From Sandaracinus amylolyticus (GTDB taxonomy: Bacteria > Myxococcota_A > Polyangia > Polyangiales > Sandaracinaceae), in contig NZ_CP011125.1 of NCBI RefSeq assembly GCF_000737325.1, positions 3,596,001-3,660,000 on the forward strand: a stretch of 64,000 nt of DNA, in the 5' to 3' direction. Within the stretch, counting starts at the first letter, position 1. The number at the start of each line of letters is the position of its first letter. The notes below the pieces were generated by a model that did no database searches, had not been told where the DNA came from, and saw nothing but the letters and a program-made list of their open reading frames with translations. The position numbers and the translations under genes are program-made. Below are positions 1 to 64,000 of the stretch, one piece after another.

Positions 1-2
1 AA

Positions 3-536
3 GGGCCGGTGATCGTCGACGCGAAGAGCGGGGTGTCCGGCGCGGGCCGCGCGCCCTCGGAGCGCACGCACTTCAGCGAGACCACCGAGGGCTTCCGCGC
101 CTACAAGATCGCGGGCGCGCACCGCCACACGCCCGAGATCGAGCAGGAGATCTCGCGCGTGGGCGCGCGCGACGTGCGCATCGTGTTCACGCCGCACCTC
201 GTGCCGATGACGCGCGGCATCCTCTCGACGTCGTACCTGCGCGTGAAGCCGGGCGTCGACGCCGCGCGCTGCACCGCGGAAGCGCGCGCGTTCTTCGAGG
301 GCTCGCCGAGCGTGTTCGTGCACGACGCGGGCGCGTGCCCCGACACGCTCTGGGTGCGCGGCTCGAACCGCGCGCACGTCTCGTACGCGCTCGACGCGCG
401 CACCGGCTTCGTGATCGCACAGGGCGCGATCGACAACCTCGTGAAGGGCGCGTCCGGGCAGGCGCTGCAGTGCATGAACGTGCGCTTCGGCCTGCCCGAG
501 GGGACGGGCCTCGCGATGCCGGCCGCTTGGCCGTAA
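3..536 (+). CDS. argC: N-acetyl-gamma-glutamyl-phosphate reductase, C-terminal part (cut by window edge)
   Basis: C-terminal ~177 residues of ArgC, the NADPH-dependent third step of arginine synthesis in the cytoplasm. The frame is open to the left edge, so the start, most of the NADP-binding domain and the catalytic Cys lie outside. Visible in order are GVSGAGR near the edge, the AHRHTPEIEQEI segment with the family's conserved His, a TRGILST block and the C-terminal GASGQALQCMN block. The TAA stop at 534-536 directly abuts the frame of the next gene, so the two are probably co-transcribed. No other arginine gene is seen in the window. Identification is from recognised family motifs and is secure for a fragment. 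Confidence 0.93.
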   Translation, partial: GPVIVDAKSGVSGAGRAPSERTHFSETTEGFRAYKIAGAHRHTPEIEQEISRVGARDVRIVFTPHLVPMTRGILSTSYLRVKPGVDAARCTAEARAFFEGSPSVFVHDAGACPDTLWVRGSNRAHVSYALDARTGFVIAQGAIDNLVKGASGQALQCMNVRFGLPEGTGLAMPAAWP

Positions 537-1445
537 GTGATCGGGAGGCCCGTGCGCATCCTCCATTTCAGCGACATCCACGTCGACGTCTCGCCGCACC
601 TCGTGCCGTTCCGCGATTGGATCGGCAAGCGCCTGGTCGGCGGCGCGAACCACATCCTCCGGCGCGGGAAGCACTTCCGGCGCACACGCGAGAAGCTCGC
701 GGCGCTCGGCGCGTTCGCCGACGAGCACGAGATCGACCTCGCGATCTGCACGGGCGACTACACGATCCTCGGCACCGAGGTCGAGCTCGCCGCGGCGCGC
801 GAGGCGGTCGAGCCGATCACGAAGCGTCCGCTCGGCTACGTCACGGTGCCGGGCAACCACGACGTGTACCTCCACGACACGATCCGCGAGCGGCGCTTCG
901 ATAAGTACTTCGGTGAGTTCCTGCGGAACGATCTGCCGGATCTCGCGAGCGCCGACGGATGGCCGCTGGTGCGCCTCTTCGGGGATCATCTCGCGGTCGT
1001 CGCGGTGCGCAGCGCGCGCCCGAACCCGCAGGTCTGGCGCTCGAGCGGGATGATCGAGCCCGGCGAGCTCGCGGCGATGCAGCGCATCGTGCGCGATCCG
1101 CGGGTGCGCGATCGCTTCGTGATCGTCGCGACGCACTACGCGCTGCGCCGCCCCGACGGGCGTCCCGACGGGCGCAACCACGGTCTCGAGAATGCGGAGG
1201 CGATGCTCACCGCGCTCGCCGAGCTGCCGCGCGGCTGCGTGCTGCACGGCCACATCCACGAGCGCTTCCGGCTGCGTCTTCCCGGGGTGCGCCCGACGAT
1301 CCTCGGCGCGGGCAGCGCGACGCACGAGGGCGAAGAGGGCTTCTGGATGCTCGAGCTCGACGGCGACGGCGGCTCGGCGACGCCCGGTTGGTTCGACGGG
1401 AAGGGATACCGGCTCGACACCGCGGAGACGGTGTCGATCTCCTGA
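537..1445 (+). CDS. calcineurin-like metallophosphoesterase
   Basis: 302-residue cytoplasmic phosphoesterase of the two-metal calcineurin-like family; the substrate cannot be read from sequence. The metal-binding motifs appear in order: SDIHVD near residue 12-17, TGDYT near 75, PGNHDV near 105, ATHYAL near 199 and LHGHIHER near 235. No signal peptide or membrane segment is seen. The GTG at 537 follows the argC stop without a gap. A second GTG at 552, giving a protein starting RILHFSDIH, lies only 3 bases after a GGGAGG, which is rather close for a ribosome binding site, so either start is possible. It is followed by a 153-bp gap with a palindromic element, so the unit may end here. Confidence 0.85.
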   Translation: MIGRPVRILHFSDIHVDVSPHLVPFRDWIGKRLVGGANHILRRGKHFRRTREKLAALGAFADEHEIDLAICTGDYTILGTEVELAAAREAVEPITKRPLGYVTVPGNHDVYLHDTIRERRFDKYFGEFLRNDLPDLASADGWPLVRLFGDHLAVVAVRSARPNPQVWRSSGMIEPGELAAMQRIVRDPRVRDRFVIVATHYALRRPDGRPDGRNHGLENAEAMLTALAELPRGCVLHGHIHERFRLRLPGVRPTILGAGSATHEGEEGFWMLELDGDGGSATPGWFDGKGYRLDTAETVSIS

Positions 1446-1480
1446 GGCGTCGCGAACCACCGTCGGGCGAGCACGAGAAC

Positions 1481-1518
1481 GTGCTACGAGATCCGTAGCG
1501 CTACGGTGTTCGTAGCAC
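1481..1518. repeat. nested palindrome related to the 42825-42920 repeats
   Basis: The outer arms GTGCTACGA (1481-1489) and TCGTAGCAC (1510-1518) are perfect reverse complements. They enclose the 14-base palindrome CCGTAGCGCTACGG (1493-1506). The right half, 1498-1518, matches the 21-nt palindrome at 42825-42920 at all but four positions, so this looks like two back-to-back copies of a short dispersed palindrome. It lies between a phosphoesterase gene and a PilZ gene on the same strand. It could be a REP-like element, a terminator or an operator. There is no T-rich tail. Confidence 0.7.
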
Positions 1519-1598
1519 GCGCCGAGACCTCACGGCCGCTCGCTTTCTTGCCTCGCGCGCACCGCATCCGGGACGATCTCACCCGGAGGTCGGACGCC

Positions 1599-2141
1599 AT
1601 GCTGCAGTCGGTCGAGGTGCTCCCTGCCCACCGCGCGACGCTGCGCCGCGACGTGCGCATCGGATGCGAGCTGACGACGGATGCACACGGCGCGCGTCGC
1701 GAGCTGCTCGTCGACCTCTCGCCGCGCGGCGCGCGCGTGATGACCGACGCGACGCTCGCGCCCGGCGAGCACGTGCTCCTCGGGTTCGCCGACGAGCGGC
1801 TCGGGACACGCATCGAGACCCTCGCGCGCGTCGCGCACACCGCGCATGTCGCGATCGAGAAGCCGTCGATCGGCGTCGAGTTCGTCGCGCTGGACGGCGA
1901 CGTCGGCGACGCGCTCGCGCTGCGCCTGCGCCACGTGCCTCCGCCGCTCCCGCGTCGCCGCGCGCGGCGGGAGCTCGTGTGGATCGACGCGCTCGTCACG
2001 TGGGAAGAGGACCTCGGCGATCGCGTGAACGTCTTCGAGGTGAGCGACGCGCTCGCCGCGATCGACGACGACGACATCGCGATCGAGACGCTCGCGCCCG
2101 TGCTCACCGGCAGCGCGCCCGCGTATCGTTGGGTCTGCTGA
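1599..2141 (+). CDS. PilZ domain protein (predicted c-di-GMP receptor)
   Basis: 180-residue cytoplasmic protein with an N-terminal PilZ domain. Both ligand-binding motifs are intact: RRDVR (RxxxR) near residue 14 and DLSPRG (DxSxxG) near 37. Binding of cyclic di-GMP is therefore predicted from family knowledge. The C-terminal ~75 residues, with an Arg-rich stretch followed by an acidic helix-like segment, match nothing I recognise. ATG 1599 is chosen because GGAGGT at 1585-1590 lies 8 bases upstream; frames extending further upstream have no such site. The output could be motility, exopolysaccharide or transcription; context does not say. A second, unrelated PilZ gene lies at 8052-8504 on the other strand. 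Confidence 0.8.
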   Translation: MLQSVEVLPAHRATLRRDVRIGCELTTDAHGARRELLVDLSPRGARVMTDATLAPGEHVLLGFADERLGTRIETLARVAHTAHVAIEKPSIGVEFVALDGDVGDALALRLRHVPPPLPRRRARRELVWIDALVTWEEDLGDRVNVFEVSDALAAIDDDDIAIETLAPVLTGSAPAYRWVC

Positions 2142-2212
2142 TCACGCTCTGGACCGTGCATCCGGTCGGCTGAATCGTCGATACGGATCGCGCGTGAGCG
2201 CCGCGCGCGGGA

Positions 2213-2226
2213 CCCCGCTCGCGGGG
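2213..2226 (+). terminator. hairpin after the PilZ gene
   Basis: CCCCG (2213-2217) pairs with CGGGG (2222-2226) around CTCG. A second hairpin, CCTCGCC (2270-2276) with GGCGAGG (2283-2289), follows. Neither has a T-run, so termination is only possible. The 207-bp gap otherwise shows no gene. Confidence 0.3.
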
Positions 2227-2348
2227 CGACGACACCGGACCTTCCGACTATGCTCGGCCTCGCTTTCGCCCTCGCCGGCGATGGCGAGGAGGAAGGCCCG
2301 GGTGAAGTCGTCCCGTGAGATGGCCGGACGATCTCGTGAGGCGCGCGC

Positions 2349-3017
2349 GTGAGCGCCGCAGCGCGTGGTGGTCTCGCGTCTCGCGTCGCGCCCGAGAGCG
2401 CCGACATCGAGGCGTGTTATCGCGCGACCGATCTCGCGTGGCGCCTCAAGCAGATCCCGCACGGCGCGACGTGTCGAGGCGCGTTCTTCAACATGCTCGA
2501 CGACCGCGCCGCCACGCTCTCCGAGGAGACACAGCGCGAGTACCGGCGCTTCTTCCCGGTGCACCGGCTCTCGGCGTTTCGCATGTACTCGCTGCGCGAC
2601 TATCTCACGCGCATCGTGCTGCTCTCGCAGATCCACTACGGCGAGCACCAGATCCACGCGGGGCTGCGCGAGCTGCAGTCGGGCGCGTTCGATGCGTGGG
2701 CGGGCACGCTGCTCGGGCGCGCCGCGCTCGCGGTGGTCTCGCCCGATCTCCTGAGCGTGCTGCGCGTGCTCGAGCGTGCGTACGCGAGCCAGACGGTGGT
2801 GTCGCACGCGCGCTTCTCCGTCGAGTCGGCGGACGCGCGCACGATCATCACGCGCTTCAAGCAGGAGCACGTGTACATCGAGTCCGCGATGGTCGGTGCG
2901 CTCGAGGGCGTGGCGCGCACCTGCCGCGAGCGCGTCGAGGTCCGGGCCGAGCTCGATGGCCCCTTCGACGGTGTCGTGCGGATCCGGAGGCTCGGCTCGG
3001 AAGAGGACACCGCATGA
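2349..3017 (+). CDS. TIGR02265 (DUF2378)-like myxobacterial protein
   Basis: 222-residue soluble protein resembling the TIGR02265 paralogous family, which is largely restricted to myxobacteria and has no defined biochemical role. The resemblance is by pattern: an N-terminal RGAFFNML segment, a central YSLRDYLTRIVLL stretch, the block LLGRAALAVVSPDLLSVL and a C-terminal QEHVYIESAMVGALEG segment. No catalytic or metal motif is visible. The stop at 3015-3017 overlaps the ATG of the ThDP-enzyme gene (ATGA), so the two are translationally coupled, which ties this protein to that pathway. GTG 2349 is the only reasonable start in the open frame, without a strong ribosome binding site. Family assignment by eye is moderately sure. 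Confidence 0.65.
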   Translation: MSAAARGGLASRVAPESADIEACYRATDLAWRLKQIPHGATCRGAFFNMLDDRAATLSEETQREYRRFFPVHRLSAFRMYSLRDYLTRIVLLSQIHYGEHQIHAGLRELQSGAFDAWAGTLLGRAALAVVSPDLLSVLRVLERAYASQTVVSHARFSVESADARTIITRFKQEHVYIESAMVGALEGVARTCRERVEVRAELDGPFDGVVRIRRLGSEEDTA

Positions 3018-4687
3018 AGGGCACGGTCGCGCTGCAGCTGGTTGACGTGCTGCGCGATTTTGGTGTGGATGTGGTGTTCGGGATCCCGGGTGGTGCGATC
3101 AGCGCGCTCTATGCTGCGCTGCTCGAGCGCCCCGACGTCCGGATCATCACGACGAAGCACGAGTCGACCGCGGCGTTCCTCGCGATCGGCTACGCGATCG
3201 CGACCGGACGTCCGGGCGTGGTGCTCACGACCGCGGGGCCCGGGATCACGAACGCGGTGACCGGTGTCGCGAGCGCGTTCTACGAGGGCGTTCCGGTCGT
3301 GCACATCGCGGGCGAGGTCGCGCGCTCGGCGTTCGGGCGCGGCGCGCTGCAGGAAGGCTCACCGGCGGGCTTCGACGCCGTCGCGATCATGCGGCGCGTG
3401 ACCAAGATGAGCGTGATGCTCTCGCACCCAGGCCCGGCGACGTCGGTGCTGCGCAAGGCGCTCTCGACCGCGTACAGCGGGCGTCGCGGGCCGGTGTTCG
3501 TGTCGCTGCCGCTCGACGTCGCGTGCGCGAGCGTCGACGCGCAGCCGCTCTCGGGAAGCGTGCGCACCACGTTCGAGATCGACTCGGACGCGACGCGACG
3601 CGCGCTCGACATGCTGGAGCGCGCGCAGCGGCCGCTGATCCTCGCGGGTGCGGGCACGCGCGATCTCTCGGGGCGCCGCGCGCTGCGTCGTCTCGCCGAG
3701 CACGTGGGCGCGCCGGTGTGCGTGACCACGAAGGGCAAGGGCGTGTTCCCGGAAGACCACCCGCTCTTCCTGGGCGTGCTCGGGTTCGGCGGGCACGACT
3801 CCGTGATCTCGTACCTCGAGCGCGGCGTCGACGTGCTGCTCGCGGTCGGGAGCGGGCTCAACGACTTCACGACGAACGCGTGGTCGCCGCTGCTCCGCGC
3901 GACGCGCGCGTTCCTGCAGATCGACATCGACTCGGCGCAGCTCGGCAAGAACTACCCGATCGACCTCGGGCTCGTCGGGCCTGCGGATCAGGTGATCGGG
4001 CGCATGCTCGAGCATCGATCGGACGAGCGCGTGTCGAAGCCGCTCGGCCGCGGTCCGAGCCTCGTCGAGACGCAGCCGCTCGTGCCCTCGCCGAGCGGCG
4101 CGCTGACGACGATGGAGGTCGTGCTCGCGATGAACGAGGCGTGCCCGCGCGACGCGGTGTTCACCGCGGACATGGGCGAGCACCTCTCGGTGGCGCTGCA
4201 CTACCTGCGCGTCTCGGAGCACGGCGACTTCATCACGTGCCTCGGGTTCGGCTCGATGGGCTCGGGGATCGCGACCGCGATCGGGCACCAGCTCGGCGCG
4301 CCGCAGCGACGCACGTTCGCGATCTGCGGCGACGGCGGCTTCCTCATGTACGGCAACGAGCTCGCGACCGCGGTGCAGCACGGGCTGCGCGTCACGTTCG
4401 TCGTGATGAACGACAGCCGCCTGAACATGGTGCACCACGGCATGCACGACCTCTTCGGGCGCTCGCCGGACTTCACGACCTCGCCCGTCGACTTCGCGAT
4501 GATGGCGCGCAGCATGGGCGCCGAGGGCCACGTGGTGCGCACGCGGCTCGATCTCGTGCGGCTGCTCTCGGACGAAGCGGACGGGCCGGTGGTGCTCGAC
4601 GTGCGCTTCGACGCCGACGTGCGCCTCGCGGGCAACCAGCGCGTCGCCGCGCTGAAGCAGTTCGGGAGCTCGGAGCACGATGGGTGA
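3014..4687 (+). CDS. thiamine-diphosphate enzyme, acetolactate-synthase-like
   Basis: 557-residue cytoplasmic ThDP enzyme of the acetolactate synthase/benzoylformate decarboxylase superfamily. The catalytic Glu is Glu50 in the TTKHEST motif. The central nucleotide-fold domain follows, and the Mg/ThDP motif is GDG at 439-441 with Asn466 in VMNDSRLNMV. The full length fits an active enzyme. Reaction type inferred from the family is decarboxylation of a 2-oxoacid with carboligation to an aldehyde or acyl acceptor. It is probably not the housekeeping IlvB, because no regulatory subunit (ilvN/H) or ilvC adjoins; instead a KAS III-like gene overlaps it by 8 bp. An upstream ATGA overlap couples it to the TIGR02265 gene. 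Acyloin or alpha-hydroxyketone formation is plausible but unproven. Confidence 0.85.
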   Translation: MKGTVALQLVDVLRDFGVDVVFGIPGGAISALYAALLERPDVRIITTKHESTAAFLAIGYAIATGRPGVVLTTAGPGITNAVTGVASAFYEGVPVVHIAGEVARSAFGRGALQEGSPAGFDAVAIMRRVTKMSVMLSHPGPATSVLRKALSTAYSGRRGPVFVSLPLDVACASVDAQPLSGSVRTTFEIDSDATRRALDMLERAQRPLILAGAGTRDLSGRRALRRLAEHVGAPVCVTTKGKGVFPEDHPLFLGVLGFGGHDSVISYLERGVDVLLAVGSGLNDFTTNAWSPLLRATRAFLQIDIDSAQLGKNYPIDLGLVGPADQVIGRMLEHRSDERVSKPLGRGPSLVETQPLVPSPSGALTTMEVVLAMNEACPRDAVFTADMGEHLSVALHYLRVSEHGDFITCLGFGSMGSGIATAIGHQLGAPQRRTFAICGDGGFLMYGNELATAVQHGLRVTFVVMNDSRLNMVHHGMHDLFGRSPDFTTSPVDFAMMARSMGAEGHVVRTRLDLVRLLSDEADGPVVLDVRFDADVRLAGNQRVAALKQFGSSEHDG

Positions 4688-5813
4688 CGAAGGCGCGCGC
4701 GGGCTGCGCGGGATCGGGATCGTCGGGATCGGGACCGCGCTGCCGCCGAAGGTGCGCGACAATTCGTTCTGGAGCGGTGTGCTCGCGCCGCGCGACGAGA
4801 TGCAGCGGCGCGGCGACGTGCTCGCGGTCGAGCGCACGTCGTCGGGCGCGCGCACCGAGATGCCGCGCGAGATCGCCGACGCGATCGCAGCGACGGGCGA
4901 CGATCTCTTCCGCGGCGCGAAGCTGCGCCACGTGCTCGACGACGGCGCCGACGTCTCGGAGCTCGAGGCCGCCGCAGGACGCGCGGCGCTGCGCGATGCG
5001 GGGATCGATCCCGAGTCGATCGATCTCGTGCTCGTGCACTCGCTGATGCCCGATCGTTTGATCCCGTCGAACGCACCCGCGGTGCAGCACCGGCTCGGGC
5101 TCACGCGCGCGGCCGCGTGGAGCCTCGACGTGGGGTGCGCGAGCTTCCAGGCGCAGCTCGTCACGGCCGCGGCGCTGATCCGCGCGGGCACGTTCCGACG
5201 CGCGCTGATCGTGCAGTCGCATGCGGGAACGCGCTCCGTGGACCCGACGAGCGTCGCGTCGGTGAGCTTCGGCGACGGAGCAGCCGCCGCGGTGATCGAG
5301 CGTGTGCCCGACGGCTTCGGCGTGCTCGGGCACTACGCGCGCACCGACGGCTCGCTGCGCGACGGCATCGTGCTCGCGCCGGTGGTGGACGGCGCGCCTC
5401 GACGCACGTGGTGGGACGGGCAGGGCCGCATGCAGCTCGCGTCGTTCGACGCGGACGCCGGCAAGACCGCGGGGCTGCGCGCGGGCGAGTTCTGTCGCGA
5501 GGCGTGCAGCGGCGCGCTGCGTGATGCGGGCCTGACGCTCGACGACGTGGACCTCTACACGGGCAACCAGAGCCTGGGATGGTTCCTCGATGCGTGTCGT
5601 CGTTCGCTCGGTCTGCCGCGCGAGCGCACCGTCGACACGTTCGCGCGCATCGCGAACGTCGGTGATGCCGCGATCGTGTTCAACCTGCAGGAAGCGCGTC
5701 AGAAAGGGCGCCTCGAGCACGGTCGCGTCGCGCTGCTCTACTCGCCCGCGGCGGGCTTCACGCGCACCGCGGTCGTGGTGCGCTGGTACGATGTGCGCCG
5801 GTGCAGGGCGTGA
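4680..5813 (+). CDS. KAS III (FabH)-like condensing enzyme with altered active site
   Basis: 377-residue thiolase-fold protein of the 3-oxoacyl-ACP synthase III group. The acylation Cys is Cys153 in LDVGCASF, and the structural SFGDGA block is at 196-201. Where FabH has the His-Gln-Ala-Asn motif this protein reads NQSL (296-299), so the catalytic His and first Asn appear replaced. The second Asn seems kept (Asn327, in IANVGDAA). A Cys-only site would suit acyl transfer or a non-decarboxylating condensation better than normal FabH chemistry; that is inference. The start ATG overlaps the ThDP gene by 8 bp, and its own 3' end overlaps the kinase gene, so the three products are coupled. The gene is about 50 residues longer than typical FabH. 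Confidence 0.8.
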   Translation: MGDEGARGLRGIGIVGIGTALPPKVRDNSFWSGVLAPRDEMQRRGDVLAVERTSSGARTEMPREIADAIAATGDDLFRGAKLRHVLDDGADVSELEAAAGRAALRDAGIDPESIDLVLVHSLMPDRLIPSNAPAVQHRLGLTRAAAWSLDVGCASFQAQLVTAAALIRAGTFRRALIVQSHAGTRSVDPTSVASVSFGDGAAAAVIERVPDGFGVLGHYARTDGSLRDGIVLAPVVDGAPRRTWWDGQGRMQLASFDADAGKTAGLRAGEFCREACSGALRDAGLTLDDVDLYTGNQSLGWFLDACRRSLGLPRERTVDTFARIANVGDAAIVFNLQEARQKGRLEHGRVALLYSPAAGFTRTAVVVRWYDVRRCRA

Positions 5814-7366
5814 GCAGTAGCGGTCCCGTCGTCGCGTTCCTCGCATGGTCGCGGCCCGAGCTCGCCGACCATCTGGTCGAGGCGTCGCGCGACGAGCTCG
5901 AGATCGCGCTCGCGTGGGCCGCGGGCGAGCCGCTCCCAGAGCTACGCGGCGGCACCGTGCTCCTGGTGGAGCTCGGTGACCACGGCGCCGCCTCGATCGC
6001 GCGCGCGAACAGCTTGAGCGCCGCGTTCCCGGAGCTGCTCGTCGTGCCGGTGGTGCACGACGCGGTCGATCTCGACATCGAGCGCGCGCTGCGCGAGGGC
6101 GGCGCGGCGGACGTGGTCGACACCGCGGATCTCGAGCGCGGGATGATGCGCGTCGTCGCGCTCGCGCGGCGCGTGATCGGGATGCGCGAAGAGCGCGCGC
6201 GGCTGACGGCGGGGCTCGCGCACAGCGAGCGGCTCACCGCGATCGGCCTGCTCGCGGCGGGCGTCGGTCACGAGATCAACAACCCGAGCACCGCGATCCT
6301 CGCGAACACCGAGCGCGTGCGGCAGGAGATCGAGGCCGTGCTCTCGCGCCCGCGCTTCCAGCAGGCGGAGGTGCTGCACCAACGCGCGAGCGACTGGCTC
6401 GAGGCGCTCGGCGACGTGCTCGCGGCGTCGCGCCGCATCACGTCGATCGTGCGCGCGCTGCACGTGTTCTCGCGGAAGAACGAGGACGACTCGCGCCCCG
6501 AGCCCACGTCGATCAACGACGACGTGCAGACGGTGATGCGCCTCGTCGGGCGCGAGGTTCGTTATCAAGCGAAGGTCGATCTCGATCTCGCCGCGGACCT
6601 CCCGTACGTGATGGCGCCGCCGCACGCGCTCACGCAGGTGGTGACGAACCTGGTCGTGAACGCGCTGCAGGCGCTCGAGTCGATCGCGCTCGAGACGCGC
6701 CGGCTTCGCGTCACGACGAGCCACGACGACGAGGCGGTGTGCCTCGAGGTCGCCGACAACGGCCCGGGGATCGCGCCGGAGACGCTGGAGCGCATCTTCG
6801 ATCCGTTCTTCACGACGAAGGAGATCGGCGCGGGCACCGGGCTCGGCCTCTCGATCACGCGCGAGCTGGTGCGGCGCTGTGGAGGCGAGATCTTCGTCGA
6901 GAGCGAGCCCGGCTTCGGCGCGCGCTTCCGCGTGATCCTGCCGCGCGGACGAAGGACGCACGCGATGCCGCGCGCGGTGTCGCAGCCGCCGCCGCGGGCG
7001 AGCCGACTGCGCTTGTTGATCGTCGAGGACGACGAGCTGCTGCTGCGCGCGATGACGAGCTCGCTCGCCGACGACTTCGAGTGCACGCCGGCGCCGAGCG
7101 GCCCGATCGCGCTGCAGCTCGTGCGCAGCGAGGAGCGCTTCGACGCGCTGCTGAGCGACATCGTGATGCCGGGCATGGACGGCCTGCGTCTCTACGAGGA
7201 GATCGTCGAGATCGACCCGAGGCTCGCGGCGCGCACGCTGTTCGTGTCGGGCGGACTGCGGTCCGAGACACTGCAGCGCGCCCTGCTCGAGACCGGACGC
7301 CCGCTGCTGGCGAAGCCGTTCTCGATGCGCGACCTCGCGCGCCGAATCCGCGAAGTCGCGGCGTAG
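5801..7366 (+). CDS. hybrid histidine kinase with N-terminal pseudo-receiver and C-terminal receiver
   Basis: 521-residue soluble sensor kinase. Residues ~5-125 look like a degenerate response-regulator fold. They are followed by HisKA with the phosphorylatable His157 (GVGHEINNP), a HATPase domain with DNGPGIAPE and GTGLGLSI, and a C-terminal receiver whose acceptor is Asp453 ([12 protein letters not shown]) with the conserved Lys in LLAKPFS. There is no membrane segment, so the input is cytoplasmic or protein-borne. GTG 5801 overlaps the KAS III gene by 13 bp; GTG 5810 is an alternative in the same frame. The coupling suggests that it senses or controls the pathway of the ThDP/KAS III pair. 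No DNA-binding regulator lies beside it. Confidence 0.88.
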
Positions 7367-7370
7367 GCCA

Positions 7371-7625
7371 CGTCCGAGTCCGTGTCCGCGTCGGAGTCGG
7401 CGTCCGCGTCAGCGTCGGAGTCGGCGTCCGCGTCGGCGGCGGCGTCAGCGTCCGCGTCGGCGTCGGCGTCCGTGTCCGCGTCGGCGTCCGTGTCCGCGTC
7501 GGCGTCCGTGTCCGCGTCGGAGTCCGCGTCCGTGTCCGCGTCCGCGTCGAAATTCGCGTCCGCGTCGGCGTCCGTGTCCGCGTCGGCGTCCGTGTCCGCG
7601 TCGGAGTCCGTGTCCGCGTCGGAGC
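7371..7625. repeat. degenerate 6-bp tandem array with 18-bp higher-order units
   Basis: About 255 bp built from hexamers of the type NGTCSG (for example CGTCCG, CGTCGG, TGTCCG), beginning 5 bases after the kinase stop. In the middle three consecutive copies form an 18-bp unit, CGTCGGCGTCCGTGTCCG. Because the period is a multiple of 3, every frame stays open: Ser/Ala repeats on one strand, Asp/Ala/Thr repeats on the other. I see no ribosome binding site or codon pattern that would make it a gene. It is most likely a variable-number repeat in a convergent gap. Confidence 0.85.
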
Positions 7626-7830
7626 CCGGAACGTCCACCGCATGAATCCGAGCATTCGCTCGCATTCGAGCCGACGGCCAATTGGCTCCAGTCGCGCGCG
7701 AAGCGCGCGCTGCTGAACGCGGCTCGTGCGAATCCCGCGCGAAGCGCGCGGGACTCGCGCGAGCCGCTCCCGCCTCCAAAAACACCGGCGTGCGTCCGTT
7801 CCCGCCATGCGAGCCGAAGCCGTGCAGCAG

Positions 7831-8001
7831 GGCGCGTGGCAGGGGCTCCGAGCGATCCCGCAGCGACGGCCACACGACGGCAATCACATCGTGCACGGTT
7901 CGCGTCTCGCATCGCGAGACGCGAACACCCCGCCTCCCGAACCTCGCGCCGCTTCTGATCGGCTGGTCGCGAGGACTAGCGAGGAGCCCCTGCCACGCGC
8001 C
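7831..8001. repeat. 19-bp perfect inverted repeat, 133-bp spacing
   Basis: Left arm 7831-7849 (beginning GGCGCGTGGC) is the exact reverse complement of right arm 7983-8001 (ending CCACGCGCC). The interior has no coding frame. The layout resembles a small non-autonomous element with terminal inverted repeats, but no flanking target duplication was found by eye. Confidence 0.6.
7899..7925. terminator. 12-bp stem-loop between convergent genes
   Basis: TTCGCGTCTCGC (7899-7910) pairs perfectly with GCGAGACGCGAA (7914-7925) across the 3-base loop ATC. It is the strongest hairpin of the gap and symmetric for both strands, so it may serve as a bidirectional terminator. There is no T-tract. Confidence 0.4.
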
Positions 8002-8051
8002 CGGGCCGAACCACCTGCGCTCGAGATCTCGAGATCGAGATCAGATCGAGA

Positions 8052-8504
8052 TCAGTTCCCCTGCGTATCGTCCTGCAGATAAGCGACGGTCCGAACCAGT
8101 GCGACCACCTGCTCGCGCTGCTCCGCGGTCAGCGACTCGAACCGCACGCCCATGCCCGGGTTCGGATTGTCGCCATTCGCACGCAGCGGGTTGATCCACA
8201 CGACCATGCCGCTCAGCTCGAGCTCGCCACCTTCGTCGTGCGCGAAGCGCATCCGCAGCTCCGTGCCGATCGGCAGCGGCGACTCCGAGCGCACGAAGAT
8301 GCCCATCTCGCTGATGTTCGTGATGTAGGCGAAGAGGAACGTCTCGCCGCTCGTCACGTCCACGTGGATGCGCGTGTCGAAGCGCTCGTACGAACGACGC
8401 TCGCTGCCGCTCGTCTCGCCGGAGTCCTCCGAGGGCGCCGAGGCCGTCGAGACGTCGCGCTCCTGCGACGCGACCTCGTCGGTCTTCTTGCCCCCGTCGT
8501 TCAC
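8052..8504 (-). CDS. PilZ domain protein (TIGR02266-like)
   Basis: 150-residue protein: ~35 polar, Ser/Glu-rich N-terminal residues, then a PilZ domain with RSYER (RxxxR) near 40 and NISEMG (NxSxxG) near 63. Cyclic di-GMP binding is predicted. The pattern resembles the myxobacterial TIGR02266 PilZ subfamily. GTG 8504 (protein begins NDGGKKTDE after the start) is chosen because longer versions run into the 3' end of the upstream glycosyltransferase gene and are Arg-rich. No clear ribosome binding site is seen. It lies 31 bp downstream of the GT39-type gene on the same strand, so the two may be one unit, with the glycosyltransferase a possible target. Confidence 0.78.
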   Translation of the reverse strand: MNDGGKKTDEVASQERDVSTASAPSEDSGETSGSERRSYERFDTRIHVDVTSGETFLFAYITNISEMGIFVRSESPLPIGTELRMRFAHDEGGELELSGMVVWINPLRANGDNPNPGMGVRFESLTAEQREQVVALVRTVAYLQDDTQGN

Positions 8505-8535
8505 GCGCGCTGCATAGCCGAGTCGTGTCGCGAGA

Positions 8536-11154
8536 TCAACGCACCAGGAGCGTACCCGCGCGCGCGCGGTCGACCTCGTCGGTCGGACCCTCGACCACGT
8601 CGAGCCGCGACTCACCCGCGTAGAAGCCGATGAAGAACGTGTACTGACCGGGCGGGAAATTCGCCGGCACGCGCAGCGTCTGGCGATCGACCACGATGTC
8701 GCCCTCGTCCCAGAGCCGCACCGGGTAGTGCCCGTCGACCGGCTCGTGATCGCCGTTCAAGCGCTGCCCCGCGCCGTCGACGTGGAGGAAGATCTGGTAG
8801 CTGCCAGGCACCGGCGCCATCACGCGCCAGTACCACGTCACCGTGAACTGCTGGCCCGGGCCCACGCTGTGTCCGCCCGGCAGATCGAGGTCGTAGCCGA
8901 CGAGCTCGACGCGCCGATCGAAGTTCGCGCCGACGCGATGCTGCACCTGCGGCACCTCGTCGAGGATCGCGTCGGCGAGATAGTTCTCGCTCGCGAGCCC
9001 TTCCGGCGGCTGGTTCGTCGCGAGGAGCACGCGCGTGCTCGACGCGTCCGCGACGAAGAGGTGGCGGTTCGTGCGCTGGCGGTACGCGCGATCGAGCTGC
9101 GCGAGATCGTCCGCGCGGAACGCGAGCCACACGCGCTCCGGGCGCCCGAGGAATTCGAGCACCGCGTTCTGCTCGGTCAGCTCCTCGACCTCGCCGTGCG
9201 CGTAGTACGCGGCAGCGCGCCCACCGACGCGATACTCGCCGAGCGGCTCGCCCTGCGACGCGAGATCGTTGTACGCGTCGTAGACCTCTCGCGGCGAGAA
9301 GTGCGAGCTCATCTTCGGCTGGAAGATGAAGCTCGTGTACCCGCCGATCACCACGCCGACGAGCAGCATCGGCGCGAGCGACCACTCGCCCATCAAGTGG
9401 AACGCGGCACGCCCACCGAGCACGATCGCCACGAGCAGCGCGATGGCCGGGGCGATGAACGCGAGCACGCGGCCGATGCGCACCGCGAGGCTCGAGACCT
9501 GCGGCTGACCGAGGATCACGTTCGCGATCGCGATCGACGTGAGGAGCACCGCGGCGATCGCGAGCCCCAGCACGATGCGCCCGAGGCCCGCGCGCTTGTC
9601 GTCGCTCGTCGCGAGCCCGTACGCGACGGCGACGCCGATCACGCCGAGCCACGCGGCGCCGCCGAGGCCGCCAGTCACGGCCGCGACCGTGAGGAGCGCC
9701 TCGTAGGGCCGATCGTCGCCGACGAGGAAGCACTCGAGCCCGAACACGGTGCACGCGGCGAGGACCAGGAGGAAGAAGATCATCCACGCGCGGAAGCCCG
9801 GGCCGCGCTGCCACTGCGTGCGGAACAGGGGCCGCGGATCGCGGAAGCGCACCGCCTCCTCTCGATCCACCCCGAGCCCGAGCATCGCCGTCACGCCGAA
9901 GAGCGCGAGGAGCGCGACCCATCCGCTCGAGCGCGGGAAGTCCTCGGGCAGCGCGAGCCCGTCGATGCCGAGGCCCGAGGCCGGGCTCACCGGGTATCCA
10001 CGGAAGTCGCGCAGCAAGAGCGCCGACAGCAGCAACGTCACGAGCCCCGCCGCCCACGATCCGCGCCCCGCGCGCTCCACGTCGCGCAGCAGCAGCGCGA
10101 CCGATCCCGCGAGCGCGATCACCGGCAGGAACGTCGCGCTGCCGAAGCGCGACACGTAGATCGTCTGCGCGCAGAACCCGAACGCCGCCCAGAGCACCAG
10201 CCCGATGCGCAGCGAGGGCTCCTCCGCGAACGTCGCGGGCACGAGCGCCTCGCCCTCGGCGCGTCCCGCCATCGCGCGACCGATCGCGATCGGCAGGAGC
10301 GCGCTCCACGGCGCGAACGAGTGGAAGACGAGCTCGAGCACGCGCTCGAACGTCGGCGGGTTGCCGCCGCGCGGGATGCCACCGATCCACGCGCTGTAGA
10401 CGTCCGCGTCGATCGCGACGAGCCGCGCCACGTGGATCGCGACGAGCGCGCTCCCCACGACGACCGCCCACGCGATCCCCGCGCGCACGCGCGCCTCCCC
10501 CGATGCGCGAAGCCGCTCGGGCGCGAGCTCTCCGCGCGCGATCGCCGTCGCCGCGATCGCGCCGAGCGCAGGCAGCACGCCGAGCAGCACGCCGCTCGCG
10601 AGCGTCGAGAGCGCGATCGACGCGAGCAGCCCGACGCCCCACAGCGCGCGCGCGACCGGCGCGCGGAGCGTCGCCGACTCCGCGCGCTCCGGCTGGAAGA
10701 GCAGCGACGCCGCGCAGAGGAACACCGCCGCCTGCGCCGCGAACGCGGGCCCGGCGCCGATCATCTGCCGCGCGTTGAAGAGGAAGAGCGGGCTCGTGCA
10801 CGCGATCAGCGCGGCGTAGATGCCGGCGCGGCGTCCGGCGAACCGCGCGACGAGCCAGTAGCCGATCGCGACCGCCGCGAGCGCCGAGATCGCGATCGGC
10901 ACGCGCCCCGACCACTCGTGGATCCCGAAGATCGAGAAGCCCTGCGCGACGAGCCATGGCCCGAGGGGCGGCACGTCGAGCGTCCCGCGATCGGTCGGCG
11001 GCTCTCCGGCGGCGAGCCGGCGCGCGACGTCGGCGCTCGCGAGCTCCCAGGGATCCCAGATGCCGAAGCTCCAGATGCCCGCGAGCACCAGCACCGCGGC
11101 GACGACGAAGGTCACGCCCGCCGCGATGCGGGCCGTACGGATCGGAAGCTCCAT
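8536..11154 (-). CDS. GT39 / ArnT-like polytopic glycosyltransferase
   Basis: 872-residue integral membrane protein. The first membrane helix (~8-30) is followed by GIWDPWELA, the acidic first-loop motif of GT-C enzymes such as ArnT and PMT, then SGRVP and at least 12 further hydrophobic segments to about residue 640. The C-terminal ~200 residues are soluble, with a beta-rich stretch (TVTWYWRV, YQIFLHVDG) like a periplasmic carbohydrate-binding domain. The predicted role is transfer of a sugar from a polyprenyl-phosphate donor to a lipid or protein on the outer face of the inner membrane. ATG 11154 is the best start; the frame continues upstream but loses coding character. The substrate is unknown. 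Confidence 0.85.
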   Translation of the reverse strand: MELPIRTARIAAGVTFVVAAVLVLAGIWSFGIWDPWELASADVARRLAAGEPPTDRGTLDVPPLGPWLVAQGFSIFGIHEWSGRVPIAISALAAVAIGYWLVARFAGRRAGIYAALIACTSPLFLFNARQMIGAGPAFAAQAAVFLCAASLLFQPERAESATLRAPVARALWGVGLLASIALSTLASGVLLGVLPALGAIAATAIARGELAPERLRASGEARVRAGIAWAVVVGSALVAIHVARLVAIDADVYSAWIGGIPRGGNPPTFERVLELVFHSFAPWSALLPIAIGRAMAGRAEGEALVPATFAEEPSLRIGLVLWAAFGFCAQTIYVSRFGSATFLPVIALAGSVALLLRDVERAGRGSWAAGLVTLLLSALLLRDFRGYPVSPASGLGIDGLALPEDFPRSSGWVALLALFGVTAMLGLGVDREEAVRFRDPRPLFRTQWQRGPGFRAWMIFFLLVLAACTVFGLECFLVGDDRPYEALLTVAAVTGGLGGAAWLGVIGVAVAYGLATSDDKRAGLGRIVLGLAIAAVLLTSIAIANVILGQPQVSSLAVRIGRVLAFIAPAIALLVAIVLGGRAAFHLMGEWSLAPMLLVGVVIGGYTSFIFQPKMSSHFSPREVYDAYNDLASQGEPLGEYRVGGRAAAYYAHGEVEELTEQNAVLEFLGRPERVWLAFRADDLAQLDRAYRQRTNRHLFVADASSTRVLLATNQPPEGLASENYLADAILDEVPQVQHRVGANFDRRVELVGYDLDLPGGHSVGPGQQFTVTWYWRVMAPVPGSYQIFLHVDGAGQRLNGDHEPVDGHYPVRLWDEGDIVVDRQTLRVPANFPPGQYTFFIGFYAGESRLDVVEGPTDEVDRARAGTLLVR

Positions 11155-11337
11155 GCGGCGAAGTCGATTGAGGCGCGGTGAGATCGAAGGCGAAGCGGCG
11201 GCGCCGATCGCAGCGGCCTTGTTCGTCGGCGGCGGAGCGTAGCCGCACGACACCAGCCACGCCAAGACGTCGCGCGCGAGGAAGGGCGGAGTGCGTTTGA
11301 TCTCCCGGTGCTCGGCTGATAACCCTTCCGGCCGCCG

Positions 11338-12846
11338 ATGGCCGACGAGACCCCGAGCGGGATTCCGACGCACCGCCCGCTCCCGTCGGTGGGCATGCCT
11401 CTTCTCCGTGACGACGTCCGCTCGACGCGGCAGAAGCAGCTGCTCGTCGTCGTGGCGCTCCTCGCGATCGCGGGGATCGCGGCCGCGGTCGTCGCGCTGG
11501 TGCCCGGCCCGCCGCCGGAAGGCGAGGGCGGAGAGGTGCCCGCGGCGGCCGAAGGTCCCGCGGTGCCGCTCGCTGTCGGGTTCTCGCCGCCGCACGACGC
11601 GGGCCCGCTCGCGATCGACGCCGGTCCGCCCGCTCCGCCGCCCGAGCCCCTCGCGATCGAGTCGACCGGCGTGCCCGGCGGGACGCGCACGACGCACGCG
11701 TTCGGTCGCGCGGTCGGGTTCCGCCCCGCGCTCACCAACGCCGGGCTCAGCGGCGCGGACGCCGACGCGCTGACCACTGCGCTCACCGGCGTGATGGACT
11801 TCCGCCGCTGTCGCCCCGAGCACCAGATCGTGGTCGAGCGCGACGCCGACGGATCGCTGGTGCGCTTCGAGTACCGCGCGTCGATCACGCAGATCTACGA
11901 AGCGGTGCGCGACGGGAGCCGCTGGCTCGGCCGTCAGGTCGACGTGCCGGTGCAGCGCACGCGCCTCGCGCGCGGCGGCACGGTCGCGACGTCGCTCGGG
12001 GCCGCGCTCGACGGCGCGGGGCTCGGCCGCGCGATGGTCGGCACGTTCGTCGAGACCTTCGATGGTCGCATCGACTTCAACACCGAGACGCGCGCCGGCG
12101 ACGCGTTCCGCATCCTGCTCGACGAGGAGCGCATCGACGGACAGTTCCTCGGCTACGGCACGGTGTGGGCGATCGAGTACCGCAGCCAGCGCCGCGGCGT
12201 GCTGCGCGCGTTCTGGTTCGAGACGCGCGCGGCGGCGGGCGGACGCCCGGCCGAGGGCGACTTCCACGACGAGACCGGCCGCGCGGTGCACGGCGGATGG
12301 CTGCGCACGCCGCTCCGCTACGATCACATCAGCTCGCCGTTCAACCCGCGCCGCATGCACCCGGTGCTGCGCCGGGTGATGCCGCACAACGGGATCGACT
12401 ACGCGGCGGGCACCGGCACGCCGGTGTGGGCCGCGGCGGACGGCGTGATCACGTTCATCGGGGCGCGCGGCGCGAACGGGAACCTCGTCGCGCTGCGCCA
12501 CGAAGGCGGCTACGAGACGTTCTACGCGCACCTCTCGCGCTTCGCGCCGGGCCTCTCGCGGGGCGATACGGTCACGCAGCGCCAGGTGATCGGCTACGTC
12601 GGATCGACGGGGCGCAGCACCGGCCCGCACCTGCACTTCGGCCTGAAGAGGCACGGCGGGTTCGTCGATCCGGGGCGCGAGCTGAACGGCCCGGGGCGCA
12701 TGCTCCCGGCGGCGCAGATGGGCCGCTTCCGCGCGCAGCTCGCGAGCCTGCGGAGAGAGCTCGACGCGATCGAGATCCCCGAGGTCGCGGTCCGAGAGGC
12801 GCCGGAGGCGCATCCGGTCGCCGCGACCGAAGACGTGATGGACTGA
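11338..12846 (+). CDS. membrane-anchored M23 metallopeptidase (MepM-like)
   Basis: 502-residue envelope peptidase. A short cytoplasmic tail is followed by one membrane helix (~34-55), a Pro/Ala-rich linker, a MepM/Csd3-type middle region (~110-335) and an M23 (LytM) domain. The zinc ligands are visible: His350 and Asp354 in PHNGIDYAAG, and HLH at 431-433 in GPHLHFGL; YETFYAHLSRF lies between. All catalytic residues seem present, so peptidoglycan DD-endopeptidase activity is likely. The last ~55 residues form a charged tail. It is divergent from the GT39 gene across a 183-bp gap and ends at a 41-bp repeat array. Start ATG 11338. Confidence 0.9.
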   Translation: MADETPSGIPTHRPLPSVGMPLLRDDVRSTRQKQLLVVVALLAIAGIAAAVVALVPGPPPEGEGGEVPAAAEGPAVPLAVGFSPPHDAGPLAIDAGPPAPPPEPLAIESTGVPGGTRTTHAFGRAVGFRPALTNAGLSGADADALTTALTGVMDFRRCRPEHQIVVERDADGSLVRFEYRASITQIYEAVRDGSRWLGRQVDVPVQRTRLARGGTVATSLGAALDGAGLGRAMVGTFVETFDGRIDFNTETRAGDAFRILLDEERIDGQFLGYGTVWAIEYRSQRRGVLRAFWFETRAAAGGRPAEGDFHDETGRAVHGGWLRTPLRYDHISSPFNPRRMHPVLRRVMPHNGIDYAAGTGTPVWAAADGVITFIGARGANGNLVALRHEGGYETFYAHLSRFAPGLSRGDTVTQRQVIGYVGSTGRSTGPHLHFGLKRHGGFVDPGRELNGPGRMLPAAQMGRFRAQLASLRRELDAIEIPEVAVREAPEAHPVAATEDVMD

Positions 12847-12854
12847 CGCCCGTC

Positions 12855-13125
12855 GCCGAATCTCGGAGATTCACCGGGCGATTCTGAAATCGATCGCCGA
12901 ATCTCGGAGATTCACCGGGCGATTCTGGAATCGATCGCCGAATCTCGGAGATTCGCCCGCCGGTTCTGAAATCGATCGCCGAATCTCGGAGATTCACCGG
13001 GCGATTCTGGAATCGATCGCCGAATCTCGGAGATTCACCCGGCGGTTCTGAAATCGATCGCCGAATCTCGGAGATTCACCGGTCGATTCTGAAATCGATC
13101 GCCGAATCTCCGAGATTCACCGGCT
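12855..13125. repeat. 41-bp tandem array, seven units, each with two dyads
   Basis: Units begin at 12855, 12896, 12937, 12978, 13019, 13060 and 13101 (the last truncated); the period is exactly 41. Each unit carries GAATCTC-G-GAGATTC, a 7-bp dyad around one base, and a second segment ending ATTCTGAAATCGATC or ATTCTGGAATCGATC. The GG version makes another dyad, CGATTC-TG-GAATCG. Units 2 and 4 are identical; the others differ by a few bases. The array fills the convergent gap between the M23 gene and the dehydratase gene. There are no unique spacers. Confidence 0.95.
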
Positions 13126-13131
13126 CGGACC

Positions 13132-14097
13132 TCAGGCGTCGAACAGACCGAGCGCCCACCGCAGGGTGTTGCGGTCGATGTTGTGCCCGGTGTGGAGGAT
13201 CACGACCTTCTTCCGCGCAAGCTCGCCGCGCAGCTTGAACGCCGCCGCGTACGATGCCGCCGCCGCGCCCTCGGCCGCGTTGTGCGTGCCCTCGAGCGCG
13301 GTGCGGACGGCTTCCTTCATCTCGTCCTCGCTCACGCGCACCACACGATCGACCTTGCCGTTCGCGATCTCGAACGGCAGCTCGAACGCGAACCGCGTCG
13401 CCAGGCCGTCGGCGAACGTGTCGGCGTTCTCGATGCTCGTCAGCTTCCCGGCCTCGAGCGAGCGCGCCATCGCGTCGGCGCGCTCCGCCTGCACGCCGAT
13501 GATCTGCATGTCCGGGCGCAGCGTCCGCAGCGCGACGATCGTCCCCGCGAGCAGGCTGCCGCCGCCGATCGGCACGATCACCGCGTCGGCGTCGGGCAGC
13601 TCCTCGGCGATCTCCATCGCCATCGTGCCGATCCCCGCGATGAGCAGCGGCTCGTTCGCCGGGTGCACGTAGCGCAGAAGCTCGTTTCGCGCGCGCGCCT
13701 CGGCCTCCATGCGCGCCTCGTCGAAGTCCCGCCCGAACTCCACGACCTCCGCGCCGAGCGCGCTCATGATCGCGTTCTTCTCCGGGTTGTTCCCCTTCGG
13801 CACGTAGATCACGGCGCGCGATCCGAACGCGCGCGCCGCCCACGCCAGCGACAGGCCGTGGTTGCCGCGCGTCGCGGTGATGACGCCGCGGGCGCGCTGC
13901 GAGTCGCTCAGGTTCGCGAAGAGGTTCACGCCGCCGCGCACCTTGAACGCGCCGATCGGCATGTGGTTCTCGTGCTTCACCCAGGCGTCGACGCCCCATC
14001 GCGCGGAGAGCAGGGGGTAGCGATAGAGCGGCGTCCGCGGCAGCCAGCGGTGCACCACGGGCCACGCGCGCAGAACGTCCTGGAAAGTAACGGGCAT
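13132..14097 (-). CDS. threonine/serine dehydratase-like PLP enzyme
   Basis: 321-residue fold-type II PLP enzyme. The Schiff-base Lys is Lys52 in GAFKVRGG, the substrate loop is TRGNHG (~76-81), and the phosphate-binding loop is GGGSLLAG (178-185). The length matches the short catabolic threonine ammonia-lyase/serine racemase group; there is no C-terminal ACT regulatory domain, so allosteric control as in biosynthetic IlvA is not expected. The predicted reaction is deamination of threonine or serine to the 2-oxoacid and ammonia. ATG 14097 is preceded by AGAGG close by and GGAGGT further upstream. The stop lies 6 bp from the end of the 41-bp array. Divergent from the SNF2 gene across a structured 631-bp spacer. 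Confidence 0.87.
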   Translation of the reverse strand: MPVTFQDVLRAWPVVHRWLPRTPLYRYPLLSARWGVDAWVKHENHMPIGAFKVRGGVNLFANLSDSQRARGVITATRGNHGLSLAWAARAFGSRAVIYVPKGNNPEKNAIMSALGAEVVEFGRDFDEARMEAEARARNELLRYVHPANEPLLIAGIGTMAMEIAEELPDADAVIVPIGGGSLLAGTIVALRTLRPDMQIIGVQAERADAMARSLEAGKLTSIENADTFADGLATRFAFELPFEIANGKVDRVVRVSEDEMKEAVRTALEGTHNAAEGAAAASYAAAFKLRGELARKKVVILHTGHNIDRNTLRWALGLFDA

Positions 14098-14728
14098 GAC
14101 CTCTGGGAACCTCCGGATTCGGCGAGTCGCCGATTGTAACGGAGGAGCGAGGGCGGTCGACTGGCGGGTGTGGGCGGCCCCTCTGCGCCCTCTTGCGCCC
14201 GAGGTGGGCCCATGCCATAAGCCCCACCGATCCGTTCCGTTCGCTCCGCGCGGAGCCCGGGGCCTCGCCTTCGTCGACCGAGCGCGTGCTTCCAGGGAGG
14301 TTGCTCCCACGCAGCACGTGGTCGTGAGAAGGAGCCGTGGTGGCGGGTGAAGCGGCTGCCTTCCGAGGCAGGACGGCGCACACGAGACAGCGGAATCGGG
14401 CGGGGCGCTGGAGTTTCTCGCAGAAGTCATCGAGCCTCTGGCGCGCCCTCGACGCCGTTCGTAGCGGGTGCTGCTCCCGTGCTCGGCCGACCTGATCGGC
14501 CGCGGCCCGGACCTTCCACGAGCCCTCGCGCCCCGAGGGCCTCTTCTTCCCTTCCCGCTGCGGGGCTCTCGTCCTGCGGAGGGAACGCGCCGACCCGAGG
14601 CTCACGCCTCGGGGCCCACTCGCCTCGGAGCACGGCGCGCCGAGGCAGCGCCTTCGAGCCCGCTCGAGGGCGCGCCGACATGCAGGGCCGGGGCCCCCTG
14701 CAAACAGCTGCACGGTCTCCAGAGGTCC
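14098..14728. other. 631-bp divergent spacer with a series of hairpins; possible structured RNA
   Basis: No convincing coding frame. On the plus strand the following perfect stems were found: CGTGCT/AGCACG enclosing GGGAG/CTCCC (14285-14318), CTGCCT/AGGCAG (14356-14371), CGGCCGA/TCGGCCG (14484-14502), GCCCTCG/CGAGGGC followed by a pyrimidine run (14522-14540), CCCGAGGC/GCCTCGGG with loop TCAC (14594-14613), GCCTCGG/CCGAGGC (14622-14646) and TGCAGGG/CCCTGCA (14681-14702). The hairpin at 14522 with its CTCTTCTTCCC tail resembles a terminator. It could be a long structured leader of the SNF2 gene, one or more unrecognised RNAs, or chance in GC-rich DNA. I could not match it to RNase P, tmRNA, SRP or 6S RNA. 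Confidence 0.5.
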
Positions 14729-17700
14729 ATGACGGACACGCATCCCGAGCTCGACGATCTGGCTCTCGACGCCTCCGAAGGTGACGGCGACGAGGGCTAC
14801 GACGATGGTCCCGAAGGCGCGCTCGACGAAGGCGCCGACGATCGTCCCCACCGAGCTCGGCAGCACGCCGATGCCGACAGCGACGGCGATGCCGACGACG
14901 GGGACGACGACGACGACGGAGAGGACGACGACGACGAAGCGCCTGCGCGCGTCCCCGATCCGAGCCGCGTCGCGCAGCACGTCTCGCGCTTCTCCGATCG
15001 CGCGATCCAGCGAGTCGTCGGCGGCAACGCGTTCCTGCGAGGCAGACAGTACGCGCGCCGCGGTGACGTGAAGGAGCTCGAGACGCAGGACGGCGAGGCG
15101 CACGCCCGCATCCACGTCAAGCAGGACACCTACGAGCCGCGCCTGGTCCTCGGCGAGGACAACGCGTTCACGTCGTCGTGCACGTGCGCCGGGTTCCGCG
15201 GTCCGACGCAGCACTGCAAGCACGTCGCGGCGCTGCTCGTCGCGCTCCGCGATCGCGAGCGCCCGCCGCGCCCGAAGGCGCCGCAGCAGGATCGCCCCGC
15301 GTCGAGCCCGCCCGCGCACCCGAAGACGACGACCGAGATCCCGCCGGGCACGAGCCACACCGTGAGCGTCGGCGGCAAGCGTCGTCGCTCGCGCCGTCGT
15401 CGTCGCGGCGCGGAGACCAACGGCGTCTCGCACCTCGAGGTGCTCACGACGCGCGAGCCCGGACCCGCGGTCCTGCCGCCTCCGGGCGCGGTGCTGACCG
15501 GGAACCTCGCGTACACGGAGCGCCCGGGATCGGCGCCGCTCTCGGTCGCCGCGGCGAACGAGGCGCGCGGCGTGCTCGACGCGTGGCTCCCCGGGCCCGA
15601 CGAGCAGACGAAGCCGTTCGACCTCGAGTTCCGCATGCAGGTGCGATCGGCGTCGATCACGATCACGCCGGTGATCGCGGGCACGCGCACCGCGGTGCCG
15701 ATCACCGACGCGCTCGCGGCGTTCCACGCGGTCGCCGGTCAGACGCGCGAGATCATGCGCGCGCTCGCGCGCCACACGCCGCGCAACACGCCCGCCACCG
15801 CGGAGCTGCGCGCCGAGGACGCGGCGGAGGTCCTGAGCATGCTCAAGGATCGCCGCGTGCTGCTCGAGCCCGCGTCGATGGAGCTGCGCTTCGCCGACGA
15901 CACGCTCAAGCCGCGCATCGAGCTCGATCAGGCGAACGGCCGCACGTGTCGCGTGCGCGTGGTGTTCGAGAGCAAGGGCGGCCTGCGCCGGTTCCCGCTC
16001 TCGAGCGGCGCGTGGTTCGAGGGCACGCCGGGCTGGCACGTCGACACGACGGAAGGCATCGCGCGCCCGGTCGCGGAGAGCGTCACGCCCGCGTGGCTGC
16101 AGCGTCTCTATCGCTCGCCCGCGCTCATCTATCCGATGGGCGAGCTGCCGCGCCTGCTCGGCGAGGGCATCCCGCGCGTGGCCGCGTCGCTCGGCGCGGA
16201 GCTGCCCGATCTCTCGCAGGTCGCGGATCTCGTCGACGCCGCGCCGCGCTTCAAGCTGCAGCTGGACGGCGACATCATCGAGGCGCGCGCGAAGCTGAGC
16301 GTCTACTACGGCGAGCAGCTCTTCCCGATCCCGCCCGCGGAGTTCCCGTCGCCGCTCGCGTTCCTCCCGCCGCGCGAGGCCGGTGGCCGGCCGCGCGTGG
16401 TGCGTCGCGACGTCGGCGCCGAGATGAGCTCGGTGCAGCAGCTGATGAACCTCGGCTTCGCGGTCGACGAGACGCGCGAAGGGCTCGTCGCGAAGGGCGA
16501 CGGCGCGGTGTCGTTCTGGACGAACGGCATCACGTCGCTGCCGGAGAGCTGGGAGAAGCTCATCCCGCACGATCTGCGCGCGGTGAAGGTGCGCGACGCG
16601 AGCGTCACGGCGCAGGTGCGCGTCGCGAGCGGCGTCGACTGGCTCTCGCTCGACATGACGTTCAACGCCGGCGGCGTGGCGGTCGACGAGGACGAGCTGC
16701 GCAACGCGCTCGAGAAGGGGCGTCGCCTCGTCAAGCTGAGCGACGGCACGTTCGCGCCGGTGAAGGCCGAGGAAGTGCGCGAGGTGCTCGACCGCATGGC
16801 GGAGATCGTCGCGGGCACGAGCGGAGGCGCGAAGGTCCCGCTCTCGCAGGCGGGCCGCATCCAGGATCTGCTGCGCATCGTCGGCAACAGCAGCGTCTCG
16901 CCGCAGGCGAAGGAGATCCTCGGGAAGCTCGAGGAGATCGGCGAGATCGAGCAGATCGCGAAGCCGAGGAACCTCAAGGTCCAGCAGTTCCGCGACTACC
17001 AGAAGCGCGGCTTCAGCTGGCTCGTGTTCCATCACAACCTCGGCACGGGCGGCATCCTCGCGGACGACATGGGTCTCGGTAAGACCCTGCAGACGATCAC
17101 GATGCTGCTCTGGCTCAAGAACAAGACCAAGCAGCAGAAGCCGACGCTGGTGGTCGCGCCGACGAGCGTGGTGCCCAACTGGGCGCGCGAGATCGAGAAG
17201 TTCGCGCCGTCGCTCTCGACGCTGATCTGGCAGGGCCCCGACCGCCACGAGCAGCGCGACGAGATCGAGGACACCGACGTGATGATCACGTCGTACGCGC
17301 TCCTCCGTCGCGACGAGGAGCTGCTCAACGAGATCGACTTCCGCTACGTCATCCTCGACGAGGCGCAGCACATCAAGAACCCGCTGAGCGCGACGGCGCG
17401 CGCGGCGAAGAAGCTCAAGAGCGAGCGCCGCCTCGCGCTGACCGGCACGCCGATCGAGAACCGCCTCAGCGAGATCTGGTCGATCATCGACTTCGTCTCG
17501 CCGGGCCTGCTCGGCTCGCTGAAGACGTTCGAGGAGAAGTACGCGCGTCCGGTCGAGCGCGGTGATCAGGAGACCGTCGCGAAGCTGCGCGCGATCATCC
17601 ATCCGTTCGTGCTGCGCCGCACGAAGGGCGAGGTCGCGCCGGAGCTGCCGGCGAAGATCGAGCAGGAGATGATCGTCCCGCTCGCCGACGATCAGGCCAA

Positions 17701-18388
17701 GCTCTACAAGCAGATGCTCTCGCAGGTCCGCGCGAGCGTGATGAGCGAGGTCGAGAAGCAGGGCGTCGGCAAGGCGCAGATCCAGATCCTCGCGGCGCTC
17801 ACGCGCCTTCGTCAGGCGGCGTGCGATCCGCGCCTCACGAAGATGAACGCGCGCGAAGGCGAGTGGAACGACGAGACGAGCGGTAAGCTCTCGGCGCTCC
17901 GCGAGATCCTGCAGGAGGCGAAGGCGGGCGGGCACCGCGTGCTCGTGTTCTCGCAGTTCGTCGAGATGCTGCAGCTGATCAAGAGCGCGGCGGATCAGGA
18001 CGGCATCCGCTACGAGTACCTCGACGGCTCGACGAAGGATCGTCAGGACCGCGTCGATCACTTCAACAAGGACGAGAACGTCGACGCGTTCCTCATCTCG
18101 CTGAAGGCGGGCGGCACGGGTCTGAACCTGACGGGCGCGGACACGGTCGTGCACTTCGATCCGTGGTGGAACCCCGCGGTCGAAGATCAGGCGACGGACC
18201 GCGCGCACCGCATCGGTCAGACGAAGGTCGTGACCGTGTATCGCTTGATCGCGAAGGGCACGGTCGAGGAGAAGATCCTCCAGCTCAGCGACAAGAAGCG
18301 CGAGCTGATGAGCAACGTGCTGACGACCGAGAGCACGCCGCTCAAGGGCCTGACGAAGGCCGACATCGACGAGCTGTTCAGCGACTGA
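14729..18388 (+). CDS. SWI2/SNF2-type helicase with SWIM zinc finger
   Basis: 1219-residue ATP-dependent DNA translocase. The first ~75 residues are strongly acidic (long Asp runs). A SWIM finger follows (Cys151, Cys153, Cys163, His165), then a long helicase-associated region. The SNF2 core has Walker A in DDMGLGKTLQT (~779-789), DEAQ at 877, TGTPIENRLSE and FVLRRTKGEV. The C-terminal helicase half has LVFSQFVEML, LKAGGTGLNLTGAD and DRAHRIGQ. All ATPase motifs seem intact. Such proteins remodel protein-DNA or RNA polymerase complexes (compare RapA); the exact target is unknown. ATG 14729 has AGAGG just upstream. The reading frame runs further upstream but without coding character. Confidence 0.93.
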   Translation: MTDTHPELDDLALDASEGDGDEGYDDGPEGALDEGADDRPHRARQHADADSDGDADDGDDDDDGEDDDDEAPARVPDPSRVAQHVSRFSDRAIQRVVGGNAFLRGRQYARRGDVKELETQDGEAHARIHVKQDTYEPRLVLGEDNAFTSSCTCAGFRGPTQHCKHVAALLVALRDRERPPRPKAPQQDRPASSPPAHPKTTTEIPPGTSHTVSVGGKRRRSRRRRRGAETNGVSHLEVLTTREPGPAVLPPPGAVLTGNLAYTERPGSAPLSVAAANEARGVLDAWLPGPDEQTKPFDLEFRMQVRSASITITPVIAGTRTAVPITDALAAFHAVAGQTREIMRALARHTPRNTPATAELRAEDAAEVLSMLKDRRVLLEPASMELRFADDTLKPRIELDQANGRTCRVRVVFESKGGLRRFPLSSGAWFEGTPGWHVDTTEGIARPVAESVTPAWLQRLYRSPALIYPMGELPRLLGEGIPRVAASLGAELPDLSQVADLVDAAPRFKLQLDGDIIEARAKLSVYYGEQLFPIPPAEFPSPLAFLPPREAGGRPRVVRRDVGAEMSSVQQLMNLGFAVDETREGLVAKGDGAVSFWTNGITSLPESWEKLIPHDLRAVKVRDASVTAQVRVASGVDWLSLDMTFNAGGVAVDEDELRNALEKGRRLVKLSDGTFAPVKAEEVREVLDRMAEIVAGTSGGAKVPLSQAGRIQDLLRIVGNSSVSPQAKEILGKLEEIGEIEQIAKPRNLKVQQFRDYQKRGFSWLVFHHNLGTGGILADDMGLGKTLQTITMLLWLKNKTKQQKPTLVVAPTSVVPNWAREIEKFAPSLSTLIWQGPDRHEQRDEIEDTDVMITSYALLRRDEELLNEIDFRYVILDEAQHIKNPLSATARAAKKLKSERRLALTGTPIENRLSEIWSIIDFVSPGLLGSLKTFEEKYARPVERGDQETVAKLRAIIHPFVLRRTKGEVAPELPAKIEQEMIVPLADDQAKLYKQMLSQVRASVMSEVEKQGVGKAQIQILAALTRLRQAACDPRLTKMNAREGEWNDETSGKLSALREILQEAKAGGHRVLVFSQFVEMLQLIKSAADQDGIRYEYLDGSTKDRQDRVDHFNKDENVDAFLISLKAGGTGLNLTGADTVVHFDPWWNPAVEDQATDRAHRIGQTKVVTVYRLIAKGTVEEKILQLSDKKRELMSNVLTTESTPLKGLTKADIDELFSD

Positions 18389-18402
18389 TTCGAGGGTGGC
18401 GG

Positions 18403-18423
18403 CCGCCAGCACCTGGCTGGCGG
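18403..18423 (+). terminator. hairpin after the SNF2 gene
   Basis: CCGCCAG (18403-18409) pairs with CTGGCGG (18417-18423), 15 bases after the stop, followed by TTCC. A likely transcript end for the helicase gene, with a weak T-tract. Confidence 0.5.
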
Positions 18424-18502
18424 TTCCGTCATCGCCGCGCGCGAATCACCACTATTACGTCGGTTCCCGAGCGCGGCACGCGCGGTGCGATGGAGCACGC
18501 GC

Positions 18503-19336
18503 GTGCCGTCGACGGACCACGAGCTGCCGCTGCTCTTGTTGCGCGACGCGCCGGGCGTGCTCGCGCGCTTGGTGCGCGACGCGTTCGGAGTCGAGCTCGG
18601 CGATGACCTCGTCGAGTCGAGCGCCGCGTTCCACGAGCTCGAGCCTGCGGCGTACGTCGCGGATCTCGTGGTCGTGGGCGACGAGGTCGTGGTCGTCGTC
18701 GAGGTGCAGCGCGCGCGCAACGATCTGAAGCGCGCGCGGTGGCCGCTCTATCTCGCGAGCGCGCACGCGAAGCACGCGCGCGCGGCGTGGCTCGTGGTGA
18801 TCGCGCTCGACGAAGCGGTGAGCGCATGGGCGAAGCGACCCATCGAGACGTTCCAGGGCGGGGCGCTCACCCCGCTGGTGATCGGCCCGCCGGAGATCCC
18901 GCGGGTGCTCGACGTCGACGCGGCGAAGTCCGCGCCCGAGCTCGCGGTGCTGTCGGCGATGGCGCACGGGAAGGACGCACGGCACGCCGTCGAGATCGGG
19001 GTGGCGGCGCTCGTCGCCGCGGGCGAGGTGGGGCTGCGGGACGAGGACCGTGGCAAGCTCTACTTCGACGTCGTGCTCGATGCGCTCGCGGATGTCGCGC
19101 GGGCGGCGCTGGAGGCCAGCATGAAGTTGGAAGGGTACGAGTACCGGAGCGAGTTCGCGCGTCACTACGTCGCGCAGGGGCGCGCCGAAGGGCTGCGCGC
19201 TGCGGTGCGGATGCTCTGCGAAGCGTTCGGGATCGAGTGGAACGAGGCGCGCGAGCGAGCGATCGCGACGCTCGATGCACCCGCGCTCGAGCGCCTCTGC
19301 GCGCGGCTCCAGCACGAGCGACGCTGGCCTGATTGA
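18503..19336 (+). CDS. Rpn-like PD-(D/E)XK nuclease-fold protein
   Basis: 277-residue protein. The N-terminal ~110 residues look like a PD-(D/E)XK fold of the Rpn/PDDEXK_2 type: Asp54 in ADLVVV, then Glu67 and Gln69 in VVVEVQRAR. The ExQ variant is usual in that family. The rest is helical, with no recognised domain. Members are often annotated as transposase-like or as recombination-promoting nucleases and occur in many copies in myxobacteria; cellular role unclear. GTG 18503 is chosen because GGAG (18492-18495) lies 7 bases upstream; GTG 18485 in the same frame would add 6 residues. It is preceded by a hairpin, so it is probably monocistronic. Confidence 0.7.
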   Translation: MPSTDHELPLLLLRDAPGVLARLVRDAFGVELGDDLVESSAAFHELEPAAYVADLVVVGDEVVVVVEVQRARNDLKRARWPLYLASAHAKHARAAWLVVIALDEAVSAWAKRPIETFQGGALTPLVIGPPEIPRVLDVDAAKSAPELAVLSAMAHGKDARHAVEIGVAALVAAGEVGLRDEDRGKLYFDVVLDALADVARAALEASMKLEGYEYRSEFARHYVAQGRAEGLRAAVRMLCEAFGIEWNEARERAIATLDAPALERLCARLQHERRWPD

Positions 19337-19450
19337 CCGCGTTCTGATCTCTTGGTTTCGCGTGCGTTGCGCTCAGATGAGTGGGTGCGGCGCAGGCGTG
19401 TGGAGCTCCGCTGAACGTCGAGCTCGGCGACGCCGCGAGGTGTGACTGCG

Positions 19451-19831
19451 ATGCGGTGTCCCAACTGCCAGCGAGCGATGCGAGCGCTCTTCTTCTCGTT
19501 CGCGTGCGATCACTGCGACGGGTTGGTCGACTCGTTCGACTTCCGTGGCTTCGTGGTGCTGCGGCGAGAGCGCACACTGCCCTGCGAGGAGTACGTCTTC
19601 GCGACGCGCGCCGACGCCGAGCGATGGCGCGAGCTCAACGGGCTCTTCGACGCGGAGATCCGAGAGGTGCGCGGCGACAAGCCGTTCCGATGGCAGCCGA
19701 GCCGCGGAACGGTGCGGGGGATCATCCTCGCGGATCGCCTCTTCGAGATCTGCCCGGATCACAAGTTCGAGCCCCGGCCGAACCGCGCGTTCCTCGCGCA
19801 GCAGCCGGAGCAGCTCGCCGCGTCGCCGTAG
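19451..19831 (+). CDS. small zinc-ribbon protein, unknown function
   Basis: 126 residues. The N-terminus carries CPNC and, 14 residues after it, CDHC, a zinc-ribbon-like pair of Cys knuckles. A mixed alpha/beta remainder includes a region rich in Arg and Trp (RWRELN, RWQPSRG) and one more isolated Cys (ICPDHKF). No family is recognised. ATG 19451 is supported by GAGGTG (19437-19442) 8 bases upstream. No membrane segment, so cytoplasmic. Spacing to the next gene is 136 bp. It may be a regulator or a structural Zn protein; function is not inferred. Confidence 0.6.
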   Translation: MRCPNCQRAMRALFFSFACDHCDGLVDSFDFRGFVVLRRERTLPCEEYVFATRADAERWRELNGLFDAEIREVRGDKPFRWQPSRGTVRGIILADRLFEICPDHKFEPRPNRAFLAQQPEQLAASP

Positions 19832-19967
19832 CGACACGACGCACCTCGTTCGCGGGCTCGACGCGCGCGGACGCCGCGATCGCGGAGCTTGTGACGTCGC
19901 GTCGGGCTCCCACGTACCGCCCGCGCGGTGCGATCACGTTCGTCTCCGCGCGGGGGGGAGCCGGAAC

Positions 19968-20378
19968 GTGACGAACCGAGTGGTCGAGATGCTCGAGGCA
20001 TCACGCGATGCGCTGGTCGCGACGGCGACGCGCGCCGTGGATCGTGAGCCGCTGCAAGGCGCGCCATCGTACTCGCGCGACGATCTCGCGCAGATGGTCG
20101 ACGGCTTCTTGCACGTCCTCCGCGAGCGCGCCGACGCGCGCAGCGACGACGCGTACGAGTTCTACATCGACACCGTGATCCCGGGGCTGGTCGCGCAGGG
20201 CTCGTCGCCCGAGTCGATCGTGCACGGCACCGTCGCGTGGTGTGCGCGCGTGATGGTGCTCGCGACGCGCGGGCTCCCGCATCCCGACGACACCGTGGAG
20301 CTCGACTGGCTCGCGGCGTTCTTCGCGGGCTACGTGCGCGACATCGCGAACAGCGCGTTCCGCGCGGCGAGGAAGTGA
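19968..20378 (+). CDS. helical protein, unknown function (possibly RsbR-N-like)
   Basis: 136 residues, predicted mainly helical, with no Cys cluster, membrane segment or catalytic motif apart from one Cys in TVAWCARVM. The overall pattern (short leader, DDLAQMVDGFLHVL, then two long amphipathic helices) slightly resembles the globin-like N-terminal domain of RsbR/RsbRD stress proteins, but this is weak. GTG 19968 is well supported by GGGGGAG 7 bases upstream. The next small gene starts 4 bp after its stop, so the two form a transcription unit. Confidence 0.55.
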   Translation: MTNRVVEMLEASRDALVATATRAVDREPLQGAPSYSRDDLAQMVDGFLHVLRERADARSDDAYEFYIDTVIPGLVAQGSSPESIVHGTVAWCARVMVLATRGLPHPDDTVELDWLAAFFAGYVRDIANSAFRAARK

Positions 20379-20381
20379 GCC

Positions 20382-20624
20382 GTGGCCCTCGTCGACGAAG
20401 TGGTCGCGGCCACCGGGCTCTCGCACGTGATCGCGGAGGACGTCGTGCGGCGCGCGCTGGTGCGCGGCGGCGTCGATCCGGTGGCGCTGACGCGGCCCGA
20501 GCTCGCCCGCGCGATTCCGTCGCTGCGCAAGGCGCTCGGTCTCTTCCTGCGCGGCAACGACCTCGAGCGCGCGCTCGTCCGGGTCGAGCACCTCGCGCGC
20601 GATCGCTCTGATCGATCGTCGTGA
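20382..20624 (+). CDS. small helical protein, unknown
   Basis: 80 residues, GTG start at 20382 after a GAGGAAG ribosome binding site. It looks like two or three helices with a Leu-rich C-terminal half and a basic end; no motif recognised. The gene begins 4 bp after the preceding unknown gene, with which it is probably translated as a pair. Its TGA (20622-20624) abuts the stop of the convergent uppP gene without any gap, so the two transcripts must overlap or share termination. Confidence 0.5.
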   Translation: MALVDEVVAATGLSHVIAEDVVRRALVRGGVDPVALTRPELARAIPSLRKALGLFLRGNDLERALVRVEHLARDRSDRSS

Positions 20625-21434
20625 TCAGAGCATCCCGGCCGCGATCATCGCGACGACGATCGCGGCCGCGCCGAAGCGCCACCACGCGAAGATCCCGAGG
20701 CCGCGCTCGTTGAGCCAGCCGACCATGAAGCGCACCGACACCACGGCCGCGATCCACGCGGCGACGAAGCCGATCGCGACCGGGAGCGGCCCGTAGGCCT
20801 CGAGCATCGTCGCGCCGTGCTGCAGCGACTTGTACGCGGTCGCTGCGCCGAGCGTGACGAGGCCGAGGAGGAACGAGAACTCCACCGCCGCCGACAGCGA
20901 GAGGCCGACCGCGACGCCGCCGAGGATCGTCGCGAGGCTGCGGCTCACGCCGGGCCACATCGCGATGCACTGCACCGCGCCGATCGCGAGCGCGGCGCGC
21001 CAGCCGAGCTCCTCCAGCGAGCGTCCCTCCTGGCTGCGCTTCGTGCGCGCGAACCAGAGGATCACGACGCCGCCGACGACCCACGCGACGACGATCGGCC
21101 ACGGCCCGAAGAGCACGCTCTCGATCAGATCGTCGAGCGCGAAGCCGACGATCGCGGCGGGCAGGAACGCGACGATCACGCACATCGCGAGCTTCGCGCC
21201 GATCGGATCGCGCCCGATCGCGCCGAGCGCCATCTGCCCGACGCGCTTCCGATAGAGCGCGAGCACCGCGACGATCGCGCCCGCCTGGATCGCGATCGCG
21301 TACGCGTTCGACGCGTCGCTCTCTGGGATCCCGAGGATGCGTTGCGTGACGAGGAGATGCCCCGTCGAGCTCACCGGGAGGTACTCGGTGAGGCCTTCGA
21401 CGATGCCGAGGAGGAGTGCTTGCCAGAGCTCCAT
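20625..21434 (-). CDS. uppP: undecaprenyl-diphosphatase (BacA family)
   Basis: 269-residue polytopic membrane enzyme that dephosphorylates undecaprenyl diphosphate to recycle the lipid carrier for peptidoglycan and other envelope polymers. The hallmark motifs are present: GIVEGLTEYLPVSSTGHL at the N-terminus (catalytic Glu and Ser region) and MWPGVSRSLATI in the middle. About eight hydrophobic segments are visible, and the length is normal for the family. ATG 21434. It ends exactly at the stop of a convergent small gene; upstream on the same strand, 88 bp away, ends the secreted M23 gene. The envelope theme fits its neighbours, but an operon is not certain. Confidence 0.95.
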   Translation of the reverse strand: MELWQALLLGIVEGLTEYLPVSSTGHLLVTQRILGIPESDASNAYAIAIQAGAIVAVLALYRKRVGQMALGAIGRDPIGAKLAMCVIVAFLPAAIVGFALDDLIESVLFGPWPIVVAWVVGGVVILWFARTKRSQEGRSLEELGWRAALAIGAVQCIAMWPGVSRSLATILGGVAVGLSLSAAVEFSFLLGLVTLGAATAYKSLQHGATMLEAYGPLPVAIGFVAAWIAAVVSVRFMVGWLNERGLGIFAWWRFGAAAIVVAMIAAGML

Positions 21435-21522
21435 GCGAGGGGCGCGTCGGGCGTCCTGAGCACGCAGGCGCCGCGCGGCAAGCCCTCGTACCAGACCGGC
21501 GCGCGCGCCGCGAGCCGGCGCG

Positions 21523-22956
21523 TCAGCGACGCCGACGACGTACGAGCATCATCGACGCGAGCGCGGCGATCACCAGAGCACCGGCGTGCGAAGGCGCGCG
21601 CCCGCCGACCACGCAGCCGCATCCGCCCGAGATGCGCGGGCTCGCCGTCGGCGGCGACGTCCCGGCGTCGCGGTCGCCCGGGATCGTCGTGCCCGCGTCG
21701 CCGGTCGGGATGCTGCCGCCGTCGGCGATCGGCAGGCTGCCGCCGTCGGGGTCGGGCGCGCACGCGAGATCGGATCCGTCGCAGTCCTGATCGATCGCGT
21801 CGCCGCACGTCTCCTCGGCGCCCGGATGCACGCCCGCGTTCGCGTCGTCGCAGTCGACGTCGCGGGTCGAGCCGTCGCCGTCGGCGTCGGCCGGCGGCAC
21901 CACGGTGACGCGCACCTGCAGCTGGCCGTCGACGGGCCCGCCCGAGTCGGAGAACCACGCGACGCTCTCCTGCACGAGGTTGAAGAACTGCGGGTAGTCG
22001 CCGGCGCTCGCCGGCGCGCGCACGGTGAACGCGAAGCGCCCGGTCGCGCCCGGCGCGACGTCGCGATCGACGGTCGCCGCGCGGTTCGGCGCGACCCAGT
22101 CGGGGCCTGCGAGCGGGCTCGCGCGATCACGCGGCTCGGTCGTGCCGAGGAACGTCTGCCCGGGGCGCCACGTCTCGGTGCCGGTGTTGCGCAGCTCGAT
22201 GTGCCCGGCGCGCTCCTCGCCCGGCGCGAGCTGGAACGGATCGCGCGCGAGCGGGAACGACTGGCTCACGTACTCGGCCCGGAAGCGCGGCGTGCTCGGG
22301 CCGATCAGCGCCTCGTACGAGCGCACGAGCGACATGTACGTCGGCACGTAGACGCTGCCGACACCGCTCACGTTCTGGCGGATGTTGAAGTGCAGATGAA
22401 CCGTGGTCGGCGTGCCGCCGAACGCGTTCGACACGTTGCCGACGACGGTGCCGCGCGTGACGCGCTGGCCGACGCTCACGCGCACCGAGCCCATGTGCAG
22501 ATAGTCGAAGCGCGTGCCGTCCGCGGCCGTGAGGTAGACCGAGTACGAGCCGATGTTCGTGATCGTTCCGTCCACGACCGCGACGACGGGATGCACGTTG
22601 TTCATGCAGCTCGATCCGCGGATGTCCTGGCCCTGGTGGCCCTGTCCCGCGGGGCAGAGCGGCATGTCCCACGAGCGCGACTCGCAGTAGTTGTCGCGCC
22701 ACGGGTACGAGAAGTTCCGCGCGTCGCACTGCGAGCCGCTCGGGCCCTCGTTGCCGCCCACGCCCCACACCTGCGAGTTCAGGTACGCGGGCGCGTCGCG
22801 CACGGGGAAGCGGATCCCCGGCGCGTAGACGCGCGAGTCGACGCGGCCTCGGCCGCTGCCCGACACGAGCTCGCCCGCTGGGCGGTACGTGAACTGCGCG
22901 CGCGCGATCGACGGAGCGAGCGCGAGCACGAACGCGAGCGCTGCGAGCATCCTCAT
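21523..22956 (-). CDS. secreted M23 peptidase with FW-like, MopE-type and MYXO-CTERM-like segments
   Basis: 477-residue secreted protein. The signal peptide ends near SIARAQ (~20). An M23 domain follows with zinc motifs GHQGQD (His107, Asp111), DYLH and VHLHFN (187-190). Next is a beta-sandwich with NTGTETWRPGQTF (~257-365) resembling the FW/NBR1 Ig-like domain, then a MopE-type motif (DADGDG, DVDCDD, IDQDCDGSD; ~388-430). The last ~30 residues are a Cys-containing GGCGCVVGG, a hydrophobic helix and an Arg run, fitting a MYXO-CTERM surface-sorting tail. ATG 22956 has GGAGGTG 4 bases upstream and overlaps the upstream lipoprotein stop (ATGA). Likely a surface-anchored cell-wall hydrolase, its own or predatory; the latter is speculation. 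Confidence 0.88.
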   Translation of the reverse strand: MRMLAALAFVLALAPSIARAQFTYRPAGELVSGSGRGRVDSRVYAPGIRFPVRDAPAYLNSQVWGVGGNEGPSGSQCDARNFSYPWRDNYCESRSWDMPLCPAGQGHQGQDIRGSSCMNNVHPVVAVVDGTITNIGSYSVYLTAADGTRFDYLHMGSVRVSVGQRVTRGTVVGNVSNAFGGTPTTVHLHFNIRQNVSGVGSVYVPTYMSLVRSYEALIGPSTPRFRAEYVSQSFPLARDPFQLAPGEERAGHIELRNTGTETWRPGQTFLGTTEPRDRASPLAGPDWVAPNRAATVDRDVAPGATGRFAFTVRAPASAGDYPQFFNLVQESVAWFSDSGGPVDGQLQVRVTVVPPADADGDGSTRDVDCDDANAGVHPGAEETCGDAIDQDCDGSDLACAPDPDGGSLPIADGGSIPTGDAGTTIPGDRDAGTSPPTASPRISGGCGCVVGGRAPSHAGALVIAALASMMLVRRRRR

Positions 22957-23501
22957 CGCGCACCTCCCGCGGGCACGAGGCGATCGGCGAGCGAGAGCAC
23001 GAAGCCGCGCTCGGTGCAGCGCGCGTCGTCCTCGGGACGCGCGCACTCGACCTCGAGCGCGAACGCGACGTCGCCCTCGGTCCACGCGACGCTGCGGATC
23101 AGCTCGTTGACGGTCACGCGCGCGGGCTCGCCGCGCACGCTCTCGTCGGGCGGCGGCGCGGTGACGACCTCGTCGTCGGAGACGACCGGGTGCGCGACGT
23201 TCGTGGCGTGGAGCGAGATGGTGAGCGCGTCGTCGCGGTACGAGAGCGCGACCCAGCTCTCGCCGCTCGTGACGATCGTGCCGCGCGCGTACTCGGCGGG
23301 CAGGAGCAGCATCGGGAAGGGCGCCTGATCGAGCGCGGCGCGCGACTCCGGCGAGAGCAGCGCGGACGGCGCATCGGGCACGGTCGGGCCGGGAACGAGC
23401 GGGTCGGCGGTCTCGTCGAGCGCGGCCGGGGTCGCGGGCGGTGCGTCGGGGGCGCGACCGCAGGCGGCGAGCAGGAGCGAGAGCACGACGAGACGACGCA
23501 T
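22953..23501 (-). CDS. lipoprotein, unknown, coupled to the M23 peptidase
   Basis: 182 residues with a lipoprotein signal: MRRLVVLSLLLAACG, lipobox LAAC. A Pro/Ala-rich linker follows, then a compact beta-rich domain (~60-175) with two Cys (VECARPEDDARC) that may form a disulfide. No family recognised. The stop overlaps the start of the M23/MYXO-CTERM gene (ATGA), so the two are translated together. A partner, inhibitor or chaperone of the peptidase is a reasonable guess without direct evidence. ATG 23501 lacks a clear ribosome binding site; the frame upstream lacks coding character. The 145-bp gap behind it holds an AT-richer stretch with TTGATCAA (near 23557), a possible promoter. Confidence 0.7.
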   Translation of the reverse strand: MRRLVVLSLLLAACGRAPDAPPATPAALDETADPLVPGPTVPDAPSALLSPESRAALDQAPFPMLLLPAEYARGTIVTSGESWVALSYRDDALTISLHATNVAHPVVSDDEVVTAPPPDESVRGEPARVTVNELIRSVAWTEGDVAFALEVECARPEDDARCTERGFVLSLADRLVPAGGAR

Positions 23502-23646
23502 GCCGCCGCGACGAGCAAGCCGGCGGCCACCCGCGTGGCGCGGTGTGGCGGCGAATTGATCAATGGTTCTATGGTGTTGCGCGGTGCAGAGAGAGCGTGA
23601 TCGGGCTCTTCTGCACGCTCTGCGTCCGGGATCTGGACGCGTCGGC

Positions 23647-24219
23647 TCAGGCGATCTCGAGGATCGCATCGCCGCGCTGGGCGCCGATCGCGACGCCGCG
23701 GCCGCGCAGGCGCAGCGCTTTCGCGGGGACGACCGGCACGCGCACGCGCAGCTTGCGCTCGACGCGCACGAGGCCGACTCCGTCGCACGCGCCGCACTCG
23801 ACGTGCTCGCTGCGGAAGAAGCCGCGCGCGACGTGCTCGCCGCCTTCGCCGAGGCACGCGGGGCAGGTGCGCGCCGCGAGCAGCTCGAGCGCGATCCAGC
23901 GGCCGGGCTCGCGCAGCGCTTCGGGGATCACGCCGACGAGATCGACGCCGACGAGGACGCAGCGGACGCGCAGAGGACGATCGACGCGGACGCGCTCGCG
24001 CGGCGCGCGCTCGTGCGTGCGCATCAGCGCCTCGTACGCGGCACGTGCGTCGCGGAAGCGGCGCGCTGCGCTCGGATCGCCGGGGTTGCGATCGGGGTGG
24101 TGGCGGAGCGCGGCCGCGCGGAACGCACGACGGATCTCGTCGGGGGTCGCGTCGTCGCGGACGCCGAGGATGCGGTGGGGATCGAACGCGCGGGGTGGGG
24201 TGGGTCGAGGACGGCTCAC
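23647..24219 (-). CDS. reduced DnaJ-like co-chaperone
   Basis: 190 residues. The J domain is at ~13-67 with the HPD motif in RHHPDRNPG. It is followed directly, without a Gly/Phe-rich linker, by a short zinc-binding segment with only two motif-type repeats (CPACLGEG, CGACDGVG) instead of four, and by a truncated C-terminal part (RVPVVPAKALRLRGRG) like the DnaJ substrate domain. It should stimulate an Hsp70 but is about half the length of DnaJ, so it is a specialised J protein. GTG 24219 is chosen; the frame continues upstream into the divergent promoter area and becomes Arg/Pro-rich. The acetoacetate-decarboxylase-like gene starts 59 bp away on the other strand. Confidence 0.75.
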   Translation of the reverse strand: MSRPRPTPPRAFDPHRILGVRDDATPDEIRRAFRAAALRHHPDRNPGDPSAARRFRDARAAYEALMRTHERAPRERVRVDRPLRVRCVLVGVDLVGVIPEALREPGRWIALELLAARTCPACLGEGGEHVARGFFRSEHVECGACDGVGLVRVERKLRVRVPVVPAKALRLRGRGVAIGAQRGDAILEIA

Positions 24220-24278
24220 GCCGTCGTCGACAACGGGCGCGGGCAGGAGGTTCCCGGGCGCGCGCGCAATCGGTACAC

Positions 24279-24920
24279 ATGACGGGCATGGAGCCGCACT
24301 ATCCGGAGGCGCCGTGGCACACCCACGGACGGGCGATCTTCCAGCCGTTCCTGGTGCGCGCGGAGTCGCTGCGGCTTCCCGAGGGGTTCGTGCCGCGGCT
24401 CGTGGGCGGGCGCGCGATCGGGCTGCTCGGGATCGTGGAGTACGTCGCACCTTCGCCGCTCACGTACCGCGAGCTCGTGTGGATGCCGTGCTTCGTGCGC
24501 GCGCGACGCGCGGCGAGCGGGTACTTCGTCGAGAAGATGTACGTCGACTCCGAGGCGTCGCTGCGAGGCGGGCGCGAGCTGTGGGCGCTGCCGAAGCAGA
24601 TCGCGCGCTTCGAGTGGGGCGAGCGCGAGGTGCGCGTCGAGACGGAGGACGGGGCGCGCCTGGTGCTCGACGTCGCGCTGCGCGGTCCGGCGGTGCGCGC
24701 GCCGAACGACGTCGCGACGGTGCAGGACGCGGGCGACGCGCTGGTGCGCTTCCGAGGCAGCGGGCGCGCGAAGGTGCGCTCGGCGCATCTGCGGGTGCGC
24801 GAGGCGCGCGGGCTCGAGGCGTGGTCGGGCTGGGGCGGCGCGACGCGCGTGCGCGGCGCGGGCGCTGCGCTCGTCGACTTCGCGATCACGATGCACCCGC
24901 CGAAGCGAGTCGCGACGTGA
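24279..24920 (+). CDS. acetoacetate decarboxylase-like (ADC family) protein
   Basis: 213-residue cytoplasmic protein of the ADC superfamily. The segment GGRELWALPKQIARFEWG corresponds to the region holding the Schiff-base Lys of acetoacetate decarboxylase; one Lys is kept (PKQ) while the adjacent second Lys is Gln. This makes the classical decarboxylase uncertain, because many ADC-like proteins act as aldolases, dehydratases or carriers in secondary metabolism. ATG 24279 is the first start; ATG 24288 is equally possible; GGAGG lies too far upstream to decide. The 3' end overlaps the following SDR gene (GTGA), so the two enzymes probably act on the same substrate. Confidence 0.75.
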   Translation: MTGMEPHYPEAPWHTHGRAIFQPFLVRAESLRLPEGFVPRLVGGRAIGLLGIVEYVAPSPLTYRELVWMPCFVRARRAASGYFVEKMYVDSEASLRGGRELWALPKQIARFEWGEREVRVETEDGARLVLDVALRGPAVRAPNDVATVQDAGDALVRFRGSGRAKVRSAHLRVREARGLEAWSGWGGATRVRGAGAALVDFAITMHPPKRVAT

Positions 24921-25993
24921 CGCGGCTCGTGGTGGTCGACGGGGCGGGCGGGTTCCTCGGGCGCCACGTCGTGCGCGCGCTGCGCGATCGTGGGATGCGG
25001 GTGCGCGCGACGGATCGCCCCGGCGTCGCGCTGCCCGACGCCGACGCGCGCGTGCACGTCGATCTCTCGTGCGATCCGCTGGAGCCGCTCTTCGCGGGCG
25101 CGACGCACGTGGTGCACGTCGCGGGGCTCTTCGATCTCGCGGCGCGCGAGGACGCGCTGCGACGCGCGAACGTCGCCGTCGCGCGACGCGTCGCGGACGC
25201 GGCGGTGATCGCGCGAGTCCGGCGCTTCGTGCACGTCTCGAGCGTGACGGTGTACGGGCGGCCGCGCGTCGCGCCGGTCCGCGAAGATGCGCGGCGACGC
25301 CCGGAGAGCGCGTACGAGCGCAGCAAGCACGCGGGCGAGGACGCGGTCGGCGCGATCGCGCGCGCGTCGGGGCTGCCGCTCGTGATCGCGCGGCCGAGCG
25401 GGATCTACGGGCCCCACGGGCGCTACGGGCTCGCCGCGATGGCGTCGACGATCGCGCTCGCGGCGGCGAGCGGGCGCGGGCACCGCTCTCTGCGCAGCGA
25501 GACGCGGATGACGCACGTGCACGTCGAGGACGTCGCGTCGGCGTGCGCGCTGCTGTGCGACGAGCGCGCGACGCGCGACGAGGACGTGCTCGATCGCGCG
25601 TTCCACGTCGCCGACGCGACGCCCGTCACGTGGAGCGACGTCGCGCGGACCATCGAGCGCTTCTACGGTCTCGAGGAGCGCGCGCCGGTGCGCGTCACGC
25701 CGCTGCGCGCACGCGCGATGCAGATCGCGGGGCGCCTCGCGAGCGCGCGCCTCGCGCGCACCAACGCGTCCCTCGCGCGACGCTGGGAGGCGCTGGTCGG
25801 CGAGCGTGGGCTCGAGCACGCGCTCACGCCGCGCATCGACGTCGACGCGTACGACTACTGGCGCGCGGATCACGTCTACGACACGAGCGCGCTCCGCGGG
25901 CTCGGTTGGTCGCCGCGCTGGCCCGATGCGCGCGAGGGGCTGCGCGCGACGCTCGAGTGGTACGTGCGGGAGCGCTGGCTGCCTGCGCCCTGA
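24917..25993 (+). CDS. NAD(P)-dependent epimerase/dehydratase (extended SDR)
   Basis: 358-residue extended short-chain dehydrogenase. The dinucleotide motif GAGGFLGRHVV is at ~11-21. The catalytic Tyr and Lys are in YERSKHAGE (YxxxK), with Ser in HVSSVTVYG. The C-terminal substrate domain, with RMTHVHVEDVA and a WSDVARTIERFYG segment, resembles sterol/3-beta-hydroxysteroid dehydrogenase-type members. The site is complete, so oxidoreductase or epimerase activity is likely, substrate unknown. GTG 24917 overlaps the ADC-like gene's TGA by GTGA. The next gene, 83 bp downstream, opens the chemosensory operon. Confidence 0.85.
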   Translation: MTRLVVVDGAGGFLGRHVVRALRDRGMRVRATDRPGVALPDADARVHVDLSCDPLEPLFAGATHVVHVAGLFDLAAREDALRRANVAVARRVADAAVIARVRRFVHVSSVTVYGRPRVAPVREDARRRPESAYERSKHAGEDAVGAIARASGLPLVIARPSGIYGPHGRYGLAAMASTIALAAASGRGHRSLRSETRMTHVHVEDVASACALLCDERATRDEDVLDRAFHVADATPVTWSDVARTIERFYGLEERAPVRVTPLRARAMQIAGRLASARLARTNASLARRWEALVGERGLEHALTPRIDVDAYDYWRADHVYDTSALRGLGWSPRWPDAREGLRATLEWYVRERWLPAP

Positions 25994-26076
25994 ACGCACG
26001 TCCCGGGTTGGAGCGGCACCGATGGGGGTCTAGGTGGGCTCGGTCCCCCGGGGCGCTCGCGCCGTGGGACGAACGC

Positions 26077-26550
26077 ATGCAGGGAGCTTCCACCGCGTTG
26101 GGGCCGAGCGTCGTGCTCGAGGCCCGCGTCGCACGGTGGGCGGTGCGGATCCACGCCGCGCGCGTCCTCGAGGTGATCCCGCGCGTCGCGCTCGTGCCGC
26201 TGCCGGGCGCGCCGCTGGGCGCGCGCGGGGTGATCGATCATCGCGGCGCCGCTGCGGTCGTGATCGATCTGCGCGAGCGCTTCGGCGCCGACGCGCCCAC
26301 GCGGCGATGGGATCCGTTCGTCGTGGTGGAGGGCACCCCGCGGCTCGCGCTGGTCGTCGACGAGGTGCGCGGCGTGGGAGCGTTGCCCGACGACGTCGTG
26401 ATCGCGTCGGACCTGCCGACGGCGCGCATCGCGGGCGTGACGCTCGGGGACGACGGCGCGGCGCTGCTGGTCGATCCCGGCGCGCTGCTCGACGAGGCCG
26501 AGGTCGCGCAGCTGAGGGCGGCGCTCGAAGCACGCGAGGGCGAGGCGTGA
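26077..26550 (+). CDS. cheW: CheW-like coupling protein (first copy)
   Basis: 157-residue CheW-fold protein that should link the receptor to the kinase. Family features: [17 protein letters not shown] near 30, [20 protein letters not shown] near 52-71, and [16 protein letters not shown] near 90. It is the first gene of a seven-gene chemosensory operon. ATG 26077; the stop overlaps the GTG of cheR. A second CheW-like gene lies two genes downstream, suggesting distinct adaptors or a receptor/kinase and a scaffold role. Confidence 0.85.
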
Positions 26551-27907
26551 TCGTGCAGCGTCCTCGCCTCGAGCCCGCGATGCGCGTCGCGCTGCAGCAG
26601 ATCCTCGCGCGCGAGGCGGGGCTCGTCTTCGACGAAGCGCTCGAGCCGCGCCTCGCGGACGCGGCCCAGCGCGCCGCGAGCGCCGTCGGGGCGGAGGACG
26701 CGATCGCGCTGGTCGCGCGCGCGGCGGGCGGGAACCGTGAGGCGATCGACGCGCTGCTCTCGGCGGCGGTCGTCGGCGAGACGTGGTTCTTCCGCGACCT
26801 TCCGCGCGTCGCGATGGTGCGCGATCGGTTCGTGCCCGAGGCGCTCGCAGCGCGCGGTCGCGCGCGCATCTGGTCGTGCGCGTGCGCGTCGGGCGAGGAG
26901 ACGTGGTCGCTCGCGGCGATGGCGCTCTCGGTGCCCGGCGCGAGCGCGTCGCGCGTGGAGGTGCTCGGCACCGATCTCGATCCGCTCGCGCTCGCGCGGG
27001 CGCGCACCGGGGTGTACCGGAGCTGGAGCCTGCGTCACGTGCCCGACGATCTGCGCGATCGCTGGCTCGAGCGCGCCGGCGACGGCTACCGCGTGCACGA
27101 CTCGCTGCGTGGCGTCGTCGGGTTCGAGCGGCTCAACCTCGTCGATCTCGCGAGCGGCGCGGTGATGCCGCGCGGGCGATGGGACGTCGTGTTCTGTCGC
27201 AACGTGCTGATGTACCTCGAGCCCGAGCTCGCACAGCGTGTGCTGCTCGAGCTCGCGGGATCGCTCGAGGAGGGCGGCGCGCTCGTGCTCGGGGGCGCGG
27301 AGCCGCTCCTTCCGCGCGAGATCGCGAGCTGGGCGCGCGCCGAGCTCGGCGGCAACGTGCTGGTTCGGCCGCGGGCGGGTGAGGTCGCGCCGAGCCCGGC
27401 GGAGCGCGTCGAGAGCGCACGGACGGCGCCGGTGGTGCGACCGCCCGCGCCCCGCCGCCGCCGGCGCGTCGTGTCCCGTCGCCCGCGCCCGTCGCGCCGC
27501 CCGAGCCGCCGACCGACGCCGTCGAGCAGGCGATCGCGCTCGCCGATCGCGGCGACGTCGACGGGGCGCTCGCGCGGCTCTCGCGGCTCGATGCCGACGC
27601 GCGACCGCTCGCGCTGCGCGCGATGCTGCTGGAGAGCGCCGATCGGTGGGAGGACGCCGCGCGCGCCGCGGAGCGTGCGCTGGTGCTCGATCCCTCGCGC
27701 ATCGATGCGGCGATCGTCGCGGCGCGCGCGCACGTACGGCTCGGCGACGCAGCGCGCGCACGGCACCACGTGCGTCGTGCGCGTCGGGCGCTCGCGCTGC
27801 TGCCGCCCGACGCGAGCATCGATCTGCTGCCGGAGGCGACCCGCGCGACGTTGCTCGCGTTGCTCGACGGGCTCGAGCGCCAGCTCGACGTGGAGGCCGC
27901 GAGGTGA
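26547..27907 (+). CDS. cheR: CheR methyltransferase with C-terminal TPR-like region, split by an apparent -1 frameshift
   Basis: SAM-dependent MCP glutamate methyltransferase. Bases 26547-27452 encode ~302 residues: the N-terminal helical domain, [15 protein letters not shown] (SAM-binding), [13 protein letters not shown] and [12 protein letters not shown]. After the CCCC run at 27450-27453 that frame turns Arg-rich and non-coding and reads on without stop into the MCP gene. The -1 frame continues as a Pro/Ala linker and a TPR-like helical domain ending at 27907, which overlaps the next cheW (GTGA). CheR-TPR is a known architecture, so the intact protein would be ~450 residues. One missing C in the run would restore the frame. 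It may be a sequencing error, a real mutation or ribosomal slippage. Confidence 0.8.
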
Positions 27908-28440
27908 GCGACGAGATCGACGACACGCTCGCCGCGGAGCTCGCGCGCCGTGCGCTCGAGATCGCGCGTCCCGCGGCGCCGCTGGTGCGCGCGCGTCGCG
28001 CCGCGCTCTTGCTCGTGGTCGGCACCGATCGCGTGCTGCTCCCTGCGCAGGTCGCGCGCGCGGTCGCGCCGCTCGCGCACCTGACGCCGATCCCGTTCGC
28101 CGAGCCGCACGTCGCGGGCCTCACCGCGCGCCGTGGCCGCGCGATTCCCGTGTTCCACCTGCGCGTGCTGCTCGGCCTGCCGCTCTCGCAGCTGCCCGAG
28201 ACGAGCCGCGTGATCGTGCTCGACGCGCCGGGCGAGCCCGCGCTCGCAGTGGACGCGCTCGGCGACGACGATCTGCCCGAAGACGACGCGCTGCGCCCGC
28301 CGCCGGACACGATGGCGGCGGCGTCGCGCGCGCTGGTTCGCGGCACGACCGAGGACGGACGGCTGGTCCTCGACGTGCCCGCATTGCTCTCCAGTCCGCG
28401 GCTGACGATCGACGTCGGACCGCGCGCAGCTCGAAGGTGA
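27904..28440 (+). CDS. cheW: CheW-like coupling protein (second copy)
   Basis: 178-residue CheW-fold protein. An N-terminal helix ([15 protein letters not shown]) precedes the domain with [38 protein letters not shown] and [18 protein letters not shown], the three beta-rich blocks of the family. GTG 27904 overlaps the cheR stop. The two CheW copies are divergent from each other, so they are not a recent duplication. The MCP gene starts 8 bp after its stop. Confidence 0.8.
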
Positions 28441-28448
28441 ACGGCGTG

Positions 28449-30266
28449 ATGCGTGGGACGGTCGGGACGAAGATCCTGGGGGCGTTCGGGGTCGTGATGG
28501 CGTGCACGCTCGCGCTCGCGGCGTACGGCGTGTACCGCGACACGCAGCTCACGGAGACGCTCGTGCAGCTGCGCGTGCGAGGCCTCGAGGCGATGCGCGC
28601 CGCGGGGCGCGCGTCGATGCTCGCGGAGCGCGTCCGCTCGCGGCACTTCATGCACGCGGCGACGGAGTCGCCGGTGGAGCTCGCCGACATCGAGCGGCAG
28701 ATGAACGAGTTCGATCGCGAGCTCGACGACGCGCTGCGCGACCTCGACCGGGCGCTCGAGGGAAGCCCGCTGCGCGATCGCCTGCCCCGGATTCGCCAGG
28801 CGATCGACTCGTGGCGCGACGCGCGCGCGAACGTGTTCCTGCCCGCGAGCCGGGCGCAGGACACGCCGACGGCGATCGCGCTGATGCTGCGTGAGGTCTC
28901 GCCACACTACTTGCGCGCGATCGAGGATCTCGAGCGCCTCGTCGAGGACACGGCCGCGCTGGCGACCGAGCGCTACGACGAGGCCGGCGAGACGCTCCAG
29001 ACCTCGCGCACGGTCACGTTCGCGGCGGCGATCGTCCTGGCGCTGGTCGCGATCGTGCTCGGCCTCCTGGTGAGCAACGACATCGCGCGGCGCGTGCGGG
29101 AGGTCGCGTCGGCGGCGCGCGCGGTGACCTCCGGCGACTTGTCGCGGCGCTCGAACGTGCGCGGCTCCGACGAGATCGCGGATCTGGCGTCGGCGTTCGA
29201 CACGATGGCCGGGACGATCGAGCGGAAGGTCGAGTCGGAGCAGGCGAGCACGCGCGCGCAGCGCGAGGAGAAAGAAGCGCTGGCGCGCGCCGTCGCGCGC
29301 TACGGCAGCTTCGTCGGGGGCATCGCGCGCGGCGATCTGACGCAGAAGGTCGAGGTCGTGGGCGAGGGGGAGCTCGCGGCGCTCGGGCGCGATCTCGCGA
29401 CGATGGGCGACGCGCTGCGGCGCATGACGGGCGGCGTCACCGACGCGGTGGGCGCGCTCTCGAGCGCGACCGCGGAGCTGATGGCGACCGCGCAGGAGCA
29501 GAGCGCGAGCGCCGCCGAAGCGGCGGCCGCGGTGACGGAGACGGTCTCGACCGTCGACGAGCTCACGCAGACGTCGCGCACCTCGTCGGATCGTGCGCGC
29601 GACGTCGCCGAAGGCGCGCGCCGCAGCGTCGACGCGTCGGACGCCGGGCGCATCGCGGTCGACGGCAGCATCACCGCGATGGAGCGCGTCCAGGCGCAGA
29701 TGTCGGCGATCGCCGAGCGCATCCTCGGGCTCTCCGAGCAGGCGCAGCGCGTCGGGCAGATCGTCGGCGCGGTCGGAGATCTCGCGGAGCAGAGCAACCT
29801 GCTCGCGCTCAACGCCGCGATCGAGGCGGCGCGCGCGGGCGAGCACGGGCGCAGCTTCGCGGTGGTCGCGCAGGAGGTGCGGAGCCTCGCCGAGCAGAGC
29901 AAGCGCGCGACGGTGCAGGTGCGCGGGATCCTCGCGGAGATCGAGAAGTCGACGACGCAGGCGGTGCTCGTGACCGAGCAGGGCGGCAAGGCCGCGACCG
30001 AGGCGATGCGCACGGTGCGCGAGGCGGGGCAGCGCATCGAGCAGCTCGCGAGCGTGATCGCGGAGTCGGCGGCGGCGGGTCAGCAGATCGCGACGACCGC
30101 GCAGCAGCAGGTCACGGGCGTGTCGCAGATCGCGCAGGCGATGCACTCGATCAACCAGGCGGCCACGCAATCCGTCGAGGCGACGCGCCAGACGGAGCGC
30201 GCGGCGCGCGATCTCGGCTCGCTCAGCGATCGGCTGCGCAGCGCCGTCGCGCAGTACCGGACGTGA
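28449..30266 (+). CDS. methyl-accepting chemotaxis protein
   Basis: 605-residue inner-membrane receptor. TM1 is at ~7-29. A periplasmic region of ~155 residues follows, with a four-helix-bundle character. TM2 is at ~188-210, then a HAMP domain, a second HAMP-like segment ([19 protein letters not shown]), and the signalling coiled coil whose tip [18 protein letters not shown] is at ~446-463. There is no C-terminal pentapeptide tether. It should signal to the CheW/CheA encoded beside it; the ligand is unknown. ATG 28449 lies ~7 bases after GAAGGTGA; GTG 28437 and 28446 are in-frame alternatives. The same frame is open upstream through cheR because of the frameshift there, so automatic calls may wrongly fuse them. 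Confidence 0.92.
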
Positions 30267-30269
30267 TCG

Positions 30270-32309
30270 ATGAGCGACGAGCTGCTGGCGATCTTCCGCG
30301 ACGAGCTCGAGGACGTGCTCGGCGCAATCGACGTCTCGCTCGAGCGGCTCGGGCGCGGTGACGCGCGCGCAGCGCTCGAGATCCGGCGCGCGTTCCACAC
30401 GCTGAAGGGCGCGGCGCACGCCGTCGGGGAGGGCGCGGTGGAGCGCGCTTGCGCCGACGCCGAGGCGCGCGTCGCCGCGAGCGCCGCCGACCCCGCGTCG
30501 ATCGCGACCATCGCGCGCGGGGCCCTGCCTGCGCTGCGCGAGCGCCTCGCCGCGATCTCGGGGCAGCGCGCGCCGGAGCGCGAGGACGCGGTGCAGACGC
30601 TCGAGCCGGCGCCGTCCGACGGCGACACGGTGCGCATCGCGAGCACCCGCGTCGACGCGCTGCTGGCCGCCGCCGACGATCTGGGCTCGTCGCTGCTCGA
30701 GGCGCGCTCGCTCGATCGCCTCGAGCAGCTGCGCGGATCGCTCGACGCGCTGCGCGCGCTCGTGGAGCCGCTCGCGACGGGGGCCGAGCCCTCGAGCACC
30801 GAAGAGCGCGACGACGCGCGTCGGCAGGCGCGCGGCGCGACGTCGGCGGCCCGGGAGGCGCTCGCGCTCGCCGAGGCGGCGCTGCGCGAGGCGCGGAGCT
30901 CGAGCGCGGTGCTCGACCGCGCGGTGGGCGCGCTCTCCGCGGAGCTGCGCGCCGTGCGCATCGCGCCCTTCGTGGGGCTCGCGGCCGGGCTCGAGCGCGC
31001 CGCGATCGAGGCCGCGGCCACGCTCGGCAAGGAGGTCTCGGTCGCGTTCTCGGGCGGCGAGGTCGAGCTCGATCGCCGGACGCGCGACGAGCTGCGCGAG
31101 CCGCTCCTGCACCTCGTGCGCAACGCAGTCGATCACGGCATCGAAGCGCCTGCGGAGCGCCGTCGCGGCGGCAAGCCGAGCGCGGGACGGATCGCGATCG
31201 ATGCCGCGATCGTCGCGGGCGAGGTGCAGGTCGACGTCACCGACGACGGCGCTGGGATCGATGTGGACGCGGTCCTCGCGCGCGCCAAGCAGCTCGGGAT
31301 CGCCGACGCGAGCACGCTCGCGGCCGACCCGCTCTCGCTCCTCTTCGAGCCCGGGCTCAGCACGCGCGCCGATGCCGGTCCGATCTCGGGGCGCGGCATC
31401 GGGCTCGACGTGGTGCGCGATCGCGTGCGGCGCCTGCACGGCCGCGTGCACGTCGAGACGCAGCGCGGACACGGCACGCGCGTGCGCATGCACGTGCCGC
31501 TCTCGTCGGGCGCGCTGCGGGTCGTGCACGCGCGCGTGCGGCACGTCGACGTGCTGATCCCGTCCACGAGCGTCGAGCGGGTGCGCCACGTCGCGCCCTC
31601 CGAGACGATCACGATCGAGGGTCGCCTCCACCTGCCGGACGCGCGCGCGCCGATCGCGATGGCCCGCCTCGACGCGACGCTCGGGCTCGGCGACGTCGAC
31701 GGCGCCGAGGGGCTCTCGTGGCTCGTGGTGTCGGCGGGCATGCGGCGTGTCGCGCTCGGCGTCGACGCGCTCGTCGGGGAGATCGAGGTGGTCGCGCGCG
31801 CCCTCGGCGGTCGCGTGCGCCGCGTCGCGGGGGTGAGCGGCACGGCGGTGCTCGAAGGCGGGCGCGTCGCGCTGCTCGCGGACGTCGACGCGCTGGCGCG
31901 CCTCGCGTTGCCGATGCCCGCCGCGCCGGAGGTCGCGCCGAGCGCCGTGCGCCGCGTGCTCGTCGTGGACGACTCGATCACCACGCGTGCGCTGCAGCGC
32001 GCGCTCCTCGAGTCCGCGGGCTACGCGGTCGTCGTCGCGGGCGACGGTCGCGAGGCGCTCGACGTGCTCGCAGAACAGCGCTTCGACGCGGTCGTGACCG
32101 ATCTCGAGATGCCGCTCCTCGACGGCCTCGAGCTCCTCGAGCGCATCCGCGCGCTGCCGCGCACCCGCTCGCTCCCGGTCGTCGTGGTGACCGCGGTCGA
32201 CCGCGAGACCGATCGACGGCGCGCGTTGGAGTTGGGCGCGAGCGCCTACGTGCTCAAGAGGGACTTCGACCGAGAGCGCCTGCTGGCGACCCTGGAGGAT
32301 CTGCTTTGA
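30270..32309 (+). CDS. cheA: CheA histidine kinase with C-terminal receiver (CheA-REC)
   Basis: 679-residue hybrid CheA. The P1/HPt domain has His43 (RRAFHTLKGAAHA). No clear P2 domain is present. A helical linker and P3 dimerisation region follow, then P4 ATPase with HLVRNAVDHGIE, DDGAGID and GRGIGLDVV, then P5 (CheW-like), and a C-terminal receiver with acceptor Asp611 (VVTDLEMPLLDG). The architecture resembles FrzE-type kinases of myxobacteria. With no separate cheY in the operon, the fused receiver and the REC-kinase downstream are the visible phosphate acceptors. ATG 30270 is 3 bp after the MCP stop; the 3' end overlaps cheB by TTGA. Confidence 0.93.
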   Translation: MSDELLAIFRDELEDVLGAIDVSLERLGRGDARAALEIRRAFHTLKGAAHAVGEGAVERACADAEARVAASAADPASIATIARGALPALRERLAAISGQRAPEREDAVQTLEPAPSDGDTVRIASTRVDALLAAADDLGSSLLEARSLDRLEQLRGSLDALRALVEPLATGAEPSSTEERDDARRQARGATSAAREALALAEAALREARSSSAVLDRAVGALSAELRAVRIAPFVGLAAGLERAAIEAAATLGKEVSVAFSGGEVELDRRTRDELREPLLHLVRNAVDHGIEAPAERRRGGKPSAGRIAIDAAIVAGEVQVDVTDDGAGIDVDAVLARAKQLGIADASTLAADPLSLLFEPGLSTRADAGPISGRGIGLDVVRDRVRRLHGRVHVETQRGHGTRVRMHVPLSSGALRVVHARVRHVDVLIPSTSVERVRHVAPSETITIEGRLHLPDARAPIAMARLDATLGLGDVDGAEGLSWLVVSAGMRRVALGVDALVGEIEVVARALGGRVRRVAGVSGTAVLEGGRVALLADVDALARLALPMPAAPEVAPSAVRRVLVVDDSITTRALQRALLESAGYAVVVAGDGREALDVLAEQRFDAVVTDLEMPLLDGLELLERIRALPRTRSLPVVVVTAVDRETDRRRALELGASAYVLKRDFDRERLLATLEDLL

Positions 32310-33358
32310 CGCTGCCGCCGCCGAGCACGCCGCCCACGCGGGTGCTGATCGTCCACGACTCGCCGACCGTGCGGGCCTCGCTGCGGCGTACCGTCGCGTC
32401 GGATCCGCGGCTCCGCGTGGTCGGCGAGCTCGACTCCGCGCTGCACCTCGTCGAGGCCGTCGGGCGCCTCGCGCCCGACGTCGTCGTGATGGACGTCGTC
32501 ATGCCCGAGGTGGACGGATACCAAGCGACGCGCGCGCTGATGGCGAGCCGCCCGACGCCGATCGTGCTGGTCTCGCAAGTCGTCGATCCCTCGGACGCGA
32601 GCGTCGCGCTCGAGGCGATCCGCGCGGGCGCGCTCGCGATCGTCGATCCGCCTCCACCGCCGTCCGACGCCGCGCGCTCGTTCCGGCGCGACAGCTTCCT
32701 GTCGCTCGTGCGCTCCGCGGCGAACGCGCACCCCTCGCGCGGAGCGACGTCGCACGACGCGCCGGTCTCGCGCGTCCGCACGCTGCGAAGGAGCGCGCGC
32801 GTGATCGGGATCGTCGCGTCGGCCGGGGGCCCTGCCGCGCTCTCGTCGGTGCTCGAGCAGCTGCCCCGGCGCGGGTTCCCGCCGCTGCTCGTCGTGCAGC
32901 ACCTCGCGAAGGGGTTCTCCGACGGGCTCGCGCGCTGGCTCGCCGGGAGCGGCCATCCTGTGTCGGTCGGTGGCGCCGGCGAGCGGGTCGAGCCCGGGCA
33001 CGTCTACGTCGCGCCCGAGGATCGCCACATCGGTCTCACCGCGGACGCGCGCATCGCGATCAGCGACGAGCCACCGGTCGGCTTCTTCCGACCCTCGGGC
33101 ACGTGGATGCTGAGCTCGCTCGCGCGCGCGCTCGGGCCCGATGCCGGCGGCGTGGTGCTCACGGGGATGGGCGACGACGGAGCCGCGGGAGCGCGCGCGC
33201 TGCGCGATCGCGGCGGCGAGATCGTCGCGCAGGACGAGGCGAGCTCGGTGGTGTTCGGGATGCCGCGGGCGACCATCGCGTGCGGCGCCGCCAACGAGGT
33301 GCTCTCGCTGCGCGCGATCGCGCAGTGGATCGTGGACAAGCGAGGAGGCGAGCCGTGA
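32306..33358 (+). CDS. cheB: CheB receiver-methylesterase
   Basis: 350-residue protein-glutamate methylesterase that removes receptor methyl groups when phosphorylated. The N-terminal receiver has acceptor Asp63 (VVVMDVVMPEVDG). After a linker, the esterase domain carries the catalytic triad Ser172 (VASAGGPAAL), His199 (VVQHLAKG) and Asp291 (LTGMGDDGAAG). The start is read as TTG 32306, overlapping the cheA stop (TTGA), because GGAGG (32294-32298) lies 7 bases upstream and no ATG or GTG precedes the receiver. The end overlaps the last gene of the operon (GTGA). Confidence 0.92.
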   Translation: MTLPPPSTPPTRVLIVHDSPTVRASLRRTVASDPRLRVVGELDSALHLVEAVGRLAPDVVVMDVVMPEVDGYQATRALMASRPTPIVLVSQVVDPSDASVALEAIRAGALAIVDPPPPPSDAARSFRRDSFLSLVRSAANAHPSRGATSHDAPVSRVRTLRRSARVIGIVASAGGPAALSSVLEQLPRRGFPPLLVVQHLAKGFSDGLARWLAGSGHPVSVGGAGERVEPGHVYVAPEDRHIGLTADARIAISDEPPVGFFRPSGTWMLSSLARALGPDAGGVVLTGMGDDGAAGARALRDRGGEIVAQDEASSVVFGMPRATIACGAANEVLSLRAIAQWIVDKRGGEP

Positions 33359-34560
33359 AGGTCCTTCTGGTCGAGGACAGTCGCACCCAGGCGCGCCGGT
33401 TCCAGAGCGCGCTCGAGCGCGCGGGCATGCGGGTGACGGTGCGCCACGACGGCGCCGAAGGGCTCCAGGCCGCCCTCGAAGATCCGCCCGACGTGGTCGT
33501 GAGCGACGTGCTCATGCCCGAGCTCGACGGCTGGGAGCTCTGCCTCGCGCTCCGCGACGATCCGCGCACCGCGTCGGTCCCGATCGTGCTGATGACGTCG
33601 CTCACCGATCCCGACGACGTGCTGCGCGCGCTCGCGGCCGGCGCCGACGGCTACGTCGGCAAGCCGTTCGAGGACGCGGTGCTCGTCGATCGCGTACGTC
33701 GCGTGCTCGCGCAGCGCGAGGCGCCGCTCGGCTCGATCGAGATCCACGGTCGCACGCTGCCGATCCGTGCGTCGCGCGAGACCATCCTCGGCGTGCTCAC
33801 GTGCGCGCTCGAGGACGCGGCGGCGCGCCACGCGGAGCTCGCCGCGAGCCGCGAGCGCCTCGAGCACGCGAAGGGCCAGCAGGACGAGATGATCGGCGTC
33901 GTCGCGCACGAGCTCCGCACGCCGCTCAACGTGCTCTCGCTGCGCGCCGGGCTCGAGGCCGCGGGACAGATGACGTCGTCGTCGGTGAGCGGGCGCGCGC
34001 CGCTGCCGCCGCTCGCCGAGCTCGTCGCGCGCAACGTCCGCGCGATGAGCGCCATCGTCGACGACCTGCTCGACGTCGCGCGCATCGAGTCGGGCGCGAT
34101 CCGCGTGACCCCGCGCGTCGGCGACCTCGGCGCGCTCGCGCGCGAGGTCGCGAGCCGCTTCTCGGTGGTGTCCGCGCGCCATCCCGTCGACGTGCACGCG
34201 CCCGACGCGATCGAAGCGGTGTTCGACGCGGCGCGCGTGGAGCAGATCCTCGCGAACCTCCTGTCGAACGCGATCAAGTACTCGCCCAACGGCGGTCGCG
34301 TCGACGTGCGCGTCTCGGTCGCCGACGGACAGGCGCTCGTCGAGGTGGAGGACGAGGGCATCGGCATCCCCGACGGCGTCAGCGAGCGGCTCTTCGGTCG
34401 CTACGTGCGCGCGCCGGGCAGCGAGCGCGTCGCGAAGGGCGTGGGGCTCGGCCTCTACATCTGCCGTCGCCTCGTGGACCTGCAGGGCGGCCGCATCGGC
34501 GCCGCGCGTCGCGAGCCGCAGGGCTCGCGCTTCTGGTTCACGCTCCCGCTCGCGCGCTGA
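33355..34560 (+). CDS. response regulator-histidine kinase fusion (REC-HisKA-HATPase)
   Basis: 401-residue soluble protein. The receiver is at ~1-120 with Asp51 (VVVSDVLMPELDG). A coiled linker follows, then HisKA with His185 (GVVAHELRTPLN) and a HATPase domain with NLLSNAIKYSPNGG, EDEGIGIPDG and GVGLGLYICRRLV. It closes the chemosensory operon (GTGA overlap with cheB, GGAGG upstream) and is followed at once by a strong hairpin. It probably receives phosphate from CheA-REC and passes a signal on to an unlinked regulator, as in development- or gene-regulating chemosensory systems of myxobacteria. No flagellar or pilus gene lies nearby. Confidence 0.9.
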   Translation: MKVLLVEDSRTQARRFQSALERAGMRVTVRHDGAEGLQAALEDPPDVVVSDVLMPELDGWELCLALRDDPRTASVPIVLMTSLTDPDDVLRALAAGADGYVGKPFEDAVLVDRVRRVLAQREAPLGSIEIHGRTLPIRASRETILGVLTCALEDAAARHAELAASRERLEHAKGQQDEMIGVVAHELRTPLNVLSLRAGLEAAGQMTSSSVSGRAPLPPLAELVARNVRAMSAIVDDLLDVARIESGAIRVTPRVGDLGALAREVASRFSVVSARHPVDVHAPDAIEAVFDAARVEQILANLLSNAIKYSPNGGRVDVRVSVADGQALVEVEDEGIGIPDGVSERLFGRYVRAPGSERVAKGVGLGLYICRRLVDLQGGRIGAARREPQGSRFWFTLPLAR

Positions 34561-34563
34561 TCG

Positions 34564-34586
34564 GTCGTGTGCTTCGAGCACACGAC
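34564..34586 (+). terminator. strong hairpin ending the chemosensory operon
   Basis: GTCGTGTGCT (34564-34573) pairs perfectly with AGCACACGAC (34577-34586) around TCG. It starts 3 bases after the last stop of the operon. There is no T-run, so it may rather protect the mRNA 3' end. Confidence 0.6.
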
Positions 34587-34799
34587 GACATCGAGGGGGT
34601 GTGCGCGTCGCTGACGCACCGCGTCGAGACACACCCGCGACCACCGATCGCAAGGCCTGCGCGCGCGTCACGAAGAAAAGCGGATCATCCGCGCTGCCGA
34701 CCTTGATATCCTCGCCGCGAAACGCCGTTTTCGCGCGTTTCCGACGACGATCTGCCGCGTCGTCGTCGCGACGGCTGCGTTGAGAACGGGGAGGCCTCT
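34587..34799 (+). promoter_or_regulatory. leader region of the giant TPR gene with three dyads
   Basis: Non-coding. Dyads: GCGGA/TCCGC (34680-34692), CGCGAAA/TTTCGCG (34716-34735) and CGACGACGA/TCGTCGTCG (34742-34768). A relatively AT-rich stretch, CTTGATATCC (near 34702-34711), may hold the promoter. The ribosome binding site GGGGAGG precedes GTG 34800. Regulation is inferred only from structure. Confidence 0.35.
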
Positions 34800-37700
34800 G
34801 TGACTGCCGAGATGGATCCGCGACTCGAGGAGGCGCTCGCGGCCGCGAGCGCGGCGCCGGAGGACGAAGGGCGTTGGGACGAGCTCGAGGAGCTCGCCGA
34901 GTCGCTCCAGAGGCCCGACGAGGTCGGTGCGCTGTATCGCGAAGCGCTCGGGCGCACGCTTCCGGCGGACGTCGCCGAGCGGCTCGGACGTCGCGCGGTC
35001 GGCTTCCACGAAGAGTGGTTCGGCGAGGAGTCGCCGCACCTCGTCGACGTGCTCACGCGCGTGCTCTCGCTCGACCCCGGCGCGGACTGGGCGCTGCAGC
35101 GCGCGACCGTCGTGCTCACGGTGCGCGAGCGCTGGACCGACCTCCTCGGCCTCTACGATCGCGCGCTCGCCGCGGCGTCCGAGGACTGGCGGCGCACGCA
35201 GCTCCTCGAGGAGGCCTCGCAGCTCGCGAAGGACTTCGCGGGACAGCCCGACCGCGCGATCGACTACCAGACGCAGCTGCTCGCGCTCCGCCCCGGCGAC
35301 GCGCAGCTGGTCGCCTCGCTCGAGCGCCTCCTCGAGCGGCAGGCGCGCTGGCAGGAGCTGATCGGCCTGTGGCGCAAGCGCATCGAGGGCGGCGCCGACG
35401 ACGCCGCCTCCCTCCGCGAGCGCATCGCGACGACGTTCCTCGATCACCTCGGCGACGCGGCCGCGACGCTCGCGGAGTCGCGCGCGCTGATCGAAGGAGG
35501 CCACTCGATCGCGCACGCCGTCGCGCTGCTCGAGCGCGTGCTGATCCTCGAGAGCGCGAGCGCCGACGTGCGCCGTGGCGCGCTCGCGCTGCTCCGCGAG
35601 CGCTACGAGAGCGACGGCAAGGACGCGGAGGTCGAGCGCATCCTCTCCATCGCGCTCGGCTTCGGCACCCGCGACGAGAAGATCGCGATCCACCGCGAGC
35701 TCGGCGAGCGCACCGCGACGCGCGGTGACGAGAGCAGCTCGATGGGCCACTGGGCCTCGCTGCTCCTCCTCGATCCCGGTGCGGAGGACGCCGAGCAGCG
35801 GCTGCGTCAGCTCGCGGCGTCGACCGGCGCGCACGAGCGCCACGCCGACGCGCTCGTCGCCGCGGCGGAGGCGGCGTACGAGCCCGCGCGGCGCATGACG
35901 CTGCTCCTCGAAGCGGGCGACGTGCGCGGCATGGCGGTCGGCGATCGCGAGACGGCCGAGCCGCTCTATCGCCGCGTGCTCGGCGACGCCGACGCGAGCG
36001 AGTCGTTCCAGCGCACCGCCGCGCGTCGCCTCGTCGCGCTGCTCGATGACGCGGAGCGCGCGCGCGATCGCCTCGACGTCCTCGAGCAGCTCGCGAAGCT
36101 CGAGAACGACGCGTCGGAGCGCCGTCGCGTGATCGGGCAGGCCGCGCGCCTCGCGGAGGAGCTCGGCGCATCGGATCGCGCGCTCGCGCTCTGGCAGGCG
36201 CGTCTCGACGCGGACGCGCAGGACCTCGAGGCGCTCGACGCGCGCATCGGGATCCTCGAGCGCGAGGAGCGCTGGCAGCCGCTGATCGAGACGCTGCGCC
36301 TGCGCGCCGCGTCGCCGGTGCCCGGCCCGCTGCAGCGCGCCGATCTCGTGCGGCTCGCGGGCGTGCAGGCGGAACGCGTCGGCGATCGCGCGGGCGCCAT
36401 CGAGACCTGGCTCGAGGTGCAGTCGCGCTTCGGCGAGGACGTCGAGACCGTCGACGCGCTGTTCCGGCTCTTCACCGCGGAGTCGCGCTGGGAGGAGATG
36501 GCCGCGATGCTCGAGCGCGCGGTGCGCCGCGACGAAGCGCGCGCCGCCGACATCGTGGTGCGCCTCGCCGACGTGCGCCGCGAGCACCTCGCGGACAGCG
36601 CGCGCGCCGCGCAGGGCTACCACCAGGCGCTCAAGCTCGAGCCGCGCCACGAGGGCGCGCGCGCCGGCCTGCAGGCGCTGATCACCGACCCGGTCGCGAA
36701 GGCGGGCGCGGTCGAGGGCCTCGCCGAGGCCGCGCTGCGCACCGACGATCACGAGGCGCTGCTCGGTCTGCTCGAGCACCGCATCGAAGCGGCAGCGGGC
36801 GATCGCGTGCGCGTGCGCCTGCTCCGCGAAGCGGCGGAGCTCGAGGAGTCGCGTCGCAGCGATGCGCTCGCCGCGATGCGCGCCATCCGTCGCGCGTTCC
36901 TGCTCGTCCCCGACGACGAGGGCCTCGAGGGCGAGCTGATGCGCCTCGGCCGCGCGTCGGGCGGCTGGGCCGAGGTGGTCTCCGCGCTGCGCGAGGCGAT
37001 CCCCACGGTGAGCGCGGATGCGGCGCGTGCCGCGCACCTGCATCGTCGCGCGGCCACGCTGCTCGAGTCGGAGCTCGGCGACGCCCCGGGCGCGCTCTCG
37101 GAGCAGCTCGCCGCGTTCACGCGCGACGCGCGGGACGGGACGACGGCACGAGAGGTCGTGCGCCTCGGCGCGCAGCTCGGCGCGTGGGACGCGGTCGCGA
37201 CCGCGCTGGTCGGCTCGGTGCGCGCGCATCGCCGCATCGACGACGCGCTGGTCACGCAGATCGAGGCCGCCGCGGATCAGACGGTGGCGTGGGACGCGCT
37301 GTCGACCGAGACCGCGTCGGCGATGGCGCGTGTGCAGGGCGAGCTCGAGGCGTCGGGCGAGCGTCGCTTCGGCGAGCTCGGGCGCGCGATCGAGACGCGC
37401 ATCGCGGTGTGGCACCGCGATCGTCGCGGTGATCTCTCGTCGGCGGAGGCCGCGCTCGCGCGCGCGCTGAAGCACGAGCCCGGTCACACCGACACGCTGC
37501 GCGAGCTCGCGCGCCTCCAGTGGCGCGAGCCGAGCCGCGCGCTCGTCGACACGCTGCTCTCGCTCTCCGAGCAGCTCGAGGACGATCTCGACGCGCTGCA
37601 CGACGCCGCGAAGATCGCGCTCGATCCGGTGCGCGACGTCGCGCTCGCGAAGCACATCCTCGGCAAGCTGTATCGCGAGTCGGTGCGCCTCTGGGAGCGC

Positions 37701-40700
37701 GGCAACCGCACGCGTGGCGAGCGTCCCGCGGACAAGACGGCGGTCTGGGCGCTCGACGAGCTGATCCGGATCGAGCTCGAGTCGGATCGCGTCGAGGGCG
37801 CGATCGATCTCCTCGCGCAGGGCGCGCGCCTTCCGATCCCCGCGACCGAGTCGCGTGCGATGCGCCGTCGCGCCGGTGACCTCGCGCGCGAGAAGCTCGG
37901 CGACGAGGCGCGCGCGATGCGCCTCTACCAGTCGATCGCCGACGAGTCGCTCGAGGACGCCGAGACCGTCGATCGCCTCGCCGCGATGTACGAGGCGCGC
38001 AAGCGCATCCCCGAGCTCCTCGCGCTCCGCCAGCGCGAGCTCGAGGGCACGCTGACCGCGGAGCGTCGCCTCGCGGTGCGTCTCGACGTCGCGCGCCTGC
38101 TCGGACGTCTCGAGGCCGAGGGCGGCCGCATCGAGATGCTGCGCGCGAACCTCTCGGAGAAGCCCGGTCACGACGCGTCGATCGACGAGGTCGCGTCGGT
38201 GCTCGAGAGCAAGGGCCGGAGCGCGGAGCTCGCGGATCTGCTCACGACGCAGGCACGCGACGTCGAGGTGGCGGACGCGCCGCGTGGCGCGCGCCTCTGG
38301 TCGATGGTCGCGCGCCTCGCCGAGGAGCGCCTCCGGGACGCGGAGCGCGCGATCTCCGCGCATCGCCGCGTCGTCGCGCTCGACGTGACCACCGATGCGC
38401 TCGACGCGCTCGCGCGCTTGCACCTCGAGCGCAACGAGGCGGCGCAGGCGGGCGAGTGGCTCGAGAAGCGCCTCGAGCACGCGAAGGGCGCCGAGCGCAT
38501 CCCGCTCGCGCTGCGCCTCGCCGAGGCGCGTCTGCTCGCGGGCCGCAACGATCGCGCGATGCACGCGCTCGAGCGCGCGCTCTCCGAGGATCGCGGCGCG
38601 CGCGACGTGCGCGAGCGCCTCGCGGATCTCTATCGTCGCGCCGAGAGCTGGGAGCAGCTCGCCGCGCTGCTCAGCGACGGCGTCGGCCACGTGAGCGACG
38701 AGACGACGCAGCTCGCGTTCGTGCGCGAGGCCGCGGAGATCTACCGCAAGCGCCTCGACCGCCCCGAGCTCGCGATCCCGATCATGGAGCGCGGCGTCCA
38801 GCTCGCGCCCGACGATCAGGAGCTGCGCAGCACGCTCGCCGCCGGCCTGCGCGTCGCGGGTCGCCTCGACGAGGCGCGCGAGATCCTCGAGAAGCTCGCG
38901 TCGGAGTTCGGCCGTCGTCGCTCGCCCGAGCGCGCGGCGGTGCACTTCCAGCTCGCGCAGGTCGCGCACGCGGCGGGCGATCTCAAGCAGGCGCTCGAGC
39001 AGCTCGACAAGGCGTCGAGCATGGACCTCGGGCACCCCGGGATCCTCAAGATGTCGGGCGATCTCGCGCGCGAGGCGGGCCAGCTCGATCGCGCCGAGCG
39101 CTCGTACCGCGCGCTGCTGCTCCTCGTGCGGCGCCAGGCGAGCGAGGGCCACGAGCTCTCGGTCGGCGTGAGCGAGGTGCTCTACGAGCTCTCGCGGCTC
39201 GCGACCGAGCGCAAGCAGGACGCGCAGGCGAAGGAGCTCCTCGAGTCGGCGTTCGAGACGGCATCGCAGTCGACCGCCGAGGCGGCGCGCTTCACGCGCA
39301 CCCTCGTCGCGCGCGGCGCGACCGATCTCGCGCTCCGCACGATCGACATGCGCATCGCCGCGGAGACCGACGTCGCGAGCCGCGCGCGCACGCTCGTCGA
39401 TCGCGCCGAGATCCAGGAGAAGCTGCTCGGCAAGCCCGAGGACGCGCTCGGCTCGCGCCTCGAGGCGCTCGAGCTGGCGCCCGGTCGTGCCGCGAGCGAG
39501 GCGACGCGCGATCTCGCGGCGCGCACCGGCCAGGTGACCCGCTTCGTCGAGCGCGTGCGCGCCCTCGCGGATCGCATGCGCCGCAAGGAGGACGCCGAGG
39601 TCGTCTCGGATCTCCTCATGACGCTCGGCGAGGTCACGGAGCGCGAGCTGCGCGATCTCGCGACGGCCAGCGAGCTCTACCAGCGCGTCGAGGATCTCGG
39701 CGCGCGCACCCTCGACGCATGGCGCGCGCTCGCGCGCGTCGCGTCGGCGCGCGGCGATCACGTCGAGGAGATCCGCGTGCTGCGCCGGCTCGTCGCGGCG
39801 GGCGTCGACACCTCGTCGTTCGGCGCCGAGGACTCGATCCCCGAGGACGCGAAGGTCGAGGCGTTCTATCGCATCGCGGAGGTCGAGCTCGCGGAGGCGG
39901 AGACGCTCGAGAGCGGCATCGCGACGCTCTCCGAGGCGCTCGCGAAGAGGCCCGATCACGCGCGCGGCGCGCGCATCCTGAACGCCGCGGCGCGCTCGTT
40001 CCCGGCGCACGACGGCGTGCTCGTGCTGTACGAGCGTGCGGCGCGCGGCAGCGGTGACGCCGCGCTGCTCCTCGACATGCTCGAGATCAAGACGGCGCGC
40101 GAAGGCGCGACGATCGAGGAAGTGCGCGAGGCCATCGACGTCGCGACGTCGATCGACGGCGCGCGTGCCGAGGCGCTCCTGCGGCGCGGCATCGAGGTCG
40201 CGCGCGCGAGCGCGGACGGCCTCGCAGGCCAGCTGTGGATCCCGATCGCGCTCGCGTCGCGCCGGCTCGAGGCGGGCGACGTGACGGGCGCGCTCGAGTG
40301 GCGTCGCGTCGCCGCGGAAGCGGCGGAGGAATCGGGCGACGTCGATCGCGCGCGCTCGCTCTGGCGCGAGGTCGCGGAGGCCGCGTCGCAGCCGGGGGGC
40401 GACCTCGCGCTCGCGGCGGCGACGTATCGCCGGCTCCTCGAGAGCGAGCCCAACGATCGCGCGCTCTGGGGCCCGCTCGCAGAGGTGCACGGCAAGCTGC
40501 GCGACCGCGCGGGCTTCGACGCCGCGATCGCCGCGCTGCTCGACGCGCTGCTCGACCCGAGCGCGCGCAACGAGCTGCGCATGGCGCACGCGGCGTTCCT
40601 GCTCGACATCGTGAGCGCCGAGCAGGACGGCGTGGACGTGCTCCGCGCGGTGCTCGACGAGGATCCCGATCACCTCGGCGCCGCGCAGCGCCTCGCGGAT

Positions 40701-42605
40701 CTCTTCGAGCGCGACGGGCGCCACGAGGAGCTCGCGGAGCTGCTGCAGCGTCAGCTCGATCGCGCGCGTGATCGCTCGGACACCGTCGCCATCGCGGCGC
40801 TCGCGCTGCGCATGGGCGGGCTGCTCGAGTCCGCCGGACGTCGCGAGGATGCTCGCGACCTCTACCGCCAGGGCCTCGAGTGGGCGCCCGAGGACGCGCC
40901 GCTGCTGCGCGCGATGCTCACGCTGCACGGCGAGGGCGACGACTCGCACGATCGCGCTGCGCTGATGGAGCGGCTGCTCGCGGTCAGCACCGGCGAGAGC
41001 GCGGCGACGCTCGCGCTCGAGCTCGCCGACGTCTACGCGCTGCTCGAGGACGGCGAAGGCGTGGGTCGCGCGCTCGACCTCGGCTTCCGCGCGATGCCGT
41101 CGAGCGACGCGCTGCGCGCGCGGCTCGAGGCGTGGCACTCGGATCGCGGCGACCTCGCCGGGCTCGCCGATACGATCGCGTTCGACGCCGCGCATCGCAG
41201 CGACACGAGCGCGGCGGTCGCGCGCTTCCGCGAGGCCGCGACGCTCTACACGCAGCGCCTCGACATGCCCGAGCGCGCGGCCGACATCCTGCGCCAGGCG
41301 CAGCAGCTCTCTCCGAGCAGCCTCACGGTGCTCGGAGAGCTCGTCGCGGCGCTGCTCGCGTGCGGTCGCCCCGACGAGGCCGCGGCCGACGTCGGCGGCG
41401 CGCTCGAGGCGCACGTCGAGGCGGACGCGTCGCGCGCTCACCTGCTCCGCATGCGCGCCACGCTGCGCCTGCAGAGCGGGGAGGGCGACGGCGCGATCGT
41501 GGACCTCGAGGAGGCGTACACGATCGATCCGCGCTCGACGTACGCCGAGCTGATCGACGCGCTCGAGCGCCGTCGTCGCGAGGTCGATCGCGACTCCGAG
41601 CGCCCGCTCACGATGCGCCTCGCGTCGGTGCTCCAAGAGAACGGCGATCCGGCGCGCTCGCGCGACGTGCTCGCGGAGTGGGCGGATCGCGAGCCGAGCG
41701 ATCTCGAAGCGCTGCGCACGCTGCGCGTGATCGACACCGTGAACGGTCGCTTCGAGGAGGTCGTGCGTCACTGCGCGCGCCTCGTCGAGATCGAGCAGGG
41801 CGAGGCCCAGGTCGAGGCGGTGCTCGCGCTCGCCGACGCCGCGACGCGCATCGGCGCGCCGCACGAGGCGCGTCCGGGCCTCGAGCGTGTGCACCACGAT
41901 CAGCCGAGTGACGGGCGCGTGCGCGACGCGCTCCGCACGATGTACGAGCAGTCGCAGGCGTGGGCCGAGCTCGCGGGGATTCTCCTCGCGGACGCGGCGG
42001 GCACGAGCGACGTGGAGGCGCGCTGGGCCGCGCTGCGCCGCGCAGGTGAGCTCCTCGTGTACGAGGTGCAGGATCCGGCGCGCGCGATCGATCCGCTGCG
42101 CGAGGCGCTGTCGATCAAGGAGGACGAGCAGGACGTCGTCGTCGTGCTCTCCGACGCGATGATCGGCGCGGGCGCGCTCGCGGAAGCGGTCGAGCTGCTG
42201 CAGAACGCGATCGGCGCGTCGCGTCGCCGTCGCTCGCCGGCGCTCGCGATGATGCAGCTGCGCATGGCGCGCATCGCCGGCCTCAGCGGCGATCAGCAGA
42301 CGCAGCTCGAGTGGCTGAAGGTCGCGCTCGAGTCGGACAAGACGAACGGCGCGATCGCGGCCGAGCTCGCGGAGCTCGCGATGGCGCTCGGCGACGACGG
42401 CACGGCGATGAACGCGCTCAAGGTCGTCACGCTGCAGAAGACGCCGGGCCCGATGAGCAAGGCCGTCGCGTTCCTGCGTCAGGCGCAGATCGCGCATCGC
42501 GCGGGTGACCACCAGAAGGCCGTGCTCTGGGCGCGCCGCGCGCGCATCGAGGATGGCGAGCTCCACGAAGCCGAAGAGTTCCTCCGCGGCATCGGCGAGA
42601 GCTGA
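34800..42605 (+). CDS. giant tetratricopeptide-repeat protein (2601 residues)
   Basis: Very long cytoplasmic protein made almost wholly of helical TPR-like repeats; no signal peptide, membrane segment or catalytic domain is seen. Recurrent patterns include runs such as LYDRALAAA, AIDYQTQLLALRP, EALLRRGIEVARA and LYRQGLEWAPED. Repeats are strongly diverged, and the amino-acid use is dominated by Ala, Leu, Glu, Arg and Asp. The pattern extends from ~20 to the C-terminus. Such giants are usually scaffolds. The start is GTG 34800 with GGGGAGG upstream; ATG 34812 in the same frame is an alternative. It stands alone: a structured leader before, a large palindrome after. The frame is intact over 7.8 kb, arguing for selection. 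Confidence 0.88.
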   Translation: MTAEMDPRLEEALAAASAAPEDEGRWDELEELAESLQRPDEVGALYREALGRTLPADVAERLGRRAVGFHEEWFGEESPHLVDVLTRVLSLDPGADWALQRATVVLTVRERWTDLLGLYDRALAAASEDWRRTQLLEEASQLAKDFAGQPDRAIDYQTQLLALRPGDAQLVASLERLLERQARWQELIGLWRKRIEGGADDAASLRERIATTFLDHLGDAAATLAESRALIEGGHSIAHAVALLERVLILESASADVRRGALALLRERYESDGKDAEVERILSIALGFGTRDEKIAIHRELGERTATRGDESSSMGHWASLLLLDPGAEDAEQRLRQLAASTGAHERHADALVAAAEAAYEPARRMTLLLEAGDVRGMAVGDRETAEPLYRRVLGDADASESFQRTAARRLVALLDDAERARDRLDVLEQLAKLENDASERRRVIGQAARLAEELGASDRALALWQARLDADAQDLEALDARIGILEREERWQPLIETLRLRAASPVPGPLQRADLVRLAGVQAERVGDRAGAIETWLEVQSRFGEDVETVDALFRLFTAESRWEEMAAMLERAVRRDEARAADIVVRLADVRREHLADSARAAQGYHQALKLEPRHEGARAGLQALITDPVAKAGAVEGLAEAALRTDDHEALLGLLEHRIEAAAGDRVRVRLLREAAELEESRRSDALAAMRAIRRAFLLVPDDEGLEGELMRLGRASGGWAEVVSALREAIPTVSADAARAAHLHRRAATLLESELGDAPGALSEQLAAFTRDARDGTTAREVVRLGAQLGAWDAVATALVGSVRAHRRIDDALVTQIEAAADQTVAWDALSTETASAMARVQGELEASGERRFGELGRAIETRIAVWHRDRRGDLSSAEAALARALKHEPGHTDTLRELARLQWREPSRALVDTLLSLSEQLEDDLDALHDAAKIALDPVRDVALAKHILGKLYRESVRLWERGNRTRGERPADKTAVWALDELIRIELESDRVEGAIDLLAQGARLPIPATESRAMRRRAGDLAREKLGDEARAMRLYQSIADESLEDAETVDRLAAMYEARKRIPELLALRQRELEGTLTAERRLAVRLDVARLLGRLEAEGGRIEMLRANLSEKPGHDASIDEVASVLESKGRSAELADLLTTQARDVEVADAPRGARLWSMVARLAEERLRDAERAISAHRRVVALDVTTDALDALARLHLERNEAAQAGEWLEKRLEHAKGAERIPLALRLAEARLLAGRNDRAMHALERALSEDRGARDVRERLADLYRRAESWEQLAALLSDGVGHVSDETTQLAFVREAAEIYRKRLDRPELAIPIMERGVQLAPDDQELRSTLAAGLRVAGRLDEAREILEKLASEFGRRRSPERAAVHFQLAQVAHAAGDLKQALEQLDKASSMDLGHPGILKMSGDLAREAGQLDRAERSYRALLLLVRRQASEGHELSVGVSEVLYELSRLATERKQDAQAKELLESAFETASQSTAEAARFTRTLVARGATDLALRTIDMRIAAETDVASRARTLVDRAEIQEKLLGKPEDALGSRLEALELAPGRAASEATRDLAARTGQVTRFVERVRALADRMRRKEDAEVVSDLLMTLGEVTERELRDLATASELYQRVEDLGARTLDAWRALARVASARGDHVEEIRVLRRLVAAGVDTSSFGAEDSIPEDAKVEAFYRIAEVELAEAETLESGIATLSEALAKRPDHARGARILNAAARSFPAHDGVLVLYERAARGSGDAALLLDMLEIKTAREGATIEEVREAIDVATSIDGARAEALLRRGIEVARASADGLAGQLWIPIALASRRLEAGDVTGALEWRRVAAEAAEESGDVDRARSLWREVAEAASQPGGDLALAAATYRRLLESEPNDRALWGPLAEVHGKLRDRAGFDAAIAALLDALLDPSARNELRMAHAAFLLDIVSAEQDGVDVLRAVLDEDPDHLGAAQRLADLFERDGRHEELAELLQRQLDRARDRSDTVAIAALALRMGGLLESAGRREDARDLYRQGLEWAPEDAPLLRAMLTLHGEGDDSHDRAALMERLLAVSTGESAATLALELADVYALLEDGEGVGRALDLGFRAMPSSDALRARLEAWHSDRGDLAGLADTIAFDAAHRSDTSAAVARFREAATLYTQRLDMPERAADILRQAQQLSPSSLTVLGELVAALLACGRPDEAAADVGGALEAHVEADASRAHLLRMRATLRLQSGEGDGAIVDLEEAYTIDPRSTYAELIDALERRRREVDRDSERPLTMRLASVLQENGDPARSRDVLAEWADREPSDLEALRTLRVIDTVNGRFEEVVRHCARLVEIEQGEAQVEAVLALADAATRIGAPHEARPGLERVHHDQPSDGRVRDALRTMYEQSQAWAELAGILLADAAGTSDVEARWAALRRAGELLVYEVQDPARAIDPLREALSIKEDEQDVVVVLSDAMIGAGALAEAVELLQNAIGASRRRRSPALAMMQLRMARIAGLSGDQQTQLEWLKVALESDKTNGAIAAELAELAMALGDDGTAMNALKVVTLQKTPGPMSKAVAFLRQAQIAHRAGDHQKAVLWARRARIEDGELHEAEEFLRGIGES

Positions 42606-42643
42606 CACGAGCCGGAGCGCCACCGGGAACGACGCGGCGCGAT

Positions 42644-42739
42644 ACGGGCCCTGATCGGCCACCGCTCGCTGCGCTCCCTCCTCACGTACGCAAGTACGCT
42701 GCGGGGGGTGCTCGCGACCGGCGGCCGCTGAGGGCCCGT
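42644..42739. terminator. 96-nt nested imperfect palindrome after the TPR gene
   Basis: Outer arms ACGGGCCCT (42644-42652) and AGGGCCCGT (42731-42739) match perfectly; the inner arms match in blocks (CGGCC, CCG, TCGC). The exact centre is a small hairpin CGTAC-GCAA-GTACG (42685-42698). All parts share the centre 42691.5. It lies 38 bases after the stop. Likely a transcript end structure or an extended palindromic element. Confidence 0.5.
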
Positions 42740-42824
42740 CTCCCGCCGCGGGTGCTCGGGAGCGTCCGTCCTTCGATCGCTGGGCGTGTCTCGAGAACGC
42801 TCAGCGGCGTGGTGCGCTTCGCAA

Positions 42825-42920
42825 GCGCTACGGAATTCGTAGCGCGCGTGCTCGCGTGCGTGCGCTACGGAATTCGTAGCGCGGATGCTCGAGTGTCGTG
42901 CGCTACGGAATTCGTAGCGC
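42825..42920. repeat. three copies of a 21-nt palindrome
   Basis: Copies at 42825-42845, 42862-42882 and 42900-42920 are identical: 8-bp arms GCGCTACG/CGTAGCGC around loop GAATT, spaced 37 and 38 bp apart. Related copies sit at 1481-1518. Spacers (16-17 nt) begin alike (GCGTGCTC, GCGGATGCTC), so a larger ~37-bp unit was probably duplicated. Too short and too few for a CRISPR array. Confidence 0.9.
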
Positions 42921-42985
42921 GTATGCTCACGAGCCCCCGCCCCTCGCCGAAGCCTCTCCCGCGCGCGGCCCCTGCCGCCGAATCC

Positions 42986-43759
42986 TCAGAACCCGACGCG
43001 CCGCATCACGAAGCGCGGCAGGCGCCGGATCACGCCCATGATCGGCCCCCACGCCACCGGCGCGTAGACCTCGGGCGTGCCGCGATCGATCGCGCGCATC
43101 ACGCGCGCCGCGACGTCCTCGGGCTCACCGGCGAACGGCGGCGGCTTCAGCCCCGCCGTCATCCCGGTCTTCACGAAGCCCGGCTTCACCGTCACCACGC
43201 GCAACCCCTCGGCGTGGTGCTTGTGATCCATCGCCTCGAGATACCGCGTGAGCCCCGCCTTCGCCGCGCCGTAGAGCGCGACCGGCTTGCGCCCGCGCTC
43301 GCCCGCGACCGAGCTGAACACGCACAGCGTGCCGCCGCCGCGCGCGAGCAGACGACGCTTCGCTTCCTCGCAGAACAGCACGGTGTTCGTGAAGTCGATC
43401 GTCAGGAGCCGCTGCGTCAGCTTCGGATCGCTCTCGAGGTCCGCCTGCGCCGCGAACATCGCCGCGGTCACCACCACCACGTCGAGCCCGCCGAGCTTGC
43501 GCTCCGCCTCCTCGAGCGCGCCCGCGAACGTCTCCGGCTTCTCGAGATCACAACGCGACCATCCGATCGATCCCGAGCGCACGCCCGCGCGGATCTCGAG
43601 GTCCGCCACGCTGCGCGCGAGCTCGTCGTCGCCGATGCCGAGCACGTGCAGTCGATCGCCACGCGCCGCCATCCGTCGCGCCAGCGCGCGCCCCATGCCG
43701 CTCGTCGCGCCCAGCACCACGACGCGCTTCGGTCCGCGCGCTCCTTGATCCATCGCCAT
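42986..43759 (-). CDS. short-chain dehydrogenase, DprE2-like
   Basis: 257-residue classical SDR. The NAD(P) motif is GATSGMGRAL; catalytic Ser is in FSSVAG, and Tyr and Lys in YGAAKAG (YxxxK). The C-terminal part, with VKPGFVKTGMT and a basic hydrophobic end (IMGVIRRLPRFVMRR), resembles DprE2, which reduces the 2'-keto intermediate in decaprenylphosphoryl-ribose epimerisation. The assignment rests mainly on pairing with the DprE1-like gene 11 bp upstream on the same strand. ATG 43759 has AAGGA 7 bases before it. The donor lipid and sugar are not known here; the window holds no arabinosyltransferase. Confidence 0.75.
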   Translation of the reverse strand: MAMDQGARGPKRVVVLGATSGMGRALARRMAARGDRLHVLGIGDDELARSVADLEIRAGVRSGSIGWSRCDLEKPETFAGALEEAERKLGGLDVVVVTAAMFAAQADLESDPKLTQRLLTIDFTNTVLFCEEAKRRLLARGGGTLCVFSSVAGERGRKPVALYGAAKAGLTRYLEAMDHKHHAEGLRVVTVKPGFVKTGMTAGLKPPPFAGEPEDVAARVMRAIDRGTPEVYAPVAWGPIMGVIRRLPRFVMRRVGF

Positions 43760-43770
43760 CTCTCGTTCCT

Positions 43771-45081
43771 TCAGGGCTTGTCGCCGAACAGACGAACGGA
43801 CTGCGCGCTGCGGATGCGCTGCTCGGGATCCCACTTCGCGCGGATCTCCTGGAACTTCGGCAGGCGCGGCTCCATCGCGCGGAAGTGCTCGGGGCGGGTG
43901 AACTGATCCTTCGTCAGGTAGATGCGCCCGCCCTCGCGCAGCACGAACTCGTTGAGCGCGTCCACGAGCTGCTGCGTGTCGTCGCGCACCGGGATGTCGA
44001 GCGCGATCGACGTGCCGGGCATCGGGAACGAGAGGATGCCCTTGCCCTCGGGCCCGCAATTCTTGATCACGCAGAGCATCGACGCGCCGCCGCGGGACGT
44101 GAGGATCTCGAGGAGGCGACGCGGCGCGCTCGGGCCCGCCGAGTCCGGGAGCACGCACTGGTACTGGGTGAACCCGCGCGCGCCGTACATCCGGTTCCAG
44201 TGCCGGATCATGTCGAGCGGATAGAAGAACGTCTCCCAGTGCACGATGCCGTGCATCTCGCGCGGCAGGTGCTTCCAGTAGTACGCCGTGTTGAACGCGC
44301 GGACCGACCAGCGATCCACCGTCCACGACGGCAGCTCGAACGGCATCGTCACGCGCGGCAGCGGCTTCGGGAAGCGCTTCGGCGCGACGTCCGCCGACGC
44401 GAAGTCGCCCGCCATCAGCGTGCCGCGGCCCATGTTCTTCCCGCGCGTCAGCAGGTCGATCCAGCCCATCGTCGCAGGCAGGCGATGCGACGCGTCCTTG
44501 AGGCGCGCGATGAACTCGTCGATGTCGTCGACGCGGCGGCTCTCCTGGAGGATCCACGCGGTCGGGATGCGCATCATCCGCACCTCGACCTCGAGGATGT
44601 GCCCGGTGAGGCCCATGCCGCCGATCGTCGCGCGGAAGAGATCCTGGTGCTGCTCGTCGCTGCACCACAGCACGCGACCGTCCGCGACGCGCATCTTGAG
44701 CCGCGTGACGTGCTCGCCGAAGCAGCCACGCACGTGGTGCTCCTTGCCGTGCACGTCGCTCGCGACCATCCCGCCGAGCGTGACGAACTGCGTGCCCGGC
44801 GTGACCGGCACGAACCATCCGCGCGGCAGGAAGATGCGGTTCAGCGCGAGCAGCGAGAGCCCCGCCTCGGCGCGCATCAGGCCCGTCTCCTCGTCGAACG
44901 CGAGGAGCCGATCGGCGAGCGTCGTGTTGACGACCTCGCCCACGCTCGCAGGCGGGAGCGAGCTGTCGCCGTACGAGCGACCGAGGCCTCGGCTGAGCAC
45001 TGCGCGCTCGGTCACGCGCTCCAGGTTCTCCGAGCGGAGCTCGCGCCCCGGCACGCCGATCCCGCCCCAGCCCTCGATCAT
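43771..45081 (-). CDS. FAD-linked oxidase, DprE1-like
   Basis: 436-residue vanillyl-alcohol-oxidase-family flavoenzyme. DprE1-like blocks are clear: SRGLGRSYGDSS, GTQFVTLGGMVASDVHGK, HHVRGCFGEHV, FFYPLDMIRHWNRMYG, ILSFPMPGTSIALDIP and YLTKDQFTRPEHF. In mycobacterial DprE1 the benzothiazinone-reactive Cys lies in the segment matching TSIALDIP; here that place appears to be Ala. The active-site Lys (TKD) is kept. The predicted role is oxidation of a polyprenylphosphoryl pentose at C2', with the SDR downstream completing epimerisation. ATG 45081 is 10 bases after GGGAG; ATG 45111 would add ten residues. Confidence 0.82.
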   Translation of the reverse strand: MIEGWGGIGVPGRELRSENLERVTERAVLSRGLGRSYGDSSLPPASVGEVVNTTLADRLLAFDEETGLMRAEAGLSLLALNRIFLPRGWFVPVTPGTQFVTLGGMVASDVHGKEHHVRGCFGEHVTRLKMRVADGRVLWCSDEQHQDLFRATIGGMGLTGHILEVEVRMMRIPTAWILQESRRVDDIDEFIARLKDASHRLPATMGWIDLLTRGKNMGRGTLMAGDFASADVAPKRFPKPLPRVTMPFELPSWTVDRWSVRAFNTAYYWKHLPREMHGIVHWETFFYPLDMIRHWNRMYGARGFTQYQCVLPDSAGPSAPRRLLEILTSRGGASMLCVIKNCGPEGKGILSFPMPGTSIALDIPVRDDTQQLVDALNEFVLREGGRIYLTKDQFTRPEHFRAMEPRLPKFQEIRAKWDPEQRIRSAQSVRLFGDKP

Positions 45082-45208
45082 CGAGACGCCGCTCCCGTTG
45101 CCGTTCCGCATCGGCACCGGGACTAGCGCTGCGCCGTATCGCCGTCCAGCACGCGGTCGTGAGCGCACGCGGGTGGGGCGCGAGCCGTCCGTCCGGTGAG
45201 GTGAGCGG

Positions 45209-46039
45209 TCAGCGCTTCCGGCGCACGCGCTCGAGCAACATCGCGCGGAGCGCGGCGGCCGCGGGAGGAAGGCGATCGAGCCCGCGGTGCACGATGCGCA
45301 GCGGCCGCGCGATCGGGGTGCGCCGGTCGTCGACGATCACGAGGCGCCCGCGCGCGACGTCGTCTTCGACCGCGTGTCGGCTCACGAGGGCGACGCCCAC
45401 GCCGGCGCGCACGTTCTCCTTCACCGCAGCGATCGATCCGAGCTCCATCACGATGCGCGCGTCGGGGAAGCTCTTCTCGACGAGCTGTCGCGTGGTCGCG
45501 CCCGGACGGAACGTCACGAACGGCGCGCTCAGCGGATCGCACGTCCCGGGCGCGGCGATGAGCACGAGCTCGTCGGTCATCCAGCGCTCGCCGCCCTTGG
45601 TCGTCACGATCGCGAGATCGAGGTGCCCGCGCGCGAGCCCGTCGAGCGCCTCGTCGGTCGTGGACTCGCGCAGCACGAACGTGATGCCCGGGTGCGCGCG
45701 CCGGAACGCGGCGACGATCGGCGGCAACAGGTACGTGCACACCGTCGCGCCCGCGCCGAGCCGCACCTCGCCGGCCTCGAGCCCCTCGATCTCGCGCGCG
45801 GCGCGGCGACCGTCCTCGAAGGCCGCGATCGTCGCGCGGGCGCGCGGCAGGAACGCGGTGCCCGACGCGGTCAGCGTCGCGCCGTGTCGTCCGCGCGAGA
45901 GCAGTCGAGCGCCCACGCGCTCCTCGAGCCGTCGGATCGACGCGCTGAGCGCGGGCTGCGTGAGGTGCGCGTGCCGCGCGGCCTCGGTGAAGGTCCCGTG
46001 CTCCGCGATCAGGAGGAAGTGGGCGAGCTCGTCGATCAT
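45209..46039 (-). CDS. LysR-type transcriptional regulator
   Basis: 276-residue LTTR. The N-terminal winged helix-turn-helix is at 2-60 (EHGTFTEAARHAHLTQPALS, IRRLEERVGARLLSRGR). The periplasmic-binding-protein-like effector domain is at ~85-270 with VRLGAGATVCTYLLPP and VRAGVGVALVSRHAV. Divergent from the TSUP transporter gene across 72 bp, the classical arrangement for an LTTR that controls its neighbour and itself. Start ATG 46039. The effector is unknown; if the transporter carries a sulfur or organic anion, a related ligand is plausible. Confidence 0.92.
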   Translation of the reverse strand: MIDELAHFLLIAEHGTFTEAARHAHLTQPALSASIRRLEERVGARLLSRGRHGATLTASGTAFLPRARATIAAFEDGRRAAREIEGLEAGEVRLGAGATVCTYLLPPIVAAFRRAHPGITFVLRESTTDEALDGLARGHLDLAIVTTKGGERWMTDELVLIAAPGTCDPLSAPFVTFRPGATTRQLVEKSFPDARIVMELGSIAAVKENVRAGVGVALVSRHAVEDDVARGRLVIVDDRRTPIARPLRIVHRGLDRLPPAAAALRAMLLERVRRKR

Positions 46040-46111
46040 CAGCGTTCTTTATCGTAAGCCCAGAATCTATCGATTGGATGTATCGACCGCTCACGCCCAC
46101 CGTGAGCGTCG
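46040..46111. promoter_or_regulatory. divergent LysR/TSUP promoter region with dyad
   Basis: The most AT-rich stretch nearby. The dyad TCGAT-N7-ATCGA at 46070-46086, within CTATCGATTGGATGTATCGA, is a candidate LTTR site. TTTATCG at 46048-46054 resembles part of a second half-site. Binding is inferred from layout. Confidence 0.5.
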
Positions 46112-46834
46112 ATGGACACTCTCGATGCGATTCTCCTGGTGCTCGGAGGGATCGGCGCGGGCGCGCTCTCGACGATCGCGGGCATGGGCGGCGGCGTGCT
46201 GCTCGTCGTCACGATGTCGCTCGCGCTCGGGCCGCACGCGGCGCTCGCGACCACCGCGCCCGCGCTGCTCGCCGGCAACCTCCACCGCTCGTGGCTCTAT
46301 CGCCACGCGATCGATCGCGGCGTGGCGATCACGTTCCTCGTCGGCGCGCTCCCCGGCGCGCTCGTCGGCGGGCTCGTCTCGGCGCGCCTGCCCGACGTCG
46401 CGATCCAGGTGCTGCTCGTGATGGTCACCGCGCTCGCGCTCGCACGCGCTGCCGGGATGCTCGAGTGGAAGCCCTCGGCGCGCGCGTACCTGCCGTTCGC
46501 GTTCGGCGCGGGGATGGTCGCCGCGGGATCGGGCGCGGGCATCCTGGTGTCGCCGCTGCTCGTCGCGGGTGGGCTCGCGGGCGAGGCGCTGATCGCGACG
46601 TCGTCGGCGGTCGCCGCGACGATGCACGTCGGGCGCATCACCGGCTACGGGCTCGCGGGCTTGTTCGGTGGCGCCGCCCTCGCGGTCTCGCTCGCGCTGG
46701 GCAGCGGCATCCTCGCGGGCAACGTGCTCGGCGGTCGGATGCGCGCGCGCATCGGCGATGCGTGGTGCATGCGGCTCACCCACCTCGTGCTGGTGGTGTC
46801 GCTGATCGCGGCCGTGATCGGGATCGTGCGCTGA
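46112..46834 (+). CDS. TSUP (TauE/SafE) family membrane transporter
   Basis: 240-residue polytopic inner-membrane protein of the TauE/SafE/DUF81 family, generally linked to export or uptake of sulfite, sulfoacetate and other organosulfur anions. Two internal halves begin with the Gly-rich pattern of the family: GIGAGALSTIAGMGGGVLLV (~13-32) and FGAGMVAAGSGAGILVSPLL (~130-149). About seven or eight hydrophobic segments are visible and the length is normal. ATG 46112; control by the divergent LysR gene is likely. The substrate cannot be told; there are no sulfur-metabolism genes in the window. Confidence 0.88.
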   Translation: MDTLDAILLVLGGIGAGALSTIAGMGGGVLLVVTMSLALGPHAALATTAPALLAGNLHRSWLYRHAIDRGVAITFLVGALPGALVGGLVSARLPDVAIQVLLVMVTALALARAAGMLEWKPSARAYLPFAFGAGMVAAGSGAGILVSPLLVAGGLAGEALIATSSAVAATMHVGRITGYGLAGLFGGAALAVSLALGSGILAGNVLGGRMRARIGDAWCMRLTHLVLVVSLIAAVIGIVR

Positions 46835-46854
46835 TCGGATAGGCTCGTGAGCGC

Positions 46855-47103
46855 ATGCGGCACTTCGCAGTGATCGGTCTGCGAACGAGCAAACACCTCG
46901 TGCTCGCGCTCTCGATCGCGCTCGGCGTCACGTCGAGCGTGCCCGCGCAGGACGCGTGCGAGCCCGCGTACCCCGACGTGTGCATCCCGCCCGCGCCGCC
47001 CGATCTCGACTGCGGCGACGTCGAGGAGCGCGGCTTCCGCGTGCTCGATCCCGATCCGCACCGCTTCGATCGCGATCACGACGGGATCGGCTGCGAGCCC
47101 TGA
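46855..47103 (+). CDS. small secreted Excalibur-domain protein
   Basis: 82 residues. A signal peptide ends near VPAQDA (~32). The short mature part has two Cys in the linker (ACEPAYPDVC) and ends in an Excalibur-type calcium motif DRDHDGIGCE, after DCGDVEERGFRVLDPDPHRF. The motif matches the DxDxDGxxCE consensus that gave the domain its name, so extracellular Ca binding is predicted. Start ATG 46855, 20 bp after the TSUP gene, possibly in the same unit. Its last 28 bp overlap the 3' end of the convergent Dph6-like gene. Confidence 0.78.
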   Translation: MRHFAVIGLRTSKHLVLALSIALGVTSSVPAQDACEPAYPDVCIPPAPPDLDCGDVEERGFRVLDPDPHRFDRDHDGIGCEP

Positions 47104-47765
47104 TCGAGCATCAGATCGGCGTAGACGAATCCGTCGCGCTCCACGACCTCGCCCGCGCGCACCGGCAGCGCGCGCCGGAGCATCGGGCCCGCGGACACGA
47201 ACGTGTGGGTCTCGCCGTTCTCGCCGCACGGATCGACGCCCTCGGGCAGCGCGTCGAGCAGCGCGTGATCGAGCACGCGCCCTGCGAGCTCGCGCGGCAC
47301 CTTGCGCGGATCGAGCGTGACGATGTGCGCGCGCACGCCCGCGCTCACCATGTCGCGCGCGAGCTGCGCGGTGGGCACGCCCCAGAGCGGGAAGACCGGC
47401 GTGATGCCGGTGCCAGCGAGGCGGCTCTCGCGATAGCGGCGCACGTCCTCGAGGAAGAGATCGCCGAAGATCACGTGGGTCACGCCCGCGCTGCGCGCGA
47501 CGTCGAGCGCGGCGCGCATGCGCGCCTCGTAGTCGTCGTTGGAGCAGGGCCAGGGCAGCGGAACGACGTGCACCGGAAGGCCCGTGGCTTCGGCCTGTGC
47601 GATCAGGAGATCACGACGCACGCCGTGCATCGCGACGCGATCGAAGTGCTCGTTGGTGGTCGTCAGCAGCCCGACGACGTCGAGCTCACCCGAAGCCTGC
47701 GCCACGTGCAGCGCCCACGCGGCGTCCTTGCCACTCGACCAGCTCACCCATGCCTTCGGCCTCAT
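47076..47765 (-). CDS. Dph6-like adenine-nucleotide alpha hydrolase (PP-loop)
   Basis: 229-residue ATP-pyrophosphatase-like protein related to diphthine-ammonia ligase (TIGR00290/COG2102 type). The PP-loop is SWSSGKDAAWA at the N-terminus, where the family usually has SGGKDS. Further family blocks are LLTTTNEHFDRVAMHGVR, HVIFGDLFLEDVRRYRE and the C-terminal GENGETHTFV. Bacteria lack diphthamide, so it must amidate or adenylate something else. It lies downstream of a TonB-dependent receptor gene on the same strand, separated by the 81-bp repeats. ATG 47765. The 3' end overlaps a convergent small gene by 28 bp. Confidence 0.8.
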   Translation of the reverse strand: MRPKAWVSWSSGKDAAWALHVAQASGELDVVGLLTTTNEHFDRVAMHGVRRDLLIAQAEATGLPVHVVPLPWPCSNDDYEARMRAALDVARSAGVTHVIFGDLFLEDVRRYRESRLAGTGITPVFPLWGVPTAQLARDMVSAGVRAHIVTLDPRKVPRELAGRVLDHALLDALPEGVDPCGENGETHTFVSAGPMLRRALPVRAGEVVERDGFVYADLMLDQGSQPIPS

Positions 47766-47784
47766 GGGCGCAAGACTGTCGAAA

Positions 47785-48024
47785 GATCGGCTCGCCCGCA
47801 GGTCGTATCGTCCGCGCGCTCCGCGCGCTCCCGTCCGGCCCCGCGGGACGAGCACTCCGGCAGACGATCGGCTCGCCCGCAGGTCCTATCGTCCGCGCGC
47901 TCCGCGCGCTCCCGTCCGGCCCCGCGGGACGAGCACTCCGGCAGACGATCGGCTCGCCCGCAGGTCCTATCGTCCGCGCGCTCCGCGCGCTCCCGTCCGG
48001 CCCCGCGGGACGAGCACTCCGGCA
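47785..48024. repeat. three tandem 81-bp repeats
   Basis: Units start at 47785, 47866 and 47947 (the last 78 bp long). They are nearly identical: the first differs from the others at one position, G for C at unit base 21. They occupy almost the whole gap between the TonB receptor stop (48030) and the Dph6-like start (47765). Read on the minus strand each unit holds hairpin GCGCGC-GGA-GCGCGC and the string GGGCGAGCCGAT. A diverged relative sits at 55727-55781. Confidence 0.95.
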
Positions 48025-48029
48025 TGGAC

Positions 48030-50039
48030 TCACTCTGTCCTGACCGAGATCTGCAGCGCGAACGAGCGCCCCGGGAGCGGGCGCAGCAGCGCGTCGCGTC
48101 CACGCGCGTCGAACACGTCGCGCACGATCACGTCCGCGCGCAGCGCGCCTTCCCACATCGAGAGCGACGCGCCCACGCCGAAGCGCGCGACCTCGGGGAT
48201 CGGCACGTCGTTCTCGGGCGTGTCGTACGTCTCGCCGACGTACTCACCGTCGATCCACGCGCTCACCGATGCGAGCGGCGCGGGCAGATCGAACGTCGCG
48301 TCGAGGCGCGCGTAGCCCGTGAAGCGCGGCCGGAAGGGCAGGGCACGCGCGAGCGAGCGATCCTGCGACTCCACCCACGTGAGCGCCGACGCGAGCCCGA
48401 CGACGCGCTCGAAGCGCACGTTCGTGCTCGCTTCGATCCCCGCGGTCCACGCCTCGGCGACGTTCTGCGGCGTCCACTGGTTCGCGTCGGTCCGCACGTA
48501 CCGGATCAGATCGCGCATCCACAGCCCGAACCCGCGCAGCTCCGCGAAGCCCTCGAGCCCCGCGATGCGTCCCCGTGCGACCACGCCGAGATCGCCGCCG
48601 GTCGACTCCTCGGGACGCAGCGAGGTGTTGCCCGAGATCAGCGCGCCGTCGCCGAAGAGATCGACGAACGACGGCGCGCGCACGCCGGTCGAGAACGAGC
48701 CCGCGAGCGCGATGCCGGGCACCAGCTCGAGCGCCGCGCCGAGCCGCGCGGTGGGCAGCGCGTCGAGGCGCGAGGTGCGCAGGTGCTCGCTCCCGGCGCG
48801 GATCTCGGCGAGCGCGGAGTCGATCACCTCGATGCGTGCCGAGGGCCGCAGCTCCCAGCGCATGGTGCGATCGATGCGCCCGTGCACGCGCGCCTCGAGC
48901 GCGGCGACGCCGGAGTCGCGCCGTGACGAGCCGAGCGCGGTGCGCGCGAGCGCGTCCTCGGGCGCGAAGGTCTCGTGCGCGCCCATCACGACGAGCGTGG
49001 TGTCGATCCACTCCGCGAGACGCAGCGTGCCCGCCGCGCGCAGCGACGAGCGCGTCACGGTCTGATCGGTCTCGCGACGCACTTGTCCGTACTGCGCGTA
49101 GGGATCGCTCAGCGAGCGCCGATCGAGCGCGATCGACGCGACGAGCTGGAGGCGCCACGCCGCGAGATCGGCTTGCTCGGGAGGACGTCCTCCCTCGAGC
49201 CACTCGCTCGCCACCGCGAACAGCGTGCGCAGGTGACGGCGGCGCGCGGCCGACGTGGGCGTCCAGCGCGTGACCGGCGGCGGGATTCCTCCCGTGCGTG
49301 CGAGCCCGAGGCCGATGAACGAGAGCGTCGCGTCGCCGGCGCGCAGCCGTGCGTGCATCAGCCCCGCGCCCTCGAGGAGCTGCGCGTTGGTCTGGGTGCG
49401 CGGCTCGATGCCGCCCGGCTCGAGCGGTCGCGTGTCGATCGTGATCGGGTACGCGCCGCCCGAGTGCGTGAGGCCGAGCGTGGTCGCCCACGAGAACGAC
49501 GCGCCGTCGACGCTCGCGCCGAGCCGGCCCTGCGCGAGATCGAACGAGCCGCCACCGCCCACCGCCTCGAGGCGCGTGCCGCGCGCGCGACGTGGAACGA
49601 GCCGCAGCACGCCACCGATCGCGCCCGCGCCGAGCCACACCGGCGCGCCTCCGCGATGCACCTCGACGCGCTCGAAGAGCCACGGCGGCAGCGTCGAGAG
49701 ATCGACCGCGCTCCCGTCCGCGGTGGAGAGCGGCACGTCCCCGATCATCACGGTCGTGTGCTCGGCCTCGGCGCCGCGCAGCGAGAGCGACGTGAACCCG
49801 CCGTACCCCGCGCTGCGACGTCGGCGCGCGCCCGGGACCTCGAGCAGCACCTCGTCGGTGGTCTCGAGCGCGCGCGGACGATCCTCGAGCTCGATCGTCG
49901 TCGCGCTCGAGGTCGGATCGAGCTCGCTGCCCGCCGCGATCGGCCGCTCGATCTCGGCACGCGCGCCGAATTGTGCGCGCGCCGGCGCGCTCGCGCAGAG
50001 CACGACGACGAGCGCGCACCATGCGAACGCTGCGCGCAT
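48030..50039 (-). CDS. TonB-dependent outer-membrane receptor
   Basis: 669-residue outer-membrane receptor of the BtuB/siderophore type. The signal peptide ends near PARAQ (~23). The plug domain has EDRPRALETTDEVLLEVPGA, GGFTSLSLRGAEAEHTTV, GDVPLSTADGSAVD and ERVEVHRGGAPVWLG. A ~530-residue beta-barrel follows, with alternating pattern and a C-terminal aromatic-containing strand RSFALQISVRTE. The ligand is unknown: no cobalamin or iron uptake genes or riboswitch are seen nearby. The Dph6-like ATPase lies downstream. ATG 50039 almost abuts the stop of the upstream membrane-protein gene, so these are co-transcribed. Confidence 0.9.
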   Translation of the reverse strand: MRAAFAWCALVVVLCASAPARAQFGARAEIERPIAAGSELDPTSSATTIELEDRPRALETTDEVLLEVPGARRRRSAGYGGFTSLSLRGAEAEHTTVMIGDVPLSTADGSAVDLSTLPPWLFERVEVHRGGAPVWLGAGAIGGVLRLVPRRARGTRLEAVGGGGSFDLAQGRLGASVDGASFSWATTLGLTHSGGAYPITIDTRPLEPGGIEPRTQTNAQLLEGAGLMHARLRAGDATLSFIGLGLARTGGIPPPVTRWTPTSAARRRHLRTLFAVASEWLEGGRPPEQADLAAWRLQLVASIALDRRSLSDPYAQYGQVRRETDQTVTRSSLRAAGTLRLAEWIDTTLVVMGAHETFAPEDALARTALGSSRRDSGVAALEARVHGRIDRTMRWELRPSARIEVIDSALAEIRAGSEHLRTSRLDALPTARLGAALELVPGIALAGSFSTGVRAPSFVDLFGDGALISGNTSLRPEESTGGDLGVVARGRIAGLEGFAELRGFGLWMRDLIRYVRTDANQWTPQNVAEAWTAGIEASTNVRFERVVGLASALTWVESQDRSLARALPFRPRFTGYARLDATFDLPAPLASVSAWIDGEYVGETYDTPENDVPIPEVARFGVGASLSMWEGALRADVIVRDVFDARGRDALLRPLPGRSFALQISVRTE

Positions 50040-50040
50040 C

Positions 50041-51780
50041 TCAGCGCGACGCGCCGAGGCCCGCAGCGCTGCGCGCCCGCCGCTCGGCGCTGCGCGCCTC
50101 GCTGCGCCGACCTTCTTCTTCGTAGGTGCGCACGAGGCGCGCCCAGTCCTCGGGCGTCGCATCGCCGCTCTCGGTGCGCTGCTCGAGGCGCGCCGCGACG
50201 TCGTGGCCCTCGGGCTCCCAGAACCGCACCACGTACGCGAGCGCGTCGGGCGCGCCGGTCGCGTTCGGATCGTCGGCGACGATCGGCGCGAGGAACGTCG
50301 ACCCGAAGAACGACGCGCCGATCAGTACGAGCAGTCGATCCGTGAGGCGACGCTGCGCCCACGCGATCCACACGAGCGCGAGCAGCGCGAGCACGAAGAG
50401 CGGCACCATCGAGCGCGTGCCCCACAGCTCGTCGCCGAGCTGCTGCGCGATCCAGCTCCCGGCGTTGTACGGCGCGAAGTCGTGGCGCACGAGCCAGCGC
50501 ACGAGCTGCGGCACCGGTCGCGTGAACGCTTCGGGCAGGTGCGGGTAGTAGATGCTCGGTCCGCCCGACGCGAGGAACGCCGCGCCGGTCGCGCCGACGA
50601 CGAGCGCACCGGTCACGCGCGGGAGCGAGCGCGCCATCCACGCCCCGCCCTCGAGCGCGCCCCACGCGACGAAGGGCAGCGCGAGCGCGAGATAGCGCGG
50701 CCCGACGGTCCACCCGCCGCGCCAGTTGTTCATGAAGCAGATGAGGCCCCACGTGCCGAGCGGGATCGCGAGCGCGACGATCGCGTCGATGCGCGTGCGA
50801 CGCCGCGCGAGCAGCCGCGGGAACCCGAAGAACGCGAGCAGCAGCACCGGCGTGAGCGGGAAGAGCCCGTAGCCGAGATCGAAGAGCAGACCGCCCGCCG
50901 CGTCGCTCGAGAACTCGCTCGCGCCGAAGAAGCCTTCGTTCGCGAGCTCGCGGAACGCAGCGTGCTCGAGGTAGCGGTGTCCGGGCGTCAGCGGGTCCCC
51001 GAACGCGCGCCAGTGGAAGTGCAGCACCGCGAGCGTCGGCAGGATCGCGCCGAGCGCGAAGGGCACCAGTCGATGCCACGGCCGCACGCAGATCAGCGCG
51101 TAGACGCACAGCACCGCGGTGGCGACGAAGCCGGGATACTCGAGCGCGGTGCACATCGCGGCGAGGAGCCCCGCGAGCCACGCACCGCCGAACGAGATGC
51201 GCTGCGCGTGACGCGCGCGCTCGAGCAGCATGAACGCGCCGAACGCAGCGGCCGCGCTCGTCGCGTGCGACACGAACATCGTCGCGTACGCGAGCAGCAG
51301 CGAGCCGAGCGCGACCGAGAGGAACACTCCGTCGCGCACCACGGGTGGCGCGCCACGTCGCGCCAACCAGCGATGGAAGAAGAAGAGGAACACCAGCATC
51401 GGCAGCGCCGACGCGGTCATGCGCACGACCCAGAGCGCGGTGGTGCGATCGAGCGGCGCCTCGCGCAGATCGCACCAGCGCCGATAGAGCCAGTACCCGG
51501 GCACGCCCATGAGGCTCGTGCCCGGCGCCTTCACGCTGTAGACGTGCCCTTCGTAGAGCGCGGCGTCGTTCACCCAGCCCCAGCGCGCGCGGATCGCGTC
51601 GATCGCGTACGTGCCCTCGTCCACGATCGCGGCGGTCATGAAGAACCGCACGTTCTCGTTGGGGTTGTTGACCTCGGGCTGGTACGGGAACGCGTAGAGG
51701 TAGACCGCGGCGCAGATCGCGATCGCGGCCCAGGTGCGAGCGTGCGACGGGGGCGGCGGCGGGGTGCGACGCGAGACCAT
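50041..51780 (-). CDS. polytopic membrane protein, GT-C-like
   Basis: 579-residue inner-membrane protein. The first helix (~17-33) is followed by a periplasmic loop with NNPNENVRFFMTAAIVDEG and YSVKAPGTSLMGVPGYWL, then about ten more hydrophobic segments to ~470, and a soluble charged C-terminal tail (~500-579, EDWARLVRTYEEEGRRSEAR). The loop and helix layout resembles GT-C fold glycosyl- or mannosyltransferases, but no acidic catalytic pair is certain. Start ATG 51780 (CAT on the plus strand). The stop lies 2 bp from the TonB receptor start. Divergent from the SDR gene across 80 bp. Confidence 0.7.
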   Translation of the reverse strand: MVSRRTPPPPPSHARTWAAIAICAAVYLYAFPYQPEVNNPNENVRFFMTAAIVDEGTYAIDAIRARWGWVNDAALYEGHVYSVKAPGTSLMGVPGYWLYRRWCDLREAPLDRTTALWVVRMTASALPMLVFLFFFHRWLARRGAPPVVRDGVFLSVALGSLLLAYATMFVSHATSAAAAFGAFMLLERARHAQRISFGGAWLAGLLAAMCTALEYPGFVATAVLCVYALICVRPWHRLVPFALGAILPTLAVLHFHWRAFGDPLTPGHRYLEHAAFRELANEGFFGASEFSSDAAGGLLFDLGYGLFPLTPVLLLAFFGFPRLLARRRTRIDAIVALAIPLGTWGLICFMNNWRGGWTVGPRYLALALPFVAWGALEGGAWMARSLPRVTGALVVGATGAAFLASGGPSIYYPHLPEAFTRPVPQLVRWLVRHDFAPYNAGSWIAQQLGDELWGTRSMVPLFVLALLALVWIAWAQRRLTDRLLVLIGASFFGSTFLAPIVADDPNATGAPDALAYVVRFWEPEGHDVAARLEQRTESGDATPEDWARLVRTYEEEGRRSEARSAERRARSAAGLGASR

Positions 51781-51860
51781 CCGGGAACGGCGCGCAGACT
51801 AGCAGACCGAGGGAATCGCACTCGTTGACGCACGCGACGCGCGCAACCTAGGCTCCCCGC

Positions 51861-52946
51861 GTGCAGCTCGGCACGCACGAATGCATGCCGCCCCACGGCC
51901 GTGACAGCGGTGCCCCGCACGGCGGCGCGCGCGGGGGCTCGCTGCGCGCGATCCCGCCGCGTGGTGGACGCACCGTCGCGATCACCGGCGCGTGCTCGTT
52001 CCTCGGGCGCAACCTGATCGGCGTGCTCGAGGAGGACGACACGATCGCGCGCATCGTGGTGCTCGACATCGCGACACCACGCACCGCGGGGCGCAAGACG
52101 CGCTCGTACCGCGTCGATCTCACGCAGCCGACCGCGGCTGCGCGCGCCTCCGAGATCCTGCGCGCCGAGCAGGTCGACGTGCTCGTCCACCTCGCGTTCC
52201 TGTCGAGCCCGACGACCGCCGAAGGATGGGCGCACGAGCTCGAGAGCGTCGGCACGATGCACCTGCTCGTGGCGGCTCGCGAAGCAGGCGTTCCGCGCAT
52301 CGTCGCGGCGTCGCAGACGATGCTCTACGGGCCGCACCGATCGAACCCGAACTTCTTGTTCGAGGGCGCGTCGCTGCGCGGCATCGAGGGCTGTCGATTC
52401 CTCTCCGACAAGATCGACGCGGAGGCGCAGCTCACGCGCTTCGCGAGCGAGACCGGCGCGCGCGTGACGATCGTCCGGCTCGCGCCGGTGCTCGGTCCGA
52501 CGGTGCGCAGCTGGCTGACGCGGTGGCTCTCGCGACGCTTCGTACCGACGCTGCTCGGGTTCGATCCGCTCGTGCAGCTGCTCCACGAGGCCGACGCGAT
52601 CGCGGCGCTGAAGACCGCGATCGACGTCGACGTGCCGGGCACGTTCAACGTCGCAGGGGAGGGCGTCCTCCCGATCACGACGATCATCAAGCTCGCGGGG
52701 CGCATCGGGACGCCGCTGCCGGGCCCGCTGCTGCGTCGCGCGACGGCGCTGCTGTGGATGAGCGGCATGAACGAGGCCCCCGCGCCCTTCGTCGACTACC
52801 TGCGATATCTCTGCGTCGCCGACACGACGCAGGCGCGCGACGCGCTGGGCTTCGAGCCCGCGTACACGACGCGCGAGGCCGTGCTCGACTTCGGCGGCGC
52901 GCTGCGCCTGCGCGAGGCGAGGCTGATCCGCGAGGCGATCGCGTGA
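51861..52946 (+). CDS. NAD-dependent epimerase-like SDR with Tyr-to-Phe change
   Basis: 361-residue extended SDR. The nucleotide motif is AITGACSFLGRNLIG (~40-54), preceded by ~35 Gly/Pro-rich residues. The place of the catalytic YxxxK reads FLSDKIDAEAQ, so the Tyr appears replaced by Phe while the Lys is kept. TIVRLAPVLGPTV and FDPLVQLLHEADAI match the family's later blocks. Loss of the Tyr makes ordinary redox chemistry doubtful; it may be a binding or regulatory SDR. It overlaps the acyltransferase gene by GTGA. A GalE2-type SDR next to a PlsC-type gene is also found in mycobacteria (Rv0501-Rv0502, from memory). GTG 51861, or ATG 51885. Confidence 0.8.
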   Translation: MQLGTHECMPPHGRDSGAPHGGARGGSLRAIPPRGGRTVAITGACSFLGRNLIGVLEEDDTIARIVVLDIATPRTAGRKTRSYRVDLTQPTAAARASEILRAEQVDVLVHLAFLSSPTTAEGWAHELESVGTMHLLVAAREAGVPRIVAASQTMLYGPHRSNPNFLFEGASLRGIEGCRFLSDKIDAEAQLTRFASETGARVTIVRLAPVLGPTVRSWLTRWLSRRFVPTLLGFDPLVQLLHEADAIAALKTAIDVDVPGTFNVAGEGVLPITTIIKLAGRIGTPLPGPLLRRATALLWMSGMNEAPAPFVDYLRYLCVADTTQARDALGFEPAYTTREAVLDFGGALRLREARLIREAIA

Positions 52947-54871
52947 GCGACGACGACGAGCTCGAGCGCCCGCGGCGGCCGTTCGTGGCCCCGAAGCAGC
53001 AGAAGGCGCGCGGGAAGACGAAGAAGCCCTCGAAGGCGAAGCCGGAGGTGCGTCGCGCATCGCAGGAGGCGAAGCCCGCCGTGCGTCGCACGATCTCGCC
53101 CGAGTCGAAAGCCGCGCCGAGCGCGCGTCGCGCATCGTCGCGCCCGGCATCGTCGCGCCCGGCATCGTCGCGCCCTGCGATCTCGGGCCCTGTGGAGAGC
53201 GCGCCCGAGAAGCGCCGCGTCTCGACGCGCCCCGCCGCGGACGCGCCGGAGAAGCGCCGCGCCTCGGCGCGCCCCGCCTCGAGCGAGGGCGACGCGGGTC
53301 GCGCGACGACGAGCGCGCCCGACGCTCGTCGCACCTCCTCGCGCTCCGCCGCGAGCGAGCCGCCCCGGCGCAAGTCGACGCGCCCCGAGCGCCCGGCGCC
53401 CGAGCGCGAGTCGACGGCGGACGTATCGAAGCCTCGTCGCGCGTCGGCTCGCCCTGCGCGCATCGACGATCGCGTCATCGCACCGAAGCCCGCGCCGCCC
53501 GTTCCCGAGCCCGCGAACGAAGCGCCCACGCCCACCGAGCGCGTCGCCCGCCCCTCGGTACGTCGCTCCACGCTCCCGCTCCCGCCCGCGATCCCCAACG
53601 CGGACACCCGCGCTCCGCGCTCGACGCCCCAGCCCGCGCCCCCGGTGCGCCTCGAGCCGAGCTCGCCCGGCACCCTCGCGGCGCCGCGTCCGGAGCGCGT
53701 CCGCCCGGCCGCTCGCGCGACCCTGCCGCTGCGCGCCTCGCAGCCGCCGCTCGCGGGCGCAGAGGAAGAAGCCGCGACCGTCGAGTCGATCCCCGCGACC
53801 CCCGACGCCGCGATCGCGTCACCCGACCCGTCTCCGCTCCCTCAGCCCGAGCCCAACCCGGACCCCGACCGCGACTCCGTCGAAGACGATCTCTACGCGA
53901 TCGAGCAGACCCTCGATCGCTTCCTCGACGACGCAGCCTCCACCGACGATCGCGCCGCGCGCCGCCGCGCTGTCGAGGCCTTCGCCCAGGTCGCCGCGCA
54001 CCTCGGCGGGACGACCGACACGCCGGACGCGCCCGGCCTCGCGCGCGAGCTCCTGCGCCCCGGCTACTACGTGCGCCAGTGGGGCCGCCTCGGCCTGCGC
54101 GACCGGAGCGACGACATCGACGAGCTCGGCCTCGATCGCACCTACGAAACGCGCTTCCTGCCGCTCTTCGATCGCATCTACCGCAGCTGGTTCCGCGTGC
54201 TCGCGCGCGGCCTCGATCACGTGCCCGAGAGCGGCCGCTGCCTCGTCGTCGCGAACCACGGCGGCGCGCTGCCGTGGGACGGCCTGATGCTGCGCACCGC
54301 GATGCGCCTCGATCATCCGTCGCGCCGCGAGCTGCGCTGGCTCGCCGAGGACTTCGTCGCGCACGCGCCGTTCCTGGGCGCGTTCGTGAACCGCGTCGGC
54401 GCCGTGCGCGCGTGCCCCGAGAACGCGGAGCGCATGCTCGCGCGCGACATGCTCGTCGCGGTCTTCCCCGAGGGCGAGAAGGGCCTCGGCAAGCCCTTCG
54501 GCAAAAGGTATGAGCTCCAACGATTCGGCCGCGGCGGCTACGTGAAGCTCGCGCTCCGCACCCGCACGCCGATCGTCCCGACCGCGATCGTCGGCAGCGA
54601 GGAAGCGCACCCGCTGCTCTTCCGCACCGGCGCGCTCGCGCGCCTCGTCGGCCTCCCGTTCCTGCCGATCACGCCCACGTTCCCGTGGCTCGGCCCGGTC
54701 GGGCTCGTCCCGCTCCCGAGCCGCTGGGTGATCCTCTGCGGCGAGCCGATCCACCTCGACGACGCGGACCCCGACGACCCGATCGCCGTCGCGCACCTCA
54801 ACGATCGCGTCCGAGGTGCGGTGCAGGATCTCGTGCGTCGCGCCCTCGATCTCCGAGAGCGCCCGTTCTGA
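52943..54871 (+). CDS. PlsC-type acyltransferase with long disordered N-terminus
   Basis: 642 residues. The first ~310 are low-complexity, rich in Arg, Ala, Pro and Ser, with near-repeats such as RRASARPAS, SRPASSRPASSRP and EKRRVSTRPA, and probably disordered. From ~345 a glycerolipid acyltransferase domain follows: VVANHGGALPWDG (the His/Asp pair is spaced by six rather than four residues), AVFPEGEKGLGKPF, YVKLALRTRTPIVPTAIVG and WVILCGEPIHL. The predicted reaction is acyl transfer from acyl-CoA or ACP to a (lyso)phospholipid or related alcohol, at the inner membrane. The basic tail could bind DNA, membrane or partners. GTG 52943 is coupled to the SDR. Confidence 0.82.
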   Translation: MSDDDELERPRRPFVAPKQQKARGKTKKPSKAKPEVRRASQEAKPAVRRTISPESKAAPSARRASSRPASSRPASSRPAISGPVESAPEKRRVSTRPAADAPEKRRASARPASSEGDAGRATTSAPDARRTSSRSAASEPPRRKSTRPERPAPERESTADVSKPRRASARPARIDDRVIAPKPAPPVPEPANEAPTPTERVARPSVRRSTLPLPPAIPNADTRAPRSTPQPAPPVRLEPSSPGTLAAPRPERVRPAARATLPLRASQPPLAGAEEEAATVESIPATPDAAIASPDPSPLPQPEPNPDPDRDSVEDDLYAIEQTLDRFLDDAASTDDRAARRRAVEAFAQVAAHLGGTTDTPDAPGLARELLRPGYYVRQWGRLGLRDRSDDIDELGLDRTYETRFLPLFDRIYRSWFRVLARGLDHVPESGRCLVVANHGGALPWDGLMLRTAMRLDHPSRRELRWLAEDFVAHAPFLGAFVNRVGAVRACPENAERMLARDMLVAVFPEGEKGLGKPFGKRYELQRFGRGGYVKLALRTRTPIVPTAIVGSEEAHPLLFRTGALARLVGLPFLPITPTFPWLGPVGLVPLPSRWVILCGEPIHLDDADPDDPIAVAHLNDRVRGAVQDLVRRALDLRERPF

Positions 54872-54888
54872 TTGCGCCGGTCGTCCGA

Positions 54889-55611
54889 TCAGATCTTCCG
54901 GAACACGCCGACGACGACGCCCAGGATCTGCGTCTCGCGCCACTCGCTCTTCGGCACGAGGATTGGCGCGATCGACGCGTTCGCCGGCTCGAGCCGGATG
55001 TGCGTCGACTCCGGGTAGAAGTACTTGCAGGTCGCTTCGTCGCCGACCATCGCGATCACGATCGTCCCGCGCGCGGCCTGCGCCTGCTTGCGCACGAAGA
55101 CGTAGTCGCCGTCGTGGATGCCGGCCTCGATCATCGACTCGCCCTGGATGCGCAGGCCGAACACGTCACCGCCGCGCGCACCGCGCCCGAGCAGCATCCG
55201 ATCGATGCGCACCGTGTCGCCGCCGTGGTGCTCGATCGCCTCGATCGGGAGGCCCGCTGCGACGCGACCGAGGATCGGGATCTCGATCATGTCGTCGTTC
55301 GCGGCCTCGGCCTCGCGCGTCGTCTCGACGTCGACGAGCTCGTGCTCCTCGCGCGTGCTCGAGATGCTCGACGCGCCACGTCCCACGATGCGCAGCGTCG
55401 TGTCGGTCGGACGCAGCGTGCGCGACTTCATGTCCTCGCGCGTGAGATAGCCCTTCCGCTCGAGCGCGCGGAGGTGATCGTTCACGCCGTTCGTGCTGCG
55501 GATGCCGAGCTTCAGCCCGATCTCGCGAAGCGTCGGCGGGTACCCGCGGTCCTGGATCGACTCGCAGATGTACTCGAGCACCATCCGCTGACGATCGGTG
55601 AGCTTGTTCAT
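54889..55611 (-). CDS. lexA: LexA repressor
   Basis: 240-residue SOS repressor and self-cleaving peptidase. The helix-turn-helix region is GYPPTLREIGLKLGIRSTNG (23-42). The cleavage site Ala119-Gly120 lies in GRVAAGLP. The catalytic dyad is Ser159 (IQGESM) and Lys196 (EATCKYF). The linker between domains is ~25 residues longer than in E. coli LexA. ATG 55611. A dyad at 55640-55653 just upstream is a candidate autoregulatory operator. The gene is convergent with the acyltransferase gene (17-bp gap). No recA, imuB or dnaE2 gene is adjacent. Confidence 0.96.
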   Translation of the reverse strand: MNKLTDRQRMVLEYICESIQDRGYPPTLREIGLKLGIRSTNGVNDHLRALERKGYLTREDMKSRTLRPTDTTLRIVGRGASSISSTREEHELVDVETTREAEAANDDMIEIPILGRVAAGLPIEAIEHHGGDTVRIDRMLLGRGARGGDVFGLRIQGESMIEAGIHDGDYVFVRKQAQAARGTIVIAMVGDEATCKYFYPESTHIRLEPANASIAPILVPKSEWRETQILGVVVGVFRKI

Positions 55612-55639
55612 CGAGGGCCTCCACTGCCCGCGCGCTGTT

Positions 55640-55653
55640 CACCTGGGCAGGTG
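55640..55653. promoter_or_regulatory. candidate LexA operator (dyad upstream of lexA)
   Basis: CACCT-GGGC-AGGTG, a perfect 5-bp dyad 29 bases before the lexA start, preceded by CTGTT. Position fits autoregulation. The sequence is not a textbook box, so this is inference from place and symmetry. Confidence 0.35.
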
Positions 55654-55689
55654 CGACAAACGATTACGTGACGCCTGTGCACCCGTCAA

Positions 55690-55790
55690 GATTTTCGCAT
55701 CAACCGGAGGGCTCGCTGGCGGAGGCCCGGACGGGAGCGTGCGGAGCACGCGGACGGGAGGGCCGGAGCGGGCGAGCCGATTTTCGCATC
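55690..55790. repeat. hairpin element flanked by 12-bp direct repeats; relative of the 81-bp repeats
   Basis: GATTTTCGCATC occurs at 55690-55701 and 55779-55790. Between them 55727-55756 matches the minus strand of the 81-bp units (for example 47810-47839) in 28 of 30 positions. The two differences form a compensatory pair in the stem: GCGTGC-GGA-GCACGC here, GCGCGC-GGA-GCGCGC there. GGGCGAGCCGAT at 55770-55781 is also shared. Intergenic, between lexA and the VIT-VWA gene. Confidence 0.75.
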
Positions 55791-55855
55791 GCACCCGACG
55801 CAATTCGAGAACGAGAGTCAGATCGCGCGCCGCGCTCGCGCGTCCGAGGCCGTCC

Positions 55856-58159
55856 ATGCGCCGATCGCTGCTCGCCTCGCTCGCCGCGCTCCTGGTCACG
55901 TTCGCCGCGCAGGGACGCGCCCACGCGATCGGCGTGCTGCTCCCGACACGCCCCGAGATCGAGCCCCTCGCGATCCGACATCACCGAGTGTCGATCAGCG
56001 TGCGCGAGCGGATCGCGGAGACGCGCGTCGAGCAGGTGTTCCTCAACCAGTCGGGCGAGACCCTCGAGGCGACGTACGTCTTCCCGCTCCCGCCGGGCGC
56101 GACGGTGAGCGGCTTCACGATGTGGGTCGACGGCCGGCCGCAGCGCGGCGAGCTCCTCGAGTCGGCGCAGGCGCGCGCGGTGTACGAGCAGATCGTCGCG
56201 CGCATGCGCGATCCCGGCCTCGTCGAGCAGATCGGCGGCAACCTGTTCCGCGCGCGCGTCTTCCCGATCGCGCCGAACAGCGAGCAGCGCATCGAGCTGC
56301 GCTTCACGCAGACGCTCGAGTACCACGGCGGCGTCGTGCACTACCGCTATCCGCTGCGCACCGCGGGGCGCGCGGCGCGCACGCTCGAGGACCTCACGAT
56401 CACCGCGGAGATCGTCTCGCGCACGCCGGTGCGCGCCGTCTACTCGCCGACCCACGCGCTCGCGATCGCGCGCGAGGGCGACCAGCGCGCGCTCGCGTCC
56501 TACGAAGGCCATCGCGTCGCGCTCGATCAGGACTTCGACCTCTACTACGCGGTCGCGGACGGAGACGTCGGGCTCTCGCTGCTGTCGCACCGCGCAGGCG
56601 GAGACGACGGCTACTTCCTCGCGATGATCGCGCCGCGCACCGCGCTCACCGAGCACGAGCTCGCGAGCAAGGAAGTGATCTTCGTCTTCGACACGTCGGG
56701 CTCGATGACCGGCGACAAGATCGCGCGCGCCCGGGCCGCGCTCGATCACATGCTCGCGCGTCTCGGCCCGAACGATCGCTTCCAGGTCGTGCGCTTCTCG
56801 ACCGACGTCGAGCTGCTCTTCGATCGCGGCGCGTCGATGCCCGCGACCCCGGCGAACGTCGCGTCGGCGCGACGCTTCGCGAGCCGCTTCGTCGCCGCGG
56901 GCGGCACCGCGATCCACGGCGCGCTCGACGAGGCGCTGCGCACCCGCGCGCCCACGACCGCGACTCCGCGCATGATCGTGTTCCTCACCGACGGCATGCC
57001 GACCGTCGGCGAGACCGATCCTGCGACGATCGTGCGCGAGGTGACGGCGCGCACCACGGCGACCACGGGCGCGAGCACGCGGCTCTTCGTGTTCGGCGTC
57101 GGCGACGACGTGAACACCACGTTCCTCGACGCGCTCGCGGTCGGCAGCGGCGGCACGTCGGACTACGTGCGCGGCGAGGACGGCGCCGAGCTCCAGCAGC
57201 GGCTCTCGACGTTGTACGACCGCATCGCGTACCCGGTGCTCGCGGACCTTCACCTCTCGCTGCCCGGCGCGTCCGCGTTCGACGTGTACCCGCGCGATCT
57301 CGGGCACCTCTATCGCGGCGATCAGCTGCTCGTGGTCGGGCGGTATCGCGGGGAGGGCGCCGTGCAGGTGGTGCTCGAAGGACGTGTCGGCGGCGCGACG
57401 CCGCTGCGGCTCGAGTTCCCGGTCACGATGCCGAGCGCCGAGACGCGCAACGACTTCCTGCCGCGCGTGTGGGCGACGCGGAAGGTCGCGACGTTGCTCG
57501 ACGAGATCCGTCTGAACGGCGAGCGGCCCGAGCTGCGCGAGGAGGTCGTGCGCCTCGCGCGACAGTTCGGGCTGGTCACGCCGTACACGAGCTATCTCGT
57601 CGCGGAGGACGTGGAGATCCCCCGCGGCATCGCGCCGGTGCCCGACGCGCGCCCGCTGCGCCCGATGGACGAGCCCGCACCGGTCAGCGAGGCGCAGGCC
57701 GACTTCGAGCGCTTCGCCGACGCGACGGCCGCGCGCGCACCCCAGACGACGAGCTCGGGCGGCGGCGGCGGCGGCGGCGGCGGCGCGGCGTCGATGGCGC
57801 CCGAAGGCGGACGCGGCGAGAGCGGCCGTCGTCTCTCGGCGCGCCTGCGTGATCTGCGTGGCGCGGAGCAGGCCGCGGCGCTCGCGGCGCAGGACGCGCG
57901 GTTCGTGCTCGGTCGCGCGTTCGTGCGTCGCGACGGGATGTGGGTCGACTCGCGCTATCGCGCGGGGCGGCGCGAGCTGCGGATGCGCTGGGGCAGCGAG
58001 GGCTACTTCGCGCTGCTGCGCGCACGACCCGAGCTCGGCCCGGCGCTCGCGCTCGGGGATCGCGTGACGATCGCGATCGACGCTGCGCGCGTGATCGTGA
58101 TCGACCCGAGCGCGCCCGAGCGCATCAGCGAGACCGACGTCAGCGCGTTCCTGGAGTGA
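55856..58159 (+). CDS. secreted VIT/VWA-domain protein
   Basis: 767-residue exported protein. The signal peptide ends near RAHA (~24). A VIT domain (~32-160) has VEQVFLNQSGETLEATYVFP and RGELLESAQARAVYEQ. A von Willebrand A domain starts near 275 with the complete MIDAS motif FVFDTSGSM (DxSxS) and later FLTDGMPTVGET. A beta-rich domain, a Gly run (~640) and a C-terminal globular part follow. VIT-VWA proteins are metal-dependent adhesion or processing factors, best known as inter-alpha-trypsin-inhibitor heavy-chain relatives; the bacterial role is mostly unknown. ATG 55856 with GAGG upstream. Followed 22 bp later by a DUF4349 lipoprotein, probably one unit. Confidence 0.88.
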   Translation: MRRSLLASLAALLVTFAAQGRAHAIGVLLPTRPEIEPLAIRHHRVSISVRERIAETRVEQVFLNQSGETLEATYVFPLPPGATVSGFTMWVDGRPQRGELLESAQARAVYEQIVARMRDPGLVEQIGGNLFRARVFPIAPNSEQRIELRFTQTLEYHGGVVHYRYPLRTAGRAARTLEDLTITAEIVSRTPVRAVYSPTHALAIAREGDQRALASYEGHRVALDQDFDLYYAVADGDVGLSLLSHRAGGDDGYFLAMIAPRTALTEHELASKEVIFVFDTSGSMTGDKIARARAALDHMLARLGPNDRFQVVRFSTDVELLFDRGASMPATPANVASARRFASRFVAAGGTAIHGALDEALRTRAPTTATPRMIVFLTDGMPTVGETDPATIVREVTARTTATTGASTRLFVFGVGDDVNTTFLDALAVGSGGTSDYVRGEDGAELQQRLSTLYDRIAYPVLADLHLSLPGASAFDVYPRDLGHLYRGDQLLVVGRYRGEGAVQVVLEGRVGGATPLRLEFPVTMPSAETRNDFLPRVWATRKVATLLDEIRLNGERPELREEVVRLARQFGLVTPYTSYLVAEDVEIPRGIAPVPDARPLRPMDEPAPVSEAQADFERFADATAARAPQTTSSGGGGGGGGGAASMAPEGGRGESGRRLSARLRDLRGAEQAAALAAQDARFVLGRAFVRRDGMWVDSRYRAGRRELRMRWGSEGYFALLRARPELGPALALGDRVTIAIDAARVIVIDPSAPERISETDVSAFLE

Positions 58160-58181
58160 GCCGGAGCGCGGGAGGAAGAGC

Positions 58182-59198
58182 ATGAGAGAGAGACGATGGT
58201 GCGGCGCTCCACTCGCAGCCGCGGCGGCGCTCCTGGTCGCGGGCGCGATGGGCGCGGGATGCGGCGCGCCGAGCCGCGGCTACGCGAGCTCGGCCGACAC
58301 GACGGCGACGACGTACGGCAGCGGCGGCGGGGTCGGATACGACGACGTCTGGCGAGAACGATCTGCGGCGTCGTTCGACGCGTACGGCAGCACGGACAGC
58401 TCCGGCGCGTCGGTCGCGTCGTCGGACGAGGGTGAGCCCGAGGAGCGATCGATCGAGGTCCACGCGCAGTCGGCCACCGCGCGCCGTGCGCCCGCCGCGC
58501 AGCCCTCGTCCGATCACGTCGCGGCGGCGCGCACCGAAGAGCGGCCGATGATCGCGCAGGCGGCCCCGCGTCCGACGCCGCCGACCGCGAGCACCACGCC
58601 GCGCGAGCAGGCCCAGGCGCAAGCCGCGCAGACCGCGACCGACGCCGTCGACACCTCGGGCCCGCTGCTCATCTACACCGCGGTCATGCACCTCGCGGTC
58701 TACGAGGTCGCGGAGAGCCAGGAGCGCATCGTCGCCGCGGCGCGCGAGCTCGGCGGGTTCGTGTTCACGCAGGCCGACGATCGCCTCGTGGTGCGCGTGC
58801 CCGCGCCGCGCTTCCACGCGCTGATCGAGCACGTCGAGCAAGCGGGCGACGTCGAGCACCGCGAGGTGCAGGCGCAGGACGTGAGCGAGGAGTTCCACGA
58901 CGTCGACATCCGCATCCGCAACCTCGAGGCGATGCGCCGTCGCGTCGAGACGCTGCTCGCGCAGGCGCAGACCGTCGAGGACGCGCTGCAGGTCGAGCAG
59001 CAGCTGCAGCGCATCACCGAGGAGCTCGAGCGCCTGCGCGGCCGCCAGCGCTTCCTCGCGGATCGCATCGCGTTCTCGACGATCACCGTGCTCTTCCGGT
59101 CGCGCCCGCGCGAGCTCGTGGGCCAGCCCGACATCTTCCAGCTTCCCTTCGCGTGGCTCGATCAGCTCGGCCTCGCGACCCTCCTGGACCTGCGATGA
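58182..59198 (+). CDS. DUF4349-type lipoprotein
   Basis: 338 residues. The lipoprotein signal ends in GAMGAGC. A long Ser/Ala/Thr-rich linker (~30-155) leads to a DUF4349-like domain: LIYTAVMHLAVYEVAESQERIVAAARELGG, VQAQDVSEEFHDVDIRIRN and a coiled coil (~235-290, EDALQVEQQLQRITEELERLRG), ending in ISTIT-like strands. The usual C-terminal membrane helix of DUF4349 proteins is absent; the chain ends soon after. Function unknown; envelope-associated. ATG 58182 follows GGAGGAAGAGC. It is coupled with the next small lipoprotein gene, whose start is 8 bp downstream. Confidence 0.78.
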   Translation: MRERRWCGAPLAAAAALLVAGAMGAGCGAPSRGYASSADTTATTYGSGGGVGYDDVWRERSAASFDAYGSTDSSGASVASSDEGEPEERSIEVHAQSATARRAPAAQPSSDHVAAARTEERPMIAQAAPRPTPPTASTTPREQAQAQAAQTATDAVDTSGPLLIYTAVMHLAVYEVAESQERIVAAARELGGFVFTQADDRLVVRVPAPRFHALIEHVEQAGDVEHREVQAQDVSEEFHDVDIRIRNLEAMRRRVETLLAQAQTVEDALQVEQQLQRITEELERLRGRQRFLADRIAFSTITVLFRSRPRELVGQPDIFQLPFAWLDQLGLATLLDLR

Positions 59199-59206
59199 GG
59201 CGATCG

Positions 59207-59683
59207 ATGACCACGACGACGAGGACGTTCCTGCTCGCGCTCTCGCTCGCGCTCGGCGCGTGTGGCCCGCACTTCGGCATCGACACGCCCGACGACTTCG
59301 TCTCGCTCGACGAAGGCGTGCAGCAGCAGCGCGGCTACGCGATGCGCGCGACCACCGCCGACGGAGTCGTGATCGCGGTGCGCGAGATCGACGATCCGCG
59401 CCGCGGCACCCGCGACTTCTGGGTCGAGGCCATCCGCAACCGCCTGCGACGCGCCGGCGGCTACGCGCTGCTCGAGGAGGAAGACATCCGCGCCGCGAGC
59501 GGCGACACCGGGCACCAGATGCGCTTCGGTCGCGACGAGAACGGCCGCCCCTACGCGTACTGGATCACGGTGTTCGTGCGGCCCGGTCGCGTGACCGTGG
59601 TCGAGGCCGGCGGGCGTCGCGAGGTCTTCGACGAGGAGGTCGAGGACGTGCGCCGCGCGATCTCGAGCATTCGGATCCAGTGA
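59207..59683 (+). CDS. small lipoprotein, unknown
   Basis: 158 residues with a lipoprotein signal (LLALSLALGACG). The mature part is a compact mixed domain with DFVSLDEGVQQQRGYAMRATTADGVVIAVRE and YWITVFVRPGRVTVVEAGG, resembling small envelope lipoproteins of myxobacteria but no named family. ATG 59207 is favoured by GAGG 6 bases upstream; ATG 59195, overlapping the DUF4349 stop as ATGA, would add four residues. It is the last gene of the VIT-VWA/DUF4349 group and ends at a perfect hairpin shared with the convergent Cys-rich gene. Confidence 0.72.
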   Translation: MTTTTRTFLLALSLALGACGPHFGIDTPDDFVSLDEGVQQQRGYAMRATTADGVVIAVREIDDPRRGTRDFWVEAIRNRLRRAGGYALLEEEDIRAASGDTGHQMRFGRDENGRPYAYWITVFVRPGRVTVVEAGGRREVFDEEVEDVRRAISSIRIQ

Positions 59684-59691
59684 AGCGCGAC

Positions 59692-59722
59692 GACGATCGT
59701 TCGGCGCCGCCGAACGATCGTC
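59692..59722. terminator. perfect 14-bp bidirectional hairpin
   Basis: GACGATCGTTCGGC (59692-59705) pairs perfectly with GCCGAACGATCGTC (59709-59722), loop GCC. It lies 8 bases after one stop and overlaps the stop codon of the convergent gene. The best terminator candidate in the window despite lacking a T-run. Confidence 0.7.
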
Positions 59723-62219
59723 AGTCGTCCACGCAGCGCCCCATGCGGCAGCGCTCGTCGCGGCCACATCGCACGCCACACGCGCCGCAGTGGCTCTCGC
59801 TGTCGAGGATGCGCGTCTCGCACCCGTCGTCGATGCGCCCGTTGCAGTCGCGACGATCGGGGCGCGTGCACATCGCGATCGCGCACGTCCCGGTGCTGCA
59901 GGTCGGCATCGCGTCGGGGCCCACCGTGCATCGCGCGCCGCACGCGCCGCAGCTCGTGAGCGTGTCGAGGCGCGTCTCGCAGCCCGCCATCGCCGGATCG
60001 CAGTCGCCGTAGAGCGCGTTGCACGCCATCCCGCACGCGCCGCTCGCGCACGTCGCGGTCGCGTTGGGGAAGGGGCCGCACGCCGCGTTGCACGCGCCGC
60101 AGTGCGCGAGCGTGCGCAGGCTCTGCTCGCACCCGGGCATCGCCGCGTCGCAGTCGCCCCACTCGGGGTCGCACGCGATCATCGTGCACGTGCCGCTCGC
60201 GCACGTCTCGCTCGCGTGCAGCAGGTCGCACGAGGCGCGGCACTCGCCGCAGCTCGTGAGCGTGTCGAGCGCGGTCTCGCAGCCGTCGCTCGCCATGCCG
60301 TTGCAGTCGCCCCATCCGGGCTCGCACGCGCCGAGCGTGCACGTGCCGGTCGCGCACGACTCCGCCGCGTTCGGGAGCGCGCACGCGACGCCGCATCCGC
60401 CGCAGTCGGTCAGCGTGTCGATGCGCGTCTCGCAGCCGGTGCTCGTCGTGCCGTCGCAGTCGGCGGTGCCGGGGTCGCACGTCGAGATCGCGCAGCGACC
60501 GCCGGCGCAGGTCTCGTTCGCGCCGGGCAGATCACAGAGCTCGTGGCACGCGCCGCAGTCGGTCAGCGTGTCGAGCGGCGTCTCGCAGCCGTTCTCGACG
60601 ACGCCGTCGCAGTCGTCCCAGCCGGGATCGCACGCCGCGATGCCGCACGTGCCCGTCGCGCACTGCGCGGTGGCATGCGGGGGCGCGCACGCGCGACCGC
60701 ATGCGCCGCAGTGATCGAGGCTCGTCGCGAGATCCGCGCACTCGGTGCCGCAGAGCGTCTCGCCCGCGCCGCACGCGCTGCGGCACGCGCGCGCACCGCC
60801 CACCTCGCTGCAGAGCGGCGTCGGCGCGACGCACGCGACGTCGCACGCGCCGCAGTGGCTCGCGGTCTCGAGGCTCGTCTCGCATCCCGGGATGCTCGCG
60901 TCGCACTCGCCCCAGCCCGGATCGCACGCGACGATCTCGCAGGTGCCGGTGCTGCACGTCTCGCTCGCGTGCGCCAGCGCGCAGGCACGCCCGCACGTCC
61001 CGCAGTCCGCGAGCGTGTCGAGCGGCGTCTCGCAGCCGTCGCTCAGCATGCCGTTGCAGTCGCCCCAGCCGCTCTCGCACGCGCCGATCGCACAGCGTCC
61101 GGCGACGCACGCCGGGCTCCCGTTCGCCGGGATCGGGCACTCGACGTCGCAGCCGCCGCAGTCGGTCACGGTGTCGATCGGCGCCTCGCATCCGTTCGAG
61201 GCGATGCCGTCGCAGCTCGCGAACCCGCTCGCGCACGCGATGAACCCGCACGTGCCGCCGGCGCAGCTCGGCGCGGCGTTGGCCGGCTCGCAGCGCGCCT
61301 CGCACGCGCCGCAGTGCGCGAGATCGTCGAGGCGCTGCTCGCACCCGGTCTCGACGCGATCGTCGCAGTCGCGGAAGCCGGGCGCGCACGACTGCACGGC
61401 GCACACCGTGCCGAAGCAGTCGGGCGTGCCGTGCTCGACGGTGCACTCGCGGCCGCACTCGCCGCACATCGTCAGCGAGTCGAGCGGCGTCTCGCAGCCC
61501 GTCCGCACCTCGCCGTCGCAGTTGCCGAAGCCCTCGCTGCACGCGATGCCGCACTGTCCGTCGACGCACGCGGGCGTCGAGTTGCCGAACGACGGGCAGC
61601 GGCGATCACACGCGCCGCAGTGCGCCGCGTTCGTCTGCAGATCGATGCCCTCGTCGATGCGCTCGTCGCAGTCGTCGTCGATGCCGTTGCAGAGCTCGAC
61701 CGAAAGGCAGCCGTCGCCCGTGCTGCCGTCGGCATCGAGCCGCGGGATGGTTCCGTCGTAGTCCTGGAGCTCGGTCGCGTCGACGAGCACCGCGCGACAC
61801 GTGCCGTGCTCGCACGTCGTGTCGCCCGCGCACGACACGCCCGCGCACGCGCGCTCGAGATGGAGCGTGAGCACCAGCGTCTGGCCCGTGACCATGAACG
61901 CGCGCGCGCGACGCTCGACGATCGCGGTCCCCTCGTGCAGCGCTCGCGCGGTCACCGCGACCGGGCCGAGCGCGCCGCCGCGGTGCACGACGCCGAGCGT
62001 CGCGGGGATCGTGATCGCCGCGTCGCCCGAGAGCTCTCCCGCGACCCGCTGCATCGTGCCGTCGGGCGCGAGCACCTCGATCTCGACCGAGGTCGCCTCC
62101 GCGGGGATCGCGAGGTCGGTGTCGGCGACGACGATCAGCTGCGTGAGCGGGCGCTCGTTGCATGCGACGAGCATCACCGCGGCGAGCGCCGCGGTCGCGA
62201 GCGGGAGCGCGCGCGTCAT
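59721..62219 (-). CDS. large Cys-rich repeat lipoprotein with MopE-type motif
   Basis: 832-residue surface lipoprotein. The lipobox is MLVACN (~20). An N-terminal beta domain (~25-135) is followed by a MopE-like metal motif (CNGIDDDCDERIDEG) and about a dozen Cys-rich repeats of ~48-50 residues. Each repeat has the pattern C-x-P/S-G-W/F-x-D-C-D/N-G, then GCE and LDTLTDCGACG-type blocks. The Cys count is even and high, so many disulfides and an extracellular place are likely. Such proteins are typical of myxobacterial envelopes, with structural or metal-binding roles proposed. ATG 62219 has GGAG 8 bases upstream; it overlaps the preceding gene by ATGA, so the two products probably interact. 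Confidence 0.85.
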   Translation of the reverse strand: MTRALPLATAALAAVMLVACNERPLTQLIVVADTDLAIPAEATSVEIEVLAPDGTMQRVAGELSGDAAITIPATLGVVHRGGALGPVAVTARALHEGTAIVERRARAFMVTGQTLVLTLHLERACAGVSCAGDTTCEHGTCRAVLVDATELQDYDGTIPRLDADGSTGDGCLSVELCNGIDDDCDERIDEGIDLQTNAAHCGACDRRCPSFGNSTPACVDGQCGIACSEGFGNCDGEVRTGCETPLDSLTMCGECGRECTVEHGTPDCFGTVCAVQSCAPGFRDCDDRVETGCEQRLDDLAHCGACEARCEPANAAPSCAGGTCGFIACASGFASCDGIASNGCEAPIDTVTDCGGCDVECPIPANGSPACVAGRCAIGACESGWGDCNGMLSDGCETPLDTLADCGTCGRACALAHASETCSTGTCEIVACDPGWGECDASIPGCETSLETASHCGACDVACVAPTPLCSEVGGARACRSACGAGETLCGTECADLATSLDHCGACGRACAPPHATAQCATGTCGIAACDPGWDDCDGVVENGCETPLDTLTDCGACHELCDLPGANETCAGGRCAISTCDPGTADCDGTTSTGCETRIDTLTDCGGCGVACALPNAAESCATGTCTLGACEPGWGDCNGMASDGCETALDTLTSCGECRASCDLLHASETCASGTCTMIACDPEWGDCDAAMPGCEQSLRTLAHCGACNAACGPFPNATATCASGACGMACNALYGDCDPAMAGCETRLDTLTSCGACGARCTVGPDAMPTCSTGTCAIAMCTRPDRRDCNGRIDDGCETRILDSESHCGACGVRCGRDERCRMGRCVDD

Positions 62220-63055
62220 CGTCCGATCTCCACCCAGCCGAGGGTTCCGTCGAAGGGCGCGGGCTCCTGCGCGGGCGCCGCGAGCACGACGCCGACCACC
62301 ACCGCCGCCGCGACGACGAGCACGCCGCCCGCGACGCCGAGCGCGATCCACGTTCCGTCGTCGCCGCCCTCGCTCGGCGCGACGTCGCGCGCGCCGGTCG
62401 CGTCGAACGCGGTCTGGGCCGCGGCCTCGGGGGCGATCGCGCTCGCCGTGGCACGCGCGGGGCGCGCCGGGATCTCGAGCTCGATCTCCTCGGTCGCGCC
62501 GGGATCGATGTGCACGCGCGCGCTCGCGACGATCTCGCCGTCGCGCCGCGCCTCGAGCACGTGCTCGCCCGGATCGACGGGCGCCGCGGTGCCGAGCAGC
62601 GACGACGCCAGCTCGTGCGTGCCCAGCGCCACCTCCACGTCCTCGTGCGGCCCGCGCAGGTGCACGGCGAGCCGTCCGATCCGCGGCTCCGCGTCGCGGA
62701 TCACGCGCGCTGCATCGGCGCGCACGTTCGCGGCCACGCTCTCGTCGCGCACCAGGCGGCGCAGGATCTCGGTGCCCTCGACGAGCCGTCCCGACTCGAC
62801 GAGCGCGTGCCCGAGGTTGTACGCGATCACCGCGGACGCTCGGAGCTCGTGGGCGCGCGCGAACCGATCGGCGGCGCACGTCCAGTCGCTGCGGTCCGCG
62901 CACGCGACGCCTTCCTGGAAGAGCGCTCTCGCCGCGGCGGTGTCTCGCACCGAGGCATCCTGCGCGGCAGCGCTCGATCGAGGGACCGCGATCGCGAGCG
63001 CGGCCGCCAGCCACACGCCTCCCACACCGAGGCGTGCCCAACGGGGTGTCACCAC
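62216..63055 (-). CDS. exported TPR/PEGA-like protein
   Basis: 279 residues. The signal peptide ends near SSAAAQDA (~33). A TPR-like helical region (~38-110) contains ALFQEGVACADRSDWTCAADRFARAHEL and SAVIAYNLGHALVESGRL. A PEGA-like beta domain (~125-195, GEHVLEARRDGEIVASARV) follows, and near the C-terminus is a hydrophobic helix (WIALGVAGGVLVVAAAVVVG). It is therefore envelope-anchored with a short tail. The combination is common in myxobacterial proteins with unknown roles. GTG 63055, with another GTG in frame beside it. Coupled with the Cys-rich lipoprotein by ATGA and divergent from the FHA gene across 44 bp. Confidence 0.75.
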   Translation of the reverse strand: MVTPRWARLGVGGVWLAAALAIAVPRSSAAAQDASVRDTAAARALFQEGVACADRSDWTCAADRFARAHELRASAVIAYNLGHALVESGRLVEGTEILRRLVRDESVAANVRADAARVIRDAEPRIGRLAVHLRGPHEDVEVALGTHELASSLLGTAAPVDPGEHVLEARRDGEIVASARVHIDPGATEEIELEIPARPARATASAIAPEAAAQTAFDATGARDVAPSEGGDDGTWIALGVAGGVLVVAAAVVVGVVLAAPAQEPAPFDGTLGWVEIGR

Positions 63056-63099
63056 GCTTTCGATCTTCGCTGGTTGCGATTAGATTGCAAGACCGCGTC

Positions 63100-63891
63100 A
63101 TGGCTCGATTCCGGCTGCGACTGCAGGATCGTGAGATCGCGCTGCCCGCGGGGGGAGAGCTGGTGGTAGGACGGGATGCGACCGTCGCCGACGTGGCGCT
63201 CGACGATCGTCTGGTGTCGCGGCGTCACGCGGCGTTCCGCTGTCACGGTGACGACGAGCTCGAGATCGTCGATCTCGAGAGCCTCAACGGCGTGCGCGTC
63301 AACGACGTGCCGGTGAAGGGCGTCAGGGCGCTCGGCCATCGAGATCGCGTGCAGATCGGCGCGCACGTGTTCCTCGTGGTCGACCAGCGGAGAGAGCATC
63401 GCAGCAACGCTCCGACGACCCGCGGCTCGATGCGTACGGCGTCCGCGACGCGTCCGACGCCGCGCGCACAGCGCGCGATCGTGACCCCGCTCGACACCAT
63501 CGCGCAGGCGCTCGCGGACGACGATCTCTCCGCTGCGGTCGTCGCGATGGACGCGGTGATCGCGCGCTACGGCGATCCGTCCGAGGCGCTGATGCCAGGC
63601 GAGCTCGGTCGCGTCGTCGAGCTGCTGCTCGCGCTCTCGGAGCGCACGGGCGACATGCGCTTCTTCGATCGTGTCTTCCAGATCCACACCGGGCGGCGGC
63701 TCGTGATCGACGGCGCGAGCATCGACGCGATCCAGAACGCGCTCCCGCACCTCGAGCGCGCGAGCTCGCAGGGGCTCGACACGTACCTCGCCGCGATGGG
63801 CGCGCGCGGCGCGACGCTCTCGCCGCAGGAGCAAGTGCGGCTGCGCCGCATCGCCGCGCTGACCCGACGCGTGGGCAAGGGCAAGGCGTGA
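63100..63891 (+). CDS. FHA-domain protein
   Basis: 263 residues. The N-terminal FHA domain (~1-92) has the phosphothreonine-binding pattern VVGRDATVADVALDDRLVSRRHAAF (Arg, Ser-Arg-Arg-His) and LESLNGVRVNDVPV (Asn-Gly). A Thr/Arg linker follows, then a helical domain (~125-255) without recognised family. FHA binds phospho-Thr peptides in the cytoplasm. The next gene, overlapping by GTGA, begins as a Ser/Thr kinase, so the two are a likely signalling pair. ATG 63100; the ~44-bp divergent gap must hold the promoters of both directions. Confidence 0.88.
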   Translation: MARFRLRLQDREIALPAGGELVVGRDATVADVALDDRLVSRRHAAFRCHGDDELEIVDLESLNGVRVNDVPVKGVRALGHRDRVQIGAHVFLVVDQRREHRSNAPTTRGSMRTASATRPTPRAQRAIVTPLDTIAQALADDDLSAAVVAMDAVIARYGDPSEALMPGELGRVVELLLALSERTGDMRFFDRVFQIHTGRRLVIDGASIDAIQNALPHLERASSQGLDTYLAAMGARGATLSPQEQVRLRRIAALTRRVGKGKA

Positions 63892-64000
63892 CGCGCTCGA
63901 CGATCCACGCGATCCGGCCGAGCGAGGTCGAGCGCGCGCCGGTGGGCGTCCCCGGCGTCATCCTCGGCGGCAAATACCGGCTCGACGAGGCGATCGCGCG
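63888..64000 (+). CDS. Ser/Thr protein kinase, N-terminal fragment (cut by window edge)
   Basis: Only the first ~37 residues lie in the window. GTG 63888 overlaps the FHA stop (GTGA). The sequence ends in VILGGKYRLDEAIA, which fits the beginning of the glycine-rich loop of bacterial Hanks-type kinases (GKYRLxxxIG pattern). The catalytic loop and all later domains are outside, so activity and membrane anchoring cannot be judged. The assignment is supported by the FHA neighbour. Confidence 0.7.
   Translation, partial: MTRSTIHAIRPSEVERAPVGVPGVILGGKYRLDEAIA

Follow-up and report, generated by a model that had tools for sequence, protein, structure and literature searches.

The locus described here raises the question of why a ThDP-dependent carboligase and a KAS III-like enzyme should be encoded in one overlapping operon with a DUF2378 (TIGR02265-like) protein and a hybrid histidine kinase, and whether the product of the two enzymes is itself what the other two proteins detect and relay. 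The operon lies in a 64,000-nucleotide stretch of Sandaracinus DNA (G000:C1:3596001-3660000; hereafter the window), within a host genome represented by a single contig of 10.33 Mb. An earlier note on this stretch had proposed that a small molecule made by the enzymes is sensed by way of the kinase, had likened the arrangement to the CqsA/CqsS system, and had regarded TIGR02265 proteins as having no known role. Myxobacteria are model social bacteria for which few small-molecule signals are known, and a compact cassette of synthase, sensor and kinase would be amenable to knock-out experiments.

Layout of the operon

The four genes (Table 1) are present as the earlier note described them, with overlaps of 4 bp (ATGA), 8 bp and 13 bp between consecutive genes, and domain searches confirmed their assignments. 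The first protein matches the DUF2378 family at 29.1 bits (above the curated Pfam cut-off of 22.2) and scores 22.1 against NCBIfam TIGR02265, slightly under the threshold of 25; the ThDP enzyme matches the N, M and C domains at 126, 125 and 116 bits, respectively; the KAS III-like enzyme matches ACP_syn_III (52 bits) and ACP_syn_III_C (63 bits); and the kinase matches HATPase_c (95 bits) and Response_reg (57 bits), with a HisKA match of 20.4 bits that lies under the cut-off and an H-box that is still recognizable. None of the four proteins displays a hydrophobic stretch of the membrane-helix type (maximum Kyte-Doolittle mean over 19 residues ≤1.62), so that the kinase, as earlier supposed, and its three partners are all predicted to be soluble. 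No transporter is encoded among the operon genes. A reading of the N-terminal part of the kinase as a degenerate receiver, plausible by eye, was unsupported by hhalign and was set aside. On the 3' side of the operon, a 250-bp repeat tract is followed by genes on the opposite strand.

Table 1. The operon and its upstream neighbor, with positions counted from the first letter of the window.
Feature	Position	Strand	Remarks
PilZ-domain gene, upstream	1587..2141	+	207 bp from operon; outside conserved unit
DUF2378/TIGR02265-like protein, 222 aa	2349..3017	+	GTG start; PF09536 match; predicted heme-less H-NOX fold; proposed ligand sensor
ATGA start/stop overlap, DUF2378-ThDP	3014..3017	+	Also present in L006, L007, L009, L011, L125
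ThDP-dependent carboligase, 557 aa, BbmA/CsmA-like	3014..4687	+	ATG start; Pfam, PDB matches, tree, residue test; Phe at the position of the AHAS acceptor Arg
KAS III-like enzyme, 377 aa	4680..5813	+	ATG start; Pfam, alignments; acyl Cys retained, Asn in place of the catalytic His (C-N-N)
Soluble (predicted) hybrid histidine kinase, 521 aa	5801..7366	+	GTG start; N-terminal part of ~130 aa with no domain assigned, HisKA/HATPase_c, C-terminal receiver

A ThDP enzyme set apart from acetolactate synthase

The window enzyme possesses the features of the ThDP-dependent carboligase superfamily, including the N, M and C domains, the catalytic Glu and the GDG...N motif, and one account of the locus would make it a housekeeping acetolactate synthase with chance neighbors. 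Its top NCBIfam match is indeed acetolactate synthase TIGR00118, although its 346 bits fall short of the 538 required. The best matches in the PDB, however, are BbmA (8x3x; E = 4e-101, 342 bits) and CsmA (8x3z; E = 2e-88, 301 bits), with AHAS structures as weaker matches (E = 2e-65 for E. coli AHAS I, or worse). In a tree of 110 rows, the window enzyme falls within a clade of 39 myxobacterial rows (SH-aLRT 100), the sister of which is CsmA together with a Paenibacillus enzyme (support 88), whereas L087, the AHAS-like copy from its own genome, falls with the AHAS enzymes of E. coli and yeast.

The arginine that binds the second 2-keto acid in AHAS (the second R of RFDDR, yeast R380) is present in 10 of 10 AHAS rows and in 19 of 19 outgroup rows, but in none of the 39 clade rows and none of the 36 BbmA-like rows; the site is occupied by Phe in the window enzyme and by Trp/Thr in BbmA/CsmA. 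The catalytic Glu is retained in every aligned row that covers its position. Loss of the acceptor Arg with retention of that Glu makes it likely that the window enzyme carries out carboligation with an acceptor other than that of AHAS. A housekeeping IlvB/AHAS identity was rejected on the basis of the tree, the absence of the acceptor Arg from the entire clade and the score below the NCBIfam cut-off, and the conservation of the operon (below) further counts against chance neighbors; we assign this account a negligible probability. The earlier note had named a firm grouping with IlvB as an outcome that would speak against its proposal, and that outcome was not observed.

The KAS III-like partner

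The domains of the KAS III (FabH) fold are present in the partner enzyme, but its Cys-His-Asn triad is not: the corresponding residues are C-N-N in operons of the window type and C-V-H in a second version of the operon, with the canonical C-H-N found in some relatives. The acyl Cys is retained in 41 of 47 ThDP-linked KAS-like proteins (a count that includes a few near-duplicates), and six are without it. A role as an acyl carrier or transferase is more likely than one in malonyl decarboxylation.

When loci were collected using a KAS profile alone, a ThDP gene was found adjacent to the KAS gene, or one gene removed from it, in 13 of the 18 further loci inspected, and it is therefore very likely that the pair forms a functional unit. 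A KAS gene lies in the same directon for 28 of the 39 ThDP clade members versus none of 31 control ThDP enzymes (Fisher P = 6e-11), and signaling genes accompany 26 of the 39 versus 1 of the 31 (P = 1.5e-8); these P values are optimistic, since the sequences are related and their independence is overstated, while truncated contigs depress the counts for the clade. The coupling to KAS and signaling genes is specific to this ThDP clade.

These properties of the enzyme pair bear upon an account in which central 2-keto acids are the substrates of the ThDP enzyme, and the DUF2378 protein and kinase provide intracellular feedback on how much of a keto acid or acyl-CoA is present, with no dedicated signal being made. 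Such feedback would suit four soluble proteins, and a related ThDP gene in Paenibacillus is preceded by HD-domain, REC-GGDEF and GAF-kinase genes, which is to say by generic signaling neighbors. The window enzyme, however, has lost the acceptor Arg of AHAS and is distinct from the IlvB-like enzyme that its own genome also encodes, and its pairing with a KAS protein implies a dedicated acyl substrate; we consider feedback of this type improbable.

Conservation and co-divergence of the four genes

The earlier note had suggested that other myxobacterial genomes be searched for the same gene order, and the four genes were found not to be scattered: the order DUF2378-ThDP-KAS-kinase occurs, in two divergent versions, at ten loci from Sandaracinus, further Sandaracinaceae and Myxococcota beyond that family. 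Version A comprises the window, a locus from the same genus (L125), and L006, L007, L008 and L011; version B (L226, L228, L229 and L230) is 33-34% identical to the window in its ThDP enzyme and 22-24% identical in its DUF2378 protein. Among ten genomes of the family, and at the thresholds used, version A is found in four (G000, G002, G004 and G008) and version B in three (G003, G007 and G009). Short gene overlaps recur at every one of these loci outside the window (L006, L007, L008, L011, L125, L226, L228, L229 and L230), and the recurrence of both order and overlaps indicates that the clustering is not due to chance. The identity matrices of the four proteins across the ten loci are strongly correlated (Mantel r 0.91-0.96, P = 0.0002), which argues that the genes diverge as a unit.

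Other arrangements are also found. The DUF2378, ThDP and kinase genes are kept without a KAS gene at L009 and L010; partial or rearranged forms occur at L129, L135 and L136; and ThDP-KAS pairs stand without a nearby kinase at L013, L023, L025, L026, L134 and L143. In a ThDP tree of 70 rows, operons of the DUF2378 type occupy three lineages, with kinase-free ThDP-KAS pairs in between.

Some pairs keep company of another kind, and they point to the main rival explanation, namely a natural-product pathway with its own regulator, in which the enzymes would make an outward metabolite (for use as an antibiotic or in predation) while the kinase answers a cue unconnected with that metabolite (nutrients, prey or redox state, for example). 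A Trp halogenase gene lies between the ThDP and KAS genes at L225, the pair is accompanied by an alpha/beta-hydrolase and an SDR at L127 and by a glyoxalase-like gene and a hydrolase at L227, and a hydrolase is fused to the KAS protein at L128; the PDB relatives BbmA and CsmA weigh on the same side, as does the finding that HHQ, a prey signal, induces a DUF2378 gene in two myxobacteria (PMC9257966). Operons of the window type, in contrast, consist of the four genes only, lacking genes for tailoring, export or resistance, and their sensor and kinase diverge in step with the enzymes. We regard a natural product whose regulator senses something else as rather unlikely, if still the foremost competitor of a synthase coupled to its own sensor.

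A predicted H-NOX fold in the DUF2378 protein

The literature describes DUF2378 as a family that is restricted to myxobacteria and whose function is unknown (PMC9257966). An AF2 model of the window protein (pLDDT 88.6) returned H-NOX proteins as its top matches in both structure lists (Foldseek E = 1.4e-5; VIA Z = 16.4), with 4u99_A matched at Z 16.4 and 3.1 Å over 175 residues and the next-best family, TRAPP/Bet3, at Z 9.8; the protein is accordingly modeled as having an H-NOX fold. At the level of sequence, an alignment of 9-11 DUF2378 rows revealed no invariant His that might serve as a heme ligand (no column had His in more than 6 of 9 rows), and the YxSxR motif is absent from the window protein and is not conserved among the DUF2378 rows.

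In a tree of 32 DUF2378 proteins, the 13 ThDP-linked copies group in one clade with a single additional copy (UFBoot 95, SH-aLRT 94). That additional copy (G008:C307, L270), found in a genome that also carries version A of the operon, is followed by a ThDP gene at the contig end and has a diverging kinase gene. All 14 copies inside the clade thus lie beside a ThDP gene, whereas none of the 18 paralogues outside it has one within approximately 1.5 kb. The generalization that DUF2378 genes sit beside kinases was rejected, as the other copies in the window's own genome do not adjoin kinases. For a family earlier regarded as having no known role, these results supply a predicted fold, a genomic association with ThDP genes and a testable role; were the signaling interpretation to hold, it would be the first function assigned to the family.

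A sister arrangement with a kinase-fused domain

A related operon, found at L014, L015, L018-L020 and L132 (in Kofleriaceae, Labilithrix and others), encodes an HTH-REC protein (199 aa), a ThDP enzyme 40-45% identical to that of the window, a KAS protein, a hybrid kinase of ~1000 aa and a REC-kinase of ~390 aa; three loci (L021, L027 and L055) carry HTH-REC and ThDP as a single fusion protein. No Pfam family matches the N-terminal 235 residues of the sister hybrid kinase, and their model (pLDDT 86) again finds H-NOX as its top match (Foldseek E = 3.9e-5, with Z 14.0 across 161 residues), while also matching the VirS ligand-binding domain (Z 11.6). As in the DUF2378 rows, neither an invariant His nor a conserved YxSxR was found in this domain, and these shared absences make heme-based gas sensing unlikely for both proteins, with an organic ligand as the simplest alternative for proteins of this predicted fold. 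A comparison by hhalign found no sequence relation between DUF2378 and the sister-kinase domain, and the link between them therefore rests on predicted fold. The kinase-type domain is not exclusive to ThDP loci, an idea that was rejected because 81 of the 377 Myxococcota genomes contain a match, in most cases where the genome or contig has no close ThDP match; the fold may thus sense other ligands as well.

A proposed synthase-sensor circuit

The coupling of a carboligase/KAS III unit to two-component signaling, which formed one part of the earlier proposal, is strongly supported by the comparative evidence. The other part, namely sensing of the enzymes' product, is better motivated than before, the strongest argument being that one predicted fold, in two forms that look unrelated, accompanies the same enzyme pair. 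In the mechanism that we propose, the ThDP enzyme would use a 2-keto acid (or an aldehyde) as the donor of an acyl anion, acting together with the KAS III-like protein, which would hold an acyl group on its cysteine, to yield a small hydrophobic compound of the acyloin/alpha-hydroxyketone or 1,2-dicarbonyl type. The DUF2378 protein, with its predicted H-NOX fold and no heme-ligand His, would bind an organic ligand rather than NO or O2 (most simply, the operon's own product) and, in the way that stand-alone H-NOX proteins control partner kinases, would switch the cytosolic hybrid kinase. The receiver domain of that kinase would then pass phosphate to a regulator encoded at an unlinked site; in the sister group, the H-NOX-fold domain would be part of the kinase itself, and the HTH-receiver regulator is the first gene of the operon.

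We consider this circuit, in which an acyloin-type compound is made by the ThDP/KAS pair, sensed by the H-NOX-fold protein and relayed by the kinase, to be somewhat better than an even prospect. Its product might be exported as a quorum signal or sensed within the cell as feedback. The broader suggestion, that Myxococcota possess a new class of cell-cell signaling, with acyloin-type signals from a ThDP/KAS III synthase and heme-less receptors of H-NOX fold that are either stand-alone (DUF2378) or kinase-fused, is put forward tentatively, and we would not yet expect it to prove correct.

Comparison with known systems

CqsA-type synthases are PLP enzymes. The window operon resembles CqsA/CqsS, LqsA/LqsS and JqsA/JqsS in the placement of a signal synthase beside a sensor kinase, as in the jqsA-jqsS-jqsR cluster (PMC5080296), and in the proposed alpha-hydroxyketone product class. 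It differs in pairing a ThDP enzyme and KAS III protein, the only enzyme domains that Pfam found and none of them of the PLP-dependent CqsA type, with a predicted H-NOX-fold sensor and a soluble kinase; CqsS is described as a membrane-bound kinase (PMC3285556), and no hydrophobic segment is found in the window kinase. The likeness drawn earlier to CqsA/CqsS thus stands as one of logic, and membership in that family does not, because the synthase family is different and the kinase appears to be soluble.

Among natural-product systems, xenocyloin biosynthesis (XclA/XclB/XclC) employs a ThDP and KAS III-like set. In carbazole biosynthesis, the ThDP enzyme CqsB3 and then the KAS III-like CqsB1 act sequentially on an acyloin-type keto acid, and the carquinostatin (CqsB3/CqsB1) and neocarazostatin (NzsH/NzsJ) pathways, in which a ThDP carboligase works in sequence with a KAS III-like enzyme, share this enzyme pairing with the window (PMC7466098). 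By their descriptions, the CqsB3/CqsB1, NzsH/NzsJ and Xcl clusters are set apart by tailoring genes and by having no dedicated kinase or H-NOX-fold sensor. BbmA and CsmA are the nearest solved ThDP relatives and likewise lack the AHAS acceptor Arg, but are distant from the window enzyme.

H-NOX proteins are known to bind and regulate histidine kinases (PMC8738867), and the NO-sensing H-NOX/HnoK (HqsK) pairs resemble the window in that a stand-alone protein of H-NOX fold is encoded with a histidine kinase. DUF2378 differs from them in having no conserved heme-ligand His or YxSxR, in its identity of 10-14%, and in the synthase encoded alongside. A fold known as a heme-based gas sensor may have been reused in Myxococcota for sensing organic molecules that are made next door.

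Related carboligase systems

A separate clade of ThDP enzymes, found in Nannocystaceae and other Myxococcota (loci L043, L045, L050, L115/L142 and relatives), is encoded in the order 560-aa HATPase_c protein, ThDP enzyme, a protein of ~230 aa for which no Pfam match was found, and a protein of ~260 aa with a weak, citrate synthase-like match; loci of this type represent another kinase-coupled ThDP system. In Paenibacillus eucommiae, a CsmA-like ThDP enzyme is likewise encoded beside signalling genes (see the table). Elsewhere the carboligase is itself fused to an HTH-receiver module, and possession of its own receiver domain is unusual for such an enzyme. In Elusimicrobia loci L032, L033 and L038, an HTH-receiver gene resembling that of the Kofleriaceae operons lies directly 5' of the ThDP gene.

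Additional ThDP-KAS pairs are associated with tailoring functions. Because a tryptophan halogenase is encoded between the ThDP and KAS III genes of locus L225, its arrangement suggests a halogenated, indole-derived acyloin-type natural product.

Sensor domain and genomic surroundings

The H-NOX-like sensor domain (alignment A2), which is Pfam-unassigned and a candidate new domain family, is present in 81 of 377 Myxococcota genomes; Sandaracinus amylolyticus carries one copy outside the window. That genome also encodes a second ThDP enzyme, ~13 kb upstream and in a genomic context unrelated to that of the operon. A tandem repeat tract in the window lies immediately 3' of the last operon stop codon, and a further tandem repeat is given in the table.

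Coordinates of features (L, loci with related ThDP/KAS genes; G000:C1, S. amylolyticus contig)
Feature	Location	Details
HD-domain protein, REC-GGDEF, GAF histidine kinase, CsmA-like ThDP enzyme	L048:4125-9629	P. eucommiae; consecutive genes
ThDP - tryptophan halogenase - KAS III operon	L225:4093-8570	
KAS III-like enzyme fused to alpha/beta-hydrolase	L128:9263-11491	742 aa; adjoins ThDP gene
HTH-receiver + ThDP carboligase fusions	L021:7548-9683; L055:7485-9698; L027:5659-7800	711-737 aa
H-NOX-like domain copy	G000:C1:8035818-8036378	
Second ThDP enzyme	G000:C1:3584684-3586240 (L145:6664-8301)	32% identity, acetolactate-synthase-like
Tandem repeat tract	window 7371-7622	18/24-bp units made of GTCCGC/GTCGGC
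Tandem repeat	window 12853-13123	41-bp unit beginning TCGCCGAATCTCGGAGATTCACC..., 6.6 copies, 92% match
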